A stretch of DNA of 64,000 nucleotides, from assembly GCF_025452235.1 (NCBI RefSeq), contig NZ_CP104965.1:1426001-1490000 (forward strand), read 5' to 3'. The translations under genes and the position numbers were made by a program. Under the pieces are notes generated by a model. It saw nothing but the letters and a program-made list of their open reading frames with translations. It had not been told where the DNA came from and made no database searches. Source of the DNA: Devosia neptuniae (GTDB lineage Bacteria; Pseudomonadota; Alphaproteobacteria; Rhizobiales; Devosiaceae). The first letter of the stretch is position 1, and every line of letters begins with the position of its first letter. Shown here in pieces: positions 1 through 64,000 of the stretch.

Positions 1-715
1 GGAAAACCGGGTCACCTGTGTCGAGGCGCTGCTGCGCTGGGACCATGACGATCGCACGGTCTCGCCGGTGGAATTCATCCCCATTGCCGAGGAAACCGGG
101 CTGATCGTGCCGATCGGCGAATGGGTGCTGCGCGAAGCCTGTAAAACCGCCGCTACCTGGCCCGGCGAGATCCGCGTGGCGGTTAATCTGTCGCCCGTGC
201 AGTTCAAGAGCCGCGATCTGGTGGGCCTGGTCAAATCCGCGCTCAGCGATGCGCGCCTGCCCGCGACCCGGCTCGAGCTCGAAATCACCGAAAGCCTGCT
301 GCTGGCCGAAAGCGACAGCGTGCTCAAGGCGCTGCACGAACTGCGCGCCATGGGTGTGCGCATTTCGATGGATGATTTCGGCACCGGCTATTCCTCGCTG
401 TCCTATCTGCGCTCCTTCCCCTTCGACAAAATCAAGATCGATCGCTCCTTCATGGCCGATCTCACCAGCCGCCAGGATAGCCAGGCCATTATCCGCGCGG
501 TGATCGGCCTGGGCCAATCGCTGGGCATGTCGACCACCGCCGAGGGCGTCGAAACCGAAGAACAACTCGCCATGGTGCGCGCGCAGGGCTGCTCGGAAGT
601 GCAGGGCTTTCTGTTTTCGCCACCCCTGCCACCGACCGCCCTCTCCAGCCTGTTGCAGCGCGAAGCGGCGCAGGCAGAAGCCGAAGTGCGGGCTGAGCGG
701 AAAAAGGCGTCTTAG
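1..715 (+). CDS. EAL-domain protein, C-terminal part (5' end outside window)
   Basis: This is the C-terminal part of a cyclic-di-GMP phosphodiesterase-type EAL domain; the frame is open from base 2 and its start lies before the window. The signature Glu-Ala-Leu-Leu-Arg-Trp is encoded near bases 26-43. It is followed by the EITES-type motif, the DDFGTGYSSLSYL loop and the AEGVET motif, all of which carry residues used by active EAL enzymes to bind metal and substrate. The domain is followed by a short charged tail ending in Lys-Lys-Ala-Ser. Such domains hydrolyse c-di-GMP to pGpG, often with an N-terminal GGDEF domain that cannot be seen here. A second EAL protein of similar sequence lies at 20430-22733. 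The EAL assignment is firm; the full architecture is unknown. Confidence 0.93.
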   Translation, partial: ENRVTCVEALLRWDHDDRTVSPVEFIPIAEETGLIVPIGEWVLREACKTAATWPGEIRVAVNLSPVQFKSRDLVGLVKSALSDARLPATRLELEITESLLLAESDSVLKALHELRAMGVRISMDDFGTGYSSLSYLRSFPFDKIKIDRSFMADLTSRQDSQAIIRAVIGLGQSLGMSTTAEGVETEEQLAMVRAQGCSEVQGFLFSPPLPPTALSSLLQREAAQAEAEVRAERKKAS

Positions 716-828
716 GGCCTCCCTTCGGCTATTGCACCAGAACCCGCCTTACCCACGGTGTGGCACCGCGTTTGTGGTGAGATCAGGCGTACCAATCGGC
801 CTTGCCACCCCCACGCCAAGGAGACGCC

Positions 829-1419
829 ATGCGGCCAAGCCATTATGCCCAATTGCTGGCCATTGCTCGCCGCGCCACGCTTCGGGCCGATGAAGCGGAC
901 GATCTGGTGCAGGATGCGCTGCTTGAAGCCGTGCGCAGCGGCCGCGCGATTGCGGGCCCGCAGGATGTCCGCTGGCTGGCCGGCATTATCCGCAACCGCG
1001 CCAGGCTCGCCGCAAGGGGCGCCAGCCGGCGAAGGCTGCGCGAGAGCCACTGGCACGCCCTGCGGGTCCAGCCCGCGCCGCCTGGCGAGCAACCCGACTT
1101 CACCACCACGCTTGCCACCTTGCCGCCGGCACTCAAGGCCGTCGCAGCCCTGACCCTGTCGGGCCACAATCGCCGTGAGATCGCCTATCTGCTGAATCTC
1201 AGCGATGCCGCCCTGCGTCAGCGCATCACCGCGCTCAAGCGCCAGCTAAGCGCGCGCGGCGTCGCCATGCCCGACGGGATGCCGGGGCTTAATCTTGATC
1301 TGGCCTATGGCCGCATTCGCGATGCTTTGCTGCCGGGCCTGTTGCAACAGGGCGGCATTTTCGCCAGCCACGATCCCGATGGGCATCTTTTTATCGTGCG
1401 GCGCTCACAAAACAGCTGA
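829..1419 (+). CDS. sigma-70-family (ECF-like) RNA polymerase sigma factor
   Basis: This 196-residue protein resembles a small group IV sigma factor. Region 2 is seen near residues 10-60, with the acidic EADDLVQDALLEA helix. A region 4-like helix-turn-helix sits near residues 115-150 (HNRREIAYLLNLSDAALRQRI). The last 45 or so residues form an extra C-terminal tail unlike a minimal ECF factor. The ATG at 829 is chosen over an upstream TTG because AAGGAG lies just before it. No anti-sigma gene is adjacent. The next gene, 37 bases downstream on the same strand, is a VOC-family gene broken by a stop codon, and the two look co-transcribed. Target promoters are unknown, and it could equally be a sigma-like regulator that has lost classical function. 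Confidence 0.75.
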   Translation: MRPSHYAQLLAIARRATLRADEADDLVQDALLEAVRSGRAIAGPQDVRWLAGIIRNRARLAARGASRRRLRESHWHALRVQPAPPGEQPDFTTTLATLPPALKAVAALTLSGHNRREIAYLLNLSDAALRQRITALKRQLSARGVAMPDGMPGLNLDLAYGRIRDALLPGLLQQGGIFASHDPDGHLFIVRRSQNS

Positions 1420-1456
1420 GCGCGGCAACAAGGCATATCAGCCACAGGAGGACGCC

Positions 1457-1843
1457 ATGGCATTCAAGCCGAAATCGGCCAGCATCGTATTTTAAGTTTC
1501 CGACATTGCCCGCACCGAGAGCTTCTACAATGACGTGTTCGGGCTCGAGCTCAAGCGCGAGGAAGGGGCGGCCGAGCCGTTCTGGCTGTCCGGCCGGCTC
1601 GAAAACGGGCTCGAGCTGGTCTTCTTCCAGATGGATGGCAAGCGCGGCGATACGCCGGCGCTGGTGTTTGACGTCACCGAAGGCGGCATTGACGACGTGA
1701 TTGCCGATCTCGTCGCCAAGGGGGTCACCATCGTCACCCCCGTCTCGGAGGCGCCGGGCGGCTGGAGCGCCGACTTTCTGGACCCCGATGGCTTTGGCCT
1801 GGGGCTCTGGCAATCGGAGGCGCTGCCGCGCTCGTTGAAGTAG
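1457..1843 (+). pseudogene. VOC/glyoxalase-family gene interrupted by an in-frame TAA
   Basis: The ATG at 1457 has a good AGGAGG ribosome site just before it. The frame reads 12 codons (MAFKPKSASIVF), meets TAA at 1493-1495, then continues in the same frame with VSDIARTESFYNDVFGLELK and runs to a stop at 1841-1843. The continuation is a typical vicinal-oxygen-chelate fold: the beta-alpha-beta start IARTESFYNDVFGL and the closing FLDPDGFGLGLW. Related proteins usually have a residue such as Tyr before VSDI, so one base change (TAT or TAC to TAA) explains the break. There is no frameshift and no other damage, so the lesion is recent, a sequencing error, or read through. Restart at GTG 1535 would lose the first strand. 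VOC proteins include metal-dependent lyases and dioxygenases; no specific activity can be assigned. Confidence 0.8.
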
Positions 1844-1849
1844 TCCTGC

Positions 1850-1869
1850 GGGGCGGTCCTCGCCGCCCC
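1850..1869 (+). terminator. GC-rich hairpin after the VOC pseudogene
   Basis: GGGGCGG at 1850-1856 and CCGCCCC at 1863-1869 form a perfect 7-bp stem with a 6-base loop shortly after the stop at 1843. No T-run follows, so it may slow polymerase or protect an mRNA end rather than terminate on its own. Confidence 0.4.
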
Positions 1870-2057
1870 TGCAACCCACCTTTGCGTGTCGGGCGCTTGT
1901 CGGGCGGGCTCAAGTGCTGTAATAGCCGCGACAAATGCGCCAGCCTGCCCGAAAAATTGCGGCTGGCGTTCATGTTTCCGCATGATTTCAGCCAAGGCGC
2001 GCCCCGAACCACTTCCGGGGCCAATTTTTGGGATCATGCCAAAGAGGCCGATCCCTT

Positions 2058-3872
2058 ATGAGCTTGCGCAATATCGCCATCATCGCCCACGTTGACCACG
2101 GCAAGACCACGCTGATCGACGTTCTGCTCAAGCAGTCCGGCTCGTTCCGCGAGAACGAACGCGTCGAAGAACGCGCCATGGACAGCAATGATATCGAGCG
2201 TGAGCGCGGTATCACCATCCTGGCCAAGGTCACCAGCCTGCTCTGGAAAGACACCCGCATCAATATCGTGGATACCCCCGGCCACGCCGACTTTGGCGGC
2301 GAAGTCGAGCGCATCCTCTCCATGGTCGATGGCGTGGTGATCCTGGTCGACGCGGCCGAAGGCCCGATGCCCCAGACCAAATTCGTGCTCGGCAAGGCGC
2401 TGGCGCAGGGCCTGCGCCCGATCGTGGCGATCAACAAGATCGACAAGTCCGACGAGCGGCACCTGGAAGTTCTCGAAGAAATCTTTGACCTCTTCATCGC
2501 GCTCGACGCCTCGCCCGAGCAGCTCGATTTCCCCGTGCTCTACGGTTCGGCCAAGCAGGGCTGGATGGCGCTGGAGCCCGAAGGTCCCAAGGAAGATCTG
2601 GGCCCGCTGCTCGATAAGGTCATCGAACACGTGCCGGAGCCGACCGTCGAAGAAGGCGCGTTCCGCATGCTGGTCACCACCATCGAGCGCAATCCCTTCC
2701 TGGGCCGTATCCTGACCGGTCGCATCACTTCGGGCAGCGTCCGTTCCAACGATCCGATCCACACGCTCAACCGTGAAGGCAAGGAAGTCGAAAAGGGCCG
2801 CGTCTCCAAGGTGCTGGCGTTCCGCGGCCTTGAGCGCACCCCGGTCGATGTCGGCGAAGCCGGCGATATCGTCGCTATTGCGGGTCTCGTCACCTCGACC
2901 GTGGCCGATACGCTGTGCGCCACTTCGGTGACCAAGCCCATCGCCTCCAAGCCGATCGATCCCCCGACCCTGTCGGTGACCTTCCGCATCAATGACGGCC
3001 CGCTGGCCGGCCGCGAAGGTGATAAGGTGCAGTCCCGCGTCATCCGCGAACGCCTGATGCGCGAAGCCGAAGGCAATGTCGCCATCAAGGTGACGCCCGG
3101 CGACGACAATGACTCCTACGACGTGGCCGGCCGCGGCGAATTGCAGCTGGCCGTGCTGATCGAAAACATGCGCCGCGAAGGGTTCGAGCTGACCATCGGC
3201 CGCCCCAAGGTGCTGATGCAGGATATCGATGGCGTCCGCCACGAACCGATCGAAGAAGTCATCATCGACGTCGATGATGAGCATACCGGCACCGTGGTGC
3301 AGAAGCTCACCGAGCGTAAGGGCGAACTGACCGATATGCGTCCGTCCGGCGTTGGCCGCACCCGCATTCAGCTGCTGGTCCCGACCCGTTCGCTGATCGG
3401 CTACCAGCCCGAATTGCTGAGCGATACCCGTGGCACGGCGATCTTCAACCGCCTGTTCCACTCCTTCGTGCCGTTCAAGGGCGATCTGCCGACCCGCCGC
3501 ACGGGCGTCTTGATCTCCAACGGCACCGGCCAGTCCGTCGCCTTCGCCTTGTGGAACCTCGAAGATCGCGGCCCGATCATGATCGACGCCGGCGTCGACA
3601 TCTATGAAGGCATGATCATCGGCGAGCATTCCCGCGAGAATGACCTTGAGGTCAATGCGCTCAAGGGCAAGCAGCTCACCAATATCCGCACCACGTCCAA
3701 GGACGAAGCGGTGCGCCTGACCACGCCCAAGAAGCTCACCCTCGAACAATCGCTCGGCTATATCGCCGAAGACGAATATGTCGAGGTCACGCCCAAGTCG
3801 ATCCGCCTGCGCAAGATCTGGCTCGATCCCAATGATCGCAAGCGCAATATGCGCGCCCAGAAATCGGCGTAA
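2058..3872 (+). CDS. typA: ribosome-associated translational GTPase TypA/BipA
   Basis: This 604-residue translational GTPase has the family's normal length and belongs to the EF-G-like superfamily; it acts on the ribosome and in large-subunit assembly under stress. The G1 motif AHVDHGKTTL lies at residues 9-18, the RERGITI switch follows, then G3 DTPGHADFGGEVER and G4 NKIDK. The EF-G-like domains III and V and the TypA-specific C-terminal domain (NIRTTSKDEAVRLTTPKKLTLEQ) follow. The ATG at 2058 is preferred over an upstream TTG because AGAGG precedes it and the protein then begins MSLRNIAIIAHVDHG as in the family. The gene stands alone, with a 214-base leader after the VOC pseudogene. Identification is secure. 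Confidence 0.97.
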   Translation: MSLRNIAIIAHVDHGKTTLIDVLLKQSGSFRENERVEERAMDSNDIERERGITILAKVTSLLWKDTRINIVDTPGHADFGGEVERILSMVDGVVILVDAAEGPMPQTKFVLGKALAQGLRPIVAINKIDKSDERHLEVLEEIFDLFIALDASPEQLDFPVLYGSAKQGWMALEPEGPKEDLGPLLDKVIEHVPEPTVEEGAFRMLVTTIERNPFLGRILTGRITSGSVRSNDPIHTLNREGKEVEKGRVSKVLAFRGLERTPVDVGEAGDIVAIAGLVTSTVADTLCATSVTKPIASKPIDPPTLSVTFRINDGPLAGREGDKVQSRVIRERLMREAEGNVAIKVTPGDDNDSYDVAGRGELQLAVLIENMRREGFELTIGRPKVLMQDIDGVRHEPIEEVIIDVDDEHTGTVVQKLTERKGELTDMRPSGVGRTRIQLLVPTRSLIGYQPELLSDTRGTAIFNRLFHSFVPFKGDLPTRRTGVLISNGTGQSVAFALWNLEDRGPIMIDAGVDIYEGMIIGEHSRENDLEVNALKGKQLTNIRTTSKDEAVRLTTPKKLTLEQSLGYIAEDEYVEVTPKSIRLRKIWLDPNDRKRNMRAQKSA

Positions 3873-3912
3873 GCCGGGGTTAGGGTTTCGCCACTAGGTT
3901 TCCATCACGTCA

Positions 3913-3933
3913 TTGCCCGGCTTGTCCGGGCAA
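3913..3933. terminator. hairpin between typA and the DedA gene
   Basis: TTGCCCGG at 3913-3920 and CCGGGCAA at 3926-3933 form a perfect 8-bp stem with a 5-base loop, 41 bases after the typA stop. A weak T-rich stretch (ATTTCT) follows. It probably terminates typA transcription, though it could be a decayed short palindromic repeat. Confidence 0.5.
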
Positions 3934-3990
3934 TCCATTTCTAGGGCCACCGCATCGGGTGGCGACGTTGGCGCGGCAAGGAGCATCCCC

Positions 3991-4608
3991 ATGACCGATT
4001 GGATCATCCAGACCATTTCCCAGTGGGGCTATGCCGGCATTTTCGCCGTGATGCTGGCCGAATCCATCTTCCCGCCCATCCCGTCCGAATTGATCATCCC
4101 CTTTGCCGGCTTTGCCGCCGCCAATGGCGATCTCAACTTTTTCGGCGTGTTGATCGCGGCGACTGTCGGCGCGGTGGTCGGCATGCTGCCCTGGTATTAT
4201 GCCGGCCGGCTATTCGGGCTCGAGCGCGTGCGGCGCCTGGCCGACCGCTTCGGGCGGGTCATGACGCTCAACGCCGAAGAGATCGACGTCGCTGTCGACT
4301 GGTTCCATCGCTTCGGCCCCATCATCGTGCTGTTCGGCCGGCTGATGCCGCTGATCCGCACGCTGATTTCTATTCCCGCGGGCCTCGCCCGCATGCCATT
4401 GCCGGTGTTCCTGCTCGCCTCAACCAGCGGCGCGCTGATCTGGAACATTATCCTCACCTCCGCCGGCTACCTGCTGCATGAGCATTACGAACTGGTCGAG
4501 GTGATCCTTGATCCGCTCAGCTACATCGTGCTGGCCCTGGTGGTGGTGATCTACCTGGTGCGGCTGGTAATGTGGAAGCCGAGCAAGCCGCGTAGGCCGG
4601 CGGAATAG
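3991..4608 (+). CDS. DedA-family inner-membrane protein
   Basis: This 205-residue DedA (SNARE-associated/VTT domain) protein has several hydrophobic segments (about residues 12-60, 50-75, 130-165 and 180-200). The family signatures are visible: the N-terminal re-entrant segment ESIFPPIPSE near residues 24-33 and the FGRLMPLIRTLISIPAG block near residues 115-131. DedA proteins are integral membrane proteins linked to lipid scrambling, including undecaprenyl phosphate recycling, and to membrane potential homeostasis. The ATG at 3991 has AAGGAG before it. It is followed by a 299-base gap carrying the sigma-54 promoter locus, so it is probably not co-transcribed with yggT. The substrate is not determinable from sequence. 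Confidence 0.9.
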   Translation: MTDWIIQTISQWGYAGIFAVMLAESIFPPIPSELIIPFAGFAAANGDLNFFGVLIAATVGAVVGMLPWYYAGRLFGLERVRRLADRFGRVMTLNAEEIDVAVDWFHRFGPIIVLFGRLMPLIRTLISIPAGLARMPLPVFLLASTSGALIWNIILTSAGYLLHEHYELVEVILDPLSYIVLALVVVIYLVRLVMWKPSKPRRPAE

Positions 4609-4612
4609 GCTT

Positions 4613-4668
4613 TCGCAAAACGCAACGCGCCTTGCATTCTGCAAGGCAGGCCCGCTCGCAAAATGCGA
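4613..4668 (+). promoter_or_regulatory. three 13-bp inverted repeats, candidate enhancer (UAS) array
   Basis: Three copies of the pattern TYGCA-N3-YGCRA are centred at 4619, 4638 and 4662: TCGCAAAACGCAA (4613-4625), TTGCATTCTGCAA (4632-4644) and TCGCAAAATGCGA (4656-4668). The middle one extends to a perfect 8-3-8 palindrome at 4629-4647. They lie about 80-125 bases upstream of the start expected from the sigma-54 promoter at 4720-4735, the usual distance for binding sites of AAA+ enhancer-binding proteins. I do not recognise the motif as a named regulator's site; it is not the standard NtrC or NifA site. Confidence 0.55.
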
Positions 4669-4719
4669 ATATTCACAATAGTTTAATCTCTGCCGCCTGG
4701 TTTGCCTGCCTCCCCGACT

Positions 4720-4735
4720 TGGCACGCTTGTTGCT
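4720..4735 (+). promoter_or_regulatory. sigma-54 (RpoN) -24/-12 promoter
   Basis: TGGCACG at 4720-4726, four bases, then TTGCT at 4731-4735 is a full match to the sigma-54 consensus, including the invariant GG and GC with correct spacing. It points rightwards, with a predicted start near 4745. Downstream are an 87-base segment ending in a strong hairpin and then yggT at 4908. It could drive a small RNA, the yggT-DUF167 pair, or both. Confidence 0.7.
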
Positions 4736-4744
4736 ATTATAGGG

Positions 4745-4831
4745 ATGTCCGGAAGTTCCCATGTAATGCGTACCGGATGTCAGTCATGTGGGCCCCGCAC
4801 CGTGCGACCGGTGCGGGGCTCTCATGTCTTT
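4745..4831 (+). ncRNA. candidate sigma-54-dependent small RNA or leader
   Basis: The segment runs from the predicted sigma-54 start to just past a strong hairpin: GCCCCGCACCG (4792-4802) pairs perfectly with CGGTGCGGGGC (4809-4819) around a 6-base loop, followed by a pyrimidine-rich stretch ending in TCTTT. A weaker stem can form between TCCGG (4748-4752) and CCGGA (4773-4777). No plausible open reading frame of useful length starts here. The transcript would be about 85 bases. It does not resemble an RNA family I can recall. Alternatively it is an attenuator in the leader of yggT. Confidence 0.4.
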
Positions 4832-4907
4832 GGGAGCCGAGGCAATCACGCTCTTGTGGCAAGGCCGCATAGCCATTAGATAATTTGCCGACAAAAGGGA
4901 GACCGCT

Positions 4908-5198
4908 ATGAAGGCCGTACTCGACGTGATCATGGTCATCCTCCAGCTCTACTGGTGGGTGTTGCTGGTCATGATCATCATGAGCTGGTTGATATCGTTC
5001 AACGTGATCAACACGCGCAATCAGTTCGTCGCTGCAGTTTGGCGCGTGGTCAACCAATTGACCGAACCTCTGCTCAACCCGATCCGGCGCTTTATGCCGA
5101 ATTTTTCAGGGCTCGATATTTCTCCGATCATCCTGTTCCTGATCATATTCTTCATCCAGCAGCTTATCCTGCGCTACGGTTACGCCGCCGTGCCATAG
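4908..5198 (+). CDS. YggT-family membrane protein
   Basis: This 96-residue protein has two hydrophobic segments (about residues 5-30 and 70-92) around the conserved NPIRRFMPNFSGLDISPI block, the hallmark of the YggT family. The family is linked to membrane organisation, osmotic stress and, in plants and cyanobacteria, to CCB3-type cytochrome assembly. Its bacterial role is poorly defined. AAAGGGAG lies at a good distance before the ATG at 4908. It is followed after five bases by the DUF167 gene, the common YggT-DUF167 pairing in alphaproteobacteria. It may be transcribed from the sigma-54 promoter at 4720. Confidence 0.92.
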   Translation: MKAVLDVIMVILQLYWWVLLVMIIMSWLISFNVINTRNQFVAAVWRVVNQLTEPLLNPIRRFMPNFSGLDISPIILFLIIFFIQQLILRYGYAAVP

Positions 5199-5203
5199 GG
5201 TCT

Positions 5204-5521
5204 ATGGATTACCCGGTCTGCTATCGGCTCAGCCCCGTGGGGCTGAGCCTTTTTATTCGCGTCACTCCCAATGCGGGCCGCGACGCCATCGAGGGCGTGG
5301 AACAACGCGACGACGGCAGCGCCGTGCTGCGCGTGCGCGTCAAGGCGCTGCCCGACAAGGGCAAGGCCAATGCAGCCGTAGTGGCGTTGCTCGCCAAGGC
5401 CTTGGGCGTGCCGAAGTCGGCCGTGACCGTGGTGAGCGGCGAAACGGCGCGGCTGAAGACGCTGGCCGTGGTGGGTGATAGTGCCGCCTTGATCAGGGCG
5501 CTCGAGAATATTCCGTCCTAG
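5204..5521 (+). CDS. DUF167 (YggU/UPF0235) protein
   Basis: This 105-residue protein carries the DUF167 core VTPNAGRDAIEGV, VKALPDKGKANAAVVALLAKALGVPKS and VVSGETARLKTLAV, matching the small YggU fold of unknown function. The ATG at 5204 lies five bases after the yggT stop and has no strong ribosome site, suggesting translational coupling to yggT. Codons 8-18 coincide with a near-perfect intrinsic terminator (5226-5257). No convincing start exists after that hairpin that keeps the conserved VTPNAGRDA strand, except a GTG inside the hairpin itself. The gene must therefore be read through the terminator. Confidence 0.88.
   Translation: MDYPVCYRLSPVGLSLFIRVTPNAGRDAIEGVEQRDDGSAVLRVRVKALPDKGKANAAVVALLAKALGVPKSAVTVVSGETARLKTLAVVGDSAALIRALENIPS
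5226..5257 (+). terminator. intrinsic terminator lying inside the DUF167 coding region
   Basis: GGCTCAGCCC (5226-5235) and GGGCTGAGCC (5240-5249) form a perfect 10-bp stem with a CGTG loop, followed at once by TTTTTATT (5250-5257). This is the best-formed terminator in the first 10 kb. It sits 28 bases after the yggT stop but inside codons 8-18 of the DUF167 frame. Confidence 0.75.
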
Positions 5522-5691
5522 CCGCCCACCCCCGCTGCGGCAAATCATCGCAATATCCATTGCTTAACGCACAAATCCATCACATCATCGGACGCAGAAG
5601 GGTCACAGCGGAGGATGGGCTCGGCGCCGATTGGAGGATCGGCCCTGGTCCATGCTGGGTCCCTGGAGGAACACCGAGAGGGACTTAAGGA

Positions 5692-7833
5692 ATGACTTTG
5701 GCTTTATGGCTGATCGTCGTCTGCGGCGGGCTCAGCATTGTTTATGGCGTGATCACCACCCAGGGGCTGCTGGCGGCCGATGCCGGTTCGGCCCGCATGC
5801 AGGAAATCTCGGCGGCCGTGCGCGAAGGCGCCTCGGCCTATCTCAAGCGGCAATATACCACGATCGGCATAGTGGGCGTGGTCATCCTGATCGCCGCCTT
5901 TTTCCTGCTCGGCATTCACGCCGCAATCGGCTTCCTGATCGGCGCGGTGCTGTCGGGTGCAGCCGGCTTTATCGGCATGAATGTGTCGGTGCGCGCCAAT
6001 GTGCGTGTCGCCCAGGCCGCCACCACCTCGCTCGCCCGCGGGCTTGATCTGGCCTTCAAATCCGGCGCGGTCACCGGCATGCTGGTGGCGGGCCTGGGCC
6101 TGCTCGGGATCACGCTCTATTTCATCATTCTCACCGGCATGGGCTATGCGCCCACCAGCCGCACCGTCATCGATGCCCTGGTGGCGCTCAGCTTCGGCGC
6201 CTCGCTGATTTCCATTTTCGCGCGTCTGGGCGGCGGCATTTTCACCAAGGGCGCCGATGTGGGCGGCGACATGGTGGGCAAGGTCGAAGCCGGCATTCCC
6301 GAAGACGATCCGCGCAACCCCGCCACCATTGCCGACAATGTGGGCGACAATGTCGGGGACTGCGCCGGCATGGCGGCCGATCTGTTTGAAACCTATGTGG
6401 TCACCATCGTCGCCACCATGGTGCTGGCCGCCATCATCCTGCCCGAACAATGGAAGCTGGCCGGCATGGTGCTGCCCTTGGCCATTGGCGGGGCCTGTGT
6501 CGTCACCTCGATCATCGGCACCTATTTCGTCAAGCTGGGCGCCTCCAACAACATTATGGGCGCGCTCTACAAGGGCGTCATCGCCACCGGCGTGCTCTCG
6601 CTGATCGCGCTGCTCCCCGTGCTGTGGCTGATCTTTGGCGATCTCAACGTCGCCATCGAAGCTAGTGACAAGACCTTCACCCCGATGAGCCTGTTCTGGT
6701 GCGGCGCGGCGGGCCTGGTGATTACCGGGCTGATCATCGTCATCACCGAATATTACACCGGCACCAATCGGCGCCCGGTCAATTCCATTGCCGAGGCCTC
6801 GGTCACCGGCCATGGCACCAATGTCATCCAGGGCCTGGCCGTATCGCTGGAGTCCACGGCTCTACCGGCTCTGGTCATCATTGCCGGCATTATCGTCACC
6901 TATAATCTGGCCGGCCTGTTCGGCATCGCCTTTGCCGTGGCCACCATGCTGGCGCTGGCCGGCATTATCGTGGCGCTCGACGCCTTCGGCCCCGTCACCG
7001 ACAATGCCGGCGGCATTGCCGAAATGGCCGGGCTCGACAAGGCCGTTCGCCACAATACCGACGCGCTTGACGCGGTGGGCAATACCACCAAGGCCGTCAC
7101 CAAGGGCTATGCCATCGGTTCGGCGGGCCTGGGCGCTCTCGTGCTCTTCGCCGCCTATACGCAGGATCTGATCTATTTCGCCAATCTCCCCGATGCTCCC
7201 GCCATCTTCCAGGGCATGGGCACGCTCAGCTTCTCGCTGGCCGATCCCTATGTCGTGGTGGGCCTGCTGTTCGGTGGGCTCTTGCCCTTCCTCTTCGGTG
7301 GCATGAGCATGACCGCCGTCGGCCGCGCCGCCCAATCGGTCGTGGTCGAAGTGCGCCGCCAGTTCAAGGAACGCCCGGGCATCATGGCCGGCACCGAAAA
7401 GCCTGATTATGGCCGCGCCGTCGATATGCTGACCAAGGCCGCGATCAAGGAAATGATCGTGCCCTCGCTGCTGCCGGTGCTCAGCCCCATCGTCGTCTTC
7501 TTCCTGATCAACTGGATCGCCGGCCCCGCCGCCGGCTTCTCGGCCCTGGGCGCTATGCTGATGGGCGTCATCGTCACCGGCCTCTTCGTCGCCATCTCCA
7601 TGACCGCCGGCGGCGGCGCCTGGGACAATGCCAAGAAGAGCTTCGAAGACGGCTTCACCGACAGCCACGGCGTCGTCCACCACAAGGGCGGCGACGCCCA
7701 CAAAGCCTCCGTCACCGGCGACACCGTCGGCGACCCCTACAAGGACACCGCCGGCCCGGCCGTGAACCCGATGATCAAGATCACCAACATCGTGGCGTTG
7801 TTGTTGTTGGCGGTGCTGGCCCATCTGGGGTAA
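5692..7833 (+). CDS. hppA: membrane-bound proton-pumping pyrophosphatase, K+-independent type
   Basis: This 713-residue integral membrane enzyme hydrolyses pyrophosphate and pumps protons. The PPi-binding signature [11 protein letters not shown] is at about residues 189-199, followed by [20 protein letters not shown] and, later, [13 protein letters not shown]. The block [17 protein letters not shown] has Lys near residue 467 where K+-dependent enzymes have Ala, so by family rules this is the K+-independent class. Long hydrophobic stretches fit the usual 15-17 helices. The start ATG at 5692 follows GAGAGGGAC. Downstream lies a palindromic terminator at 7853-7874. It probably conserves energy from biosynthetic PPi alongside the soluble pyrophosphatase at 12143-12676. 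Confidence 0.97.
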
Positions 7834-7852
7834 CCAGAGGTTTCAAAACGTC

Positions 7853-7874
7853 GCCACCGGGCTAGCCCGGTGGC
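7853..7874 (+). terminator. hppA terminator hairpin
   Basis: The 22-base stretch 7853-7874 is a perfect palindrome (GCCACCGGGCT joined to AGCCCGGTGGC), giving an 8-bp stem with a 6-base loop, 19 bases after the hppA stop. AGGTGTTTTG follows, a modest T-run. Confidence 0.6.
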
Positions 7875-8054
7875 AGGTGTTTTGTAGCGCAATGATTGCC
7901 GACATGGTCACGAGGGGGCGAACCGGAGGGGATCGGCGGCCGCTGCTGACTTTACGCTTTCGATTTCAACTACGCCCGTTCAATACACAAAATGTGGTGC
8001 GATGGGCTTTGCAGCAGGTCGAATAGGCCCCGAAGTTGGAAGAACCCACCGGCC

Positions 8055-8418
8055 GTCATCCTCGGGCTTGACCCGAGGACACTATACTTCAAGATGCCGA
8101 CATGGGCTTCTACATCTACATCCTTGCCGACATGCGGCGCGGGCGCACTTATATTGGCGTCACCAATAACCTTGTGCGTCGTGTCTACGAACATCGGGAA
8201 AGTTTAGCCGAAGGGTACACCAAGGCCAACAGCATCAAACGGCTAGTCTATTTCGAAGAGTTTGGCGAGATTAGTATGGCGATCCAGCGTGAGACCTCAT
8301 TGAAGCGCTGGTATAGAAGCTGGAAGATCGAGCTGATTGAGAAGAGCAATCCGGACTGGCGTGATCTCTGGGACGAGATCGTCAAGTGAAGAGCCCTCGG
8401 GTCAGGCCCGAGGGTGAC
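8055..8418 (+). mobile_element. putative 364-bp unit: GIY-YIG gene enclosed by inverted palindromes
   Basis: A 25-base palindromic element at 8055-8079 is repeated in inverted orientation at 8394-8418, differing at three positions. Both read outward-in as GTCA(T/C)CCTCGGGC, then (T/C)TGACCCGAGG. The left copy ends 22 bases before the GIY-YIG start codon and the right copy begins 4 bases after its stop. Only this gene lies between them. The same palindrome without a gene occurs as a pair at 8603-8679. The arrangement resembles a minimal transposable unit or a REPIN with its own nuclease. Mobility is inferred from layout only; no target-site duplication is obvious. Confidence 0.4.
8102..8389 (+). 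CDS. small GIY-YIG nuclease-domain protein
   Basis: This 95-residue protein is essentially a single GIY-YIG domain. The two signature strands are FYIYILADM (residues 3-11, YIY for GIY) and TYIGVT (residues 16-21). The conserved Arg follows in NNLVRRVYEH, the metal-binding Glu in IQRETSLKRW (residue 64), and a late Asn in EKSNPDWRDL. All catalytic positions look intact. Proteins of this small UPF0213-like group occur in many copies in alphaproteobacterial genomes and have no settled function. UvrC, homing endonucleases and Slx1 share the fold. The ATG at 8102 has no strong ribosome site, as is common for genes moved between contexts. Codon use (TTA, CTA, AGT, TAT) is less GC-rich than in neighbouring genes. 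Confidence 0.85.
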   Translation: MGFYIYILADMRRGRTYIGVTNNLVRRVYEHRESLAEGYTKANSIKRLVYFEEFGEISMAIQRETSLKRWYRSWKIELIEKSNPDWRDLWDEIVK

Positions 8419-8602
8419 ACGGGGTGGGGTCGGGCTATCAGCTCTCTGTCTCGGCCCGTTCAACTTACCCTCAAATCAACGGCAAGAAACCGAAAGTGCG
8501 GCGGCGCCGGCCCGCTGCATTTTTAGCCCGGACCGCGGCGGAATGACACCGCCATCGGTTGAGCCCCCCGGGATTCATCCCCAATCCCTCCTCCCCACAA
8601 TT

Positions 8603-8679
8603 CTCCCTCGGGCTCGACCCGAGGCCACTCGTCGCTTGTGCCAGATTGGGAAAAGGCCCGCGGGTCAGGCCCGAGGGAG
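8603..8679. repeat. inverted pair of the same palindrome that flanks the GIY-YIG gene
   Basis: The left arm at 8603-8626 contains CCTCGGGC, then TCGACCCGAGG. The right arm at 8655-8679 is its approximate inverse. A 28-base spacer separates them. The core (CCTCGGGC-NN-GACCCGAGG) is the core of the elements at 8055-8079 and 8394-8418. It looks like a gene-less relative of the GIY-YIG unit 200 bases upstream. Confidence 0.6.
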
Positions 8680-8730
8680 AGACGCGGTGATGTTGGGAGC
8701 AATGGTGGCTTGCACTAACTCGGCCCCCAC

Positions 8731-8824
8731 CCACGGTGTCATTCCCGCGAAAGCGGGAACCTCCGTTTCGGGGTGCTGAAGAAAGCAAACAGAGGTCCCC
8801 GCTTTCGCGGGGATGACATTGTGG
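8731..8824. repeat. REPIN-like inverted repeat pair, GTCAT-headed family, copy 1
   Basis: Arms at 8738-8763 and 8792-8817 are inverted copies of a 26-base element (24 of 26 identical) that begins GTCATTCCCGCG and contains its own GCGAAAGC hairpin. CCACGG and TTGTGG-like sequence borders the pair. A second copy of the same pair is at 53286-53376. Confidence 0.8.
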
Positions 8825-9056
8825 TTGGCGACAGCGAAGAGCTCACCTATCCCTCTTATCCCCACCCCCAAATCCTCCCGCATACTCCCTCCATCTTCCG
8901 GGATACGGGCGGCGCTGCAGCGACGAGCGTCCGGGAGCCAGCCGGGGGAGGGGAGGTCGCGCTCCGCTTCGGGTCGAGCGGACGAGGCAATCGGGCGGGC
9001 GCTACGGCAAACGCTGGGGTCTGCGATCGCGCCGTCCGAAAAAGTCCCGGCACCCC

Positions 9057-9079
9057 GAGACGGTTTCCGTCTCATTTTT
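9057..9079 (+). terminator. short hairpin with T-run upstream of the reductase gene
   Basis: GAGACGG (9057-9063) and CCGTCTC (9067-9073) pair around a TTT loop and are followed by ATTTTT. The 5' arm with four extra C's (CCCCGAGACGG, 9053-9063) can instead pair over 11 bp with CCGTCTCGGGG at 9099-9109, so two mutually exclusive structures are possible. It may be a genuine attenuator or just repeat-derived. Confidence 0.45.
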
Positions 9080-9252
9080 AATCCTCACGAGGCGAAGGCC
9101 GTCTCGGGGTCCGTCCGTCCATTCGATAACCGCACCAGGCGGCGCTTCCGCACGCCCGAAATTTCGCGCGCCCCGTCGAAACCGCCGCATGCCGTTCGTC
9201 GTGATAGCGAAGGGTGGCCAGCTTGGCCGCCGGCACAGGGAAAGAAAACATC

Positions 9253-9801
9253 ATGCGTAAACTGACAGCCGGGCTGTTTCATTCGGTCGATGGAATCGTG
9301 GAAGCTCCCAATCTCTGGCAATTCGATGCGTTCGACGCTGAACTGGGCCAATTGCTCGGCAGCGTCATGGGCAAGGTCGATACAGTACTAATGGGCCGGG
9401 TGGGGTACGAGGAATGGGCCGGCTTTTGGCCCCAATCCACTCAGGATGGCGATTTTGGCAATTTCATCAATGGCGTGCCCAAGCATGTCGCCTCGCGCAC
9501 GCTCAAGGGGCCGCTCGACTGGAGCAATGCCAGCCTGATCGAGGGCGAGCTGTTCGATTTCGTCCGCGCGCTCAAGGCGCAGGAGGGCGGCGAGATCAGC
9601 GCCATGGCCGGCATTTCGCTGGTGCGGCAGCTGCTGTTTGCCGGCCTGCTCGATGAATTGACGCTGATCACCCATCCGGTGATTGCCGGCACGGGCCGGC
9701 ATCTGTTCGAGCCGGGCGATCCGACGACGCGGCTTACCCTGGCGGACAGCACCATCACGTCCAAGGGCAATATCGTGCAGACCTATCGCCTGCGCGCCTG
9801 A
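9253..9801 (+). CDS. dihydrofolate reductase-family (RibD C-terminal domain) protein
   Basis: This 182-residue protein matches the RibD_C/DHFR-like family. It begins RKLTAGLFHSVDGIVEAP, has the VLMGRVGYEEWAGFWP block (residues 37-52), the RTLKGPLDWSNASLI strand, and the closing ELTLITHPVIAGTGRHLFEP segment. Members are NADPH-binding reductases; most stand-alone ones, often called YwjB or YyaP, have unknown substrates. The ATG at 9253 is chosen because AGGGAAAG precedes it and conserved sequence begins there. Its last 19 bases overlap the convergent small membrane gene. A terminator-like hairpin lies 175 bases upstream. Confidence 0.88.
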   Translation: MRKLTAGLFHSVDGIVEAPNLWQFDAFDAELGQLLGSVMGKVDTVLMGRVGYEEWAGFWPQSTQDGDFGNFINGVPKHVASRTLKGPLDWSNASLIEGELFDFVRALKAQEGGEISAMAGISLVRQLLFAGLLDELTLITHPVIAGTGRHLFEPGDPTTRLTLADSTITSKGNIVQTYRLRA

Positions 9802-10013
9802 TCTCCGGCCGGGTCAGCCAGCATTCTGCGCTGGCCCGCACGCCGGTTCCACCACAGCAAGGCCACGCCCGCCACGGCCATCAACAGGCCCACGACCAGC
9901 CATTGATTGCGGCCCGACATGGCGCTTCCGGTCAGTACATTGGCGCCTTGCAGCACCCAGACCGCGCCGATCACCAGCAAGACAATGCCGACGGCATTTC
10001 GCAACATGCTCAT
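9783..10013 (-). CDS. small two-helix membrane protein
   Basis: This 76-residue protein has two hydrophobic helices (about residues 5-22 and 34-52), followed by a basic tail RRAGQRRMLADPAGDQARRR. I do not recognise a named family; alphaproteobacteria have many such hypothetical inner-membrane proteins. The ATG at 10013 is supported by AAGGAGG ten bases upstream on the minus strand; the longer frame has no such site. It overlaps the 3' end of the reductase gene by 19 bases. Confidence 0.75.
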   Translation of the reverse strand: MSMLRNAVGIVLLVIGAVWVLQGANVLTGSAMSGRNQWLVVGLLMAVAGVALLWWNRRAGQRRMLADPAGDQARRR

Positions 10014-10085
10014 TGTATCGGCCCTCCTTCCGCAGGCGAGGGTGCGCCTGTGACGAGGCCGCGGCAAATCACGTTGTCGGGCGGC

Positions 10086-10691
10086 TCACGTCCCCGCCAG
10101 CACCTCGAAGGCGCTCGGCCGCTTCGGCGTCGCCAGCGCTTCGGCAATCACTGCCACGCAATCGTCGGGCGACATTGCCCCGCTATCGACGCTCACGTCA
10201 TAAATCCCCGGCACATGCACGGCTTCCTGCCAGCGCAGCACCGGGGCGGGCACGCTATCGCCGCCCACATAAAGCCCGCTCTGCGGATCGGCATTGCGCC
10301 GCGCCATGATCACCTCGATGGGGCAATGCACCCCCACAAACAGCACCGGCAATCCCGCCAGCAGCCGCGCACATTGCGGCAGGATGCCCAGGGGCCGCGA
10401 GTAATCATCATGATGCCCAAGATCGGCAACCACATCAAAACCCTGCAGCGCATGAGCGGCGATGGCGCCATAGAGCGCCAGATAAAGCGGGGTCACATTA
10501 GGCTCGAGATCGGGCCGCTCGCCACCGGGCCGCAGTCCGATGCCGGGCAACAGGTCGGGCGGCAAGGTCTTGTTCTGCGCATCGACGCCCAGATTGATCC
10601 AGCGCCCGCGCAGGTGCTGCTGCATGGCCGCCGCGATCGAGGATTTGCCCGCCCGCGGCGTGCCATTGAGAATAACGATCCGGCCGCTCAC
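10086..10691 (-). CDS. chloramphenicol phosphotransferase-like (CPT) P-loop kinase
   Basis: This 201-residue P-loop protein has the Walker A motif NGTPRAGKSS at about residues 9-18. CPT-family features follow: the VVADLGHHDD segment (substrate and base region, about residues 87-96) and LLAGLPVLFVGVHCPIEVIMARR. Chloramphenicol 3-O-phosphotransferase from Streptomyces defines the family, but most proteobacterial members sit in unrelated contexts and may phosphorylate other small alcohols. The start overlaps the stop of the upstream serine hydrolase by four bases (ATGA), so the two are translationally coupled. Calling it a resistance gene would go beyond the evidence. Confidence 0.82.
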   Translation of the reverse strand: MSGRIVILNGTPRAGKSSIAAAMQQHLRGRWINLGVDAQNKTLPPDLLPGIGLRPGGERPDLEPNVTPLYLALYGAIAAHALQGFDVVADLGHHDDYSRPLGILPQCARLLAGLPVLFVGVHCPIEVIMARRNADPQSGLYVGGDSVPAPVLRWQEAVHVPGIYDVSVDSGAMSPDDCVAVIAEALATPKRPSAFEVLAGT

Positions 10692-12052
10692 AGCTTGCGC
10701 CCCGCAATGTCCTGCCCGTTCTGATGCAGCACCAGCCCGCTCACCTTCCCGTCGGCATCGCGCTCAAAACTGATCTGGGCATCGACATCACCGGAGAAGA
10801 AAGTCGTCTCCGATTCCGGGAACACTTCCAGTCGCCCTTGCCCCGAAGCCTGCACGAACAGCCGGCCATTTTCCGTCGTCACGCTGAGGTTGAATTCGGG
10901 GCCCAGCTGATATTCCCCGACATAATCGGGCAGCACGGCCGGATCGATCTCGACCTGCTGGCGCGGCGTGGGCTGCGGCGCCAGCGGCAGGCTGGGATCG
11001 AGCAGGTGAAAGCCGATATCCTCAATGCCGGTCTGGCTCACCTGATTGGCCAGCACCACGACGCCCTTGCCACTTGCCCGGTCATAGCCGGCAAAGCCGT
11101 TGAAGCCCCCGGTAATGCCATTGTGCCAGACAATCTCGCCGCCGGGATGCTTGAGGATCATCCAGCCCAGCCCGATGCTCATATTGGGCGAACCGGCCGG
11201 ACGGGTTCTGGTCAGCATCAGCTCGAATGCCGGCTTGAGCGCCGTGTCGGTCTGCCCGCTCGCTGCGGCAATAAATTTGGCCATGTCGGCCGCCGTCGAG
11301 CGATAGGCGCCGGCCGGGGCAAACACATCGAAATCCCAATGCGGCACAGCCTCGCCCATCCGGTTGTGGCCGCTGGCAAAGCGCGCCGCATCCGTCGGCA
11401 TGAGCGTGGTGTCAGCCATGCCCAGCGGGGTCAAAATCCGCTCCTCGACCAGTTCGGCATAGGGCTTTTCCGCCACATGGCTGATCGCCTGGCCCAGCAG
11501 GGCGATGCCGACATTGGAATACTCATATTGCGTACCCGGCGCCCGCGGCAGATCGTAGGCGGAAAGGAACGCTGCCAGATTGTCGGCTGTGTAGGCCACA
11601 TAGGGATTGGCCGGATCGGCCAGCGCCAGTTCGGGCGGAATCGGTGGCAGGCCCGAACTCTGCGTCGCCAGATCGAACAGACTTATCGCCTTGCCCTGAT
11701 AATCGGGCAGTGCCGTGCCCGCCGGCAGATAATCGGCCACCGGCTTGTCGAGGTCCATCTTTCCGTCCAGCACCAATTGGGCCAGCAGCAGATTGGTGAA
11801 GATCTTGGTGATCGAGCCGATCTCGAAAATGGTGTTTTCATCAACCGGCGCGCCATCGGCGGCGAGCATACCATGCGCGACAAAGCTGGTTTCCGTGCCA
11901 TCGACCAGGCCCACGGCAATACCGACACCCTGTTTGTCGCTGTCGATGCGCTGGCTCAGAATCTGCGCAATATCGGGAGAAGACTGCTCCTGCGCGGCGG
12001 CCATGCTGGTGCCCAGGCCAATCGCCAAAAGCGTTGCACATACAGTTTTCAT
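10688..12052 (-). CDS. secreted class C beta-lactamase-like serine hydrolase
   Basis: This 454-residue protein starts with a signal peptide (MKTVCATLLAIGLGTSMAAA, cleavage before Gln21). The beta-lactamase/penicillin-binding fold motifs are present: SITK (Ser-x-x-Lys) near residues 78-81, YSN (Tyr-x-Asn) near 177-179, and WHNGITGGF in place of Lys-Thr-Gly near 313. A C-terminal DUF3471-like domain follows (VGEYQLGPEFNLSV). It is likely a periplasmic or exported esterase or peptidase; true AmpC enzymes are about 360 residues and lack the extra domain. It forms a two-gene operon with the CPT-like kinase downstream. Confidence 0.88.
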   Translation of the reverse strand: MKTVCATLLAIGLGTSMAAAQEQSSPDIAQILSQRIDSDKQGVGIAVGLVDGTETSFVAHGMLAADGAPVDENTIFEIGSITKIFTNLLLAQLVLDGKMDLDKPVADYLPAGTALPDYQGKAISLFDLATQSSGLPPIPPELALADPANPYVAYTADNLAAFLSAYDLPRAPGTQYEYSNVGIALLGQAISHVAEKPYAELVEERILTPLGMADTTLMPTDAARFASGHNRMGEAVPHWDFDVFAPAGAYRSTAADMAKFIAAASGQTDTALKPAFELMLTRTRPAGSPNMSIGLGWMILKHPGGEIVWHNGITGGFNGFAGYDRASGKGVVVLANQVSQTGIEDIGFHLLDPSLPLAPQPTPRQQVEIDPAVLPDYVGEYQLGPEFNLSVTTENGRLFVQASGQGRLEVFPESETTFFSGDVDAQISFERDADGKVSGLVLHQNGQDIAGRKL

Positions 12053-12105
12053 CGAGCCCTCCGCTGGTTACGGCCCGACATGCCGCATGGATTGGGCGAG
12101 GATAT

Positions 12106-12129
12106 GACGGGGGCAACGAGGCCCCCGTC
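12106..12129 (-). terminator. hairpin after ppa
   Basis: GACGGGGGC (12106-12114) and GCCCCCGTC (12121-12129) form a perfect 9-bp stem with a 6-base loop just beyond the ppa stop. No T-run follows on the minus strand. Confidence 0.5.
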
Positions 12130-12142
12130 TCAGTGCCAAAGC

Positions 12143-12676
12143 CTATTTCTGCGTCTTGGCCAGTTCGATCGAATCCAGGATCACCTTGCGCGCATCGGCC
12201 AGATTGCCGATCCGGTCGATCTTGGCCCATTTGCCGGGCTCGAGATCCTTGTAATGGGTGAAGAAGTGCTTGACCCGCTCGAGCTGGATTTCGGGGAAAT
12301 CCTCGATATCGAGGATATTGTCATACATGCGGGTGAGCTTGGAAACCGGCACGGCGATGATCTTTTCGTCCTGGCCGCCATCGTCTTCCATGAACAGCAC
12401 GCCGACCGGGCGGGAGCGCACCACGGCGCCGGGCACCAGGGGACGCGAATTCATCACGATGACGTCGAGCGGGTCGCCATCGCCACACAAAGTATGGGGC
12501 ACGAAGCCGTAATTGCCGGGATAGCGCATGGGCGTATAGAGGAAACGATCGACGAAGAGGGCGCCCGAAGCCTTATCGATCTCATACTTGATCGGCTCGC
12601 CGCCCAGGGGGACTTCGATGATGACATTGAGGTCGTCGGGCGGGTTCTTGCCGATTGGGATCGCGTCGATATTCAT
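12143..12676 (-). CDS. ppa: soluble inorganic pyrophosphatase
   Basis: This 177-residue family I pyrophosphatase hydrolyses cytosolic PPi to two phosphates and so drives biosynthesis. Active-site blocks are clear: [15 protein letters not shown] (residues 21-35), [13 protein letters not shown], and the DGDPLDVIV metal-binding signature (residues 66-74). [15 protein letters not shown] closes the site. Length is normal. It lies 4.3 kb from the membrane pyrophosphatase hppA; bacteria with both are well known. The gene stands alone with a hairpin 3' of it. Confidence 0.97.
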
Positions 12677-12818
12677 GTGCGTTCAAGGTCCGTTCATCGA
12701 GGGGGACGAAATTGGGGCTTTTGTTGCCTAGAACGGGCCGCAAAAGCAAGCCAGTTTGGCTGCATCCTGTTTGTTCCCGTTGCTCGCGGCAAAAACTTGA
12801 CCCCGGAAGGAAAATGCC

Positions 12819-13364
12819 ATGAAGCCGATTTTGCTGGGCGCCTGCCTGCCATTGCTCCTCGCGGCGCCTGCTCATGCCGCCTTCAACAGCGCCTATACCG
12901 ATCTGGATCTCAACCAATGCCTGGTGCTCGATTCCGACGATTTCGGCACCCAATGGTCCTGCCCCGGCTACAAGGGCTATCCCATGCTGGTCAGCGAGGG
13001 CGATCTGCGCTTTTCCATTCGCTATGGCTTCAATATCGACAAGGAACCGCGCGGCCAAACCCTCGGGCCGTTCAACGAACTGGGGCCAAAGCTGGAATGG
13101 CGCCTGTCCAATGCCTCCGGCCGCTGGCTGCCGATTGCTACGATCGTGCGCTATCACACGGCCGATCCCGAAAGCGGGGAAAACAAGGGCCAGGTGCTGG
13201 TGGTGACCCAGCTTGCCGAGGGCAATAGCTGCCACATCGCCTATATCGATGCCCTGGCCAATGACAATGCCAATGAGCTGGCACGCGAGGCCGCCGACAC
13301 ATCCGGCACATTCGATTGCGCCAAGGACGAAATCGAGACGATCGGGGAATTCAAGGCCTGGTAG
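12819..13364 (+). CDS. secreted hypothetical protein with four cysteines
   Basis: This 181-residue protein has a clear signal peptide (MKPILLGACLPLLLAAPAHA, cleavage at AHA-AF). The mature part has four Cys (near NQC, WSC, NSC and FDC), consistent with two disulfides in the periplasm. I recognise no domain. GGAAGG precedes the ATG at 12819. It ends one base from the convergent TerB-like gene. No function can be proposed beyond export. Confidence 0.8.
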   Translation: MKPILLGACLPLLLAAPAHAAFNSAYTDLDLNQCLVLDSDDFGTQWSCPGYKGYPMLVSEGDLRFSIRYGFNIDKEPRGQTLGPFNELGPKLEWRLSNASGRWLPIATIVRYHTADPESGENKGQVLVVTQLAEGNSCHIAYIDALANDNANELAREAADTSGTFDCAKDEIETIGEFKAW

Positions 13365-13365
13365 G

Positions 13366-13806
13366 CTAGGCCTGTTCGGCCTTGCCGATCTGGTTGCGCA
13401 ATATGGTGCGGTCGCGGCTCGAGACGCCGATCAATTCGGCGACGCGCCAGACCATGTTGTCTTCCAGTTCGTGATTCTTGCTGTCGGCAAACACCACCAT
13501 CCACATCATGCGGATGATCTCGATGCGGTCTTCGGCTTCGAGCGAAGACAGGGCCGAGGTGAATTTATAGAAATCGACGGCCTCGGCATCGCGCAAGGCG
13601 GCCTGTTCCATCAACTGGTCCACCGCGGCTTCATCCAGGCTATAATAATCCATCAGCGCGCCCTTGATCGCCCGGCGTTCCGCTTCATTGGCCTGCCCAT
13701 CGACCGAGGCCAGATGCACCAGCAAAGCCGCGACGGCCAGCTTGGGATCGTGATCGGAAAGCGCGTTTTCCGGCTTGTTGAACAGGCGGGTAATGGCCTC
13801 GAACAT
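13366..13806 (-). CDS. TerB-like tellurite-resistance family protein
   Basis: This 146-residue acidic protein matches the short TerB-like family: the DPKLAVAALLVHLASVDGQANEAERRAI block (residues 20-47) contains the helix and acidic D-x-x-x-x-E pattern, and DRIEIIRMMWMVVFADSKNHELEDNMVWRVAEL the second. TerB domains bind metal and associate with membrane stress modules. Stand-alone copies like this are widespread in alphaproteobacteria and are not proof of tellurite resistance. The ATG at 13806 has AGAGGAGG upstream. The frame continues open much further 5', but that extension lacks support. Confidence 0.83.
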   Translation of the reverse strand: MFEAITRLFNKPENALSDHDPKLAVAALLVHLASVDGQANEAERRAIKGALMDYYSLDEAAVDQLMEQAALRDAEAVDFYKFTSALSSLEAEDRIEIIRMMWMVVFADSKNHELEDNMVWRVAELIGVSSRDRTILRNQIGKAEQA

Positions 13807-14002
13807 GGCATGGCCTCCTCTGGGGGCGCGGCGATAAAACGGGTGCGCGCCGGAAGGCAGGCCCCAAACAGATAGCAGGCCTTGGGATTCTCTCAATGGC
13901 CGGGGCGTCCGGGTCACGCGGTCTTGACCGGCATTGATGCAGTCCCGCCACAGCCCATTCCAACAAAAAGGACTCGACTCTGCCGCCAAACGGAGTCTAA
14001 TT

Positions 14003-14017
14003 GTTCCTGTTTTGTTC
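14003..14017 (+). promoter_or_regulatory. LexA (SOS) box, alphaproteobacterial type
   Basis: GTTC (14003-14006), seven bases, GTTC (14014-14017) is an exact match to the alphaproteobacterial LexA operator. It lies 21 bases before the imuA start, so it would block transcription of imuA-imuB-dnaE2 until DNA damage. Confidence 0.88.
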
Positions 14018-14037
14018 ACAACAGAAAGGTCGGCTCC

Positions 14038-14847
14038 ATGAGCTTGCCTGATCGACAACAGCGCCTTGCCGCGCTGCGCGACACTATTGCCGATATCGAG
14101 CGCAAACCGGTGCTGGCCGATCGGCGCACCATGCTGGCCGCCGAGCCGGGCGAAGGGTTTCCGCGCCTGGCGGGTGGATTGCTGCAGGAGATTTTCACCG
14201 ATGAGCGGCGCAATAGCGGCGCCGCGCTCGGCTTTGCCCTGGCCCAGGCCAAAAGCCTGCTCAGCGAAAAACGCCTCGCCGTCATCTATCTGCAATTGAG
14301 CAAACATGCCCAGGAAATGGGCCTGCCCTATGGGCCGGGCCTCGCCAATTTCGGCTTTGATCCCGCTTCCCTGATCCTGGTGCGCCCCACCACTATGGTG
14401 GAACTGCTCTGGGCCGCCGAGGAGGCCCTGGCCTGCAAGGCCGTCGCCGCCGTCATCGCCGATATCGCCGACCACCCCAAAATCCTCGACTTCACCGCCA
14501 GCCGCCGCCTGAGTATGCGGGCGGCCAGTGCGGGCACCTCGTTTCTGCTTCTGCGCTACGGCACAGGAAGAGAGGCCAGCGCGGCGCATCTGCGCTGGCT
14601 TCTCACCCCCATGCTCAGCGCCCGCAAACGCTTCGATCATCTTGCCCCCGGCCCGCTGCGCTGGCGGGTGCAATTGGAGAAGGGGGTGCTGCTCACCCAG
14701 CAAACCGAATGGCTTCTAGGCTGGACGCAAAATGGATTCACAACGCTTAACGCTGCAAATGGGGCTGCAAACCGGCATGCTGCCGACGCGCCGCTTCCTC
14801 GTGCTGTTCCTGCCCACCTGGCCCACGGATTATCTGAAACGGCGTGA
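14038..14847 (+). CDS. imuA: ImuA, SOS mutagenesis cassette protein
   Basis: This 269-residue RecA-like protein is the first gene of the damage-induced mutasome cassette; in Caulobacter and others ImuA and ImuB work with DnaE2 in error-prone synthesis. The N-terminal helix LPDRQQRLAALRDTIADIE is followed by ALGFALAQAKSLL and the strand IYLQLSKHAQEMGLPYGPGL, typical of the alphaproteobacterial ImuA form. No canonical Walker A is visible. The ATG at 14038 follows AGAAAGG and sits 21 bases downstream of a perfect SOS box. Its 3' end overlaps imuB by 116 bases in a different frame. Confidence 0.9.
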   Translation: MSLPDRQQRLAALRDTIADIERKPVLADRRTMLAAEPGEGFPRLAGGLLQEIFTDERRNSGAALGFALAQAKSLLSEKRLAVIYLQLSKHAQEMGLPYGPGLANFGFDPASLILVRPTTMVELLWAAEEALACKAVAAVIADIADHPKILDFTASRRLSMRAASAGTSFLLLRYGTGREASAAHLRWLLTPMLSARKRFDHLAPGPLRWRVQLEKGVLLTQQTEWLLGWTQNGFTTLNAANGAANRHAADAPLPRAVPAHLAHGLSETA

Positions 14848-16387
14848 CAGCAAGCTCGCCGGCCCAATGGCGCTGTATGAGCGCATCAAGGGCGGCCTGC
14901 GGCTTGCCGTCATTGATGCCGCAGCCGGCCGGGCGGGGCTGAGCGTGGGGCAAAACCTGGCCGATGCCCGCGCCATGGTGCCGGGCCTCACGGTTCTTGA
15001 ACTCGACCGACCCCTGCTTGAAGCCGCCTTCGCCGATTTTGCCGATTGGCATTCCAATGCCAGCCCGCTGGTCGCGGTGATGAGCGATGTCACTTCCTAT
15101 GGCGATCTGGTGCTCGACATTACCGGGGTCGCCCATCTGTTTGGCGGCGAGCGGGCCATGCTGCGCATGCTGCTGACCCGGCTGCGCGAACTTGGCTATG
15201 CCGTCTCCGGCGCCATTGCGCCCACCATCGGGGCGGCCTGGGCCGTCAGCCATTTTGCCCGCAGCCAGGTGGTGGAACCCCCCGATCTCGATTCTGTGCT
15301 CGATACCCTGCCTGCCGCCGCCCTGCGGCTCGACGCGGCCCAGATTGCCGGGCTCACCCAGATGGGGCTCAAGAGTATCGGCCAATTGCGGACCCGCGAG
15401 CGCAAGCCGCTACAGGCCAGGTTCGGGGCAAGCCTGTTGCTGCGGCTCGATCAGGCTTGTGGGCAGATCGAAGAGCGCATGACGCCGCGCCTGCCCCCGG
15501 CCGAGCGCTATGCCGAACGCCGTTTCGCCGACCCGATCGGGTTGATGGACGATGTGCTGATGACCGCCCATGACCTGGCCATCCAATTGGCCATTCGCCT
15601 TGAAACCGAAGGGCTGGGCGGGCAGGCCTTTCATCTTTTCCTCTATCGCGTCGATCATCAGGTGATGACCCTCTCGGTCAATTCGGCCCGGCTCAGCCGC
15701 GACCCCGAACACATTACCAAGCTCTTCACCAACCGTTCGGAACGGCTGGAAGGCGCCTATGATGCCGGCTTTGGCATCGACATGATCCGGCTGGCGGTAA
15801 GCTCGGTGGGCGAGCTCGATGCGGCGCAATTGGGGGTCTTTACCCAGCGCGATGTGACCGAGGATCTCGACCAGCTGCATGACCGGATGAGCAGCCGGCT
15901 GGGACCCATGGCGGTGCTGCGCACGCAATTTCAGGCCAGTCACATTCCCGAACGCGCCGCGCGCCTTGTACCGGCCATTGCCCATGGCAAAAGTGAAACT
16001 GACCCCCGGCCCGATATCGTCCGGCCGCTGCGCCTGCTGCCGGCGCCCGAAGCCATTCTCATCAATGCCGAAGTGCCCGATGGCCTGCCCGCCTCCATGA
16101 TCTGGCGGCGGGTCAGCTACAAGCTGATCAAGGCCTCCGGCCCCGAACGGCTGGGCGCCGAATGGTGGCGCAGCGGCCAGCGGTTGCAATTGGTGCCGCA
16201 GGACGTGCCCAAAAAGGGTGAGCAGAAGCCCTATATTCCCGACCTCGCGCTGTTTGCTCCTGATGCGGTGACGCGCGATTATTATGTCGCCGAGGATGCC
16301 GACGGCCACCGCTTCTGGATTTACCGGCAAGGGCTCGATCCGACCCAGAGCAAAATTGGCTGGTATCTGCATGGGATTTTCTCATGA
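14732..16387 (+). CDS. imuB: ImuB, catalytically inactive Y-family polymerase homologue
   Basis: This 551-residue protein is the DinB-like adaptor that links ImuA, DnaE2 and the beta clamp. The segment FLPTWPTDYLKRRD near residues 25-38 replaces the first catalytic strand of Y-family polymerases, and the usual Ser-x-Asp-Glu pair is absent (SDVTSYGDLVLDITG instead), as expected for ImuB. A helix-hairpin-helix part follows (LTQMGLKSIGQLRTRERKPLQARFG), then a little-finger-like domain. The start overlaps imuA by 116 bases; a second ATG at 14777 is possible. The stop overlaps dnaE2 by four bases (ATGA), tying translation of the three genes together. Confidence 0.93.
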   Translation: MDSQRLTLQMGLQTGMLPTRRFLVLFLPTWPTDYLKRRDSKLAGPMALYERIKGGLRLAVIDAAAGRAGLSVGQNLADARAMVPGLTVLELDRPLLEAAFADFADWHSNASPLVAVMSDVTSYGDLVLDITGVAHLFGGERAMLRMLLTRLRELGYAVSGAIAPTIGAAWAVSHFARSQVVEPPDLDSVLDTLPAAALRLDAAQIAGLTQMGLKSIGQLRTRERKPLQARFGASLLLRLDQACGQIEERMTPRLPPAERYAERRFADPIGLMDDVLMTAHDLAIQLAIRLETEGLGGQAFHLFLYRVDHQVMTLSVNSARLSRDPEHITKLFTNRSERLEGAYDAGFGIDMIRLAVSSVGELDAAQLGVFTQRDVTEDLDQLHDRMSSRLGPMAVLRTQFQASHIPERAARLVPAIAHGKSETDPRPDIVRPLRLLPAPEAILINAEVPDGLPASMIWRRVSYKLIKASGPERLGAEWWRSGQRLQLVPQDVPKKGEQKPYIPDLALFAPDAVTRDYYVAEDADGHRFWIYRQGLDPTQSKIGWYLHGIFS

Positions 16388-19300
16388 GCCAGATCGTCCA
16401 ACTGCCGCAAACCGAGCGGCCCCGTCCCCGCGCCCGACCGAAGCCTGCCGCCTTTGCCGAACTGGTCTCGACCAGCAATTTCTCCTTCCTCCATAGCGGC
16501 TCCCACCCCGAAGAACTGGTGAACGCCGCCATCCATCTGGGGCATACCGGGTTTGGCCTGACCGATCGCAACAGCTTTGCCGGGGTGGTGCGTGGCTATG
16601 TCGTGGCCCGCGATCTCAAGGACACCCATCCCGAGTTCCGCTATCTGGTCGGCGTGCGGCTCTGCTTTGCCGATGGCACGCCCGATATCATCGCCTATCC
16701 CAGCAATCGGCTCGCCTATGGCCGGCTCTGCAAGCTGCTGACCGTGGCCAATCAACGCGGCGAAAAGGGCAAGCCAATACTCTATTTCGCCGATCTGTTC
16801 GGCTCCGGCGGCCCCGGCTCGGCCATTGAACAGGGGCCGACGGAAAATTACGCGCAGGGCCAGCTTTTCATCCTCATCCCCGATGAGAATGATTGGGGGC
16901 GTACCGAACAGGTGCTGGAACAGCTGACCACGCTGGCGCGTGGCCGCATCTGGGTTGCCGGTTCGGTGCGTTTCGATGGTCATGACCGGGCACGGCTTAA
17001 CCGCATCAACGAGCTCGGCAAGCGCCATGGCGCGCCCATGCTGGCCAGCAATGACGTGCGCTACCACCAGCCAGACCGGCGCATGGTGCAGGATGTGGTG
17101 ACCTGCATCCGCGAACATCTGACCCTCGAAACCGCCGGCTGGCACCTGGCCGCCAATGCCGAGCGGCATCTCAAGCCGGCCCAGGAAATGGCCCGCCTCT
17201 TTGCTGAACATTCCAATGCCATCACTGAAACGCAGCGCTTCATCGCCCACATCGATTTTTCGCTCGATCAGCTCAAATACAATTACCCCGAAGAAACCAT
17301 TGGCGATGGCGAAACCGCGCAACAGACATTGGAGCGGCTGACCTGGGCGGGAGCGGAGAAGCGCTATCCCAACGGACTGTCGGACAAGCTCAAACGCTCG
17401 ATCTGGACCGAACTTTGCCTCATCGCCTATAAGGGCTATGCCGCCTATTTCCTGACCGTGCATGACATCGTCATGTATGCCCGCTACCAGCGCAAGATCA
17501 TGTGCCAAGGGCGCGGATCGGCGGCCAATTCCACGGTTTGTTTCTGCCTCGAGATCACCGCGGTCAATCCGGAAGATGCCAATCTGGTGTTTGGCCGCTT
17601 CATCTCCACCGAGCGCGACGAGCCGCCCGATATCGATGTCGATTTCGAGCACGAGCGGCGCGAGGAGGTGATGCAATATGTCTACCAAAAATATGGCGGC
17701 AAGCGCACCGGCCTGACGGCCAATGTCATCTCCTATCGCTCCAAAAGCGCCATTCGCGAAACGGCCAAAGTGTTTGGCGTCTCCGACGACACGATCAACG
17801 CCTTTAACCAGCTCCATTGGGGCTGGGGCTCCAGTCTCGATCTGGCCGGGGTCACGGCCATCGGGCTCAATCCGGACGATCCGGTGCTGGCGCAGATGTT
17901 CGAAGTGGTCAAAGTGCTGCGCGGCTTTCCGCGCCATCTGAGCCAGCATGTCGGCGGTTTCGTCATCACGAGGGATTCGCTGGAAAGCCTGGTTCCCATC
18001 GGCAAATCGGCCATGGAAAGCCGCAATATCATCGAATGGAACAAGGACGATATCGACGCTTTGGCCATTCTCAAGGTCGATGTGCTGGCTTTGGGCATGC
18101 TCTCCTGCCTGCGGCGCGGCTTCGAGCTGATGAAGGTGCATTACCAGCAGGACATCGAGCTCACCCAATTGCTGGCCGAGGAAAAAGGCCGGGGCCCGTT
18201 TTCCAAGGATCGTGTCTACGCCATGACGCACCGCGCCGATACGATTGGGGTGTTCCAGATCGAAAGCCGGGCGCAGATGTCGATGCTGCCCCGGCTCAGG
18301 CCGGTTGAATTCTACGATCTCGTCATCGAGGTCGCCATTGTCCGGCCTGGCCCGATCCAGGGCGGCATGGTGCATCCCTATCTCAAGCGCCGCGATGGCA
18401 CCGAGCCGTGGTCACCCAAGCCGGGCGACCAGCTGGATGAAGTGCTGGAGCGCACGAAAGGCATACCCCTGTTTCAGGAACAGGCCATGCAGATGGCCAT
18501 TGTCGGGGCCGGTTTCTCGGCAGGAGAGGCCGACCAGCTGCGACGCGCTATGGCGGCTTGGCGGCGAACCGGCAAGATCGAGATTTTCGAGAAGCGCTTC
18601 CTCGACGGTATGACCGGCAATCGCTATCCCCTCGAATTTGCCCAGCGCTGCTTCGCCCAGATCAAGGGCTTTGCGGAATACGGTTTCCCTGAGAGCCATG
18701 CGGCCTCGTTCGCGCTGCTGGTCTATGCCTCCTGCTGGCTCAAATGCCATTATCCCGATGTCTTCGCGACTGCCCTGCTCAATAGCCAACCCATGGGATT
18801 TTACGCACCCAGCCAGATCATCCGCGATGCCATCGAACATGGGGTGGAGGTCCGCCCGGTCGATGTGAACCTGTCCGATCTCGAATGCGTGCTGGAAGAT
18901 GGCAGCCACCCTGCCAAGGACCATCTATGGCCACAGCATGCCGATATGCGGGACGACATCCACTCGACCAAAGCCATTCGGCTGGGCCTTACCCATGCGA
19001 TTGGCCTAGCGGAGGCCGATATCAACCTCATCGTTGCCCGCCGGGGCGCTGGCTATGATTCCGTCCGCGATCTATGGCTGCGCACCCAGATTCCCATCGC
19101 CGCCCTCGAAAAACTCGCGCGGGCCGATGCCTTTGCTTCGCTTGGTTTGCCGCGGCGGGAGGCGCTTTGGGCGGTCAAGGGGCTGATCGGCACGCATGGC
19201 GCCGATACGCTGCCGCTGTTCGAAGCGGCGGGGCGGGTTGAGACGGCGCGGGATATCGAGGCCGACCTGCCCAAAATGCTGCCGGGCGAGGAGGTCATCC

Positions 19301-19827
19301 ATGATTATTCGACGCTGTCATTTTCCCTCAAGGGGCATCCGCTGCAATTCATCCGGCCAATTCTGGATGCCCGCCGCACCACGCGGTCCGACCAGCTCAA
19401 GGACATCAAACCCGGTAGCCGGATCGAGGTGGCGGGGCTGGTGCTGGTGCGCCAGCGGCCGGGCACGGCGAGCGGAGTGATCTTTGCCACGCTCGAGGAC
19501 GAGACCGGCATTGCCAATGTGGTGATCTGGCCAAAGGTGTTCGAAGCCAACCGCAAGACCATTCTGGGCGCCCGCATGCTGGCGGTGCGCGGCCAATTGC
19601 AGCGCGAAGGGCTGGTCATCCACATCATTGCCGAGCAATTGACCGATATGACCAGCCATTTGCTCGATCTCTCGCACGGCCAGGATATCGGCACCCGCAT
19701 GCTGGCGCATGGTGACGAGGCTCGATCCGGCTCCCCACCGGGGCGCGACCGGCAAGCCCTGCTCGAGATCGAAAAAGCCCGGCGCGAGGCTTATGCCGCG
19801 CTACCGGGCGGACGGAATTTCCATTAG
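16384..19827 (+). CDS. dnaE2: error-prone DNA polymerase III alpha subunit DnaE2
   Basis: This 1147-residue C-family polymerase is the right length for DnaE2 (about 1,050-1,150). An N-terminal PHP domain begins at FAELVSTSNFSFLHSGSHPEELV (residues 20-42). The catalytic palm has GRGSAANS near 377-384 and PDIDVDF near 415-421, which carries the metal-binding aspartates. A C-terminal OB fold follows (IEVAGLVLVRQRPGTASGVIF). It lacks the long DnaE1 tail. It is third in the LexA-controlled operon and makes damage-induced mutations; DnaE1 would be elsewhere. After the stop, 19827-19910 holds a tRNA-like but rejected sequence. Confidence 0.96.
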   Translation: MSQIVQLPQTERPRPRARPKPAAFAELVSTSNFSFLHSGSHPEELVNAAIHLGHTGFGLTDRNSFAGVVRGYVVARDLKDTHPEFRYLVGVRLCFADGTPDIIAYPSNRLAYGRLCKLLTVANQRGEKGKPILYFADLFGSGGPGSAIEQGPTENYAQGQLFILIPDENDWGRTEQVLEQLTTLARGRIWVAGSVRFDGHDRARLNRINELGKRHGAPMLASNDVRYHQPDRRMVQDVVTCIREHLTLETAGWHLAANAERHLKPAQEMARLFAEHSNAITETQRFIAHIDFSLDQLKYNYPEETIGDGETAQQTLERLTWAGAEKRYPNGLSDKLKRSIWTELCLIAYKGYAAYFLTVHDIVMYARYQRKIMCQGRGSAANSTVCFCLEITAVNPEDANLVFGRFISTERDEPPDIDVDFEHERREEVMQYVYQKYGGKRTGLTANVISYRSKSAIRETAKVFGVSDDTINAFNQLHWGWGSSLDLAGVTAIGLNPDDPVLAQMFEVVKVLRGFPRHLSQHVGGFVITRDSLESLVPIGKSAMESRNIIEWNKDDIDALAILKVDVLALGMLSCLRRGFELMKVHYQQDIELTQLLAEEKGRGPFSKDRVYAMTHRADTIGVFQIESRAQMSMLPRLRPVEFYDLVIEVAIVRPGPIQGGMVHPYLKRRDGTEPWSPKPGDQLDEVLERTKGIPLFQEQAMQMAIVGAGFSAGEADQLRRAMAAWRRTGKIEIFEKRFLDGMTGNRYPLEFAQRCFAQIKGFAEYGFPESHAASFALLVYASCWLKCHYPDVFATALLNSQPMGFYAPSQIIRDAIEHGVEVRPVDVNLSDLECVLEDGSHPAKDHLWPQHADMRDDIHSTKAIRLGLTHAIGLAEADINLIVARRGAGYDSVRDLWLRTQIPIAALEKLARADAFASLGLPRREALWAVKGLIGTHGADTLPLFEAAGRVETARDIEADLPKMLPGEEVIHDYSTLSFSLKGHPLQFIRPILDARRTTRSDQLKDIKPGSRIEVAGLVLVRQRPGTASGVIFATLEDETGIANVVIWPKVFEANRKTILGARMLAVRGQLQREGLVIHIIAEQLTDMTSHLLDLSHGQDIGTRMLAHGDEARSGSPPGRDRQALLEIEKARREAYAALPGGRNFH

Positions 19828-19936
19828 CGGAAGGGGAATCGAACCAATTTCGGGAGCCACAATCTGCCTCAATCCCCACAAGGGGGGAACCGGATCGGGG
19901 CTCTCCCGCTATCATAAACCTGAATGTCTAACGACC

Positions 19937-20227
19937 CTAAGCCATGATCTTGTCGATGGTCTGGGCCAAAGCGATATCCTTCTCCGTCAGCCCGCCGGCG
20001 TCGTGGGTCGAAAGCGTGATGGTGACGCTATTATAGCTATTGGACCAATCGGGGTGGTGGCCGGCCTTCTCGGCGGCAAGGGCCGCGCGGGTCATGAAGG
20101 CGAAGGCCTCGGAAAAATCCTTGAACTTGAAGGCGTGGCTGATCGCCCCGGCGGCATCGTCATAGACCCAGCCATTGAGCGTTTTGAGGCCATCCTCGCG
20201 CGCCTTGCCCACCAGCTTTTCGACCAT
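19937..20227 (-). CDS. phhB: pterin-4a-carbinolamine dehydratase family protein
   Basis: This 96-residue PCD/DCoH-type protein dehydrates 4a-hydroxytetrahydropterin formed by aromatic amino-acid hydroxylases. The signature HAFKFKDFSEAFAFM precedes AEKAGHHPDWSNSYNSVTITLSTHDAGGLTEKD, which contains the three-His active-site pattern (the paired HH plus a later His). The ATG at 20227 has AGAGGAG eight bases upstream; the longer frame extends into non-coding sequence. No hydroxylase is nearby, so it may also serve in pterin-linked moonlighting roles reported for the family. Confidence 0.92.
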   Translation of the reverse strand: MVEKLVGKAREDGLKTLNGWVYDDAAGAISHAFKFKDFSEAFAFMTRAALAAEKAGHHPDWSNSYNSVTITLSTHDAGGLTEKDIALAQTIDKIMA

Positions 20228-20429
20228 GTCCCTACTCCTCTTTCCCGTTATTGCCATCAGTTTAAAAGGCCAAAGCGACACTTCCAAGGCGATGGCCTGG
20301 CCACATTCGTTAAAGCCTTGTTCACCTTTCTCAACGGAAAGTAAGCGGCGCCAGATCCCCATAAGGCGCCGGCAAGGCGATCTTAATGCCTCAGGCGCCT
20401 CATATCGGCCCGACATATGGGGATAGCAG

Positions 20430-22733
20430 GTGCTTACCTCGGCCCGAAAATCGATGCCGGCGCTCGATTACGTGTCCATCATCCGCTCCGTCTATGGCGA
20501 CAGGCGGGCGATGCTTTTGGGCACCTTTACGGCTGCCCTCGCCGCCGCCCTCACCGCCCACAGCGCCAGCTCGCCCGCCCTGGCCCTGGTCACCCTCGCC
20601 TTCGTCAGCATCGGGCTGTTCCGCTATGCCGATATGCGGGCCTTCTGGCGGGCTTCCATTGACAGCGACGATGCGGCCGCGGCCGAATATTGGGAAAACC
20701 GGGCTGTGCTCAGCGGCGGGCTATTGGCGCTGGTCTATGGCATCTGGTGCTTTGTTTCGATGGCCGTGGTGCGGGATCCGTTTGCCGCCATGGCCAGCGC
20801 CGCGCTCTCGATTGCGGCAATGGTGGGCATTTGCGCGCGCAATTTCGGGCTCGACCGGCTGGTGACCATTCAATTGGTGCTGGTCACCGTGCCGCTGGCG
20901 GCCGGCTATGCGCTGCATGGCGGCGGCTATTATATCGTGCTGGCTGGGCTGCTGGGCGTGATGCTGTCGAGCTTTCGCAAGCTGGCGGGCGACATTCGCG
21001 CCATCCTGCTCAGCGCCGTGCATGGGCGGATCGAAGCGTCCCGGCTGGCAGCCGAACTCGACATGGCCATGAGCACGCTCGAACACGGGCTGTGCATGCT
21101 GGACGAGGCTGGCGTGGTCTGCGTGGTCAATGAGCGGGCCGTCCGGCTGTTTGCCCGGCTTGGCGCGCCCAAGCTGATGGGTAATTCCTTCGCCGCCACG
21201 CTGACTGACATGGGTGCAAATGGCCATTTGCCCCGCATGGCGGTGGATCGTCTGCTCGACCTGATCACCAGGCGGCAATCGGGCAAGGTGCTGCTCAGCC
21301 TGCCCGCGGGGCTCTATTATGAGGTTACGGTCAGCGCCCGGCTGGAGCGCTGCGTGCTGCTGCTCGAAGATATCAGCTCCCGCGTCAGTTCCGAGGAGCG
21401 CATCCATTTCATGGCGCGCCATGATGCGCTGACCGGGCTGCCCAACCGCACCTATTTCGGCGAATTGGCCGCCGAACATATCGCGAGCCGCCGCTCGAGC
21501 CTGGATGGCGGGGTGGGGGCGTTGATGATCATCGATGTCGATGACTTCAAGCATGTCAACGACACGTTCGGCCATATTGTGGGCGATCACCTGCTGCGGC
21601 AGGTCGCGCAAAGGCTGCGCGCTACCGTGCCGGTGGACGCCATCCTGGCGCGGCTGGGGGGTGATGAATTCGTCGTCTATCGCGGCGCTATTGCCGATAC
21701 GGCGCAGGCCAATAGCGACGCCCAGGCATTGCTCGAAGCCTTTGCGACCCCATTCGAGCTCGATGGCATGGTGCTGCAGGCCAATGTCAGCATTGGCCTG
21801 GTCACCAGCGGCAATGCCGATGATGGGCTCGACGATCTGATGACCAAGGCCGATCTGGCGCTCTATTCGGCCAAGGGCGATGGCAAGGCCAGGAGCCAGA
21901 TTTTCCACGCGCAGATGGATATCGACTATCATTACCGCCAGCGGCTCAAGGCCGATCTGCGCGAGGCGGTGCAGCATGGCGGATTGACCCTGACCTTCCA
22001 GCCGCTGGTCGATATCGCCACCCGCAAGGTGGTGGCCTGCGAAGCGCTGGCGCGCTGGGATCACCCCGAACTGGGCCTTGTCGCGCCCTCAACCTTTATT
22101 CCACTGGCCGAAGAAATGGGGCTGATTTCCCAGATTACCGAATGGGTGATCGGCACGGCGATCGCGCAGTGCAGTGCCTGGCCGGGGGCGGTGAGCGTCG
22201 CGGTCAATATTTCGGCGCGCGATTTCCGCGGCGTCGACCTGATGGCCGTGATCGAAGAGGCGCTGGCGCGCTGCGGGCTGGCGCCGTCACGGCTTGAGAT
22301 CGAGGTTACCGAAACGGCGGTGATCGAAGAGCATGACATCGCCAAGCGCCTGCTGACCGCGCTGGCGGCCAAGGGCGTGGCGATTGCGCTTGATGATTTC
22401 GGCACCGGCTATTCGTCGCTGAGCTATCTGCATGCGCTGCCTTTCACCAAGCTCAAGATCGACCGCTCCTTCGTGGCCGATATCGCGAGCGATGAAAAAT
22501 CGCTGCAGCTGCTGGCCAATGTGGCGCGGTTGGGACGCGATCTCGACCTGATCGTCGTGGCCGAGGGCGTCGAGACCGAAGCCCAGCTCGATATGGTGCT
22601 CGAACACACAAAGGTGCAGCAGGTGCAGGGCTATTTCTTCAGCCGTCCGCTACCGGCGCGCGACATTGCCGAGTTGATCGGACGGCTCAATGCACCGCGG
22701 CGCTTAGTTCAGGCCAATCGCCGGCACGGCTAG
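20430..22733 (+). CDS. membrane-anchored GGDEF-EAL protein
   Basis: This 767-residue c-di-GMP enzyme has, in order, a hydrophobic N-terminal half with about six helices (residues 25-195), a PAS-like linker (AELDMAMSTLEHGLCMLDEAGVVCVVNERA, near 207-236), a GGDEF domain with RLGGDEF near 407-413, and an EAL domain with EALARWDH near 538-545. Both catalytic motifs are intact, as are DDFGTGYSSLSYL and AEGVET in the EAL part. Either activity may dominate in vivo. The start is GTG 20430 with GGGGAT upstream; ATG 20454 is an alternative. The EAL part resembles the partial gene at 1-715. Confidence 0.93.
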   Translation: MLTSARKSMPALDYVSIIRSVYGDRRAMLLGTFTAALAAALTAHSASSPALALVTLAFVSIGLFRYADMRAFWRASIDSDDAAAAEYWENRAVLSGGLLALVYGIWCFVSMAVVRDPFAAMASAALSIAAMVGICARNFGLDRLVTIQLVLVTVPLAAGYALHGGGYYIVLAGLLGVMLSSFRKLAGDIRAILLSAVHGRIEASRLAAELDMAMSTLEHGLCMLDEAGVVCVVNERAVRLFARLGAPKLMGNSFAATLTDMGANGHLPRMAVDRLLDLITRRQSGKVLLSLPAGLYYEVTVSARLERCVLLLEDISSRVSSEERIHFMARHDALTGLPNRTYFGELAAEHIASRRSSLDGGVGALMIIDVDDFKHVNDTFGHIVGDHLLRQVAQRLRATVPVDAILARLGGDEFVVYRGAIADTAQANSDAQALLEAFATPFELDGMVLQANVSIGLVTSGNADDGLDDLMTKADLALYSAKGDGKARSQIFHAQMDIDYHYRQRLKADLREAVQHGGLTLTFQPLVDIATRKVVACEALARWDHPELGLVAPSTFIPLAEEMGLISQITEWVIGTAIAQCSAWPGAVSVAVNISARDFRGVDLMAVIEEALARCGLAPSRLEIEVTETAVIEEHDIAKRLLTALAAKGVAIALDDFGTGYSSLSYLHALPFTKLKIDRSFVADIASDEKSLQLLANVARLGRDLDLIVVAEGVETEAQLDMVLEHTKVQQVQGYFFSRPLPARDIAELIGRLNAPRRLVQANRRHG

Positions 22734-22746
22734 GCTGGCGAAAATA

Positions 22747-23001
22747 TCAGTCCATGTCCGGCACATCGCCATGCTGAAACAGCACGACGGGATCGCCGAA
22801 TTCGCCATTGACCAGATCGGCCGAGCGCGACCAGGCAATCACCCCGGCATGCTTGCCGGCAAGATCGCGGCCGGTGCGCATAGCGGTGGATTCGTCGCGC
22901 ATTTCGCGCGCTTCAAAGGCGGGAAACAGCTCGCCATCTTCACCCTTGTCGAAGGCCAGCAGCACGATGAGCTTGGTCGGCAGGGGGGTCTTTTCGGTCA
23001 T
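22747..23001 (-). CDS. small acidic hypothetical protein
   Basis: This 84-residue soluble protein reads MTEKTPLPTKLIVLLAF, then EDGELFPAFEAREMRDEST and GKHAGVIAWSRSADLVNGEFGDPVVLFQHGDVPDMD. I recognise no named family, but the strand-rich, conserved-looking sequence and AAAGGA ribosome site before the ATG at 23001 support a real gene. It lies 83 bases from tRNA-Thr and 13 bases from the convergent GGDEF-EAL gene. Confidence 0.72.
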   Translation of the reverse strand: MTEKTPLPTKLIVLLAFDKGEDGELFPAFEAREMRDESTAMRTGRDLAGKHAGVIAWSRSADLVNGEFGDPVVLFQHGDVPDMD

Positions 23002-23083
23002 CTGCGCTGTCCTTTGGGTCGGCATGTCGCAATGGCCTCTGCAAGAGAGGACAGCGCCCGGCCCGTGATGAAAGAGAGAATTA

Positions 23084-23159
23084 TGGTGCCGCTTAGGTGA
23101 CTCGAACACCTGACCCCATCATTACGAATGATGTGCTCTACCAACTGAGCTAAAGCGGC
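23084..23159 (-). tRNA. tRNA-Thr, anticodon CGU
   Basis: The minus strand folds into a full cloverleaf of 76 bases. GCCGCTT at 23153-23159 pairs with AAGCGGC. The D arm reads AGCTCAGTTGGTAGAGC. The anticodon stem CATCA/TGATG encloses TTCGTAA with anticodon CGT, reading Thr codon ACG. The T arm contains GGTGTTCGAGTCACC. The 3' CCA is encoded (23084-23086). No tRNA is adjacent. Confidence 0.97.
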
Positions 23160-23188
23160 CCGTCCGCCGCAGCGGAACGCTGGGTCTT

Positions 23189-24565
23189 TTACGTTGGGTT
23201 TTCTGCCGGTGCAAGAGGCAAGGCGGGGTCGGCACCAGGCAATTGCAAACCGGCTGGCGCGGCCGGTTGCACGGCCCGCCCGGTCAGTGCCACGGGCACC
23301 TTCCATTCAAAGGCATCGAGCCGTCCGGTGACCGGCGAGATGGGCTCCCATTCATCGCTCACGAGGCCATCGGCCGTCCAGGCCGGATCACGCGGCGCCC
23401 GCACCGCCCGGGCCAGCCATTCGCGGGACTTGCCTTGGTCGCCCGATTGGCCTTCCTCGATTTCGGCCATGAGGCTGGCGACACCCTGGGTGGCATCGGC
23501 CCCGACAAAGGGTTCCAGCGCCTTGCGCGCCAGCGGCCAGTCATAGGCATCGATCGCCGCACGAGCCAATGCCATGCCGGCGGCACGATGCGGCGGCGGC
23601 GTCTCGATGATTTCGCCCAGCCGCTTGAGCCGGTCGATCGCCGAGGCGCCGGGCTGGGCATGAGCATAGAGTGCGGCGATATCGGGGTGGCCGGTGGAGC
23701 GCCAGATGCGCCGCAACAGGCTCATCGCCTTGCGCGTCTCGCCGCGATTGATGTGGATGCGCGCGGCGATCAGGGCCGCCGGCACGAAATCGGGCAGCAG
23801 CTTGAGCGCGGTCAGTGCATGGTCGAGCGCCGAAAGCGGCGCACTGGTCTCGGCTTCGCGGGCGCGGGCAGTTTCGATCACGGCCTGGCGGCGGCGCTTG
23901 GCGGCGCGCGCCTCGCGGCTACTGACGGCTTCAGCATTGACCATGGCGACGGCCTCGGCCCATTGGCCGCGCCTGGTCAGGTCGTCGAACACCGCTTCAG
24001 CCGCCCAGCCGCTGGCCGGCGCCAATGTCAGCGCCTTGCGCGCAAAGGTCAGCGCGGCCTCGGGGCGATGCTGCGCGCGGGCCTGGTCGTAAAGACCGGT
24101 CAGTGCGGCCACGGCGGTTTTCTCGCTGGCGATCAGGGCGCGATAATGCTCGCGGGCCGCCGACATATCGCCCAAAGCAAGATCGGCGCGGGCCTCGAGC
24201 AGGCGCGCTGCCGCATTGGCCGGCAGGCGGGATTGTGCCTCGCGCGCCAGCGCACGGGCACGGGCCGGGTCGCCGGCCTGCAGCGCAACAATGGCGTCGG
24301 ACAGGGCTTCGACACCCTGTTCCCGGCGCTTTTCGCGATTGCGGCGGGCCATGGCGCGCGGCGCCGTCAACACGCGGCGGATCAGCGACCAGACGAAAAT
24401 GATGACCAGCGCCACGATGAGGAACATGACAATGGCCGCGCCCAGCCGGGGCTGCATGCGATAATTGGCTACTTCCAGCGTCAAGGTGCCCGGCAGGGCG
24501 ATCATCCAGGCGGCCAGCGCCGCGACGACCAGGCTGCCGATGATCCAGGAGGCGAGCCGGATCAT
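23189..24565 (-). CDS. hemY: HemY-like TPR membrane protein
   Basis: This 458-residue protein has two N-terminal membrane helices (residues 1-25 and 40-64) carrying the HemY_N features (ASWIIGSLVVAALAAWMIALPG), followed by the RAMARRNREKRREQGVEALSDAIVALQAGD segment and a long helical TPR region to about residue 350. The proline-rich end (VQPAAPAGLQLPGADPALPL) is low complexity. Despite its name it is a porphyrin-cluster protein of unclear role, not the Bacillus oxidase. It overlaps the upstream mitofilin-like gene by four bases, making hemC-hemD-mitofilin-hemY one operon. Confidence 0.9.
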   Translation of the reverse strand: MIRLASWIIGSLVVAALAAWMIALPGTLTLEVANYRMQPRLGAAIVMFLIVALVIIFVWSLIRRVLTAPRAMARRNREKRREQGVEALSDAIVALQAGDPARARALAREAQSRLPANAAARLLEARADLALGDMSAAREHYRALIASEKTAVAALTGLYDQARAQHRPEAALTFARKALTLAPASGWAAEAVFDDLTRRGQWAEAVAMVNAEAVSSREARAAKRRRQAVIETARAREAETSAPLSALDHALTALKLLPDFVPAALIAARIHINRGETRKAMSLLRRIWRSTGHPDIAALYAHAQPGASAIDRLKRLGEIIETPPPHRAAGMALARAAIDAYDWPLARKALEPFVGADATQGVASLMAEIEEGQSGDQGKSREWLARAVRAPRDPAWTADGLVSDEWEPISPVTGRLDAFEWKVPVALTGRAVQPAAPAGLQLPGADPALPLAPAENPT

Positions 24566-25821
24566 GGGCGAACCTCGCCGGCCAGCGCCTGGGCGCGCAA
24601 TTGTTCAAGGAAACCGGCCGCTTCCGCCTGCGTTGCCACCAGAGCCGGAACATCGCCCGCCGCGCTCAACATGGGCGCGGGCAGACTATCGAACAGGATC
24701 TTTGCACCGGCAAAATCCCGTCGTGCAATCGCCCCTTCGAGCCGCGAGGCAATGGCATCGGGCGAATCGCCCTCCATCTCGCCGGTCGGTCGCAGGGCAA
24801 TGGCCGAGCGGAACCAGTCCACCGCGCCATCCTGCCAGCCGGCAGCCGGATCGGCAGGCCGTCCCGCCAGGATTGCCGGCAGCACATCGGCAAAGCGCTG
24901 CGCGATGACGTCAGGGCGTGGCAGGCCGCTCGCTGCCGCATTGGCAATGCTGGTCGGGATCGCTGCATCCGGCACGGCAGCGCGCAGGGCGGCCAATTCG
25001 GTTTCATAAGGCCGGCCGGTCGAAAAGGCTGATTCGAAGCCCGATAGAATCAGTGGCAATTGCAGCACCGCGCCGATATCGGCGGGTTGTCCCGCCAGGG
25101 TGGCCGTGGTCTGGCTCACCGTGGTGTCGAGATTGCGCAGATTGGCCTCGGCGCTGCCCAGCCGGGCACCCAGTTCATCAAGCCGCGTCGTCAGGCCCGC
25201 CAATTCGGTGCGTAGCCCCTCCACAGCTGCCGTATCGCCGGGCGCAGCAGGGGCATTTGCCAAAGTGTCGATGCGCTGGGTCAGGGCTGAAATCTCGGTC
25301 TGGATCGGGGCGAGATCGACCGGTTCGGCGCTGGAGCTTGCCGGTCCATTGCTTTCGAGCCCGGCCACACGCCGCGTCAGCGTCGCCAATTCCGATTGGG
25401 TCGTATTGGTCACCGTTTCGAGTTCGGGAATAGCGCTGGCAAATTGGGCCAGCCGCGGATCGGCAGCAGGCGCCGGGGCAGGCGTGGTTGGCCACAGGCC
25501 GAACCAGGCCAGACCATAGGCGGCAGCAAGACCGAGGACGCCGCCAGCGATGGCGGGCAACACGGGTGAGCTGGCACGAGGCGGCGGCGGAGCACTGGCG
25601 CTCGGTTTGGGCGTCTCGCGAACACTCTCGGCAGCCGGCTTGTCGGCAGCCTCGCGCGGCGGCTCGGGCTTTTTGGCACCAGCCCCGGTCTCGCGCGCCT
25701 GCAAATCGAGCACAGGCGGCCGGACCGGGCCGGATTTCGCCGGTTCGGGCTTGGCTACAGCCGGATTGTCGGCTGCTTTGCCTTGGGTCGCTTTGGGGTC
25801 GTTGCCCTTTGGGTCGGCCAT
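24562..25821 (-). CDS. mitofilin/Mic60-like membrane protein
   Basis: This 419-residue protein has a disordered, Pro- and Ala-rich N-terminus (residues 1-80), one membrane helix (VLPAIAGGVLGLAAAYGLAWFG, about residues 85-106), a coiled-coil region (roughly 125-240, with repeated TRRVAGLES and RLDELGARLGSAEANLRNLDTTVSQ) and a conserved C-terminal domain near 250-419. This is the alphaproteobacterial homologue of mitochondrial Mic60/mitofilin, found next to hem genes and linked to intracytoplasmic membrane shaping. The ATG at 25821 has AAGGAG upstream. Confidence 0.88.
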   Translation of the reverse strand: MADPKGNDPKATQGKAADNPAVAKPEPAKSGPVRPPVLDLQARETGAGAKKPEPPREAADKPAAESVRETPKPSASAPPPPRASSPVLPAIAGGVLGLAAAYGLAWFGLWPTTPAPAPAADPRLAQFASAIPELETVTNTTQSELATLTRRVAGLESNGPASSSAEPVDLAPIQTEISALTQRIDTLANAPAAPGDTAAVEGLRTELAGLTTRLDELGARLGSAEANLRNLDTTVSQTTATLAGQPADIGAVLQLPLILSGFESAFSTGRPYETELAALRAAVPDAAIPTSIANAAASGLPRPDVIAQRFADVLPAILAGRPADPAAGWQDGAVDWFRSAIALRPTGEMEGDSPDAIASRLEGAIARRDFAGAKILFDSLPAPMLSAAGDVPALVATQAEAAGFLEQLRAQALAGEVRP

Positions 25822-25849
25822 GCGCGGACTCCTTGGTTCTTGGTGCCGA

Positions 25850-26581
25850 TCATGGCCCAGTTTGCTCGCGGGCAAAAGCCAGTGCGAGCGTCATCATGCC
25901 ATCTTCATCGGGCCGGTCGGCCAGGCTAATGCGATTGAAGTGATTTTCCAGCAAGGGCTCGGCCACCGCTTCCGACATGGCGAGCATGGCAATGGCGCTG
26001 CGCCGGCCCCGGTCGAGCCGGCCAGCCAGCCGGGCAAAAATCTCGGCAGTGCGGCGCGAATAGACCAGCACGGCGCCAATGGAACCATCGACAAGGCCAG
26101 TCAAAGCCTCTTCCGGCAGGCTATCCAGCGCCACCATTTCATAAAGCCGCGCCGTGGCCACCATCACTCCAAACGGCGCCAGCGCCTTGCCCAGATCGCC
26201 GCTCTGATGCTTGCCCGCCGGATAGAAGACCGGCCCGCTCAACCGCGCCCGGGCAATCAGATTGACCAGATCGGCAAAGGCGCCTTCGGCACTGGTCACC
26301 TCGGCAAAGCCATGTTCGCGCGCTTCAAACGCCGTCCGGTCGCCTACGGCGAAAACCGGCAAATGCCGATATTGTTCGACCAGCCCCCGATCGGCCAGCG
26401 AACGCACGCCATTGGCGCTGGTCAGCACCATGGCGGCAAAGCCCTCCGGTGGCGGCACGCTGCTGTCGAGCGTCTGGCGCACCATGACCGGGGCCGCAAC
26501 AGCCTCAATCCCCAAAGCTGAAAGTTTGAGCACGCTCGATTGCGCATCCGGTTCCGGGCGGGTGACCAGCATTGCCGTCAT
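25850..26581 (-). CDS. hemD: uroporphyrinogen-III synthase
   Basis: This 243-residue protein cyclises hydroxymethylbilane to uroporphyrinogen III. It is a divergent family, but the features fit: the LVTRPEPDAQ start, VLTSANGVRSLADRG near residues 53-67, the hinge FYPAGKHQSGDLGKAL, and VLVYSRRTAEIF near 170. The start ATG at 26581 overlaps the hemC stop by four bases; a longer version begins inside hemC and is rejected. It is the expected partner of hemC. Confidence 0.92.
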   Translation of the reverse strand: MTAMLVTRPEPDAQSSVLKLSALGIEAVAAPVMVRQTLDSSVPPPEGFAAMVLTSANGVRSLADRGLVEQYRHLPVFAVGDRTAFEAREHGFAEVTSAEGAFADLVNLIARARLSGPVFYPAGKHQSGDLGKALAPFGVMVATARLYEMVALDSLPEEALTGLVDGSIGAVLVYSRRTAEIFARLAGRLDRGRRSAIAMLAMSEAVAEPLLENHFNRISLADRPDEDGMMTLALAFAREQTGP

Positions 26582-27519
26582 GTAGCAGCCCATTGCGCCA
26601 GCCATTCGGTGCCGGCCTGGGCGATCAGATCGTCACCGACCTGTTTGCCCAGCGCCAAAGGATCGGTCCCGGTCGCAGCGCTGTCAAAAGCAGTTTTGCC
26701 ATCAAGGCTCAATATCTGCCCCTTCAGCGTCAAAGTGCCGCCCTCAAGCCGGCTCAGCGCGCCTACCGGCGTGCGGCAGGAGCCGTCCAGCACGGCCAGC
26801 ATGGCCCGTTCGGCAGAGATCGCCGTATGGGTCGGGGCATGATCGAGCACGGCGACGAGATCAGCTATCCGCGTGTCGTCCGGACGCACGGCAATGCCGA
26901 TAGCCCCCTGGGCTGGTGCCGGCATGAAGATTTCGGGATCGAGTAAAGCCGTCGCCCGATGCCCCTCGCCCAGTCGATTGAGCCCGGCCACCGCCAGCAT
27001 GGTCGCGTCGGCCACGCCATCGAGCAGCTTTTGCAGCCGCGTGCCGACATTGCCACGGAACGGCACGATTTCGAGATCAGGCCGCTGGCGCAAAACCTGC
27101 GCGGCCCGGCGGATGGAGGAGGTGCCGAATTTCGCATTTTTGGGCAGATGATCGAGACTCTGCACCCTCACCGACATAAAGGCGTCCCGCACATCCTCGC
27201 GCTCAAGGAAAGCCGCCAGCGCAATGCCCTCGGGCAGGCTTGTGGCCACATCCTTGGAGGAATGCACCCCGATATCGACCACGCCAGCCAGCATGGCCTC
27301 GTCGATTTCCTTGGTGAACAGGCCCTTGCCGCCGATTTCGATCAGGCTGGCATTGCTCGCCTGGCTGCGGTCACCGCCGGTAGAAATCACCTGAATGGCG
27401 ATGTCATCCTCGGGTACGCCATGCGCCTCTGACAACAACTTCCGCACCAGCCGCGCCTGTGCCAGTGCCAGCGGGCTACCGCGTGTTCCGATCCGGGCGA
27501 AGGGGGCTGACGATTGCAA
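26578..27519 (-). CDS. hemC: porphobilinogen deaminase (hydroxymethylbilane synthase)
   Basis: This 313-residue enzyme joins four porphobilinogens into hydroxymethylbilane. Motifs: [17 protein letters not shown] (residues 9-25), [28 protein letters not shown], and the cofactor-binding Cys in [11 protein letters not shown] near residue 247. The frame begins with TTG at 27519, and no ATG lies between it and the conserved [10 protein letters not shown], so TTG is the likely start. Divergent to tsaD with about 100 bases between; both promoters must be there. Confidence 0.95.
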
Positions 27520-27616
27520 TCTCTTGGCGTCCTATAGTAGGCAAAGGCTCGACTTTACGTCGCATCGTTCTGGCGGAAATTTTCCGCGCGATGCTTCAGG
27601 GAGTAACCACTTCGTC

Positions 27617-28696
27617 GTGACCCGGCAAGCGCAAGCCACCATTCTAGGCATAGAGACCAGCTGCGACGAAACTGCGGCCTCCATAGTCGTGCGCGATTCC
27701 GCGGGCAAGGCGGTGATTCGTTCCAATGTGGTGCGCAGCCAGCTCGATGAACATGCCGCTTTCGGTGGCGTCGTGCCCGAGCTCGCCGCCCGCGCCCATG
27801 TCACCTATCTCGACCATATCATCGCCCAGGCCTGCCGCGAGGCCGGACTTGCACTGGGTGATGTCGACGCCATCGCCGCCACTGCCGGGCCCGGCCTGAT
27901 CGGCGGCGTGCTGGTGGGCCTCACCACCGCCAAGGCGCTGGCCGCCGCGCTCGGCAAACCCTTGATCGCGGTCAATCATCTCGAAGCGCATGCGCTCACA
28001 GCGCGGCTGACCGATGGCGTGCAATTCCCCTATCTGATGCTGCTGGTTTCGGGCGGGCATAGCCAATTCGTGCTGGTGCGCGGCGTCGGGAACTATGAGC
28101 GCTGGGGCACCACGATCGACGACGCTTTGGGCGAAGCTTTCGACAAGGTCGCCAAGCTCCTCACTCTGGGCCATCCCGGCGGCCCCGCCGTGGAAGCCAT
28201 TGCCAAATCGGGCGATCCCAAGCGGTTCAAATTTCCCCGCCCGCTACTGCGCGAAGCAAGGCTCGATTTTTCCTTCTCCGGCCTCAAGACCGCTGTGCGG
28301 CTGCAAGCCGAAGCACTGGCGCCGCTATCGGACCAGGACGTGGCCGATATCGCAGCCTGCTTTCAGGCGGCCGTTGCCGAGGTTGTCTCCGTCCGCGCCG
28401 GGCAAGCATTGGCGCGCTTCAAGGCCGAATTGCCGGAGCATACGCCGCAGCTTGTCGTCGCCGGCGGCGTCGCGGCCAATCGCACCATTGCGGCAGCGCT
28501 CGACAAAGCCTGCACCGCGGCCGGTGCCACGCTGATCGTGCCGCCGATTGCCCTCTGCACCGATAATGGCGCCATGGTGGCCTGGGCCGGCGCCGAGCGC
28601 TTTGCCTTGGGCGCCACCGATCACCTCGATTTCACCGCCCGCCCCCGTTGGCCGCTCGATCTGCCAGACATGAAGGTCGTGCCCGATGCTGCTTGA
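27617..28696 (+). CDS. tsaD: tRNA N6-threonylcarbamoyladenosine transferase subunit TsaD
   Basis: This 359-residue ASKHA-fold protein works with TsaB and TsaE to make t6A37 on ANN-reading tRNAs, including the threonine tRNA in this window. Motifs: [16 protein letters not shown] (residues 8-23), NHLEAH near residues 117-122 with the metal-binding histidines, [15 protein letters not shown], and [13 protein letters not shown]. The GTG at 27617 gives the normal family start; an open upstream frame adds residues unlike TsaD. It overlaps gpsA by 11 bases. Confidence 0.95.
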
Positions 28697-29672
28697 AACC
28701 GTCAGCGTCATCGGTGGCGGCGCCTGGGGCACCGCTTTGGCCCAGGCCGCGGCCATGGCCGGGCGCAGCGTCTCGCTGGTGGCGCGGGACGCAGCGCAGG
28801 TCAACGAGATCAACACCAGCCACACCAATGCCCGCTATCTCGGCTCGCAAGAGCTGCATCACAACATCACCGCTTCGACCGAGGCCGGTCCCGCCGACAT
28901 CATCATTCTCGCCGTGCCAGCCCAAGCCAGCCGCGCCGCACTGGGCGCCATTCCGCCCGATCTGCTGGTAGGCAAGCCGGTGATCCTGTCGGCCAAGGGG
29001 CTCGAGACCGGCACGCTCGACCGCCAGAGCGAAATTCTGTTCGACATGGCGCCTGAGGCCATTCCCTTCGTACTCTCCGGCCCCAGCTTTGCCGCCGATG
29101 TCGCCGCCGGTCGCCCAACGGCGGTGACGCTAGCCGGCGATGACGCAACGCAAACCTCAGCGCTGGCCTTGGCCCTGGCCGGCCCCAGCTTCCGCCCCTA
29201 TGCCGCCGATGACCGTATCGGCGTCGAAGTCGCCGGGGCGCTGAAAAATGTCTATGCCCTGGCCTGTGGCGCGGTGGAAGGCGCCGATCTCGGCGCTTCG
29301 GCCCGCTCGGCCCTGATTGCCCGCGCCTATGCCGAAATGGCCCGCATGGTCACCGCCATGGGCGGCTCGGCCACCACGCTGACCGGCCTTGCCGGGCTCG
29401 GCGATCTGACGCTGACCTGCACGTCGGTGCAGTCGCGCAATTATCAGTTCGGCATGGCGCTGGGGCGCGGCCAAACGGTGGAAGAGATCATTGCCGGAGG
29501 CGCCAAGCTGGCCGAGGGCGTCGCGACGACCCCGGTCGCCGATGCGCTGGCCAAAAGCCTTGGGGTCGATGCGCCGCTGGTGCATGCCGTCGAGGCTGTA
29601 CTCAGCGGCAATGCCGATATTGCCACAGTGGTGGCGGGGCTGATGTCCCGCCCGCTCAAACGCGAGGATTAG
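28686..29672 (+). CDS. gpsA: NAD(P)+-dependent glycerol-3-phosphate dehydrogenase
   Basis: This 328-residue enzyme makes sn-glycerol-3-phosphate for phospholipids. The dinucleotide loop [15 protein letters not shown] lies at residues 6-20. [31 protein letters not shown] and the catalytic Lys region [17 protein letters not shown] near 181-197 follow. [16 protein letters not shown] is the late family block. Start ATG 28686 overlaps tsaD by 11 bases, the usual arrangement in related bacteria. Confidence 0.96.
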
Positions 29673-29675
29673 TCG

Positions 29676-29969
29676 ATGCTTTTTGCCATGATCGCCAAGG
29701 ACAAGCCGGGTAGCGGCGAGCAGCGCACCGCCGTGCGCCCGGTGCATCTGGACCACCTCAACAGCCTGGGTGAAAAGCTGGTGCTGGCCGGCGCGCTGCT
29801 GAACGAGGCCGGGGCGCCCGAAGGCTCGCTCATGGTCATCGAGGCCGAAACCATCGAAGCTGCGACCGCCAGCTTCATGGCCGATCCCTTTATCGATGCC
29901 GGTATTTTTGCCAGCTACGAGATCAAGCCCTGGCGCCTGGCGATCAACAACATGACCAAAAAGGACTGA
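29676..29969 (+). CDS. YciI-like domain protein
   Basis: This 97-residue YciI-like protein follows gpsA after three bases. The HLDHLNSLGEKLVLAGAL segment (residues 24-41) carries the His-Asp pair placed in the putative active site, and FMADPFIDAGIFASYEIKPWR closes the ferredoxin-like fold. The family's reaction is unknown for most members. The tsaD-gpsA-yciI-EVE order is common in Hyphomicrobiales. Confidence 0.9.
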   Translation: MLFAMIAKDKPGSGEQRTAVRPVHLDHLNSLGEKLVLAGALLNEAGAPEGSLMVIEAETIEAATASFMADPFIDAGIFASYEIKPWRLAINNMTKKD

Positions 29970-29973
29970 CACC

Positions 29974-30408
29974 ATGGCCTATTGGTTGATGAAGTCCGAG
30001 CCCGATGTCTTCTCCTTTGACGACATGGTGGCCAAGACCAAGCGCGGCGAGCCCGAGCAATGGCACGGCGTGCGCAATTACACGGCGCGCAACAATATGC
30101 GCGCCATGGCGCTGGGCGACCTGGCCTTTTTCTATCATTCCAATATCGGCAAGGAGATCGTGGGCATCATCAAGGTGATCGCGCTCGCCCATCCCGACAG
30201 CACCGCCGACCTCAATGACAAGGGTCAGGTGGTGTGGGAATGCGTCGATGTGGAAGCGGTCAAACCCCTGCCCAAGCCGGTCACCCTGGCCACCATCAAG
30301 GCGACGCCGGAGCTGGAAAACCTCGAACTGGTCAAGCTCTCGCGCCTCTCGGTCTCCAAGGTCAGCGACGCCGAATGGGACTTTATCTGCAAGATGGGCG
30401 GGCTCTGA
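29974..30408 (+). CDS. EVE-domain protein
   Basis: This 144-residue protein is a single EVE domain. It begins AYWLMKSEPDVFSFDDM and contains WHGVRNYTARNNMRAMALGDLAFFYHSN (residues 30-57), with the aromatic cage that in this superfamily (PUA/ASCH/YTH relatives) binds modified bases in DNA or RNA. The C-terminal SKVSDAEWDFICKMGGL is typical. It lies four bases after the YciI gene and ends the tsaD operon; a palindromic pair follows. Confidence 0.92.
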   Translation: MAYWLMKSEPDVFSFDDMVAKTKRGEPEQWHGVRNYTARNNMRAMALGDLAFFYHSNIGKEIVGIIKVIALAHPDSTADLNDKGQVVWECVDVEAVKPLPKPVTLATIKATPELENLELVKLSRLSVSKVSDAEWDFICKMGGL

Positions 30409-30416
30409 CGAAGAAA

Positions 30417-30498
30417 CCTCATGGTGAGCTTGTCGAACCACGAGGTCGCTTGCGCTGAGCGTGCCACGACCTCGTCCTTCGACGGGCTCAGGATGAGG
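30417..30498. repeat. REPIN-like inverted pair between convergent genes
   Basis: Two 32-base arms at 30417-30448 and 30467-30498 are inverted copies (26 of 32 match) beginning CCTCAT and ending ACGAGGTCG, with an 18-base spacer. The differences include GG/CC in one arm against CC/GG in the other, so each arm can also fold on itself. It separates the ends of the EVE gene and yciB and may terminate both. Confidence 0.7.
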
Positions 30499-30519
30499 TC
30501 TACTGAAACGCTGTAGCGC

Positions 30520-31170
30520 CTAGCTTTCCACCACAATCGGCGGGACATGCTTGGGCTCGGGCGTGGCGGCATATTTGCTGAGCAGCGATACCTGGCTGAT
30601 CGAGAAAATCACGGTCAGCGGCATGGTGGCCCACACCTTGAAGGCGACCCAGAGATCCGTCGCCGCCTTGGGGTCATTGGGGAAATAGGCATTGCCGCCG
30701 CGCCAGACTGCTTCGTTCAGAATGGCCAGCACAAAGAAGAAAATGCCCCAATTGAGCGTCAGCTTGCTCCAGCCTTCGGGCCGCAGCTTATAGACGTCGC
30801 CAAACACATATTTCAGCAGCGAATGGCCGAACAGCAAGCCGCCCAGCAGCACCGCGCCGAACAGCGAATTGGTGATGGTCGGCTTGATCTTGATGAAGGT
30901 ATCGTCCTGCAGCCACAGCGTCAGCCCGCCGAACACCAGCACGACTGCGCCGGTCACCAGCGGCATGATGGCGATCTTCTTGAGGATCGCCCAGGTCAGC
31001 ACCAGCGACACCACCATGGCGCCCATGAACCAGGCGGTGGCGACAAAGATATCGGCCCGCGCATTGGCGATGAAGAAGACGATCAGCGGACCGAGTTCGA
31101 GCCCCATCTTGATGAGCTGGGGACGCAGCTCGTCCCAATTGACCTCAGCTTCGGCGGTTTTTTCGGTCAT
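30520..31170 (-). CDS. yciB: YciB/intracellular septation protein A family
   Basis: This 216-residue integral membrane protein has five or six helices. Family signatures are [26 protein letters not shown] (residues 24-49), [23 protein letters not shown] and [25 protein letters not shown]. YciB proteins are implicated in cell-envelope and septum functions. The start ATG at 31170 is the only one giving the usual charged N-terminus. It lies downstream of ftsY on the same strand, after 106 bases. Confidence 0.93.
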
Positions 31171-31276
31171 GCGATTTTCGGTTCTTCAAGTTCGGCACTG
31201 CCGCAATGTGGGCGCAGGCGCGTAATGATGCAAGCCGGCGCTTAACCTGCCAGCGTGGTAAGATTGCGGCCAAGCC

Positions 31277-32521
31277 TCACTCGCGGCCGGCTATGGCGCG
31301 AGCAAAGTCGGCGGCGGCGAAGGGTTCGAGATCATCCACGCCTTCGCCCACGCCGATGAAATGCACCGGCAGGCCGAACTCCTTGGCAATGGCGACGAGG
31401 ATGCCGCCGCGGGCCGTGCCGTCCAGTTTGGTCATCACCAGCCCGGTGACACCGGCCCGCTGGCCAAAGACTTCGGCCTGCCGCATGGCGTTCTGGCCGG
31501 TGGTGGCGTCCAGCGTCAAAAGCGTGGCGTGGGGCGCGGACGGGTCGACCTTCTTGATCACGCGGATGACTTTTTCGAGCTCGTTCATCAGCTCGTCGCG
31601 GTTCTGCAATCGGCCGGCCGTGTCGATGATCAAAATATCGCGACTTTCGGCCTGCGCCTGGGTCATGGCATCGAACGCGAGGCCTGAAGCATCCGAACCG
31701 GCCGGCCGGGCGATCACCGGCGCGCCGGTGCGCTGACCCCAGATCTGCAATTGCTCGATGGCGGCGGCGCGGAACGTATCGCCGGCCGCCAGCATGACGG
31801 ACTTGCCTTCGGCGGCAAATTTCTGCGCCAGCTTGCCGATCGTCGTGGTCTTGCCCGAACCATTGACGCCGATCATCAGAATGACGAAGGGTTTTTGGCC
31901 GGGATCGATCACCAGCGGACGCGCCACGGGGCCCAGCACCTTTTCCACCTCGGCAGCCAGCACGGCGCGCACATCTTCGCCGGTGATATCCTTGTCGAAG
32001 CGGTCGCGGCGCAGCGTTTCGGTGATGGCGGTGGCCGTCTCGATGCCCAGATCGGCCTGGATCAGCACATCTTCCAGCTCATCCAGCGTTGCCGCATCCA
32101 GCTTGCGTTTGGTGAACACCGAAGTGATCGAGCCGCTGAGCTGATCGGAGGAGCGCTTCAGGCCCGAAGCCAGCCGGGCAAACCAGCCCTGCACTGGTGC
32201 CTGGGGCACGACAGGTGGCGCCACGATATCGCGCTCGGCGCTGGCCGTCTCCTCGACATCTTCAAGATAGTCAGGCGTCGTCTCGGGCGGGCCGGGGGGC
32301 GGGATTTCCTCGGGTTGCGGCGCCGGCACAGGTTCGGGTTCCGGCGCGGGGACCGGCGGCACCGGTTCGGCTGGCGTGGGAACGGGATCGATCGACGGCG
32401 GGACTTCCCGAGGCGGCTCGACCGGAACCTCCTGCGGCGGTGGCACGGGTTGCGGCGCGGCCGGCTGGCTGATTTCGCCACCGAACAATCGCTTGAAAAA
32501 TCCCGGCTTCTTGTCGGTCAT
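31277..32521 (-). CDS. ftsY: signal recognition particle receptor FtsY
   Basis: This 414-residue receptor docks Ffh-ribosome complexes at the membrane. The C-terminal NG domain (residues 115-414) has G1 GVNGSGKTTTIGKLA near 217-231, DTAGRLQNRDELM near 299-311 and TKLDGTARGG near 357-366. The first 110 residues form an unusually long Pro/Glu-rich stretch (PAAPQPVPPPQEVPVEPP and similar repeats) preceded by a basic, Phe-rich membrane-targeting segment (KKPGFFKRLFGG). Upstream is mtaB with 34 bases between. Its partner ffh is 3.1 kb away on the opposite strand. Confidence 0.96.
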   Translation of the reverse strand: MTDKKPGFFKRLFGGEISQPAAPQPVPPPQEVPVEPPREVPPSIDPVPTPAEPVPPVPAPEPEPVPAPQPEEIPPPGPPETTPDYLEDVEETASAERDIVAPPVVPQAPVQGWFARLASGLKRSSDQLSGSITSVFTKRKLDAATLDELEDVLIQADLGIETATAITETLRRDRFDKDITGEDVRAVLAAEVEKVLGPVARPLVIDPGQKPFVILMIGVNGSGKTTTIGKLAQKFAAEGKSVMLAAGDTFRAAAIEQLQIWGQRTGAPVIARPAGSDASGLAFDAMTQAQAESRDILIIDTAGRLQNRDELMNELEKVIRVIKKVDPSAPHATLLTLDATTGQNAMRQAEVFGQRAGVTGLVMTKLDGTARGGILVAIAKEFGLPVHFIGVGEGVDDLEPFAAADFARAIAGRE

Positions 32522-32555
32522 GCATTCGCCTTTAAGGTCATTCGTCGCGGCGAGA

Positions 32556-33821
32556 TTACGCCGCTTCGCGCAGGGCTTCGCCCACTAGGCCATCGGCGGC
32601 CGTGGCAGTGATGCGAACGGCCAGCAGCTCGCCCGGTTGCGCTCCCGGCACGGCGACCGGCACGAATTGCTCGGTGCGGCCCAGCCCGTCGCGCTCGATC
32701 AGCACATTCTCAATTTTGCCGACGCGGCTGGCGCACAGCTTCTGGAACTGCGCCTCGCCCTCCGCCCGCAGCACCGCAGCGCGATCACGCGCCACCCGCT
32801 TATTGACCTGCGGCATGCGCGCGGCCGGAGTGCCTTCGCGCGGCGAATAGGGGAAGACATGCAGATAGGTCAGGTCCGCCTCGGTCACGATGCGGCGGGT
32901 ATTTTCGAACATCTCGTCGGTTTCAGTCGGGAAGCCGGCAATGATATCGGCGCCAAACACCATTTCGGGCCGCAAGGAACGCAGCTTGCCGACAATGGCC
33001 AGCGCATCATCGCGGGAATGGCGGCGTTTCATGCGCTTCAAAATCATGTCATCGCCCGATTGCAGGCTGAGATGCAGATGCGGCATCAGCCTGATATCGC
33101 CGGCAATTGCGTCATACAGCGCCTCATCCGCCTCGATGGAATCGATCGAGGAAATGCGCAGGCGCGGCAGGTCCGGCACATGGCGCAGGATGGCTTGGGT
33201 CAGCTTGCCCAAAGTGGGCGTGCCCGGCAGATCGGGGCCATAGGAGGTGATATCCACCCCGGTCAGCACCACTTCGCCATAGCCATTGGCGACGAGTTTT
33301 TTGACCTGATCGACCACCATGCCCATGGGCACCGAGCGCGACGGCCCACGGCCAAACGGAATAATGCAGAACGTACAGCGGTGATCGCAGCCATTCTGCA
33401 CCTGCACGAAGGCCCGCGCACGGCCATCCATGCCCTCGATCAGGTGGCCGGCGGTTTCCCGCACACTCATAATGTCGTTGACCTGCACCTTGTCGTTCAG
33501 CGGGGTGCCGAACACCATGGGCTGGTAGCTTTCGGCTTTCATCTTGTCATTATTGCCGATCACCAGATCGACCTCCGCCATATCGCCAAAGCTGCGCGCC
33601 TCGGTCTGGGCGGCGCAGCCGGTGACGATGATGCGGGCCGCCGGATTGTCGCGACGGGCCTTGCGCACGGCCTGCTTGGCCTGACGCACGGCCTCGGCAG
33701 TCACCGCGCAGGTATTGATGATGATGGCGTTGTCGAGCCCCGCCTTTTCGGCCTCGGCCTTCATCACCTCGGCTTCATAGGCGTTGAGCCGGCAGCCGAA
33801 TGTCAGCGTCTCGACGGCCAT
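32556..33821 (-). CDS. mtaB: tRNA (N6-threonylcarbamoyladenosine37-C2)-methylthiotransferase MtaB
   Basis: This 421-residue radical-SAM methylthiotransferase acts on t6A37 to give ms2t6A, the next step after TsaD in this window. The N-terminal UPF0004 domain has TFGCRLNAYEAEVM, INTCAVTAEAV and VTGCAAQTEAR with three Fe-S cysteines. The radical SAM motif CDHRCTFCIIPFGRG lies near residues 142-156. A C-terminal TRAM domain (VLIERDGLGRTEQFVPV) completes it. The ATG at 33821 overlaps the dapF stop (TGATG), so they are translationally coupled. Confidence 0.94.
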   Translation of the reverse strand: MAVETLTFGCRLNAYEAEVMKAEAEKAGLDNAIIINTCAVTAEAVRQAKQAVRKARRDNPAARIIVTGCAAQTEARSFGDMAEVDLVIGNNDKMKAESYQPMVFGTPLNDKVQVNDIMSVRETAGHLIEGMDGRARAFVQVQNGCDHRCTFCIIPFGRGPSRSVPMGMVVDQVKKLVANGYGEVVLTGVDITSYGPDLPGTPTLGKLTQAILRHVPDLPRLRISSIDSIEADEALYDAIAGDIRLMPHLHLSLQSGDDMILKRMKRRHSRDDALAIVGKLRSLRPEMVFGADIIAGFPTETDEMFENTRRIVTEADLTYLHVFPYSPREGTPAARMPQVNKRVARDRAAVLRAEGEAQFQKLCASRVGKIENVLIERDGLGRTEQFVPVAVPGAQPGELLAVRITATAADGLVGEALREAA

Positions 33822-34711
33822 CAGGCCGCTTCCTCGGCGCGGGTCCAGCCGCCCGTGGCGGGGTCGAGCATGCCGACCCATTCGCGCTCGGCCGGGCCGG
33901 TCAGCACGACATGGTCATCGGCGCGCCATTCCACTACCAGATCGCCGCCCGGCAGGGTGACGGTTGCCTTGCGGGCGGTGCGGCGGGTGCGGGCGCCATT
34001 AACCACGGCGGCACAGGCGGCAGTGCCGCAGGCTTGCGTGAGGCCGGCGCCGCGTTCCCAGGTGCGCAGGATGATGCGGTCTGGCGTCAGCACTTGCGCG
34101 ATCGAGATATTGGCCCGCTCGGGGAAGATCGGATGGTTTTCCAGCATCGGCCCGAACCGGTCCAAGGCATAGTTCCACACATCGTCATGCACCCAGAATG
34201 TGGCATGCGGATTGCCCATGGAGGCGACCGATGGCGAATGCAGCACCGGCGCATCGATCGGCCCGATCTGCAGCTCGATCTGACGGGTATCGGCGAATTC
34301 TTCAGCCAGGGGAATGTCGTACCAGGCGAGCTTTGGCGTGCCCATATCGACGGTGATCATGCCGTCTTCATGCTCTTCCCCGAACAGCAGCCCCGCCACC
34401 GTTTCGAACATAAAGGTCTTTTGACCGCTTTCCGAAGCCAAAAACTGCACGACGCAGCGCATGCCATTGCCGCAGGCCTGGGCCAGGCTGCCATCGGAAT
34501 TGATGATCTCGATATAATGGGCGGTGCCGGCTGTCTTCGGATCATGGATCGCCATGATCTGATCGAACTTGGTGCCAGCGGTAGCATTGATGGCGATAGC
34601 GGCAGCAGGCGTCACCCGATCGGCGCGACCGCGCATATCGGCCACGATGATCTGGTTGCCCAGCCCGTTCATCTTGAGAAACGGCACGCCGTTCACTTTT
34701 GCCTCGCCCAT
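33821..34711 (-). CDS. dapF: diaminopimelate epimerase
   Basis: This 296-residue enzyme converts LL- to meso-diaminopimelate for peptidoglycan and lysine. The two catalytic Cys are seen in [14 protein letters not shown] (residues 75-88) and [15 protein letters not shown] (near 223-237). [15 protein letters not shown] opens the fold. Length is normal for alphaproteobacteria. ATG 34711 starts the dapF-mtaB-ftsY-yciB series. The upstream region, 96 bases to the divergent methyltransferase, should hold both promoters. Confidence 0.95.
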
Positions 34712-34807
34712 GGGAAGTTCATATCGGCTCTATATGGCGGAAGTGCCGCAAAATTGCCAGTGCTCGTGTCGGCTTGACCCAGAGCCTGGTGCGCCGCAAA
34801 CTGGGCC

Positions 34808-35353
34808 ATGCCCATTGCATCCCGCCATAGTGCGGCGGTCGCCGCCCTTGATCCGCACGGGTCGCAGGCCGTGCTTGAAGTCGGCTGCGGTCATGGCGTC
34901 GCGGTGCGGCTATTGCTGGAGCAGCCTATGGTGAGCCGGGTCGTTGCGCTCGATCGGTCGCCCAAGATGGTCGCAGCCGTGGCTGCAAGCGTGCCGGGTG
35001 CGGTGGCAGAGGGACGGCTGAGCGTGCGGGCCGAGGCGCTGGAAGCGGCCGATTTCGCTGGCGAGCGGTTTGACGCGATCATTGCGATCAATCTCGATTT
35101 CAATCTCCGGCTGGGGGATAGCTGGCCCGGGCTGCTCAAGGGTCTGTTAAAGCCCGCTGGCCTTGTGGTGCTGGCTTTCGAGCCGCCGCCGGGCAGCGGC
35201 AAAGGGGCGGGATTTGCCAGCCTGTCGCGGCAACGCCTGGAGGCGGCAGGTTTTGCGGTGAGCGTCGAGCAGGCGGCGGGAAATGTTACGCTCGTGCTGG
35301 CCCGGCTGGCCGAGAAGGCTGCTTTCCTTGACTCGGCGCCGGCTTTCCCCTAA
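34808..35353 (+). CDS. class I SAM-dependent methyltransferase
   Basis: This 181-residue protein has Rossmann methyltransferase motif I at AVLEVGCGHGVAVRLL (residues 21-36), the acidic post-I residue in VVALDRSPKM (residue 48) and motif IV-like FDAIIAINLDFN (residues 87-98). It lacks extra domains, and the substrate cannot be assigned. It diverges from dapF. After it, 272 bases lead to ffh. Confidence 0.83.
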   Translation: MPIASRHSAAVAALDPHGSQAVLEVGCGHGVAVRLLLEQPMVSRVVALDRSPKMVAAVAASVPGAVAEGRLSVRAEALEAADFAGERFDAIIAINLDFNLRLGDSWPGLLKGLLKPAGLVVLAFEPPPGSGKGAGFASLSRQRLEAAGFAVSVEQAAGNVTLVLARLAEKAAFLDSAPAFP

Positions 35354-35625
35354 AGCCAGCCCATTCATCAGGCTTTGCTCCTGACCAGCCGACCGGGACC
35401 CCTTGGGGTATAAACCGATCCCGGAGGCCACCATCCGCCAGCGCGTTGCGCCCGCGGGTGAGTTTGGCGTTTGGACTGATGGATACCATATGGCTCATTG
35501 GACGAGCGAAGCGAGGACCCCGGCGATCATTCGCCGCCCCCGCGGAGGGCCAGCGAAGCCGTCAGCGCGGATTTAGCGCGTCGGTGGCGTAGCGGTGCGG
35601 CCCGTGAGCGAAAAGGGAATAAAAT

Positions 35626-37212
35626 ATGTTCGAGAGCCTTTCCGACCGGCTTGGCAAAATCTTTGATGGGCTTCGTGGCCGCGGCGCGCTGAATGAGGCC
35701 GATGTCGATGTGGCGCTGCGCGAAATTCGCCGCGCGCTGATCGAGGCCGACGTGTCGCTCGAAGTGGTCCGGGCCTTTGTCGAGCAGGTCAAGGACCGCG
35801 CAGTGGGCGTGGAAGTCACCCGTTCGGTGACGCCGGGCCAGCAAGTGGTCAAGATCGTCCATGACGAGCTGGTCGCCGTATTGGGCGAGACCGCCGTCGC
35901 GATCGACCTCAATGCCCCCGCGCCCGTCACCTTGCTGATGGTGGGTCTGCAGGGCTCGGGCAAGACCACGACGACGGCAAAAATTGCCAAGCGCCTCAAG
36001 GATCGTCAGAAAAAGAAAGTGCTGCTGGCGTCGCTCGATACGCGCCGCCCGGCGGCTATGGAGCAGCTGCGCGTGCTGGGCGAACAGGTGGGCGTGGATA
36101 CGCTCCCTATCGTCACCGGCGAAACTCCGGTCCAGATTGCCCGCCGCGCCGAGCGCGAAGGCCGGCTGGGCGGCTATGACGTGCTTATTCTCGATACGGC
36201 GGGTCGCACCCATATCGATGAAGAACTGATGGCCGAAACGGCCGAGATCAAGGTGATCGCCAAGCCGCATGAAATCCTGCTGGTCGTCGATGCCCTGACG
36301 GGGCAGGACGCGATCAATGTGGCGCGTTCGTTCGATAGCCGGCTCGATGTGACCGGTATCGTGATGACCCGTGTCGACGGCGATGGCCGTGGCGGCGCGG
36401 CGCTCTCGATGCGGGCGGCCACCGGCAAGCCGATCAAGCTGATCGGTATCGGCGAAAAAATGGATGCGCTCGAGGATTTCCATCCTTCCCGCATTGCCGA
36501 CCGCATTCTGGGCATGGGCGACATCGTTTCGCTGGTCGAAAAGGCCGCCGAGCATGTGTCGGCCGAAGACGCCCAGAAAATGGCCAAGAAGCTCAAAAAG
36601 GGCTCCTTTGACCTCGACGATCTGCGCGGCCAGCTGATCCAGATGAAAAAGATGGGCGGCATGGGTGGCCTCATGGGCCTGATGCCGGGCGCCGGCCAGA
36701 TCAAGAAGGCCATGGCCAATTCCAATATCGACGAGAAGGTGTTCGATCGCCAGATCGCCATCATCAATTCGATGACCAAGAAGGAACGGGCCGAGCCCGA
36801 CCTGCTCAATGCTTCCCGCCGCAAGCGTATTGCCGCCGGCGCCGGTGTCGAGGTCAGCGAAATCAACAAGCTGGCCAAGCAACACCGCCAGATGGCCGAT
36901 ATGATGAAAAAGGTCAGTAAGGGCGGCATGGGCGCGCTTGGTGGCATGTTCGGCGGCAAGATGGGTGGCATGCTTGGCGGCATGCCGGACATTTCCAAAA
37001 TGGACCCGGCCCAGCTCGAACAAATGGCCCGTCAGGCCGGTATCGATCCCAAGCAATTACAGGGCCTGCCTTCGGCCCAGCCGCAGATCGCCCAGAAACT
37101 CCCCAGCGATGTCGGCGCGCTGCTCAAATCCGGCTCCGGCCTTCCGGGCTTGCCCGGTCTCGGCGGGCCTCCCCGTTTCCCCGGCCTTCCCGGCCTGGGC
37201 AAGAAGAAATAA
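35626..37212 (+). CDS. ffh: signal recognition particle protein Ffh
   Basis: This 528-residue SRP GTPase binds signal peptides and SRP RNA. NG domain motifs: GLQGSGKTTTTAKIAKRLKD near residues 106-125, DTAGRTHIDEELMAE and TRVDGDGRGG. The methionine-rich M domain spans about residues 300-440 (MGGMGGLMGLMPGAGQIKKAM and IINSMTKKERAEP). The tail from 440 onwards is a Gly/Met/Pro-rich low-complexity stretch (GGMFGGKMGGMLGGMP, then LPGLPGLGGPPRFPGLPG). A typical Ffh is about 450 residues; alphaproteobacterial forms are longer. rpsP follows 32 bases downstream. Confidence 0.96.
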   Translation: MFESLSDRLGKIFDGLRGRGALNEADVDVALREIRRALIEADVSLEVVRAFVEQVKDRAVGVEVTRSVTPGQQVVKIVHDELVAVLGETAVAIDLNAPAPVTLLMVGLQGSGKTTTTAKIAKRLKDRQKKKVLLASLDTRRPAAMEQLRVLGEQVGVDTLPIVTGETPVQIARRAEREGRLGGYDVLILDTAGRTHIDEELMAETAEIKVIAKPHEILLVVDALTGQDAINVARSFDSRLDVTGIVMTRVDGDGRGGAALSMRAATGKPIKLIGIGEKMDALEDFHPSRIADRILGMGDIVSLVEKAAEHVSAEDAQKMAKKLKKGSFDLDDLRGQLIQMKKMGGMGGLMGLMPGAGQIKKAMANSNIDEKVFDRQIAIINSMTKKERAEPDLLNASRRKRIAAGAGVEVSEINKLAKQHRQMADMMKKVSKGGMGALGGMFGGKMGGMLGGMPDISKMDPAQLEQMARQAGIDPKQLQGLPSAQPQIAQKLPSDVGALLKSGSGLPGLPGLGGPPRFPGLPGLGKKK

Positions 37213-37244
37213 CTCGATTTAGCTAACCTCAAGGAAAACCAGAA

Positions 37245-37646
37245 ATGTCCCTCAAGATCCGTCTCGCCCGTGGTGGCACCAAGAAGCGTCCTTTCTATCA
37301 CATCGTGATTGCCGATGCTCGTTCGCCCCGCGATGGCCGCTTCATCGAAAAGATCGGCACGTTCAATCCGCTGCTGGCCAAGGACAATGAAGGCCGCGTC
37401 GTGCTCAATGCCGAACGCGCCACCCATTGGGTCGGCGTTGGCGCCCAGCCGACCGACCGCGTGCTGCGTTTCCTCGATGCTGCTGGCGTTGCCAAGCGCG
37501 ATGCCCGCAACAACCCGAACAAGGCCAAGCCCGGCGAGAAGGCCGTTGCCCGCGCCGACGAGAAGGCCGCCAAGGCCGCTGCTATCGAAGAAGCTAAGAA
37601 CGCCCCCAAGGAAGCTCCGGCCGCTGAAGAAGCTGCCGCCGAGTAA
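37245..37646 (+). CDS. rpsP: 30S ribosomal protein S16
   Basis: This 133-residue protein has the S16 core [41 protein letters not shown] split across residues 2-42, and a typical alphaproteobacterial Ala/Lys/Glu-rich tail (residues 85-133, [20 protein letters not shown]). AAGGAAAACC precedes the ATG. In most relatives rpsP is followed by rimM, trmD and rplS; here a terminator at 37665-37697 ends the unit. Confidence 0.97.
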
Positions 37647-37664
37647 TTTGGCCGATTTGAATAA

Positions 37665-37697
37665 AAAGGCCCCGGTGCATCGCGCCGGGGCCTTTTT
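37665..37697 (+). terminator. ffh-rpsP terminator
   Basis: AAAGGCCCCGG (37665-37675) pairs perfectly with CCGGGGCCTTT (37685-37695) around a 9-base loop, with the T-run TTTTT at 37693-37697. A standard intrinsic terminator 18 bases after rpsP. Confidence 0.93.
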
Positions 37698-37760
37698 CAT
37701 GCTGCCAAGCTCTGTCAGCATGTCACTCTAGATAAGCCCGCCTGACTATGGAGGCTTGTC

Positions 37761-38138
37761 GTGAAATTTGCATCGATCCGTGTCGTGACCGCCGACGTCC
37801 AGGCGCTCAAGGGTTTTTACGCCGCTCTGACAGGAGTGGAGCCCACCGATCTGGCGCCGGGATTTTCGGAAATCCGGCTGGAAGGCTGCACCCTCGCCAT
37901 CTCGAGCGAAGACATCATCAACAAGGTCAATGGCGGGGCAATCGTGCCCCGGTCCAACCGGTCCTTGATGCTGGAATTGGAGGTCGATGACGTGCAGGCT
38001 ATCCAGACCAGGGTGACTGATAGCGCCCTGGCCGAGATCGTTCAGCCGCCGACCGTTATGCCCTGGGGCAATACCTCCATGCTGCTGCGCGATCCGGATG
38101 GCGCCATCGTCAACATCTTCTCTCGTCCGAAGCGATAA
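37761..38138 (+). CDS. VOC-family (glyoxalase-like) protein
   Basis: This 125-residue VOC protein has the paired beta-alpha-beta-beta-beta units: FASIRVVTADVQALKGFYAAL at the start and MPWGNTSMLLRDPDGAIVNIFS at the end. Residues where glyoxalase I binds metal are only partly visible, so activity is not assigned. The start is GTG 37761 with GGAGG nine bases upstream. It ends three bases from the convergent leuB. Confidence 0.82.
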   Translation: MKFASIRVVTADVQALKGFYAALTGVEPTDLAPGFSEIRLEGCTLAISSEDIINKVNGGAIVPRSNRSLMLELEVDDVQAIQTRVTDSALAEIVQPPTVMPWGNTSMLLRDPDGAIVNIFSRPKR

Positions 38139-38141
38139 AGC

Positions 38142-39242
38142 CTAAGCCTTGAGCTTCGCCAGAACCGCTGCGCCCATTTCTTCGGTGCCGACTGTCTTGC
38201 GGTTGTCCTGCGCGATATCGCCAGTCCGCAATCCGTCGCTGAGCACCGCCGAGATGGCGTTCTCGATCCTGGTGGCCAGTTCGATCATGCCGAAGCTGTA
38301 GCGCAGGGCCATGGCGACCGAGGCGATCATGGCGATGGGGTTGGCAATGCCCTTGCCGGCAATGTCGGGGGCCGAGCCGTGTACGGGCTCGTAGAAGGCC
38401 TTGCGCTTGCCGGTGAGTGGATCGGGCGCACCCAGCGAAGCCGAAGGCAGCATGCCGAGCGAGCCGGTGAGCATGGCGGCAACGTCGGACAGAATGTCGC
38501 CAAACAGGTTGTCGGTGACCATGACGTCGAATTGCTTGGGGTTGCGCACCAGCTGCATGGCGGCATTATCGGCCAGGATATGGTGCAGCTCGATGTCGGA
38601 ATAGTCCTTGGCGACGCCCTTGACCACTTCGTCCCACAGCACGCCGGACTTCATAACATTCTTCTTGTCGGCCGAGTGGACCTTGCCCGAACGGGTGCGG
38701 GCCAGATCGAACGCAACGCGGGCGATGCGGTCGATTTCGTAGGTCTCGTAGACCTGGGTATCCACGGCGCGCTTCTGCCCGTCGCCGAGATCGGTAATGG
38801 TCTTGGGCTCGCCGAAATAGACGCCGCCGGTCAATTCGCGCACGATCAGGATATCAAGGCCCTCGACCAGTTCGCGCTTGAGCGAGGAGGCATCGGCGAG
38901 CGCCGGGTAGCAGATGGCCGGGCGCAGATTGGCGAACACAGCCATTTCCTTGCGCAGGCGCAGGAGCGCGGCTTCCGGGCGGTGCTCATAGGGGACATTG
39001 TCCCATTTCGGCCCGCCCACGGCACCAAAGATCACCGCGTCGGCGGCCAGCGCCTTTTGCGTATCTTCGTCGGTGATGGCCACCTGATGCTGGTCATAGG
39101 CCGCGCCGCCGGCAAGACCCGTGTCGGTCGAGAAATCGGTGAGCTGCTCTTGGTTGGTCCAGGCGATCAGCTTTTCGACCTCGACCATGATTTCGGTGCC
39201 GATGCCGTCGCCCGGCAACAGAAATAGGGAATGGGTGGCCAA
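38142..39242 (-). CDS. leuB: 3-isopropylmalate dehydrogenase
   Basis: This 366-residue enzyme catalyses the third step of leucine biosynthesis. Motifs: [14 protein letters not shown] (residues 6-19), [24 protein letters not shown] and the substrate/metal block [22 protein letters not shown] (split at residue 250). The frame runs further 5', but the conserved protein begins [12 protein letters not shown]. The TTG at 39242 with GAGGAG seven bases before it is the credible start. It is monocistronic here; leuD is 3.1 kb downstream on the same strand. Confidence 0.95.
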
Positions 39243-39343
39243 AATATGCTCCTCGCCGTACTGGTGGTTACGCTTGGGCTGACATAGAGGTATTTTGCAG
39301 TTCTGTGCAAGAGCGCGCGGGATGAGATCGGTTCGCTGGCAAA

Positions 39344-39372
39344 GGAAAAGCCGGCCCTTGCGAGGCCGGCTT
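39344..39372 (-). terminator. glutamate dehydrogenase terminator
   Basis: On the minus strand AAGCCGGCC (39364-39372) pairs with GGCCGGCTT (39348-39356) across a 7-base loop and is followed by TTCC. It lies 24 bases beyond the gdh stop. Confidence 0.75.
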
Positions 39373-39396
39373 GCTGCCGATCGGCGATTGGATGGT

Positions 39397-40662
39397 TTAG
39401 CCGGCGAAGAAGGGCTGGGTGCCGTGCGCCTCGATGGCGGTCGATAGCCGGCCCAGGGCGTGGATATAGGCGGCGGCGCGGACCGAGACGGAACGGTCCT
39501 TGGCAATATCCCAAACGGCGCGGCCTTCGCGCTCCATCATCTTTTTGAGCCGGGCGTGGATTTCCTCGAGGTCCCAATAGAAGCCCTGGCGGTTCTGTAC
39601 CCATTCGAAATAGGAGACGGTGACGCCCCCGGCATTGGCCAGGATATCGGGCAGCACGATCACGCCGCGTTCGCTGAGAATCTTGTCGGCCTCGGCGGTC
39701 ACCGGGCCATTGGCCAGTTCGAGTACGACCCGGGCCTTGACGGTGGCGGCATTGGCCTGGGTGATCATTTCCTCGAGCGCGGCGGGTACCAGCAGATCGG
39801 CCTCGACACCGATCAATTCGTCCGCCGCGATTATGGTCGCTCCCAGTTCGGCGGCTAGCTCGGTCACCCGCCGTCCCGCCGTCTTGCCGGCAATGAGACG
39901 GGCCACGTCCAGCCCGCCGGGGCGGTAGATGGCGCCGGTCGAATCCGAGACGGCGACGACGCGATGACCATCGGCGGCAGCCAGCTGGGCATAGAACTGC
40001 CCGGCATTGCCGAAGCCCTGGATGGCAACGGTGTGGGAGCCCGCAAGGCCCAGTTCCTCTGCCAGGTGGCGCACCAGATAGAAGCCGCCGCGGGCGGTGG
40101 CGTCATTGCGACCGAGCGAACCGCCCAAAGCGATGGGTTTGCCGGTGATGACGGCGGGCGTGACGCTGCCGGTGATCTGGTTATATTCGTCGGCCATCCA
40201 GCCCATGATCATGGCATTGGTATAGACGTCGGGCGCCGGGATATCGCGATCGGGGCCCACCGTGGTGGCAAAGGCCTGCATATAGGCGCGGGAGAGGCGC
40301 TCCAGCTCGGTCTTGGAAAGGGTGTGCGGATCGACCCGCACGGCGCCCTTGCCCCCGCCATAGGGCAGGTTCATCACCGCGCATTTGAAGGTCATCCAGA
40401 AGGCGAGGGTCTCGACTTCCTCGATCGTGGATTCGGGGTGGAAGCGAATGCCGCCCTTGGTGGGGCCGCGGGTGTCGTCATAGCGGCATCGCCAGGCCAG
40501 GAACGACTTGCGCGAGCCATCATCCATGCGGATCAGCAGGCGCGTCTTGGTGGTTTCGCGCGGATATTTGAGTTTTTCGATGACATCCTGATCGATCTGA
40601 AGGTGGCTCGCGGCCTCTTCGAGGCGGACAAGGGCGCGATCAAGCAGGCTGCCGTCAGTCAT
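39397..40662 (-). CDS. gdhA: Glu/Leu/Phe/Val dehydrogenase, probably glutamate dehydrogenase
   Basis: This 421-residue oxidoreductase interconverts glutamate and 2-oxoglutarate. The substrate loop GPTKGGIRFHP is near residues 67-77. The catalytic Lys lies in MNLPYGGGKGAVRVDP near 95-110, and the Rossmann glycine motif in VAIQGFGNAGQFYAQL near 210-225. Length fits the hexameric class I type. The start ATG 40662 is followed by TDGSLLDRAL. The upstream stretch 40663-40781, A/T-rich compared with its surroundings (TTTTTATTCGC), likely carries its promoter. Confidence 0.9.
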   Translation of the reverse strand: MTDGSLLDRALVRLEEAASHLQIDQDVIEKLKYPRETTKTRLLIRMDDGSRKSFLAWRCRYDDTRGPTKGGIRFHPESTIEEVETLAFWMTFKCAVMNLPYGGGKGAVRVDPHTLSKTELERLSRAYMQAFATTVGPDRDIPAPDVYTNAMIMGWMADEYNQITGSVTPAVITGKPIALGGSLGRNDATARGGFYLVRHLAEELGLAGSHTVAIQGFGNAGQFYAQLAAADGHRVVAVSDSTGAIYRPGGLDVARLIAGKTAGRRVTELAAELGATIIAADELIGVEADLLVPAALEEMITQANAATVKARVVLELANGPVTAEADKILSERGVIVLPDILANAGGVTVSYFEWVQNRQGFYWDLEEIHARLKKMMEREGRAVWDIAKDRSVSVRAAAYIHALGRLSTAIEAHGTQPFFAG

Positions 40663-40781
40663 TGGAAATACCCTTTTGGATCAAAAATTGTGCATACTGC
40701 TGCACAATGCGGCAAAATACCTGCCACACTCCGGCAGGTAGGGCAATAAAGCTGACCGAAATTGCGTAGTTTTTATTCGCA

Positions 40782-41234
40782 ATGCCTATTGACGGGGCAT
40801 TGGCGCGGCATAGAGTGACAATAGACGATTTTCCCTCCGAGCCCGCTGCCGTGCTGCCCTCCGCGCCCCTGCCTGATATTCTGATCAATTCCGACGACTA
40901 CAATCGCGTGCTGCTGCTGGCCGAACGGGTCAGTGCGCACATGCCCTATGTGTCGGCCTATCTGGAGCGCGAGCTGAGCCGGGCGGAATTGTGCCAGCCC
41001 TGGGATCCGGCCGGGGTCTCCATGGGCCAGCGGGTGCGCTTCGCGCTGGATGACGAACCCTTCCAGCGGCTGGGGCGGCTGACCTATCCGCGCAATGTGG
41101 TGCCACGCAAGGGCGATGTGCCCATTCTTGGCGCGGTGGGCGCCGCGCTGATCGGCATGCATCGCAATTCCAGCATCGAATGGCTCGATGACGGCCGCCT
41201 GCGGACGCTGACCGTGCTCGATTACGGCTGGTAA
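40782..41234 (+). CDS. GreA/Rnk-type nucleoside diphosphate kinase regulator-like protein
   Basis: This 150-residue protein has a C-terminal GreA/GreB-like FKBP fold (LGAVGAALIGMHRNSSIEWLDDGR, residues 112-135) and the preceding strand VRFALDDEPFQRLGRLTYPRNVV. Proteins of this size and context are called nucleoside diphosphate kinase regulators (Rnk). They bind the RNA polymerase secondary channel but lack the full coiled-coil tip. Start: ATG 40782 or GTG 40815; neither has a strong ribosome site. It ends directly at the convergent CPBP gene. Confidence 0.78.
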   Translation: MPIDGALARHRVTIDDFPSEPAAVLPSAPLPDILINSDDYNRVLLLAERVSAHMPYVSAYLERELSRAELCQPWDPAGVSMGQRVRFALDDEPFQRLGRLTYPRNVVPRKGDVPILGAVGAALIGMHRNSSIEWLDDGRLRTLTVLDYGW

Positions 41235-41921
41235 TCAGACGAAGCCGCTGCGGTCGAACAGTACCCAGAAGGTGGCGATATTGGTGAGGGCATGGGCCAG
41301 GCCCACCCAGAATACCGAGCCCGTTCGCCAGGCGACCCAGTTCCACAACAGGCCCAGCACGGCCGCGCCGGCGACGAGGCCCACCCCGCCGCCGTCGAAG
41401 ATCACGCCATGGCTGAGGGTGAGCGGAATATGCCAGGCGGTAAACAGCAGCCAGCCCAGCCAGAAGCCGAGCCTGGGCCGGTCGGCAAAGCGGGTCATGA
41501 AGCCGCCGCGCCAGGCGGTTTCCTCAAGCGGGCCATTGATGATGGCGACCAAAGCCGCCAGCATGAGGCCGGGCGTCGTGAGCAGCGAGGTATTGGGCGC
41601 CAAGGCCAGGGCGGCGATGGCCACGACCTGGATGAGCAGGAGCCCTGGCACGAACCAGTCGCGCCGCGAGAGCTTTTCCGAGAACAGGCGCGGGCTGCGC
41701 GCGCCCGACAGGGCATGGATGGCGATGACCGGCGCGCAGAAGCCGATCCAGTACAGGGCAAACACCACGAGATAACCCGTAGTGCCCAGCGCGCTGGTGA
41801 GAATAGGCACCAGCGCCAATAGCACGGCGATCAGCCCCAGCGCGTGCAACACAAGGGCAAGTTGAGGGCCGGTCAACATGGTGCGAGGTATGGCGCCCTG
41901 GGGGTTGGATACGCTCGCCAT
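41235..41921 (-). CDS. CPBP-family intramembrane metalloprotease
   Basis: This 228-residue membrane protein has six or seven helices. The Abi/CPBP motif 1 EETAWRGGF lies near residues 132-140, motif 2 LLFTAWHIPL near 158-167, and motif 3 WVGLAHALTNIATF near 206-219. All metal-binding Glu/His positions are intact. The family includes Rce1 and bacteriocin self-immunity proteases; the target here is unknown. Its stop directly abuts the convergent GreA/Rnk-like gene. Confidence 0.87.
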   Translation of the reverse strand: MASVSNPQGAIPRTMLTGPQLALVLHALGLIAVLLALVPILTSALGTTGYLVVFALYWIGFCAPVIAIHALSGARSPRLFSEKLSRRDWFVPGLLLIQVVAIAALALAPNTSLLTTPGLMLAALVAIINGPLEETAWRGGFMTRFADRPRLGFWLGWLLFTAWHIPLTLSHGVIFDGGGVGLVAGAAVLGLLWNWVAWRTGSVFWVGLAHALTNIATFWVLFDRSGFV

Positions 41922-41936
41922 GTCTGTGCCTGATCC

Positions 41937-42323
41937 CTAGCTGTTGGCTGCCCCGATGCGGGCGGTGACTTCGATCTCGATCTTCATGCCCGCTTCGATC
42001 ATCTGCACGATCAGCATGGAGGCGGCCGGGCGGATATCCTTGAACACCGGGCCAACGGCCTTGACCACGGCATCCACATCATTGCGATCGCCCACATAAT
42101 AGACGACGCGCACCGTATCCGCCAGCGAGGAGCCGGCTTCTTTCAATGCCTTGTCGATGGTGGCCAGGGCATTAGCCGCCTGCTGGCCGACATCGTCAGG
42201 CATGGTCATGGTGGCATAGTCATAGCCCGTCGTGCCCGAGACATAGACAGTGTCTTCGTGCCGCACAGCGCGGGAATAGCCAAAGGTAGCCTCGAACGGG
42301 GAGCCGGTGGAAACGCGCTGCAT
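41937..42323 (-). CDS. RidA-family protein (YjgF/YER057c/UK114)
   Basis: This 128-residue protein has the RidA fold: FGYSRAVRHEDTVYVSGTTGYD near residues 14-35 and the late RPAASMLIVQMIEAGMKIEIEVTA. Classical RidA (enamine/imine deaminase) has Arg in RPARSxVxV; this copy reads RPAASMLIV, so the substrate Arg is replaced and it belongs to a non-RidA subgroup. AAAGGGCAAAA precedes the ATG. It lies 15 bases upstream of the CPBP gene start. Confidence 0.9.
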   Translation of the reverse strand: MQRVSTGSPFEATFGYSRAVRHEDTVYVSGTTGYDYATMTMPDDVGQQAANALATIDKALKEAGSSLADTVRVVYYVGDRNDVDAVVKAVGPVFKDIRPAASMLIVQMIEAGMKIEIEVTARIGAANS

Positions 42324-42348
42324 TTTTGCCCTTTGGGTTCGGCGGATG

Positions 42349-42368
42349 GGAGAGGCCTTTGCCTCTCC
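42349..42368 (-). terminator. hairpin after leuD
   Basis: GGAGAGGC (42349-42356) and GCCTCTCC (42361-42368) form an 8-bp stem with a 4-base loop 14 bases after the leuD stop. No T-run follows on the minus strand. Confidence 0.4.
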
Positions 42369-42382
42369 GTTTGATCGGGTGA

Positions 42383-42988
42383 CTAGAGCCAGGGGCGATC
42401 GGACGCCATCTTGGTTTCGAATGTGGTGATCGAGGGGTCGGACTTGAGCGTGCCGGCGATATCGTCCAGCCCTTCGAGCAGAATCTGCTTGCGGGAGGGG
42501 TCGATATCGAAACGCAGCGTGCCGCCATCGGGACCCTTGATGGTCTGGGCTTCCAGATCAATGGTCAGGGTGGCGTTGGAGCCGCGCTCGGCATCATCGA
42601 GCAGCAGCTTGAGCTGGTCGGGCGTGACCACCAGCGGCAGGATGCCGTTCTTGAAGCAGTTATTGTAGAAAATATCGGCAAAGCTGGTCGAAATGACGCA
42701 GCGGATGCCGTAGTCGAGCAGTGCCCAAGGGGCGTGTTCGCGGCTGGAGCCGCAGCCGAAATTGTCGCCGGCCACGATGATGCTGGCGCCGCGATACGCC
42801 GGCTTGTTGAGCACGAAATCGGGGTTTTCCGTGCCGTCCTCATTATAGCGCATTTCCGAGAACAGGGCGGTGCCCAGCCCGGTGCGCTTGATGGTTTTGA
42901 GGTACTGCTTGGGGATGATCATATCGGTATCGATATTGATGATCGGCAGCGGCGCCGCGACCCCGGTCAGAGTGATGAACTTGTCCAT
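42383..42988 (-). CDS. leuD: 3-isopropylmalate dehydratase small subunit
   Basis: This 201-residue subunit pairs with LeuC (not in this window) to isomerise isopropylmalate. The swivelling-domain signature [21 protein letters not shown] is near residues 67-86, and [18 protein letters not shown] at 17-34. The ATG at 42988 is preferred over an upstream ATG that lacks a ribosome site. The leu genes are split: leuB at 38142, leuD here, leuC absent. Confidence 0.95.
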
Positions 42989-43126
42989 GACGGAAAACCT
43001 CGCTTTGGGGCGGTTCATCGCGCAAAAGCGGGCATTTGGTCAAGTCGGGATTGGGGGAAAGCGTTCGGTTCGCCCTGCGGGAGCCGTTTCCCTCCCCCAG
43101 AAGGGGAGGGTGCCGACTGATAGTGC

Positions 43127-44080
43127 CTAAGCCGCGAGGCTTTCCCTGGCGCTGAGGCCCAGCATCAGGTTGAGGTTCTGCACGGCCGCGCCTGAGGCGC
43201 CCTTGCCCAGATTGTCATAGACGGCGACGAGCACGGCCTGGGCGCGGGCATCATTGGCAAAGACATGCAGGGTCATCGTATTGGTGTCGTTATGCGCCTG
43301 CGGATCGAGCGCCGGGGTCTTGCCCAGCGCCGGATCATAGGGCGCAACGCTGACGAAGCTGTCCTTGATCCCGGCGAAATGGTCGGCAATGGCGGCGTGG
43401 ATGTCCTGGCCGCTCGGCACTTTGTCGAGCTGGCCCAGCTGCAGCGGCACGAAAGTCGTCATGCCCTGGGCAAAGTCGCCGACATTGGGCACAAACAGCG
43501 GCGCGCTGGAAAGACCGGTATATTTGGTCATTTCGGGCACGTGCTTGTGGTTGAAGGTCAGCCCATAGGGCATGAACTGGCTCGCCGCTTCCCCCTCGGC
43601 TTCATATTCGGCAATCATCTGCTTGCCACCGCCGGTATAGCCGGAAATGCCGTTATAGCTCACAGCAAAATCGGCCGGCAGCAGGCCCGCGGCAAGCAGC
43701 GGCCGCATATTGGCGATCAGCCCCTGCGGCCAGCAGCCGGGATTGGCGACAAAGCGCGCATTGGCGATTTTTTCCGACTGACCCCGATCCATTTCGGCAA
43801 AGCCATAGGCCCAATCGGGATTGACGCGATAGGCGGTCGAGGCGTCGATCACCCTGGTGGTGTCATTCTCGATCAGGCTGACGCTTTCCTTGGCCGCATC
43901 GTCGGGCAGGCACAGGATGGCGACATCGGCTGCATTGAGCAGGCGCTTGCGTTCGTCCAGATCCTTGCGCTTGTCGGCGGCAATGGAGATCACTTCCAGA
44001 TCGCGCCGGCCGGCCAGGCGCTCGCGGATCTGCAGACCCGTGGTTCCAGCTTCCCCGTCGATGAAAATCTTGGCGGCCAT
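43127..44080 (-). CDS. argC: N-acetyl-gamma-glutamyl-phosphate reductase (type 2, short form)
   Basis: This 317-residue enzyme makes N-acetylglutamate semialdehyde in arginine synthesis. The dinucleotide loop is IFIDGEAGTTGLQIRERL (residues 5-22) in the short type 2 form, and the catalytic Cys lies in VANPGCWPQGLIAN near residues 112-125. NGISGYTGGGKQMI follows. The 5'-extended frame to 44200 is rejected because MAAKIFIDGEAGTTG is the family start. It is divergent from deoD with about 130 bases between. Confidence 0.94.
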   Translation of the reverse strand: MAAKIFIDGEAGTTGLQIRERLAGRRDLEVISIAADKRKDLDERKRLLNAADVAILCLPDDAAKESVSLIENDTTRVIDASTAYRVNPDWAYGFAEMDRGQSEKIANARFVANPGCWPQGLIANMRPLLAAGLLPADFAVSYNGISGYTGGGKQMIAEYEAEGEAASQFMPYGLTFNHKHVPEMTKYTGLSSAPLFVPNVGDFAQGMTTFVPLQLGQLDKVPSGQDIHAAIADHFAGIKDSFVSVAPYDPALGKTPALDPQAHNDTNTMTLHVFANDARAQAVLVAVYDNLGKGASGAAVQNLNLMLGLSARESLAA

Positions 44081-44210
44081 GGCAGTGCTCCATATTCTTG
44101 GCCCAGCGTAAATGGACCTGACGCGTGACGGGGTCAAGACGCTATAGACCCGGCTCTTGCCGTTGCTGGCGCCGGGTGGCAATGCTTGGACTAAGACCAA
44201 GGGAGCCCAA

Positions 44211-44921
44211 ATGACCCCACATAATCATGCCAAGCCCGGCGACTATGCCGAAGCGGTGCTGCTGCCGGGTGATCCGCTGCGCGCCAAATGGATTGCCGAG
44301 ACGTTTTTCGAGGCGCCCAGATTGGTCAATTCGGTGCGCAATTGCCTGGGCTATACCGGCACTTGGAAGGGCAAGCCGGTTTCGGTACAGGCCACCGGCA
44401 TGGGCCAGCCATCGCTGTCGATCTATGTGCATGAGCTGATCAATGTCTATGGCGCCAAGACCCTGCTGCGGGTGGGCACCTGCGGCGGGCTCAATGCGAA
44501 GGTCAAGGTGCGCGACCTGATCCTGGCGCAGGCAGCGAGTACCGACAGCGCCATCGTCAAGGACCGGTTCGGGGCGTTCAATTTCGCCCCCATCGCCGAT
44601 TTCGGGCTGCTGCGCGCGGCGGCGGAAAAGGCCGAGGCGGCGGGCATGCGCTTTCATGCCGGCAATATGCTGAGCTCGGATATCTTCTACCACGCCGACG
44701 GCTTTGCCGGGTATGGCGCGCTGCCGGCGCATGGGGTAATCGGCGTCGAGATGGAGGCGGCAGCGCTCTATACGCTGGCGGCGCGGTTTGGCGTCAAGGC
44801 ACTCACCATCTGCACCATGACCGATTGCCTGATCACCAAGGAAGAGATCAATGCCGAGGAGCGGCAGACCTCGCTCAAGGATATGGTGACGCTGGCGCTC
44901 GACGTGGCGATCGAGGCCTGA
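44211..44921 (+). CDS. deoD: DeoD-type purine nucleoside phosphorylase
   Basis: This 236-residue phosphorylase splits purine nucleosides in salvage. Motifs: AVLLPGDPLRAKWIAETF (residues 15-32), VQATGMGQPSLSIYVHEL, LLRVGTCGGLN near 87 and VIGVEMEAAALYTLAA near 177. The ATG at 44211 with GGGAG upstream is the conserved start. Two bases separate it from the HEAT-like gene, suggesting an operon. Confidence 0.95.
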   Translation: MTPHNHAKPGDYAEAVLLPGDPLRAKWIAETFFEAPRLVNSVRNCLGYTGTWKGKPVSVQATGMGQPSLSIYVHELINVYGAKTLLRVGTCGGLNAKVKVRDLILAQAASTDSAIVKDRFGAFNFAPIADFGLLRAAAEKAEAAGMRFHAGNMLSSDIFYHADGFAGYGALPAHGVIGVEMEAAALYTLAARFGVKALTICTMTDCLITKEEINAEERQTSLKDMVTLALDVAIEA

Positions 44922-44923
44922 CG

Positions 44924-45547
44924 ATGAGCATGGCGGATCGGCTGGCGGGAGCACTGGAGCGGCGCGACGAGGCGCCCAATGTCGAACTGGCCGAAGAGCT
45001 TGTCGCCCGCGAGGACAGAGCCGGCATTGCCGAAGTGGTGGCTTTGGTGCGCTCGGGCACCAGCCGGCAGCGCAATGACGGCATGAAAGTGCTCTACGAG
45101 ATCGGCGCGCGGCGGCCTGACCTGGTCGGCGGTTATTGCCCGGTCTTTCTCGAGGCGCTGGCCAGTTCGAACAATAAACAGGTCTGGGGCGCCATGGCAG
45201 CGCTGGACAGCGTGGCCGAACAGCGGGCCGATACGCTGGTGGCCGAATTGCCGCGCATCATGGCGGCGGCCGACAAGGGCTCGGTGATCGCCAAGGACCG
45301 CTGCACCTCGATCCTGGTCAAGCTGGCGCGGGCGGGCTACGCGCAAAAGGCCGTGCCGCTGCTGGTCGAGCGGCTCAAGAATGCCGCGCCCAACCAGTTT
45401 CCCGCCTATGCTGAGGAAACGGCAAGCGTGATGACGCCGGAACAGAAGCCGGGCTTTCTGGCGGTGCTGACCGAGCGCATCAAGAGCATTGCGCAGAAAT
45501 CCAAGCGGGACCGGGTGGAGCAGGTGCTGCGGAAATTGAACGGGTAG
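44924..45547 (+). CDS. HEAT-like helical repeat protein
   Basis: This 207-residue protein is all helix, built of repeated amphipathic pairs (for example VELAEELVAREDRAGIAEVVALVRSG and VWGAMAALDSVAEQRADTLVAELPRI), as in HEAT/armadillo folds. No catalytic residues are apparent, so a protein-binding role is the cautious reading. The ATG lies two bases after the deoD stop and the pair is probably co-transcribed. I do not know a named family. Confidence 0.8.
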   Translation: MSMADRLAGALERRDEAPNVELAEELVAREDRAGIAEVVALVRSGTSRQRNDGMKVLYEIGARRPDLVGGYCPVFLEALASSNNKQVWGAMAALDSVAEQRADTLVAELPRIMAAADKGSVIAKDRCTSILVKLARAGYAQKAVPLLVERLKNAAPNQFPAYAEETASVMTPEQKPGFLAVLTERIKSIAQKSKRDRVEQVLRKLNG

Positions 45548-45659
45548 CGCAGGCATCGCGCCATCACGCGCTCGCCATTAACCCTCGCAAAATCCGCCAC
45601 CGTTCCGCCGGGATCGCTGTGTTAACCTCCGCTTAAGACCGTGAGGGGCCCGACCGCCA

Positions 45660-47012
45660 ATGCAGCTCAAGCCGAATGCCTATCGCCTCAACGAGACCGT
45701 CAAGGGCGTCGAGACGATGACCCGTTTTGCGCTGGCGGTGCTGGCGCTGGCCTCGGGCGTCTATACCTATCTGGGGGTGCGCGGCATCCTCGACGGCTCG
45801 GCGAGCTTCGTGTTCTTTGCCGCCATCATCTATTCGGTCGCCGTATCGGTGGCCATCTATGCGTTCTGGAGCTTCATGCTGCGCTTCGTGCCGCTGGTGA
45901 CCAATGGGGTGCAGCGGATCGGGCTGTTCATCACCATGGCGGTGGGCTGCGCCATGATCATCGCCATGTCGAGCTGGCTCAATGCGGCGGCGCTTGCCGG
46001 GTCGGCCGCCACCGAGCAGCATATGGCCGTGACGCTGCAGGGCTATGCCGAAGACCTCGATCAGGCCCATTCCAATGCGCTGGCCGCTCAATCGCTGCTG
46101 CCCGACGTGCAGCGGGCGGCCGAACGCTTTTCGGGCCTCGCTGCCGATGAGCGGGAATCGGGCGCCCTGACCGGCACGACCGGCTCGGGCAGCGTCGTGC
46201 AATTGCTGACCCAGATGGGCACGCAGATGAACCAGCTGGCGGCGACCATTACCGGCTCGCGCGACCAGGTGGCCACCCAGTTCGAACAGGGCTCGGCGCG
46301 GCTGGCCACCATGCGCGAACTGGTCTCGACCCCCGGCGCCATCGAGCCGCGCGCCGATAGTTTTCAGACCGAGGCGGTGCAGCTCTCGGCCATTATCGCT
46401 TCCCTGCAGCAGACCGGGGTGGCCGCATCGGTCAAGCGCGCTTCGGCCGATCTGTCCGCCGGGTTCATTGCGCCGGTGGCTAATGGGCAATCGGCCGACC
46501 TTGCCAATCGGCAGGATCAGGTCATGGAGACGGTGCGCGTCTCCGTCGCGGCACAATCGGCGGCGCTGACCGCCGCGGCCGACGAGATTTTGGCGACGCC
46601 GGCGGTGGAACAGCGCCGCTTCGTGCCGCTCTCCAGTGCCGAGGCGGTGATCCGCTATTGGCAGGATTTCATTCCATCCTGGGCCGGCGCGATTTCCATC
46701 GATCTTTTGCCCGTCGTGCTGGTGCTGGTGCTGATGATCGTCAACGACGCCATGCGGCGGGAATCCGAAAGCCTGGAAGAGGCGGAAAATATCACCGCCG
46801 CCGAAATGCTGCGGGCCATGAATCTATATCGGCGCATGGAAGCGGCCGGGATCGTGCCCGAGCCGGTGCGGAGCGAGCCCCCGGCCGTGGAGCCCGAGGC
46901 TATGCCGGAGCCGGTCGAGGAACCAGCGGCGGCGCAGGCGGTCGATGACACTACGGTCACCCCGATCGATGCAGCGCAGCGCAAGCGCACCGATGGGCCG
47001 CGCCCGGCATGA
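45660..47012 (+). CDS. uncharacterised membrane protein with N- and C-terminal helices
   Basis: This 450-residue protein has three hydrophobic segments near the N-terminus (about residues 21-43, 50-73 and 84-112), a long helical, Ala/Gln-rich middle (113-340) that is probably extracytoplasmic, one more helix near 345-370 (AISIDLLPVVLVLVLMIV) and an acidic Pro/Glu-rich cytoplasmic tail (PVRSEPPAVEPEAMPEPVEEP). I do not recognise a family. The next gene overlaps by four bases (ATGA), so the ClpP-like protein is made with it and the two may form a complex. GAGGGG precedes the ATG. Confidence 0.78.
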   Translation: MQLKPNAYRLNETVKGVETMTRFALAVLALASGVYTYLGVRGILDGSASFVFFAAIIYSVAVSVAIYAFWSFMLRFVPLVTNGVQRIGLFITMAVGCAMIIAMSSWLNAAALAGSAATEQHMAVTLQGYAEDLDQAHSNALAAQSLLPDVQRAAERFSGLAADERESGALTGTTGSGSVVQLLTQMGTQMNQLAATITGSRDQVATQFEQGSARLATMRELVSTPGAIEPRADSFQTEAVQLSAIIASLQQTGVAASVKRASADLSAGFIAPVANGQSADLANRQDQVMETVRVSVAAQSAALTAAADEILATPAVEQRRFVPLSSAEAVIRYWQDFIPSWAGAISIDLLPVVLVLVLMIVNDAMRRESESLEEAENITAAEMLRAMNLYRRMEAAGIVPEPVRSEPPAVEPEAMPEPVEEPAAAQAVDDTTVTPIDAAQRKRTDGPRPA

Positions 47013-47815
47013 AGACAGAGGCCAACGCCCGCCTGGACACTGACGAAGGCCCCTTCTATCGGGGAGCGATCCGCTGGCTGGCCGGGCTCGAGGACGGAGC
47101 GATCCTGCGGGTGGCATTCTTTGGCCTGCTGATCGGCACAGCTTCGGTACTCTATGTAGATTTTCGCGAGCTGACGGCGGGCGAAAGCGCGGGCCTGGCC
47201 CTGCCCGGCCATCCCATCCTGCCGCCCTCCAATCCGGCCCTGCCGCAGGGGCCGATGCCCAATGTCACCACGGCCCCCGAAGTGCTCGACCAGCCCTTGG
47301 AGATCGCGCTAGGTACGGGCGGGCAATTGCGCCTGACCGGTACCATCGATCCGGGCGCCGCCGCGCGCTTTGCCGCCGAGATTGCGGCGCGCGGCGAGTA
47401 TGTGCAGACTGTGCTTCTCGATTCGCCCGGAGGGTCGGTCGTGGATGCGCTGGCGATAGGCGATCTGATCCATGAGAAGGGGCTGGCGACCGAAGTCGCG
47501 GCCGGATCGCTCTGTGCCTCATCCTGCCCCATTGTCTTCGCCTCGGGTGCCGAGCGGATTGCCGGCCCGGACGCCGCCATTGGCGTGCACCAGATTTATG
47601 CCTCGGCCATGAGCGGCGATCCGCTGCGTGCGGCTGGCGTGGCCATGGCCGACGCGCAGAGCATAACGGCCGATATCATCGCGCATCTGACCAAATCCGG
47701 CGTCGATCCGGCCATGTGGCTGCATGCCTTGCAGACGCCGCCGGACCAGCTGTACTATTTTTCTGCCGAGGAGCTGACGGCACTCAAGATCGTCACAAAC
47801 CTTGCGCAGAATTAA
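47009..47815 (+). CDS. ClpP/crotonase-fold periplasmic protein, probable membrane-anchored serine protease
   Basis: This 268-residue protein has one helix near residues 30-52 (AILRVAFFGLLIGTASVLYV), then a ClpP-like domain. The oxyanion strand is VLLDSPGGSVVDALAIGDLI (residues 134-153). A Ser lies in LCASSCPIVFASGAERI where ClpP proteases have the nucleophile Ser, and a His in IGVHQIYAS follows at the expected distance. This fits the COG3904-type family of predicted periplasmic proteins. The upstream membrane-protein gene overlaps it by four bases. The substrate is unknown. Confidence 0.82.
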   Translation: MKTEANARLDTDEGPFYRGAIRWLAGLEDGAILRVAFFGLLIGTASVLYVDFRELTAGESAGLALPGHPILPPSNPALPQGPMPNVTTAPEVLDQPLEIALGTGGQLRLTGTIDPGAAARFAAEIAARGEYVQTVLLDSPGGSVVDALAIGDLIHEKGLATEVAAGSLCASSCPIVFASGAERIAGPDAAIGVHQIYASAMSGDPLRAAGVAMADAQSITADIIAHLTKSGVDPAMWLHALQTPPDQLYYFSAEELTALKIVTNLAQN

Positions 47816-47893
47816 CCTGCCATAACGGAACCGGTGGAGGACCGGAACCGTTGCGGAACAAGGGCTTAAATTAGCGGACGGGAGGCCGCGACC

Positions 47894-48178
47894 ATGACCC
47901 ATATTCACACTCTGACGCGCCATCGGGATATCCAGAACTGGGTGAGCGACCGGCATGGCATTCCGGCCATTGCGCGGGTGCGCAACCGGTTCGGGGAGGA
48001 AAGCGCCCAACTCAAGCTCAGCTTCGAGCGGCCCCAGCGCAAGAACCGCGCCAGCCAGGATGACGGTATGAGCCCCTGCTCATGGACGGCATGGCTGGCC
48101 GAACTCGACCGCCAGCAATTGGCGCTCAAGGTCGATCTGGCAGCCGATGATTTCGAGCTGGTAGATCGCCGCCAGTAA
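47894..48178 (+). CDS. small hypothetical protein
   Basis: This 94-residue basic protein reads MTHIHTLTRHRDIQNWVSDR, then FGEESAQLKLSFERPQRKN and SWTAWLAELDRQQLALKVD. It has no membrane segment and no known motif. GGGAGG lies nine bases before the ATG. It stands between the ClpP-like gene and the diguanylate cyclase, convergent with the latter. Confidence 0.72.
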   Translation: MTHIHTLTRHRDIQNWVSDRHGIPAIARVRNRFGEESAQLKLSFERPQRKNRASQDDGMSPCSWTAWLAELDRQQLALKVDLAADDFELVDRRQ

Positions 48179-48190
48179 AGTGCCCTCGGC

Positions 48191-49393
48191 TTAGCTGCCG
48201 GCTTGCCCGCTCAGGCGGGGGTCGGCAGTGTCGACCGGCTCGCTGCTCACCGCATGCACCCGATCGCGGCCGGCCTTCTTGGCGGCGTAAAGCGCTGCGT
48301 CGGCACGGTGGACCAGATCGTGCAGGCCATCGCCCGCCTGCATCTGGGTAACGCCAAAACTGGCGCTGAGCGGACGATTGGCGCCCAGCTCGCTCCCCGA
48401 TAGCGCGGCAAAGGCCTGGCGTACGCCTTCGGCATAAAGCCGGCCGGAGGCCAGATTGGCGCCGGGCAAAAGAATGGCGAATTCTTCCCCACCATGCCGC
48501 CCCAGCACCATGCGGGCATCGGCGCTATTGGCCAGAAGCCCGGCAAAGGCCGCGATCACCCGGTCGCCGGCATCGTGGCCGAAGGTGTCGTTGACGTCCT
48601 TGAAATGGTCGAGGTCCGCCAGCACCAGCGCCGAAGGAATGCGGGCGCGGGTGGCATTTTGCAGCGCCCGTTCGGCCCGCTCCTCAAAGCCGCGTCGATT
48701 GAGCAGGCCGGACAGCTTGTCGGTTTCCGAGCGCAGGGTGATTTCGGCCATCACCTCGCGCACATTGACCAGCAGCATCAGCACGCCATTGGACACCAGC
48801 AGGAATGCGGTCAGCATCTGCGACCAGGCGCCATAAAGGCTGTGCAGGTAATTTTGCAGGCTGGCATCGCCCAGGCCCATGGCCAGGTACGGCTTGGCGA
48901 CGAATTGCAACCCGCTGACCAGCAGGAACACGATCAGCAACACATCGAGCGCCCCGCGGCGCGGCGCCCGGAACACCACGATTGCCGCCAGGATGTGGGC
49001 GAAGAAATAGGGCAGTTGGTAGATCATAGCCCGGCCGAGCGTGGCGGTGGCCGGCTCGTTGATCAGGATGATATTGGCGAGCAGGGAACCGCCACCCAAT
49101 AGCCCAAGCCAAATCCAGGGCACGGCGACTGCATAATGGCGGGCGAGCCCGACAACGCAGACGAGAAAAGCCGACAGCGCTACCGCAAAGACGGTAATGC
49201 CGAGCAGGCGCGGATCATCCTGCCCGGGCAGGATATATTCGAGGATGGAATTGAGGATGCCCAGGGCATAGGCCAGCGCCAGCCAGCGCGCGCCGACGGC
49301 GCTGCTATAGCGCCACGCCACAGCACCAAAAGCCGCGGCGAACAATCCCGCGACGAAGATATTGATGGCGAGGACGAAACCGGCGGCACCCAT
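48191..49393 (-). CDS. membrane-bound diguanylate cyclase
   Basis: This 400-residue protein has about seven N-terminal helices (residues 5-200) and a C-terminal GGDEF domain (220-380). The active-site motif is GGEEF in GRHGGEEFAILLPG near residues 302-315, which is catalytically competent in the family. The DKLSGLLNRRGFEERAERAL and DLDHFKDVNDTFGHDAGD blocks are intact. The residues 5 upstream of GGEEF read RMVL, so the RxxD inhibitory site is missing. The N-terminal part resembles sensory MASE-type domains, but I do not assign a subtype. Confidence 0.9.
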   Translation of the reverse strand: MGAAGFVLAINIFVAGLFAAAFGAVAWRYSSAVGARWLALAYALGILNSILEYILPGQDDPRLLGITVFAVALSAFLVCVVGLARHYAVAVPWIWLGLLGGGSLLANIILINEPATATLGRAMIYQLPYFFAHILAAIVVFRAPRRGALDVLLIVFLLVSGLQFVAKPYLAMGLGDASLQNYLHSLYGAWSQMLTAFLLVSNGVLMLLVNVREVMAEITLRSETDKLSGLLNRRGFEERAERALQNATRARIPSALVLADLDHFKDVNDTFGHDAGDRVIAAFAGLLANSADARMVLGRHGGEEFAILLPGANLASGRLYAEGVRQAFAALSGSELGANRPLSASFGVTQMQAGDGLHDLVHRADAALYAAKKAGRDRVHAVSSEPVDTADPRLSGQAGS

Positions 49394-49531
49394 GTTCGCA
49401 ACTCTGGTCTAGCCGGACACGGCCCCGGCGTCCCCAATCGGCAGATATGCCGAAATGGGCCAATGAACGCTCCCCGTCCATTGATCCCACTGATTATCGG
49501 CCAATTCTATCGTGGTGGGCAGAACGAGAGG

Positions 49532-50539
49532 TTAACGCGGCACCAGCCCAAAGGCCTCGGCGATCAGCTTATAGGAGCGGCGGCGCAGCTCATAGCTATG
49601 CACCGTCGTGGTGATGATCACCTCATCGGCCCCCGAGCTCTCGGCCTTTTCCGCGATCGTATCCCGCACCGTCTCGGGCGAGCCGACGATCCAGAGCGTC
49701 GATTGATGATCGATCACGCTTTGCTGCTGGCTGGTCAGCACGCGGGCATGGGCGTCTTCCGGGCTCATCAGGCGGCGCTGTTCGCCGGTGGTGAAGAGCG
49801 CCCATTGCACGGCCTGGGAATAGGAGAGGTATTGCGCCTCTTCATCGGTTGGCGCGCAGACCACCGAAACGCCCAGAATGGTGCGCGGCTCGGGCATGGC
49901 TTCGCTGGGCTTGAAGCCGTAGCGATAGGCCTCGAAGGCGGGCGCTGCCGGGGTGTGGCTGAAATGGGCGGCAAAGGCATAGCCCATGCCCAATTGACCG
50001 GCTGCCTGGGCGCTGGCGCCGGAGGAACCCAGCAACCAGAGCGGGGGCAGGCGAATGCCGCCGGGCGCCACCGGCACCCGCGAAAAGGGATGATCGGAGG
50101 GGAAATTGTCTTCGTCAAACGCCATCATCTCGGCGAGATAGGCGGAAAATTCCTCGCCGCCGCCGCTGCGCAAGGCGCGCATGGCATAGCCATCGCCGCC
50201 CGGTGCACGCCCCAGGCCCAGATCGACGCGGCCGGGATGCAACGCTTCGAGCGTGCGGAAGGCCTCGGCAATGCGCAAAGGCGCATGGTTGAGCAGCATG
50301 ACGCCGCCGGAGCCGACACGGATATTCTTGGTATGGGCGGCAGCGCTCGAAATCAGGATTTCGGGGGAGGACGAGGCGATCGAGGCCATGCCGTGATGCT
50401 CGGCATACCAGAGCCTTGTGTAGCCAAGCGCGTCGCCCAGCTGCGCCAGCTTAATGGTTTCGGCCAGGGCGTCAGGCGTCGAAGTGCCTTCGGCAATGGG
50501 GGCGAGATCGAGGATCGAGAGGGCAAGGGGCTTGGGCAT
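49532..50539 (-). CDS. luciferase-like (LLM class) flavin-dependent oxidoreductase
   Basis: This 335-residue protein is a group 1 luciferase-like monooxygenase. YTRLWYAEHHGMASIASSSPEILI (residues 41-64) and the GRVDLGLGRAPGGDGYAMRAL block (residues 102-122) fit the YhbW-type subgroup. It probably uses FMN or F420 reduced elsewhere. The ATG at 50539 was chosen; a TTG seven codons upstream is weaker. It is monocistronic, divergent from the fasciclin gene. Confidence 0.87.
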   Translation of the reverse strand: MPKPLALSILDLAPIAEGTSTPDALAETIKLAQLGDALGYTRLWYAEHHGMASIASSSPEILISSAAAHTKNIRVGSGGVMLLNHAPLRIAEAFRTLEALHPGRVDLGLGRAPGGDGYAMRALRSGGGEEFSAYLAEMMAFDEDNFPSDHPFSRVPVAPGGIRLPPLWLLGSSGASAQAAGQLGMGYAFAAHFSHTPAAPAFEAYRYGFKPSEAMPEPRTILGVSVVCAPTDEEAQYLSYSQAVQWALFTTGEQRRLMSPEDAHARVLTSQQQSVIDHQSTLWIVGSPETVRDTIAEKAESSGADEVIITTTVHSYELRRRSYKLIAEAFGLVPR

Positions 50540-50713
50540 GGGGGGCAATCGGTCTTTCAAAGGCGCAATGGAGGGCTTCTATCGTCTGATTACGATGAAA
50601 GATAGGCTCTGCAGCGCCCTGGTTCCACCCCGCCTTGGTGGATCGGCGAAACTTTTTGCGCCGAGCGCCCGTAGCTCTCCCCTGACCGACAAGCGTCAAC
50701 AAGGGATTTCATC

Positions 50714-51268
50714 ATGAACAGCAAACTGCTCAAGGCCGTTTTCGTGGCCGCCGCTCTGCTCAGCTCCACCGCCGCATTCGCGCAAAGCAATCCACGCGTC
50801 GGCGGCGCGCCGATGTTCGCCACCAAGAACATCGTCGAGAATGCCGTGAACTCCAAGGACCACACCACGCTGGTCGCCGCCGTCAAGGCTGCGGGCCTGG
50901 TCGATGTGCTGTCCAGCGCCGGCCCATTCACCGTGTTCGCTCCGGTCAACGCGGCCTTTGCGGCGCTACCGGCGGGGACAGTCGATACCCTGCTCAAGCC
51001 TGAGAACAAGGCCATGCTGGTCAAGATCCTGACCGCCCATGTCATTGCCGGCAAATATTCGCTGGCGGACCTGCGGGCCAAGGCCGAAGCCAGCCCCGGC
51101 GGCTTCCTGCTCAAGACGGTTTCGGGCGACAATCTGCAATTCACCAAGCTTGGCGACGTGCTCTATGTGGTGGATGAAAACGGCGATGCCGCCAAGATTT
51201 CCATTGCCGACGTCAACCAGTCCAATGGCGTGATCCACGTGGTCAACAAGGTGCTGCTGCCCAAGTAA
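50714..51268 (+). CDS. secreted fasciclin-domain protein
   Basis: This 184-residue protein has a signal peptide (MNSKLLKAVFVAAALLSSTA, cleavage near AFA-Q) and one FAS1 domain. The FAS1 H1 and H2 blocks are TVFAPVNAAFAALPAGTVDTLL near residues 75-96 and SNGVIHVVNKVLLPK at the end. Such domains mediate adhesion and matrix contacts. It has a clear terminator at 51295-51326. It is probably periplasmic or surface-exposed. Confidence 0.93.
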   Translation: MNSKLLKAVFVAAALLSSTAAFAQSNPRVGGAPMFATKNIVENAVNSKDHTTLVAAVKAAGLVDVLSSAGPFTVFAPVNAAFAALPAGTVDTLLKPENKAMLVKILTAHVIAGKYSLADLRAKAEASPGGFLLKTVSGDNLQFTKLGDVLYVVDENGDAAKISIADVNQSNGVIHVVNKVLLPK

Positions 51269-51294
51269 GCAGGCGCTTCGTAGCGTGATTTTTC

Positions 51295-51326
51295 GGGGGC
51301 CGCCACGCCGGGCGGCCCCCGTTTTT
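51295..51326 (+). terminator. terminator after the fasciclin gene
   Basis: GGGGGCCGCC (51295-51304) and GGCGGCCCCC (51311-51320) form a perfect 10-bp stem, followed by GTTTTT. Confidence 0.92.
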
Positions 51327-51441
51327 ATGCCTATCAGGCGTTGCCGGCCAGTCACATGAGCGGCCAAATCGCTCCGAAGGCATTGACTCTATTGGGGCTT
51401 GCAAGCTCAATGCAGGCCGTTTTCCAAGTGAATGGTCGGTC

Positions 51442-52035
51442 ATGTCGGTACTGCGTACGCTGCTTTTTTCTGCCCTGGGTCTCGTCGGCGCCGTGGCGCC
51501 CGTGGCCGCGCAGGATCTGATGGACCCTCATCCGCTGGCCGGCGTGGTCGACGAATTGCGCATCGGCGTGCATGCCCATTCGGTCGATAGCACCATGCTG
51601 CCCTTCAGCGTGCAGAACTGGGATCTCGGCCATATCGAGGATGTCAGCTTTGACGTGCTGTTCACCTCGCCGGACCTGGATGCCTTCCGCTGGGTCGGCG
51701 CGCCCCGCCCCGAAGTCGGCGCCACGCTCAATCTGGGCGACGGCGATTCGATCGCCCATCTGGGCCTGACCTGGCAATTGCCGGTGTTCGAAACCCCGTT
51801 CTATCTCGAAGGCACGTTCGGCGCCGCCGTCAATGACGGCTACCTGACCGGCGCGCCCGAAGGCCGCAAGAATTTCGGCTGCCGGGTCAATTTCTACGAG
51901 CGGTTCGGCGTCGGCGCCAACCTCAGCGAGAACATGACCGCCACCCTGACCTATGAGCACACCTCCAACAATGGCTGGTGTGATGCCAATGACGGGCTGT
52001 CGAACTTCGGCCTGCGCGTCGGCTGGAAGTTCTGA
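51442..52035 (+). CDS. acyloxyacyl hydrolase (PagL-like lipid A 3-O-deacylase)
   Basis: This 197-residue outer-membrane protein has a signal peptide (cleavage near VAA-Q24) and an eight-strand beta-barrel pattern. The PagL active-site sequence YEHTSNNGWCD near residues 170-180 keeps the His-x-Ser pair, and FGLRVGWKF ends in the C-terminal aromatic of barrel proteins. Two Cys (NFGC, GWC) may form a disulfide. PagL removes the 3-O-acyl chain from lipid A and alters host recognition. A paralogue follows 287 bases downstream. Confidence 0.88.
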   Translation: MSVLRTLLFSALGLVGAVAPVAAQDLMDPHPLAGVVDELRIGVHAHSVDSTMLPFSVQNWDLGHIEDVSFDVLFTSPDLDAFRWVGAPRPEVGATLNLGDGDSIAHLGLTWQLPVFETPFYLEGTFGAAVNDGYLTGAPEGRKNFGCRVNFYERFGVGANLSENMTATLTYEHTSNNGWCDANDGLSNFGLRVGWKF

Positions 52036-52065
52036 GATCATCTTGGGTCTGGTGTTTGCGGAAGC

Positions 52066-52203
52066 AGACCCCTCACCCGTCTCGGCCTTACGGACGATCC
52101 ACCCTCTCCCTCAAGGGGAGAGGGTTGGCACCGAGCTTAGCCGAGCACTGGGCCTCCTTCTCCCCTTGAGGGAGAAGGTGCCCGAAGGGCGGATGAGGGG
52201 TCT
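52066..52203. repeat. inverted pair of CCTCTCCC/GGGAGAGG hairpins between the two PagL-like genes
   Basis: AGACCCCTCA at 52066-52075 pairs with TGAGGGGTCT at 52194-52203. Inside, two hairpins (CCCTCTCCCTCAAGGGGAGA from 52102, and CCTTCTCCCCTTGAGGGAGA from 52156) are near-inverses of each other. It is a REPIN-like element. Confidence 0.75.
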
Positions 52204-52322
52204 CTTTCTTTGCTGCTCCCACCCCAGCCAGCGTTAACACCCAGTTAAAGACAATTTGAATCAAACATTGCGCATGCCGGCGCCACGCCGTCCAATCGCC
52301 GCAGGCGAATTGGAGTTGAGTG

Positions 52323-52880
52323 ATGGCGATAATCTGGCGGGCAATGATGGCTTTGGGCCTGGTGCTGCTCACCATAGGCAGCGCGCAGGCCCAGTTCGAT
52401 ATCCTGCCCGAAATCCGCGGCGGCATTTTTTCCCGCGGCGTGGGCGATGCCGATAGTTCCGGCCTGTTCGATACCGAGCGCATCGAAGACGCCAATGTGG
52501 AATTGCTGTTTGCCGTACCGGCACTGAGCCCGGCTTTGGTGCCGGCCGAAATCCGCCCGCATCTGGGCGCCACCTTCAACATGGATGGCAAGGAAAGCAT
52601 GCTCTATGGCGGGCTGAGCCTCACCTTCCGGCTGCCCCTATTGCCGGTTTTTGCTGAGGCGAGCCTGGGCGGAGCGCTGCAGAGCGGCTCCATGCTGGCC
52701 GAGGGAGTGCCGCAACGCTTTGGCTGCGCGGCTTTGTTGCGCGCCTCGGGCAGCGTGGGTGTCGATGTGCTGCCGGGCGCCTCGCTCATGCTGACGGCCG
52801 AGCATTATACCGATGGCGGGATGTGCGGGGACAGCGAGGCTCTGACCAATGTGGGCGTTCGAGCCGGGATACGGTTTTGA
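52323..52880 (+). CDS. PagL-like paralogue with altered active-site serine
   Basis: This 185-residue secreted barrel protein (signal peptide ending SAQA-Q) aligns along its length with the preceding PagL-like protein: RFGCAALLRASGSVGVDV for NFGCRVNFYERFGVGANL, and TAEHYTDGGMCGDSEALTNVGVRAGIRF (split) for the C-terminal strand. The His is kept, but the His-x-Ser of the catalytic motif reads His-Tyr-Thr, so Ser is Thr. Deacylase activity may be lost or changed. Both Cys are conserved. It probably arose by tandem duplication. Confidence 0.8.
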   Translation: MAIIWRAMMALGLVLLTIGSAQAQFDILPEIRGGIFSRGVGDADSSGLFDTERIEDANVELLFAVPALSPALVPAEIRPHLGATFNMDGKESMLYGGLSLTFRLPLLPVFAEASLGGALQSGSMLAEGVPQRFGCAALLRASGSVGVDVLPGASLMLTAEHYTDGGMCGDSEALTNVGVRAGIRF

Positions 52881-52890
52881 GGATGCTACC

Positions 52891-53256
52891 TTGCAGCACA
52901 TAAGCACTGTGCCGATCCTGCGCAGTTTCGACGAGGCCAAGGCGCGCGAATTCTATCTCGATTGGCTGGGGTTCAGCGTGGATTGGGAGCATCGCTTCGA
53001 GCCCAATCTGCCGCTTTACATGCAGGTCTCACGTGATGGGGTTGTGCTGCATCTTTCCGAGCATCATGGCGATGCAACGCCGGGCAGTCACGTGCGGGTC
53101 GAGGTCAGCGGGCTGGCCGCGTTTCATGCCGAGCTGACGGGCAAGCGGTACAAGAATAATCGCCCGGGGCTGGAGTCGCCGCCTTGGGGTGGGCTGGAGA
53201 TGACGGTGACCGATCCGTGCGGCAACAGGATTACGTTTGCGCAGGGGGAGTGCTAG
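52891..53256 (+). CDS. glyoxalase-superfamily (VOC) protein, bleomycin-resistance-like
   Basis: This 121-residue protein reads LQHISTVPILRSFDEAKAREFYLDWLGF (split), WEHRFEPNLPLYMQVSR and GDATPGSHVRVEVSG, the pattern of the small glyoxalase superfamily proteins often called bleomycin-resistance-like. No resistance is implied. TTG 52891 with GAGGAT seven bases before it is the best start; a GTG at 52849 would overlap the paralogue gene. It ends near a REPIN. Confidence 0.83.
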   Translation: MQHISTVPILRSFDEAKAREFYLDWLGFSVDWEHRFEPNLPLYMQVSRDGVVLHLSEHHGDATPGSHVRVEVSGLAAFHAELTGKRYKNNRPGLESPPWGGLEMTVTDPCGNRITFAQGEC

Positions 53257-53285
53257 GGCAGGGCTTTTCACCGAGAACTCCCCCA

Positions 53286-53376
53286 CACGGTGTCATTCCC
53301 GCGAAAGCGGGAACCTCCGTTTTCTTTGCTGGCATCGCCAAACAGAGGTTCCCGCTTTCGCGGGAATGACATTGTG
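53286..53376. repeat. REPIN-like inverted pair, GTCAT-headed family, copy 2
   Basis: Arms at 53292-53317 and 53345-53370 are exact inverse copies (26 of 26), identical in sequence to the left arm of the pair at 8738-8763. The borders CACGGT and ACATTGTGG also recur. The perfect match suggests recent spread or strong conservation. Confidence 0.88.
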
Positions 53377-53407
53377 GGTGGGGCGATATTGCGAGTGTAG
53401 TTTTGCC

Positions 53408-54595
53408 CTAAGCCGCCTGCCCGGCAGCCCAGCCGGAGGCCCAGGCCCATTGGAAATTATAGCCGCCGAGCCAGCCGGTGACATCGACCACTTCGCCGAC
53501 GAAGTAGAGGCCGGGCACGGAGCGGGCCGCCATGGTCTTGGCGTCGAGGTCGCGCGTGTCGACGCCGCCTAGCGTCACTTCGGCGGTGCGATAGCCTTCC
53601 GAACCGACGGGCTTGAGCGTCCAGTTCTTGAGCTTGGCTTCGATCACGGCCAGCTTCTTGTCCGAGAAATCGCCGAACATGCCGGGCATGTCGAGCTCAT
53701 CGCCCAGCAATTGCGCGAGCTTTTTGGGCAGCAGATTGCCGATCACCGTCTGTACCTGAACCTTGGGCATTTCCTTGCGGGCGGCGCGCAGCACTTCGCC
53801 GGCATCGCGACCGGGCAGCAGGTCGACTTCAATGGCGTCGCCTTCGCGCCAATAGGAGGAAATCTGCAGGATGGCCGGGCCCGACAGGCCCCGATGGGTG
53901 AAGAGCAGAGCTTCCTCGAACGCGGTCTTGCCGTGCTTGACCATGGCGTCGGTGGCAATGCCGGCAAGCGGCGTGAGCTTTTCCAGCGCCCCGGTTTCAA
54001 AGGTCAGCGGCACGAGGCCCGGGCGCGTCTCGGTGAGACGCAGGCCGAACTGGGTGGCCAGTTGATAGCCAAAGCCGGTAGCACCCATTTTGGGAATGGA
54101 TTTGCCGCCGGTGGCGACGATCAGGCTTTCGGCTGTGGCTGAGGTATTGGTGAACAGCACTTCAAAACCGGTTTCGGTCTTGCTCACCCGCTCGATTGCC
54201 GTCTTGAGCCAGAGCGTCACCCCAGCCAGCCGCATTTCGCCCAGCAGCATGGTGTTGATCTGGGTGGCGGGGCCATCGCAGAACAATTGGCCCAAGGTCT
54301 TTTCGTGAAAGGCGATGCCGTAGCGCTGCACCAGGGCGATGAACATGTCGGGCGTGTAGCGCGACAGCGCCGACAGCGCGAAGCGTGGATTGTCGCTCAG
54401 GAAGCGATCGCGGCCGCGCTCGATCGTGGCATTGATATTGGTGAAATTGCAGCGCCCGCCGCCCGAAATGCGGATCTTGTCGCCAGCATGGGCGGCGTGA
54501 TCCACCAGCAGCACCTTGCGGCCGCGCTTGCCCGCTTCGATGGCGGCCATCATACCAGCGGCCCCGGCGCCGAGGACGATCACGTCGTAATGCAT
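53408..54595 (-). CDS. NAD(P)/FAD-dependent oxidoreductase, HI0933 family
   Basis: This 395-residue flavoprotein opens with the FAD-binding loop VIVLGAGAAGMMAAIEAGK (residues 5-23) and has the HI0933 signature AGDKIRISGGGRCNFTNIN (near 37-55). IVATGGKSIPKMGATGFGYQLA and the C-terminal VPGLYFVGEVVDVTGWLGGYNFQWAWASGW also fit. Bacterial HI0933/YhiN proteins have no proven substrate. Start at ATG 54595 with AAAGGGCC upstream. Confidence 0.93.
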   Translation of the reverse strand: MHYDVIVLGAGAAGMMAAIEAGKRGRKVLLVDHAAHAGDKIRISGGGRCNFTNINATIERGRDRFLSDNPRFALSALSRYTPDMFIALVQRYGIAFHEKTLGQLFCDGPATQINTMLLGEMRLAGVTLWLKTAIERVSKTETGFEVLFTNTSATAESLIVATGGKSIPKMGATGFGYQLATQFGLRLTETRPGLVPLTFETGALEKLTPLAGIATDAMVKHGKTAFEEALLFTHRGLSGPAILQISSYWREGDAIEVDLLPGRDAGEVLRAARKEMPKVQVQTVIGNLLPKKLAQLLGDELDMPGMFGDFSDKKLAVIEAKLKNWTLKPVGSEGYRTAEVTLGGVDTRDLDAKTMAARSVPGLYFVGEVVDVTGWLGGYNFQWAWASGWAAGQAA

Positions 54596-54970
54596 TGTTT
54601 TGGCCCTTTGGGTTTGGGGCAGTTACAGCCATGGGACATGTGGTGGCAAGCGTTGAGGGCAGGGCCACCATTCTTAAAGGGCCAAAAAAGTGGCCCAAAA
54701 ACCGAAAGATTGACTCTTTCCTATTTGAGAGTATGACAAGTCCTGCTTGCAACCAAAGCAGTCACAAGATGCGCAGCGCTTTCGCTATGGCCGATTTGCC
54801 TACGACCCCGGTGTTCACCGGCGGCGTCGCTGCCCTCATGACCAAAACCACCAAAACCGTCTGAAGCTTTTCCCCGGGTCGTCTCCCGACGGGGAGAGGC
54901 TCAAAGCACTGGCCGCGATGCAAGTCATCGCGCGGGGGCGGAAACTGGCAAGGGACTGGAGTTCCAAAAA
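54596..54970. other. 375-bp gene-free stretch upstream of asd
   Basis: This region separates the divergent HI0933-family gene and asd. It holds a promoter-like pair at 54710-54737, a short hairpin at 54680-54697 (GGGCCA/TGGCCC), and a 43-codon frame from 54733 to 54864 that I do not support as a gene because its ATG falls in the -10 element. Nothing else is recognised. Confidence 0.6.
54710..54737 (+). promoter_or_regulatory. sigma-70-type promoter, probably for asd
   Basis: TTGACT (54710-54715), a 16-base spacer and TATGAC (54732-54737) form a plausible housekeeping promoter pointing at asd, which starts at 54971. This would leave a leader of about 225 bases. Confidence 0.5.
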
Positions 54971-56011
54971 ATGGGTTATCGCGTCGCTGTCGTCGGTGCC
55001 ACTGGTAATGTGGGCCGGGAAGTTCTCAATATTCTGGCCGAACGCAAGTTCCCCGCCGACGAGGTTATCGCGCTGGCGTCCTCGCGCTCGATCGGGCGGG
55101 AAATTTCCTATGGCGACAAGATTTTGAAGGCCAAGAATCTCGAGGACTTCGATTTCACCGGCGTCGATTTCGCCATCATGTCGGCCGGCGGCACCATTTC
55201 CAAGGAATGGGCGCAGCGCATCGCCGCCAAGGGCGCCATCGTGATCGATAATTCGAGCTATTGGCGCTATCATTCCGATGTGCCGCTGGTGGTGCCGGAA
55301 GTGAACGCCCATGTGCTGGACGCCTTCATGGCCAATCCCAACCGCACCAATATCATCGCTAATCCGAACTGCTCGACGGCCCAGCTGGTCGTGGCGCTCA
55401 AGCCCCTGCATGACTTCGCCAAGATCAAGCGCATCGTCGTCTCGACCTATCAGTCGGTGTCCGGCGCGGGCAAGGATGGGGTGGATGAGCTGTGGAACCA
55501 GACCAAGGGCATTTTCGTCAACGATAGCGCCACGCCCGGCAAGTTCCCCAAGCAGATCGCCTTCAACGTCATCCCGCATATCGATGTGTTCATGGAAGAC
55601 GGCTACACCAAGGAAGAGTGGAAGGTGCTGGCCGAAACCAAGAAGATCCTCGATCCCAAGATCAAGGTGACCTGCACCGCCGTGCGCGTGCCGGTGTTTG
55701 TCGGGCATTCCGAAGCGGTCAATATCGAATTCGAGAACCCGATTTCGGCTGACGAAGCCCGCGATATCCTGCGCGAAGCGCCGGGCATTTCGGTGCTCGA
55801 CAAGCGCGAGCCGGGTGGCTACGCGACTCCGGTGGAAGTGGTGGGCGAATATGACACCTATGTCTCCCGCATCCGCGAAGACAACACGATCGAGAATGGC
55901 CTCAATATCTGGATCGTGAGCGACAATCTGCGCAAGGGCGCAGCGCTGAATACAATCCAGATCGCCGAAACGCTGATCGAGCGTGGCCTCTTGGCCAAGA
56001 AGGCGGCTTAG
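54971..56011 (+). CDS. asd: aspartate-semialdehyde dehydrogenase
   Basis: This 346-residue enzyme makes aspartate semialdehyde for lysine, threonine and methionine, feeding the pathway that ends at DapF. Motifs: VAVVGATGNVGREVLNIL (residues 5-22), FAIMSAGGTISKEW, and the catalytic Cys in NPNCSTAQLV near residues 132-141. STYQSVSGAGKDGVDEL and the late His in VPVFVGHSEAVNIEFE follow. Normal length. ATG at 54971 with AAGGGACTGGAG upstream. Confidence 0.96.
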   Translation: MGYRVAVVGATGNVGREVLNILAERKFPADEVIALASSRSIGREISYGDKILKAKNLEDFDFTGVDFAIMSAGGTISKEWAQRIAAKGAIVIDNSSYWRYHSDVPLVVPEVNAHVLDAFMANPNRTNIIANPNCSTAQLVVALKPLHDFAKIKRIVVSTYQSVSGAGKDGVDELWNQTKGIFVNDSATPGKFPKQIAFNVIPHIDVFMEDGYTKEEWKVLAETKKILDPKIKVTCTAVRVPVFVGHSEAVNIEFENPISADEARDILREAPGISVLDKREPGGYATPVEVVGEYDTYVSRIREDNTIENGLNIWIVSDNLRKGAALNTIQIAETLIERGLLAKKAA

Positions 56012-56036
56012 CGCTATTGCCCTGATTACACTCGGT

Positions 56037-56122
56037 GTCATCCCGGCGCAGGCCGGGACCCATCCTGAGATATCTTGTCAAACGGGCATTTCAGGATGGG
56101 CCCCGGCCTGCGCCGGGGTGAC
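56037..56122. repeat. REPIN-like inverted pair, second GTCA-headed type
   Basis: Arms at 56037-56068 and 56091-56122 are 32-base inverse copies (30 of 32) that begin GTCA(T/C)CCCGGCGCAGGCC and end CATCCTGA, with a 22-base spacer. The head GTCAT/C is shared with the repeats at 8055, 8738 and 53292, but the rest differs. Confidence 0.85.
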
Positions 56123-56169
56123 ATCGTGGATGTAATTGCCTCTGGGCAAATTCTATAGGTCCAACAAAA

Positions 56170-57054
56170 ATGTCCCCGCGTGACCTCATCCTAGCCCTTG
56201 GCGTCGTCATTGTGTGGGGCCTCAATTTCGTCGCCATCAAATGGGGCGTGGACGAAGTCCCGCCCTTTATGATGACAGCCCTGCGTTATCTCGGCTGCGC
56301 GCTCCCGGCCGTGTTTTTCATCCGCCGGCCCCAGGTCAGCTGGCGCATGCTGATCCTCTACGGCTTTACCGTGGGCGTGCTGCAATTCAGCTTCCTCTTC
56401 ACCGCCATGCGGCTGGGCATGCCGGCAGGGCTGGCGAGTCTGGTCATGCAGATGCAGGTGTTTTTCACCATGGCTTTGGCCGTCTTGTTCCTGGGCGAGC
56501 GGCCGGGCCTGTTCCAGCTTGGCGGGGCGTTGATCGCCCTCCTGGGACTCGCCACCATCGGGGCCGAGCATCTGGGCGGCGCGGTGCTTATGCCGCTGGT
56601 CATGACGCTGGTGGCGGCCATGTTCTGGGCCATGTCCAATATCGTCACCAAGCGCGCCGGCAAGGTCGACATGCTGGGCTTCGTAGTCTGGGGCAGCCTG
56701 GTGCCGCCTATCCCCATGTTGGCACTGTCGCTGATCTTCGAAGGGCCGGGCGCCTATGCTTCGCTCCTCGCCATGACACCCCGCGGTATCGGTTCGGTCC
56801 TCTTCATCGCCTATGGCTCGACGCTGTTCGGCTATGGGCTATGGGCAGTGTTGCTGGGGCGTTATCCGGCCAGCGTGGTCGCGCCATTCTCGCTGCTGGT
56901 GCCGGTGGTGGGCTTTGCGGCCGCCATGATCATTCTGGGTGAAGCGGTCACCGTGCCGGAGATTCTGGGCAGCCTTTTGATCTTTGTCGGGCTGGTGCTC
57001 AATGTGCTGGGGCCAAAAGCCCTGGCGCGGTGGCGGTCGGCGGGCGGCGTATAA
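56170..57054 (+). CDS. EamA-family (DMT) transporter, first of a tandem pair
   Basis: This 294-residue protein has ten hydrophobic helices in two EamA repeats (residues 1-135 and 145-290). The first helix VVIVWGLNFVAIKWGVDEVPPFM is typical of the drug/metabolite transporter superfamily, as in RhtA and YdcZ-like amino-acid or metabolite exporters. The substrate is unknown. Its stop overlaps the next start (TAATG), and the neighbour is a paralogue, so they may form a heterodimer as in small paired DMT exporters, although each is full length. Confidence 0.92.
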   Translation: MSPRDLILALGVVIVWGLNFVAIKWGVDEVPPFMMTALRYLGCALPAVFFIRRPQVSWRMLILYGFTVGVLQFSFLFTAMRLGMPAGLASLVMQMQVFFTMALAVLFLGERPGLFQLGGALIALLGLATIGAEHLGGAVLMPLVMTLVAAMFWAMSNIVTKRAGKVDMLGFVVWGSLVPPIPMLALSLIFEGPGAYASLLAMTPRGIGSVLFIAYGSTLFGYGLWAVLLGRYPASVVAPFSLLVPVVGFAAAMIILGEAVTVPEILGSLLIFVGLVLNVLGPKALARWRSAGGV

Positions 57055-57935
57055 TGCCGATCCGCCATGTCGGGCTGGCGCTGCTGGTCGTGGTCATCTG
57101 GGGCTTTAATTTCGTCGTCATCAAGCTCAGCGTCGATGCACTGCCACCCTTGCTGGCGGCGGCGTTGCGCTTCCTGTTCGCGGCCTTTCCGCTGGTGTTC
57201 TTCGTCAAGCCGCCCAAGGCGCCGTGGCCCATTGTGGTGGGGTTCGGGCTCAGCTTCGGCTTTGCGCTGTATGCCTTTTTGAACCTGTCCATTGCCTGGG
57301 GCATGTCGGCGGGGCTGAGTTCGCTGGTGCTGCAGGTGCAGGCGTTTTTCACCATGGGCCTCGCCTTTTTGCTATTGGGCGAGCGGCCGAGCCGGTTCCA
57401 GATCATGGGGGCGGCGGTGGCCTTTGGCGGCATTGCGGTGATCGCCACCGAACGGCTGGGCGCCACTTCGCTCTTGCCGCTGGGCATGACGCTGCTGGCG
57501 GCTCTGGCCTGGGGCCTGGCCAATGTGCTGACCAAGAAGGCGGGCAAGATCAATGCCTTGTCCTTCACCGTCTGGGGTGCGCTGGCCGCGCCGCTGCCGC
57601 TCTTGGCGCTGTCATTGCTGGTCGAGGGGCCACAAACCGTGCTCACCGCCTTGCGCGGGTTCAGCTGGCAGGATGCGGGGCTGATCGCCTTTCTCGCCTA
57701 TCCGGCGACGCTGTTGGGCGGGGCGATCTGGAGTTGGCTCTTGGGCCGGCACAAGGCGTCGGTCGTGGCGCCCTTTACCCTCCTGGTGCCGATCACCGGC
57801 ATGCTGTCGGGCTATCTGGTGCTGGGCGAGGTGATCACCCCGATCGAGATTGGCGGGGCCGGGCTGGTCATTCTGGGCCTTGTCATCACGCTGCTGCGTG
57901 GCCGGCCGAGTGAGCCGGCTGTGCGGCTCGACTGA
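57054..57935 (+). CDS. EamA-family (DMT) transporter, second of a tandem pair
   Basis: This 293-residue protein is a full ten-helix EamA transporter close in sequence to the preceding one (VVIWGFNFVVIKLSVDALPPLLAAALRFLFAAFPLVFF, split). It starts by one-base overlap with the upstream stop. After the stop is a strong hairpin shared with the convergent EF-hand gene. It probably arose by tandem duplication of the upstream gene. The exported compound is not assignable. Confidence 0.92.
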   Translation: MPIRHVGLALLVVVIWGFNFVVIKLSVDALPPLLAAALRFLFAAFPLVFFVKPPKAPWPIVVGFGLSFGFALYAFLNLSIAWGMSAGLSSLVLQVQAFFTMGLAFLLLGERPSRFQIMGAAVAFGGIAVIATERLGATSLLPLGMTLLAALAWGLANVLTKKAGKINALSFTVWGALAAPLPLLALSLLVEGPQTVLTALRGFSWQDAGLIAFLAYPATLLGGAIWSWLLGRHKASVVAPFTLLVPITGMLSGYLVLGEVITPIEIGGAGLVILGLVITLLRGRPSEPAVRLD

Positions 57936-57936
57936 C

Positions 57937-57961
57937 AAAAAGGCCGCCCCGGAGGGCGGCC
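57937..57961 (-). terminator. bidirectional terminator between the EamA pair and the first EF-hand gene
   Basis: GGCCGCCC (57942-57949) and GGGCGGCC (57954-57961) form an 8-bp stem. On the minus strand it is followed by TTTTT (57937-57941), ideal for the EF-hand gene. It may also end the EamA transcript. Confidence 0.8.
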
Positions 57962-57972
57962 GATATGCGGTT

Positions 57973-58284
57973 TTACTGCACCAAAGAATCGGGCGTGTCC
58001 ACCGGGTCGGCGGGCGCAGCAGGCGCTGCGGGCGCACCCGGATCAGCGGGCACGGCGGCAGGCTGCAGCCCGGCCAGTTCGCTGGCGGAAATGCCGCCGC
58101 TGGCATCGATATCGGCGCCGGTGAATTCGGCTTCGGTCAGGTCGGGCCAAACCACCTGCAATTCGCTCAGCGACAGCTCGCCGCTGCCATCGGTGTCGAC
58201 ATCGGTGAAATTGGTGGGGGTCTGCGCCAGGGCGGCGCCGGCCGATAGGCTCAGAATGGCAAAGCCAAGAACAATCTTGCGCAT
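57973..58284 (-). CDS. secreted EF-hand protein 1
   Basis: This 103-residue protein has a signal peptide (MRKIVLGFAILSLSAGAALA-Q) and two canonical EF loops: DTDGSGELSLSE (near residues 30-41) and DIDASGGISASE (near 58-69), each with Ca-binding Asp/Glu at positions 1, 3, 5 and 12. A Pro/Ala/Asp tail follows (ADPGAPAAPAAPADP). It probably binds calcium in the periplasm. The ATG at 58284 has AGGAGAG upstream. A paralogue lies 92 bases upstream on the same strand. Confidence 0.92.
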   Translation of the reverse strand: MRKIVLGFAILSLSAGAALAQTPTNFTDVDTDGSGELSLSELQVVWPDLTEAEFTGADIDASGGISASELAGLQPAAVPADPGAPAAPAAPADPVDTPDSLVQ

Positions 58285-58375
58285 CAATTCTCTCCTAGAT
58301 GGGTGCCCGTTCTGGCGGGCGGGGGCAAGAGCCAGGGGAAACCAGGCGATGGCCGTATGGTTCCCCCGGGCTAAT

Positions 58376-58636
58376 TTACATTGCGGGCGCTGGAACCGGG
58401 GCCGGCGTCGTCGCCGCGGCGAATTCCTCGGCGCTCAGCTCGCCATTGCCATCAGTATCGGCGGCGGCAAATTGCTCGGCGGTGACGCCGGGCATGGCCA
58501 CCTGCAGCTCGGTCAGCGAGATGCCGCCACTGGCGTCGGTATCCAGGGTCGCGAAATCGGGGGCAACTGCGTCTTGCGCGAAAGCGGCGCCGGACAGGCC
58601 CAGAACGACAGCGACGGACAGGATGAGCTTCTTCAT
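58376..58636 (-). CDS. secreted EF-hand protein 2
   Basis: This 86-residue protein has a signal peptide (MKKLILSVAVVLGLSGAAFA-Q) and two canonical EF loops, DTDASGGISLTE and DTDGNGELSAEE. Its loops match those of protein 1 in swapped order: the SGGIS type comes first here and second there. ATG at 58636 was chosen; the frame extends upstream without support. It is probably a divergent duplicate of the neighbour and likely a calcium-binding periplasmic protein. Confidence 0.92.
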   Translation of the reverse strand: MKKLILSVAVVLGLSGAAFAQDAVAPDFATLDTDASGGISLTELQVAMPGVTAEQFAAADTDGNGELSAEEFAAATTPAPVPAPAM

Positions 58637-59023
58637 GGGGGTTTGAACTCCATGTTGGGGAGACAGCGGCAACGGGTTAGCCCGTGGCCGACGGATCGCA
58701 CTCCGCGCGGTCCGTGCAACAAAGAGTGATGGGGTAATGTGTCCTGTGCTGGCCGTAAAACCGGCAGCGAGCGGGAGATAATCGGGCAAATTAGAGGCAG
58801 TGATTTTACAAAATAACTGCCAGGTATTGCGCCAGATATTGGGCCGACGCCGCGATGAATTGCAAGTTTACTTGCCGGGATAGTCTTGCTCGGCGGGATG
58901 AATTTTCACCCACGCCGCATCAGCTTTGAATGCCGGCAAGTCTGCACGATCACACAAGCGTGACAGTGCCGGAACGGAAACTTGATCGCCTCGCTCCCAC
59001 CAAGTCGAGTGGGCCGAAAAAAC
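58637..59023. other. 387-bp gene-free region between EF-hand gene 2 and carbonic anhydrase
   Basis: No coding frame is supported. A 14-bp palindrome GCAAGT-TT-ACTTGC lies at 58862-58875. ACTTGCCGG (58870-58878) recurs as the inverse CCGGCAAGT at 58933-58941, an inverted pair that could be a regulator site or part of a hairpin. The rest is A/T-richer than surrounding genes and probably holds the EF-hand promoter. Confidence 0.5.
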
Positions 59024-59662
59024 TCAAAAATCGGGGCGGATAAAATCGCCGCTCGAGTTCATGATCCAAAGCTCGCCCGTCGAAATATCGAACCAGGCGC
59101 CATGTACGGCGATTTTCCCCTCGGCCTCGAGCGCGGCCACATAGGGAAAGGTGCGCAGGTTGCGGATCGAGTTGCGGATCGAAATCCGCTCCAGCGCGGT
59201 CTGCCGTTCGGCCGGGGTCATCAGCTCGTTCTGCACGATCTGGTCGGGCAGGCCGCCCAGCATGCTCATCCACTTGCCGATGAAGTCGCCGGAATCGAGC
59301 GGCTTGCTGTCGGGGTTGAGCGCCGCCTTGATGCCGCCGCAGCGGCCATGGCCCATTACCACGACATTGGCGATGTTGAGCGCCTTGACAGCAAATTCGA
59401 TAGCCGCCGAGGTGCCGTGCTGGCCGCCATCGGGCTGATAGGTGGGCACCAGATTGGCCACGTTGCGCAGCACGAACAATTCGCCCGGTCCGGCATCGAA
59501 GATCATTTCGGGCGCCGCGCGGCTATCGCAGCAGGCAATGATCATGGTTGTGGGGTTCTGCCCCTCGGCGGCCAGATCGCGGATCCGGTCCTTTTCGCGG
59601 GCATAGCGGCCGGCCATGAAATTGGCGTGGCCCTTGAGCAGGTGGTCTGGAAAGCTGTGCAT
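59024..59662 (-). CDS. beta-class carbonic anhydrase
   Basis: This 212-residue beta-carbonic anhydrase interconverts CO2 and bicarbonate. The Zn-binding residues are in IIACCDSRAAPEMIF (Cys-x-Asp-x-Arg, near residues 41-55) and MGHGRCGGIKAAL (His-x-x-Cys, near 102-114). Family length matches. ATG 59662 gives the typical start MHSFPDHLLKGHANFM; an upstream extension to 59710 is unlikely. It is divergent from the DUF1737 gene. Confidence 0.95.
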   Translation of the reverse strand: MHSFPDHLLKGHANFMAGRYAREKDRIRDLAAEGQNPTTMIIACCDSRAAPEMIFDAGPGELFVLRNVANLVPTYQPDGGQHGTSAAIEFAVKALNIANVVVMGHGRCGGIKAALNPDSKPLDSGDFIGKWMSMLGGLPDQIVQNELMTPAERQTALERISIRNSIRNLRTFPYVAALEAEGKIAVHGAWFDISTGELWIMNSSGDFIRPDF

Positions 59663-59735
59663 GGCATATCGCTTAGCTCTGTGGCAGAAGAAGATCAACC
59701 TGGGGCGCATGGGGCGCCCGCATACCGGGGTTGCA

Positions 59736-59942
59736 ATGCTGATCTACCGCTTTTTATCTGGGGAAGACGATTCCTCGTTTTGCCACAAGGTCACCAAGGC
59801 CCTGAGCGAGGGCTGGGAACTGCATGGCTCGCCCACCTATGCCTATGACGCCGTCGCCAAAAAGATGAAGGCCGGCCAGGCCGTCACCCGCGTGGCGAGG
59901 GACCAACCCTATGATCCGGACAAGAAGCTTGTCGATTATTGA
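59736..59942 (+). CDS. DUF1737 small protein
   Basis: This 68-residue protein reads LIYRFLSGEDDSSFCHKVTKALSEGWELHGSPTYAYDA in part, the DUF1737 pattern; the family has no known function. ATG 59736 has no strong ribosome site. It is divergent from carbonic anhydrase, and the two starts are about 73 bases apart. Confidence 0.85.
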   Translation: MLIYRFLSGEDDSSFCHKVTKALSEGWELHGSPTYAYDAVAKKMKAGQAVTRVARDQPYDPDKKLVDY

Positions 59943-59983
59943 GGGCTGGATTTAGCGCGGCAAACTGAGAGCCCCGATCCAAT

Positions 59984-60100
59984 CCCCTCCCCCTTGAGGG
60001 GAGGGCTAGGGTGGGGGTGCTGCAACCTCAAAATGCACCATGCGCGGGGGAATCTCAGCACCCCCACCCTCAATCCCTCCCCTCAAGGGGGAGGGAGGGG
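59984..60100. repeat. CCCTCCCCC-type inverted repeat pair, copy 1
   Basis: The left arm (59984-60022) runs CCCCTCCCCCTTGAGGGGAG and on to GGGTGGGGGTGCTG. The right arm (60056-60100) is its inverse (CAGCACCCCCACCC, then GGGGGAGGG). Copy 2 lies at 60818-60928, on the other side of the NUDIX gene. Confidence 0.85.
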
Positions 60101-60128
60101 ATCGCGGCTTTCCAAGTCATGTCCAACC

Positions 60129-60713
60129 TCAACTGCCGTCCCGCATCTGTTGCAGCGCCAGCGCCTGCAGCAGCATGATGGTCTTGGCGTCGATGATCTC
60201 GCCGGTTCCGATCATCGCCAGAGCCTCGGCAAAGCCGATTTCGAACACTTCGATATCCTCGCCTTCATGTTCCAGCCCGCCCCCGGCATGGAGGGGAGCG
60301 CCGGGCGTGTAGCGCGCCAGGAAGCAGGCGCATTTTTCCGTCAATGAGCCTGGGCTCATATAGGCGTTGAACATGAATTGCAGGTCGGCCGGCTCATAGC
60401 CGGTTTCCTCGACGGCCTCCCGATGAGCAGCGACAGCGGCACTTTCCCCATCCAGCATGCCGGCGGGCACTTCGATCATCCAGGCGGTATCGCCATTCAG
60501 ATGCGGCGGCAGGCGGAACTGGCGGGTGAGGATGATCGTGTCGGCTTCGGGCGCATGCAGCAGCACGGCGGCGGCGCTGCCATGGTCATAGACTTCGCGG
60601 CGCACCGTCTGGCTTCCGCCGTCACGGCGCGGATGATTGACCTGATAATCGTCGAACCGGCCCCAATTATGGGCCAGCTTGGTGACGCTCTCGATAATGA
60701 TCTTGTCGCTCAA
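60129..60713 (-). CDS. NUDIX hydrolase, nucleoside diphosphate sugar type
   Basis: This 194-residue NUDIX hydrolase has the box GMLDGESAAVAAHREAVEET followed by Gly (residues 85-105), matching Gx5Ex7REUxEExG. The tail motif FMFNAYMSPGSLTEKCACFLARY near 113-135 places it with NudF/NudK-type enzymes acting on ADP-ribose or GDP-mannose. It lies between two copies of the same inverted repeat. ATG 60713 starts MSDKIIIESVTKL. Confidence 0.9.
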   Translation of the reverse strand: MSDKIIIESVTKLAHNWGRFDDYQVNHPRRDGGSQTVRREVYDHGSAAAVLLHAPEADTIILTRQFRLPPHLNGDTAWMIEVPAGMLDGESAAVAAHREAVEETGYEPADLQFMFNAYMSPGSLTEKCACFLARYTPGAPLHAGGGLEHEGEDIEVFEIGFAEALAMIGTGEIIDAKTIMLLQALALQQMRDGS

Positions 60714-60817
60714 TCGGATGCCCTCTCGATGCTGGCAGAGCTATGCCGCAAATGGCGCGCCAGGGCCAGTCCCGGATCGATGTTCAGGTTCCGATAGGCG
60801 AGAGCCCCGATGCAGTT

Positions 60818-60928
60818 CCCTCCCCCTTGTGGGGAGGGCTAGGGTGGGGGTACTGCGCCCACCAGTTGCTCGATATTGGTGGAGACCTCAGCACCCCCAC
60901 CCTCAATCCCTCCCCACAAGGGGGAGGG
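60818..60928. repeat. CCCTCCCCC-type inverted repeat pair, copy 2
   Basis: Left arm 60818-60855 and right arm 60889-60928 are inverse copies matching copy 1 at 59984-60100, with one matching change in both arms (TTGTGG and CCACAA in place of TTGAGG and CCTCAA). The paired change keeps the hairpin intact. Confidence 0.85.
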
Positions 60929-60980
60929 AGGCAGATCGGCGCTCCCGAGCTGATCTCCAACGCCGCACCATCGATAACTT

Positions 60981-61406
60981 CTAACTCTCACCCAGATGCA
61001 CCCGGCGCAGCTCCGCCATCTGCGCGTCAATGGCACCGGGTCCGCCCTTGTCGCGCGCCTCGCCGGTAGCGGCGAGCACTGGGTCAACCGGCATATAGCT
61101 GCGGCTCCAGCGGCTGATCTGGGCGATGATCGGCAGCAGGTCGATGCCCTTTGCGGTTAGCGAATAGATCGCCTTGAGCTTGTGGCTGGGGTCGCCCGCG
61201 CGGGTCACGATGCCGGCCTCCACCAGCATGGCCAGGCGGTCGGACAGGATATTGCTGGATATGGCTTCGTCCGAGGCCAGGAATTCGCGGAAATGGCGTT
61301 TGCCGGCAAACATCATGTCGCGAATGATCAGCAGGGTCCATTTGTCGCCGAACACTTCGAGGCCCAGATTGATCGGGCAGCCGGAACGGAAAGAAGTTTG
61401 CATCAT
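60981..61406 (-). CDS. HxlR-family transcriptional regulator
   Basis: This 141-residue winged helix protein has the HxlR signature CPINLGLEVFGDKWTLLIIRDMMFAGKRHFREFL (split, residues 10-43), followed by the recognition segment ISSNILSDRLAMLVEAGIV near 49-67 and the wing YSLTAKGIDLLPII. HxlR regulators often sense electrophiles or quinones through a conserved Cys; Cys10 fits. It is divergent from the alpha/beta hydrolase gene, with a shared 69-base regulatory region. Confidence 0.92.
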   Translation of the reverse strand: MMQTSFRSGCPINLGLEVFGDKWTLLIIRDMMFAGKRHFREFLASDEAISSNILSDRLAMLVEAGIVTRAGDPSHKLKAIYSLTAKGIDLLPIIAQISRWSRSYMPVDPVLAATGEARDKGGPGAIDAQMAELRRVHLGES

Positions 61407-61409
61407 GGC

Positions 61410-61437
61410 TTGACTCTAGGTGCTATGGTTGTAAAAA
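61410..61437 (+). promoter_or_regulatory. promoter of the alpha/beta hydrolase gene
   Basis: TTGACT (61410-61415), 16 bases, TAAAAA (61432-61437) is a plausible promoter reading towards 61476. Confidence 0.5.
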
Positions 61438-61449
61438 GCAAGTGCTTGC
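61438..61449. promoter_or_regulatory. candidate HxlR operator
   Basis: GCAAG-TG-CTTGC at 61438-61449 is an inverted repeat immediately after the -10 element at 61432-61437, so a bound protein would block the start point. It lies in the short gap between the divergent HxlR and hydrolase genes. Confidence 0.5.
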
Positions 61450-61475
61450 ATTTTGCAATCATACGGGAGGAAGCG

Positions 61476-62141
61476 ATGACGACATTCGTGCTGGTACATG
61501 GAGCATGGGCGGGTGCTTGGGGTTGGGACAAGGTAGCCGAGCGGCTGCGCGGGGCCGGCCATCGCGTGCATGTGCCGACGCTGAGCGGGCTGGGGGAACG
61601 CTCCCATCTGGCGGCCTATCCAATCACGCTGACCGACCATGTGAACGACGTCGTCAACGAGATGATCTGGCACGATCTGACCGAGGTGGTGCTGGTGGGG
61701 CATTCCTATGGCGGCATCGTCATCACCGGGGTGGCGGAGCGAGCTGCCGATCGCATTGCCTCAATCGTCTATCTCGACGCCTTCATCCCTGCCGACGGCC
61801 AATCCTTCGAGGACTTCTTTGGCGAGAAATTCACCGGCCCGCTGACCCCCGTGCCCGATGGCGGTGAAGATGACTATGCGACCAAGGCCGAAGGGGCCCG
61901 GGTTGTTGCCCTCAGCACACCGCAGCCGACCGGCACCTTTACCGAACGGCTCAAGGTCACTGGCGCCTATCTGAACATTGCCCGCAAAACCTATATCCTG
62001 GCCACCGGCTGGGACGGCTTCGGCGGTATCGCCGCGCCGCTGCGGAACGATCCGGCCTGGAGCGTGCACGAACTGCCCTGCGGCCACGACGTGCCGTTGC
62101 TGCTGCCGGTCGAACTGGCGGAATTGCTGGAACAGGCGTGA
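61476..62141 (+). CDS. alpha/beta hydrolase
   Basis: This 221-residue alpha/beta hydrolase has FVLVHGAWAGAWGWDKV at residues 4-20 (oxyanion His-Gly), the nucleophile elbow VLVGHSYGGIVITG near residues 70-83 with Ser in GHSYG, and a late His in HELPCGHDVPLLLP near 203. It resembles esterases of the salicylate-esterase/hydroxynitrile-lyase-like group. GGGAGG precedes the ATG. It is likely repressed by the divergent HxlR protein. Confidence 0.9.
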   Translation: MTTFVLVHGAWAGAWGWDKVAERLRGAGHRVHVPTLSGLGERSHLAAYPITLTDHVNDVVNEMIWHDLTEVVLVGHSYGGIVITGVAERAADRIASIVYLDAFIPADGQSFEDFFGEKFTGPLTPVPDGGEDDYATKAEGARVVALSTPQPTGTFTERLKVTGAYLNIARKTYILATGWDGFGGIAAPLRNDPAWSVHELPCGHDVPLLLPVELAELLEQA

Positions 62142-62155
62142 TGGGGATCATGAAA

Positions 62156-62184
62156 ATTGCCGGGGCTTTATCGGCTCCGGCAAT
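62156..62184 (-). terminator. terminator after DUF899 gene
   Basis: ATTGCCGG (62156-62163) and CCGGCAAT (62177-62184) pair over 8 bp. On the minus strand TTTT follows, so it would end the DUF899 transcript 18 bases after its stop. It may also stop the hydrolase transcript. Confidence 0.65.
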
Positions 62185-62201
62185 GACAATGCTGCCTGAG
62201 A

Positions 62202-62894
62202 CTATTGATAACGATCGTGGCGGCGCAGCCAGTCCATGCCCTCGGTTTCATTGCGGCCCTTGGGCATGAGATCGAGCATGGCATAGGTGCCCATCATTAC
62301 CTCCACACCGCGGCCGAAGGTGGAATAGGTGCGAAACACCTGCCCGTCCTCGTCCTTGTAAAAGGCCGTGACACCCGGCCATTCCTCGCCGGTTTCCTGC
62401 CATTGCCCGAAATTGTAGTCGATATGGCCGCTGGCAACTTCCTCCGGCGTGAAGCTCACCCGGAAATCGTAATTGAACGTGCTGCCAAATGAGGACACCC
62501 AGGTGAACTGCCAGCCCATACGCTGGCGATAGCGCTCGATATCGGCCAGTGGGGCGCGCGAGACGGCGACCATGGTGACGTCGTGATTGGCCAGATGCAG
62601 GTTCATGCCATCGGTATGGTCGGCCATGAAGGAGCAGCTCGGGCAGCCTTGCGTCCAGCCCGGCGCAAACATGAAATGCTGCAGCAGCAATTGCGAGCGC
62701 CCCTCGAATAGCTCGGCCAGGCTGCGCGGACCAGCCAATGTGTCGAACACATAGTCCTGGTTTATGCGCTCCCAGGGCAGAGCCAGCCGCTCCCGCGCGA
62801 GCCTGTCGCGTAAATGGGTCAGCTCCTTCTCGGCCTTGAGAAAGTCCTTGCGGGCGGCGAGCCAGGCATCGTGTGAAACAACCATGTGGTGCAT
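62202..62894 (-). CDS. DUF899 thioredoxin-like protein
   Basis: This 230-residue protein is in the DUF899 family: KELTHLRDRLARERLALPWERI near residues 22-43, YVFDTLAGPRSLAELFEGRSQLLLQHFMFAPGWTQGCPSCS (split) with the Cys-Pro-Ser-Cys pair near 84-87, and WQFTWVSSFGSTFNYDF. The fold is thioredoxin-like and the function is unassigned. ATG 62894 has AAGGAG upstream. The small membrane-protein gene on the same strand ends 2 bases before it. Confidence 0.9.
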   Translation of the reverse strand: MHHMVVSHDAWLAARKDFLKAEKELTHLRDRLARERLALPWERINQDYVFDTLAGPRSLAELFEGRSQLLLQHFMFAPGWTQGCPSCSFMADHTDGMNLHLANHDVTMVAVSRAPLADIERYRQRMGWQFTWVSSFGSTFNYDFRVSFTPEEVASGHIDYNFGQWQETGEEWPGVTAFYKDEDGQVFRTYSTFGRGVEVMMGTYAMLDLMPKGRNETEGMDWLRRHDRYQ

Positions 62895-62896
62895 CG

Positions 62897-63169
62897 TCAA
62901 TCTCCTTGGGTTTGGGAAAGGTCTATGTCGCGGCGCTGGGCAAAGAGCAGCTTGAGCCAGGGCGACAGGTGAAAGACGCCCATCAGCAGATACATCAGGG
63001 CCATGTCATGGATCGGCAGCATGGCGGCGCCCGAGCAGATCGCCATGCCCGACGCATCAAGGGCGGAGATACCAGCCATGATCCCGAAGACCGGGGCGGC
63101 CGCATAGGCGAGCAGGGCAATTGCCTCGGCCGCCGGCGAACCCATCGTGCGTGTTGCTGTCTGTGTCAT
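62897..63169 (-). CDS. small membrane protein upstream of DUF899
   Basis: This 90-residue protein has hydrophobic segments (about residues 15-35 and 45-70: AIALLAYAAAPVFGIMAGI, and ICSGAAMLPIHDMALMYLLMG) and ends LKLLFAQRRDIDLSQTQGD. It is immediately upstream of the DUF899 gene (two bases), so they form an operon. I do not recognise the family. Confidence 0.78.
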   Translation of the reverse strand: MTQTATRTMGSPAAEAIALLAYAAAPVFGIMAGISALDASGMAICSGAAMLPIHDMALMYLLMGVFHLSPWLKLLFAQRRDIDLSQTQGD

Positions 63170-63513
63170 CCTGCGCTCCTCCGTCGCCTTCGCCAGTCCG
63201 GCGGTGGTGATGAGCAGAGGCTAAGTCGGGCACAGCATCCGGCGTGAGTTACAATCGTGGCGGGATTTTTTCGCCCGCGCTTGGCCGCCCAAGGCCTGAT
63301 AGTTGCCCCGAACAGCTTTTCTGGCCCAACAGCGCACCCCCCAATTCCGTCGCCCTCCGAACACTTCGGGCGATATACGAACAAAGTGCGCAATGCGCCA
63401 AAAGTTGACCTTTGGGGGGCTTTGAATTGTCATGCGGGGAGGCTAGAAGTCTTGAACCATTCCAAACTACAGCGGTCCCTCCCGCGCGTTCAGGACGGCT
63501 TCAGGAAGACTCC
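63170..63513. other. 344-bp region upstream of sdhC
   Basis: No gene is supported; a frame at 63257-63517 overlaps the sdhC start and shows no family features. The part 63380-63500 is A/T-rich relative to its surroundings and likely holds the promoter of the sdh operon, but I cannot single out -35/-10 boxes with confidence. Confidence 0.5.
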
Positions 63514-63900
63514 ATGACGGTTCGCTCCCGCCCCACTTCTCCGCATCTGCAAATCTATCGCTGGACCATCACCATGGCCATGTCGATCGCGCATCGCGCG
63601 ACGGGCATTGCCAATTATGTGGGCTCGGCCCTGCTGGTGCTGTGGCTGGCCGCCGCCGCCATCGGGCCCGAACCGCTCAATGTGGTCAATGCCGTCTATG
63701 GCAGCTGGTTCGGCCAATTGGTGCTGTTTGGCTATTCCTGGTCGCTGTTCCACCACATGCTGGGCGGCCTGCGCCACTTCGTCTGGGATTTCATCGAGAT
63801 GATGGAGCCGGGCCAGCGCGAAGCCATCGCCTGGGCCAATCTGGTGGCCTCCATCGTGCTGACGCTGCTGGTCTGGACCGTTTTTGTGTGGGTGCATTGA
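63514..63900 (+). CDS. sdhC: succinate dehydrogenase cytochrome b556 subunit
   Basis: This 128-residue membrane subunit of complex II has three helices. SPHLQIYRWTITMAMSIAHRATG (split, residues 8-30) holds the Ser-His-Arg of the quinone site, and FHHMLGGLRHFVWDF near residues 76-90 the haem b ligand. ATG at 63514 with AGGAAG upstream. The sdhD start overlaps by one base. The operon continues beyond the window. Confidence 0.95.
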   Translation: MTVRSRPTSPHLQIYRWTITMAMSIAHRATGIANYVGSALLVLWLAAAAIGPEPLNVVNAVYGSWFGQLVLFGYSWSLFHHMLGGLRHFVWDFIEMMEPGQREAIAWANLVASIVLTLLVWTVFVWVH

Positions 63901-64000
63901 TGCGTGAACAAGTGATCACCAGGGACATCATCGCCGATCCCAAGACCAAATATGGCGACGCCAAAGCCTCGACCCGCCATTTCATCACCCAGCGGGTGAC
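63900..64000 (+). CDS. sdhD: succinate dehydrogenase hydrophobic anchor subunit, N-terminal part
   Basis: A frame begins with ATG at 63900, overlapping the sdhC stop (TGATG), and is open to the window edge. It reads MREQVITRDIIADPKTKYGD followed by AKASTRHFITQRVT. Position directly after sdhC and the length left open point to sdhD; the membrane part lies beyond the edge. Classification rests mainly on the operon context. Confidence 0.8.
   Translation, partial: MREQVITRDIIADPKTKYGDAKASTRHFITQRV

Follow-up and report, generated by a model that had tools for sequence, protein, structure and literature searches.

A small GIY-YIG nuclease gene of Devosia neptuniae lies between two mirrored palindromic repeats, and the same arrangement recurs in many bacteria. 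This recurrence suggests that the gene is the missing partner of a large repeat family for which no enzyme was known, the CGTC-tagged REPs. We consider it probable, on balance, that the gene and its two REPs form an inherited unit and that the nuclease is the dedicated partner of CGTC-type REPs, in the way that RAYT proteins are of GTAG REPs. An earlier note on this DNA had proposed a GIY-YIG-driven REP system. The REP-bounded unit at the heart of that proposal is well supported, and the driving of the repeats by the nuclease is the part that we infer.

The stretch analysed, referred to as the window, comprises 64,000 nucleotides (Table 1). It contains a 95-aa ORF with an ATG start, whose product is a GIY-YIG protein (PF01541, E 4.2e-14; 55 bits, compared with a curated cut-off of 22.6). 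Residues Y6, Y17, G19, R27, H31 and E64 are invariant across 14 nuclease sequences and include the conserved Tyr, Arg and Glu that we take to be the active-site motif of GIY-YIG nucleases. The left palindrome, GTCATCCTCGGGCTTGACCCGAGGA (8055–8079), ends 22 bases before the start codon, and the right palindrome, CCCTCGGGTCAGGCCCGAGGGTGAC (8394–8418), begins 4 bases after the stop codon. As inverted copies they differ at 3 of 25 positions, so the bracketing of the frame by inverted 25-base palindromes at 4–22 bases was described correctly in the earlier note. The inverted-arm score at this gene was 18, and at most 9 in 20 shuffles; together with the genus-wide counts given below, this rules out chance palindromes. 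CCCACC boxes similar to those outside both REPs were found near the outer end of 24/62 class A, 18/58 class CD, 3/16 class B and 0/22 class E arms, versus 27 of 1620 random 30-mers. Among solved structures, UPF0213 (BH0048, PDB 1zg2), known as a structure entry, was the best of two sequence matches (E 5e-8), the likeness being one of sequence only. An NCBIfam search of five nuclease members assigned no family.

Table 1. Features of the nuclease unit and its neighbourhood in the D. neptuniae window.
Feature	Position	Strand	Basis
Outer CCCACC box, left end	8045..8050	+	sequence
Left REP, tag CGTC + hairpin (CGTCATCCTCGGGCTTGACCCGAGGA)	8054..8079	+	sequence
GIY-YIG nuclease gene, 95 aa, subfamily A1	8102..8389	+	profile match, tree clade
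Right REP, inverted, tag TGTC on minus strand	8394..8419	-	sequence
Outer CCCACC box, right end (GGTGGG on +)	8423..8428	-	sequence
Gene-less inverted pair, same core, TCTC-headed type (A2-like)	8601..8681	.	sequence
Second gene-less inverted pair, TGTC-ATTCCCGCGAAAGCGGGAACCT type (class C)	8737..8818	.	sequence

Genome-wide, the core CCTCGGGYNNGRCCCGAGG was matched 33 times in forward and 31 times in reverse orientation, at 51 distinct places, and the reversed-pattern control retrieved none. In its GTCA-headed form it is found only twice in this genome, as the two flanks of the window gene, and up to 142 times in relatives. The nearby gene-less pair (cores at 8606–8624 and 8658–8676) had been taken for the same palindrome. 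It does share the core, but it carries a TCTC head and an inner sequence unlike that of the gene flanks, and was therefore rejected as the same repeat type. The head on the side shown was also examined at 25 further core sites of this genome: it was TCTC at 17 and GTCA at none. The TCTC-headed type has 34 matches in the genome, where no gene of the corresponding clade, A2, was found.

Two small GIY-YIG genes were detected in this genome, together with a third PF01541 match in a 560-aa open frame that is probably UvrC. The second small gene (L084, G000:C2:996000-1004000, at about 3866–4165 on the + strand) is arranged as REP-REP, gene, REP-REP, with two complete inverted pairs of the CCCCGGCGCAGGCCGGGG type, unlike the window palindrome. 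The second gene-less pair of the window is a TGTCATTCCCGCGAAAGCGGGAACCT palindrome, which flanks a GIY-YIG gene (L137) in another genome of the same species; neither small GIY-YIG gene of the D. neptuniae genome belongs to this type. Eighteen B-type palindrome matches were also retrieved from this genome (G000), in which no B-type nuclease gene was found.

Inverted arms were defined as a score of at least 15 within 150 bp on both sides of a gene, and were sought in the flanks of small GIY-YIG genes among the matches listed for 75 Devosia genomes. They were found at 74 of 101 genes of this family, leaving 27 without good arms inside 150 bp; the corresponding count for neighbouring genes from these stretches was 4 of 485. 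For a different type of GIY-YIG gene it was 0 of 7, and a habit common to all GIY-YIG genes is thereby ruled out. The count of 101 takes in one 59-aa stub; eight small matches, two duplicate proteins and one gene close to a contig end were excluded from it, as were 3 of 111 Devosia loci (L110, L129 and L133) with no ORF at a profile E of 1e-4. Outside the genus, arms were detected in the rest of the order at 38/66 genes (2/131 neighbours) and in a set of named genomes at 39/79 (9/217 neighbours). Six records of the named set are from Devosia, and arms were present in three of these; without the six, the count is 36/73. Arms were also present in Cupriavidus, Lysobacter, Azospirillum and Neisseria and in two metagenome bins labelled as other phyla. 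The earlier note had allowed that GIY-YIG copies elsewhere might lack such flanks, or that the flanks might lie at random genes; the first proved false, and for the second the neighbouring genes gave the 4 of 485 mentioned above.

Among records from a plasmid collection, 7 of 8 units had arms when the search reach was 300 bp. Three records filed as plasmids, CP090106.1, NZ_CP104127.1 and NZ_CP119140.1 (3.7, 3.5 and 2.2 Mb), are chromosome-like, and the first carries gltA, lpxAB and purQS.

CGTC is the tag of one of the two published REP super-families. According to the available text of the paper that defined it (Di Nocera et al. 2013, PMC3733652), these REPs 'apparently lack a dedicated transposase', and no enzyme was known for them at that date. 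As described there, they resemble many of the arms that flank the nuclease genes, with a [CT]GTC tag, a short stem, a loop of 4–5 nt and a CCA tail; like the units, they form inverted dimers and occur in alpha-proteobacteria and Neisseria. The difference is that no transposase gene is tied to CGTC REPs in that text, whereas here a GIY-YIG gene lies between such REPs. The term 'GIY' is absent from the main text of that paper and from the accessible text of the later papers PMC8266576, PMC8049555 and PMC6006769. A search of titles and abstracts in open-access literature yielded none linking GIY-YIG genes with REPs. Where 'GIY-YIG' and 'RAYT' occurred together in the portions of papers retrieved, they were separate mentions or an accident of spelling.

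To score the tag, we required [CT]GTC beside a hairpin with a stem of at least 7 bp, at most one mismatch and a loop of 3–6. Such hairpins were found in at least one arm of 45/80 Devosia units versus 24/1600 random stretches, of 15/38 units in the order versus 5/760, and of 22/39 units in the named genomes versus 4/780. Both window REPs have the tag and the hairpin, with CGTC on the left and TGTC on the right. Their tails are ACT and TCT instead of CCA, which is found in many arms of other classes.

The arms sort into a few palindrome classes, and each class accompanies a single nuclease clade or a small number of them. Mapped on the protein tree, palindrome class shows 5 changes (6 without the relabelling by hand of arm L047 from A to CD), compared with 31–47 in 1000 shuffles. 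Subfamilies were defined as clades of the tree, an earlier grouping by motif having missed members. The match between class and subfamily is owed in part to physical linkage. Two clades, A1 and A2, have the core CTCGGGCTTGACCCGAG in common. Arms of A1, the clade of the window gene, mostly have the GTCA head and the inner end GCTCTxxACTT, and the A2 copy L130 has a TCTC head and the inner end GCC, with further heads in other A2 arms. Members of subfamily E (L029, L033, L051, L058 and L098) are flanked by larger palindromes, CCTCATGGTGAGG...CGAACCACGAGG, in which a CGTC tag is not evident, so the pairing of gene and palindrome extends beyond CGTC REPs.

The edges of the unit are visible when copies at different places are compared. 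Of 701 pairs of the same class in different genomes, 640 had no common outer flank, and in 125 of these homology ended on both sides at most 15 bp from the outer arm ends (A 104/321, B 8/23, CD only 8/255 and E 5/41). In weaker pairs of the same class, the match extended little beyond the gene. Among A1-type inverted pairs with at least 150 bp between the arms, 17 of 27 measured 364–369 bp. In one Devosia genome, two A1 genes lie in series in a tandem unit (L096, 3569–4268).

Shorter forms accompany these units. Fourteen short gene-less pairs were retrieved, 12 of A1 type (83–175 bp) and two TCTC-headed, and many of them have the same inner ends as the gene units. Three of the 14 match the 3' end of the gene (65 nt at 94%, 28 nt at 89% and 13 nt), compared with 6 of 700 shuffled controls. 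Full elements with inverted ends, together with internally deleted short copies, are the pattern of insertion sequences and their MITEs. The same pattern is seen here, with one match of only 13 nt, in an element of about 365 bp that encodes a GIY-YIG enzyme. In Devosia, single palindromes with a head on both sides were found at 59 sites with at most one mismatch. For GTAG REPs, the available text of PMC6006769 states that 'double foot' REPs could arise by central deletion of an inverted dimer, and by analogy the double-headed palindromes of the CGTC type could likewise stem from central deletion.

Sites with and without the gene were compared among relatives. The earlier note had allowed that the unit might never distinguish empty from filled sites, but it does. 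The cleanest case was found in Sphingobium, in an alignment of three filled records and four without the gene. At the corresponding spot, TomTYG64 and TomTYG74 each have one palindrome, with a GTCA head on both sides, which is composed of the outer half of the left REP and the outer half of the right REP. In TomTYG72 and TomTYG65, the palindrome is absent from the site. On the tree, the sister group of the filled clade includes both gene-less forms, a topology that fits gain as well as loss. In Sinorhizobium meliloti Ak57, the gltA–lpxB interval contains five REPs together with two copies of the gene, one truncated and one full; positions 2162–2962 of L323 correspond to this tandem, in which the truncated copy lies between two REPs beside the full copy. 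Three Sinorhizobium records with a mean identity of 95.5% over the aligned pieces cover less of this locus. One of the three, M103, was aligned: it is gene-less, with an intact hybrid palindrome at the position of the truncated copy of Ak57 and a degenerate palindrome at the point where the full gene of Ak57 starts. The gene-less allele of another Sinorhizobium site leaves 36 bases unaligned, among them a degenerate palindrome. At both Sinorhizobium sites the unit is missing and palindromes are kept, less cleanly than in Sphingobium. A clear palindrome was not seen at gene-less sites of Shinella. In a comparison of 30 genomes at the position downstream of hppA, the unit was seen in the D. neptuniae genome (G000) and in G068, but divergence of the intergenic DNA prevented the exact definition of an empty site.

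We read the unit as the CGTC counterpart of the RAYT/REP system, in which we would include cleavage and nuclease-driven spread. Like RAYT/TnpA-REP (GTAG REPs, REPINs and REPtrons), it has a gene between inverted REPs, its own REP type for each gene, short inverted pairs that spread without the gene, and mostly a single gene copy per type and genome. It differs in its enzyme, a Y1 HuH transposase there and a GIY-YIG nuclease here, and in its tag, GTAG there and [CT]GTC in many arms here. A full unit of about 365 bp would consist of an outer box, a CGTC-type hairpin, the gene, an inverted CGTC-type hairpin and a second outer box. Gene-less short inverted pairs would be internally deleted, non-autonomous derivatives, and the double-headed single palindromes either the smallest remnant or the target.

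No strand-joining activity is known for GIY-YIG enzymes, so this nuclease alone could not transpose in the classical manner. We therefore favour a mechanism in which the REP hairpin is cut and another copy then serves as the repair template; recognition, cleavage and repair-driven copying by the nuclease are the steps that we infer. The nuclease may recognise its own REP hairpin, as a cruciform or as single-stranded DNA of the lagging strand, and cut in or beside the hairpin loop. The break would be repaired from another REP copy, each outer half-palindrome being common to both, and repair would copy REP pairs, and sometimes the whole unit, into the cut site. Such a model would account for the borders common to gene and REPs, for the lone palindrome where the gene is missing and for the short derivatives. 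A further-reaching version, which we put forward tentatively and hold to be somewhat less probable than its negation, is that REP-gene-REP is a self-mobile element of only about 365 bp that spreads into palindromes through a cut in the hairpin and repair from a template, with no strand-joining transposase involved. The CGTC REPs of bacteria at large, and perhaps the ATTCCC repeats of Neisseria, would then be its short derivatives. If true, this would set the unit apart, as a class of mobile element in its own right, from DDE, Y1, serine, tyrosine and retro-elements.

In Neisseria gonorrhoeae, an unannotated GIY-YIG gene was observed inside an array of 16 ATTCCC-N8-GGGAAT repeats (L354, 606–2179), which we take to be dRS3. 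An open-access literature query with the ATTCCC repeat sequence returned nothing on the repeats.

Free-standing GIY-YIG homing endonucleases are likewise small nucleases, linked to a site that some relatives have and others lack. It is conceivable, but in our view unlikely, that the REPs are independent of the nuclease and serve only as landing sites, a homing-type gene cutting them and leaving two inverted copies upon insertion into one palindrome. The gene-less Sphingobium alleles whose single palindrome combines the outer half of each flank, and the truncated S. meliloti copy, which corresponds to one such palindrome in a relative, would fit this reading, as would the persistence of REPs in genomes where the matching gene was not found. 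Ten genomes had at least 10 A1-type REPs and 18 had at least 15 B-type matches although the A1 or B gene, respectively, was not found among the matches listed. Against it stand the inner ends common to gene units and gene-less pairs, the gene pieces inside some short pairs, and the small number of double-headed palindromes, 59 versus 1231 A1-type matches. In contrast to homing endonucleases, no intron or coding target was seen here, the REP borders are class-specific and the short derivatives are dispersed.

Counts of A1-type repeats also follow the A1 gene, as expected if the nuclease is the partner of its REPs. The median number of A1-type REPs was 18.5 in the 20 genomes with an A1 gene versus 1 in the 55 without one among the matches listed (p 6e-6); 29 of these 55 had at least one A1-type REP. 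The counts were not clearly predicted by the A2 gene (p 0.17) or the B gene (p 0.065). Several findings weigh against the link: counts of the A core were associated with B genes as well (p 0.008), the genomes mentioned above have many repeats and no matching gene found, and the D. neptuniae genome has an A1 gene but no A1-type REPs beyond the two that flank it. Across 30 genomes, the link between gene and count was weak even uncorrected, with Fisher p values of 0.21 (at least 10 copies) and 0.035 (at least 20 copies), and with relatedness controlled, which left too few pairs, it was not significant. Repeats may outlast their own nuclease, or be served by another.

The nuclease genes are under strong purifying selection, with a median dN/dS of 0.13 in A1 (209 of 253 pairs unsaturated) and 0.045 in B (27 of 28), and among the matches listed the A1 gene is single-copy in 16 of the 20 genomes that carry it. 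Both observations would suit a host enzyme for hairpin processing or repair, whose small gene has REPs as terminators or stabilisers and which drives no mobility. We regard this as improbable: the units lie at different places in the 640 pairs mentioned above, relatives differ by the presence of the unit, and a terminator is required on one side only. Duplicates within genomes also have borders near the REPs. Of four within-genome pairs of loci at least 75% alike, three show homology that stops 0–13 bp past the outer arm ends of the first copy, and in that of G073 it continues 99 bp beyond the stop codon.

Equally improbable is that the REPs are mobilised in trans by another enzyme, such as an IS transposase, with the gene as a passenger between two of them; several genomes do have REPs and no matching gene found, but palindrome class tracks nuclease subfamily, and the Y1 search gave no match in the D. 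neptuniae genome or in 72 of the 75 Devosia genomes. The Y1 profile (PF01797) had 0 matches in the former and was matched in 3 of the 75, and a Y1 transposase was accordingly rejected as the local driver.

REPs are among the commonest repeats of bacterial genomes. Given a class-specific GIY-YIG partner, a single small protein and one hairpin would suffice to put the origin of CGTC REPs directly to the test. Such a partnership would also extend the enzymes that shape bacterial repeats to a class for which no joining chemistry is known.
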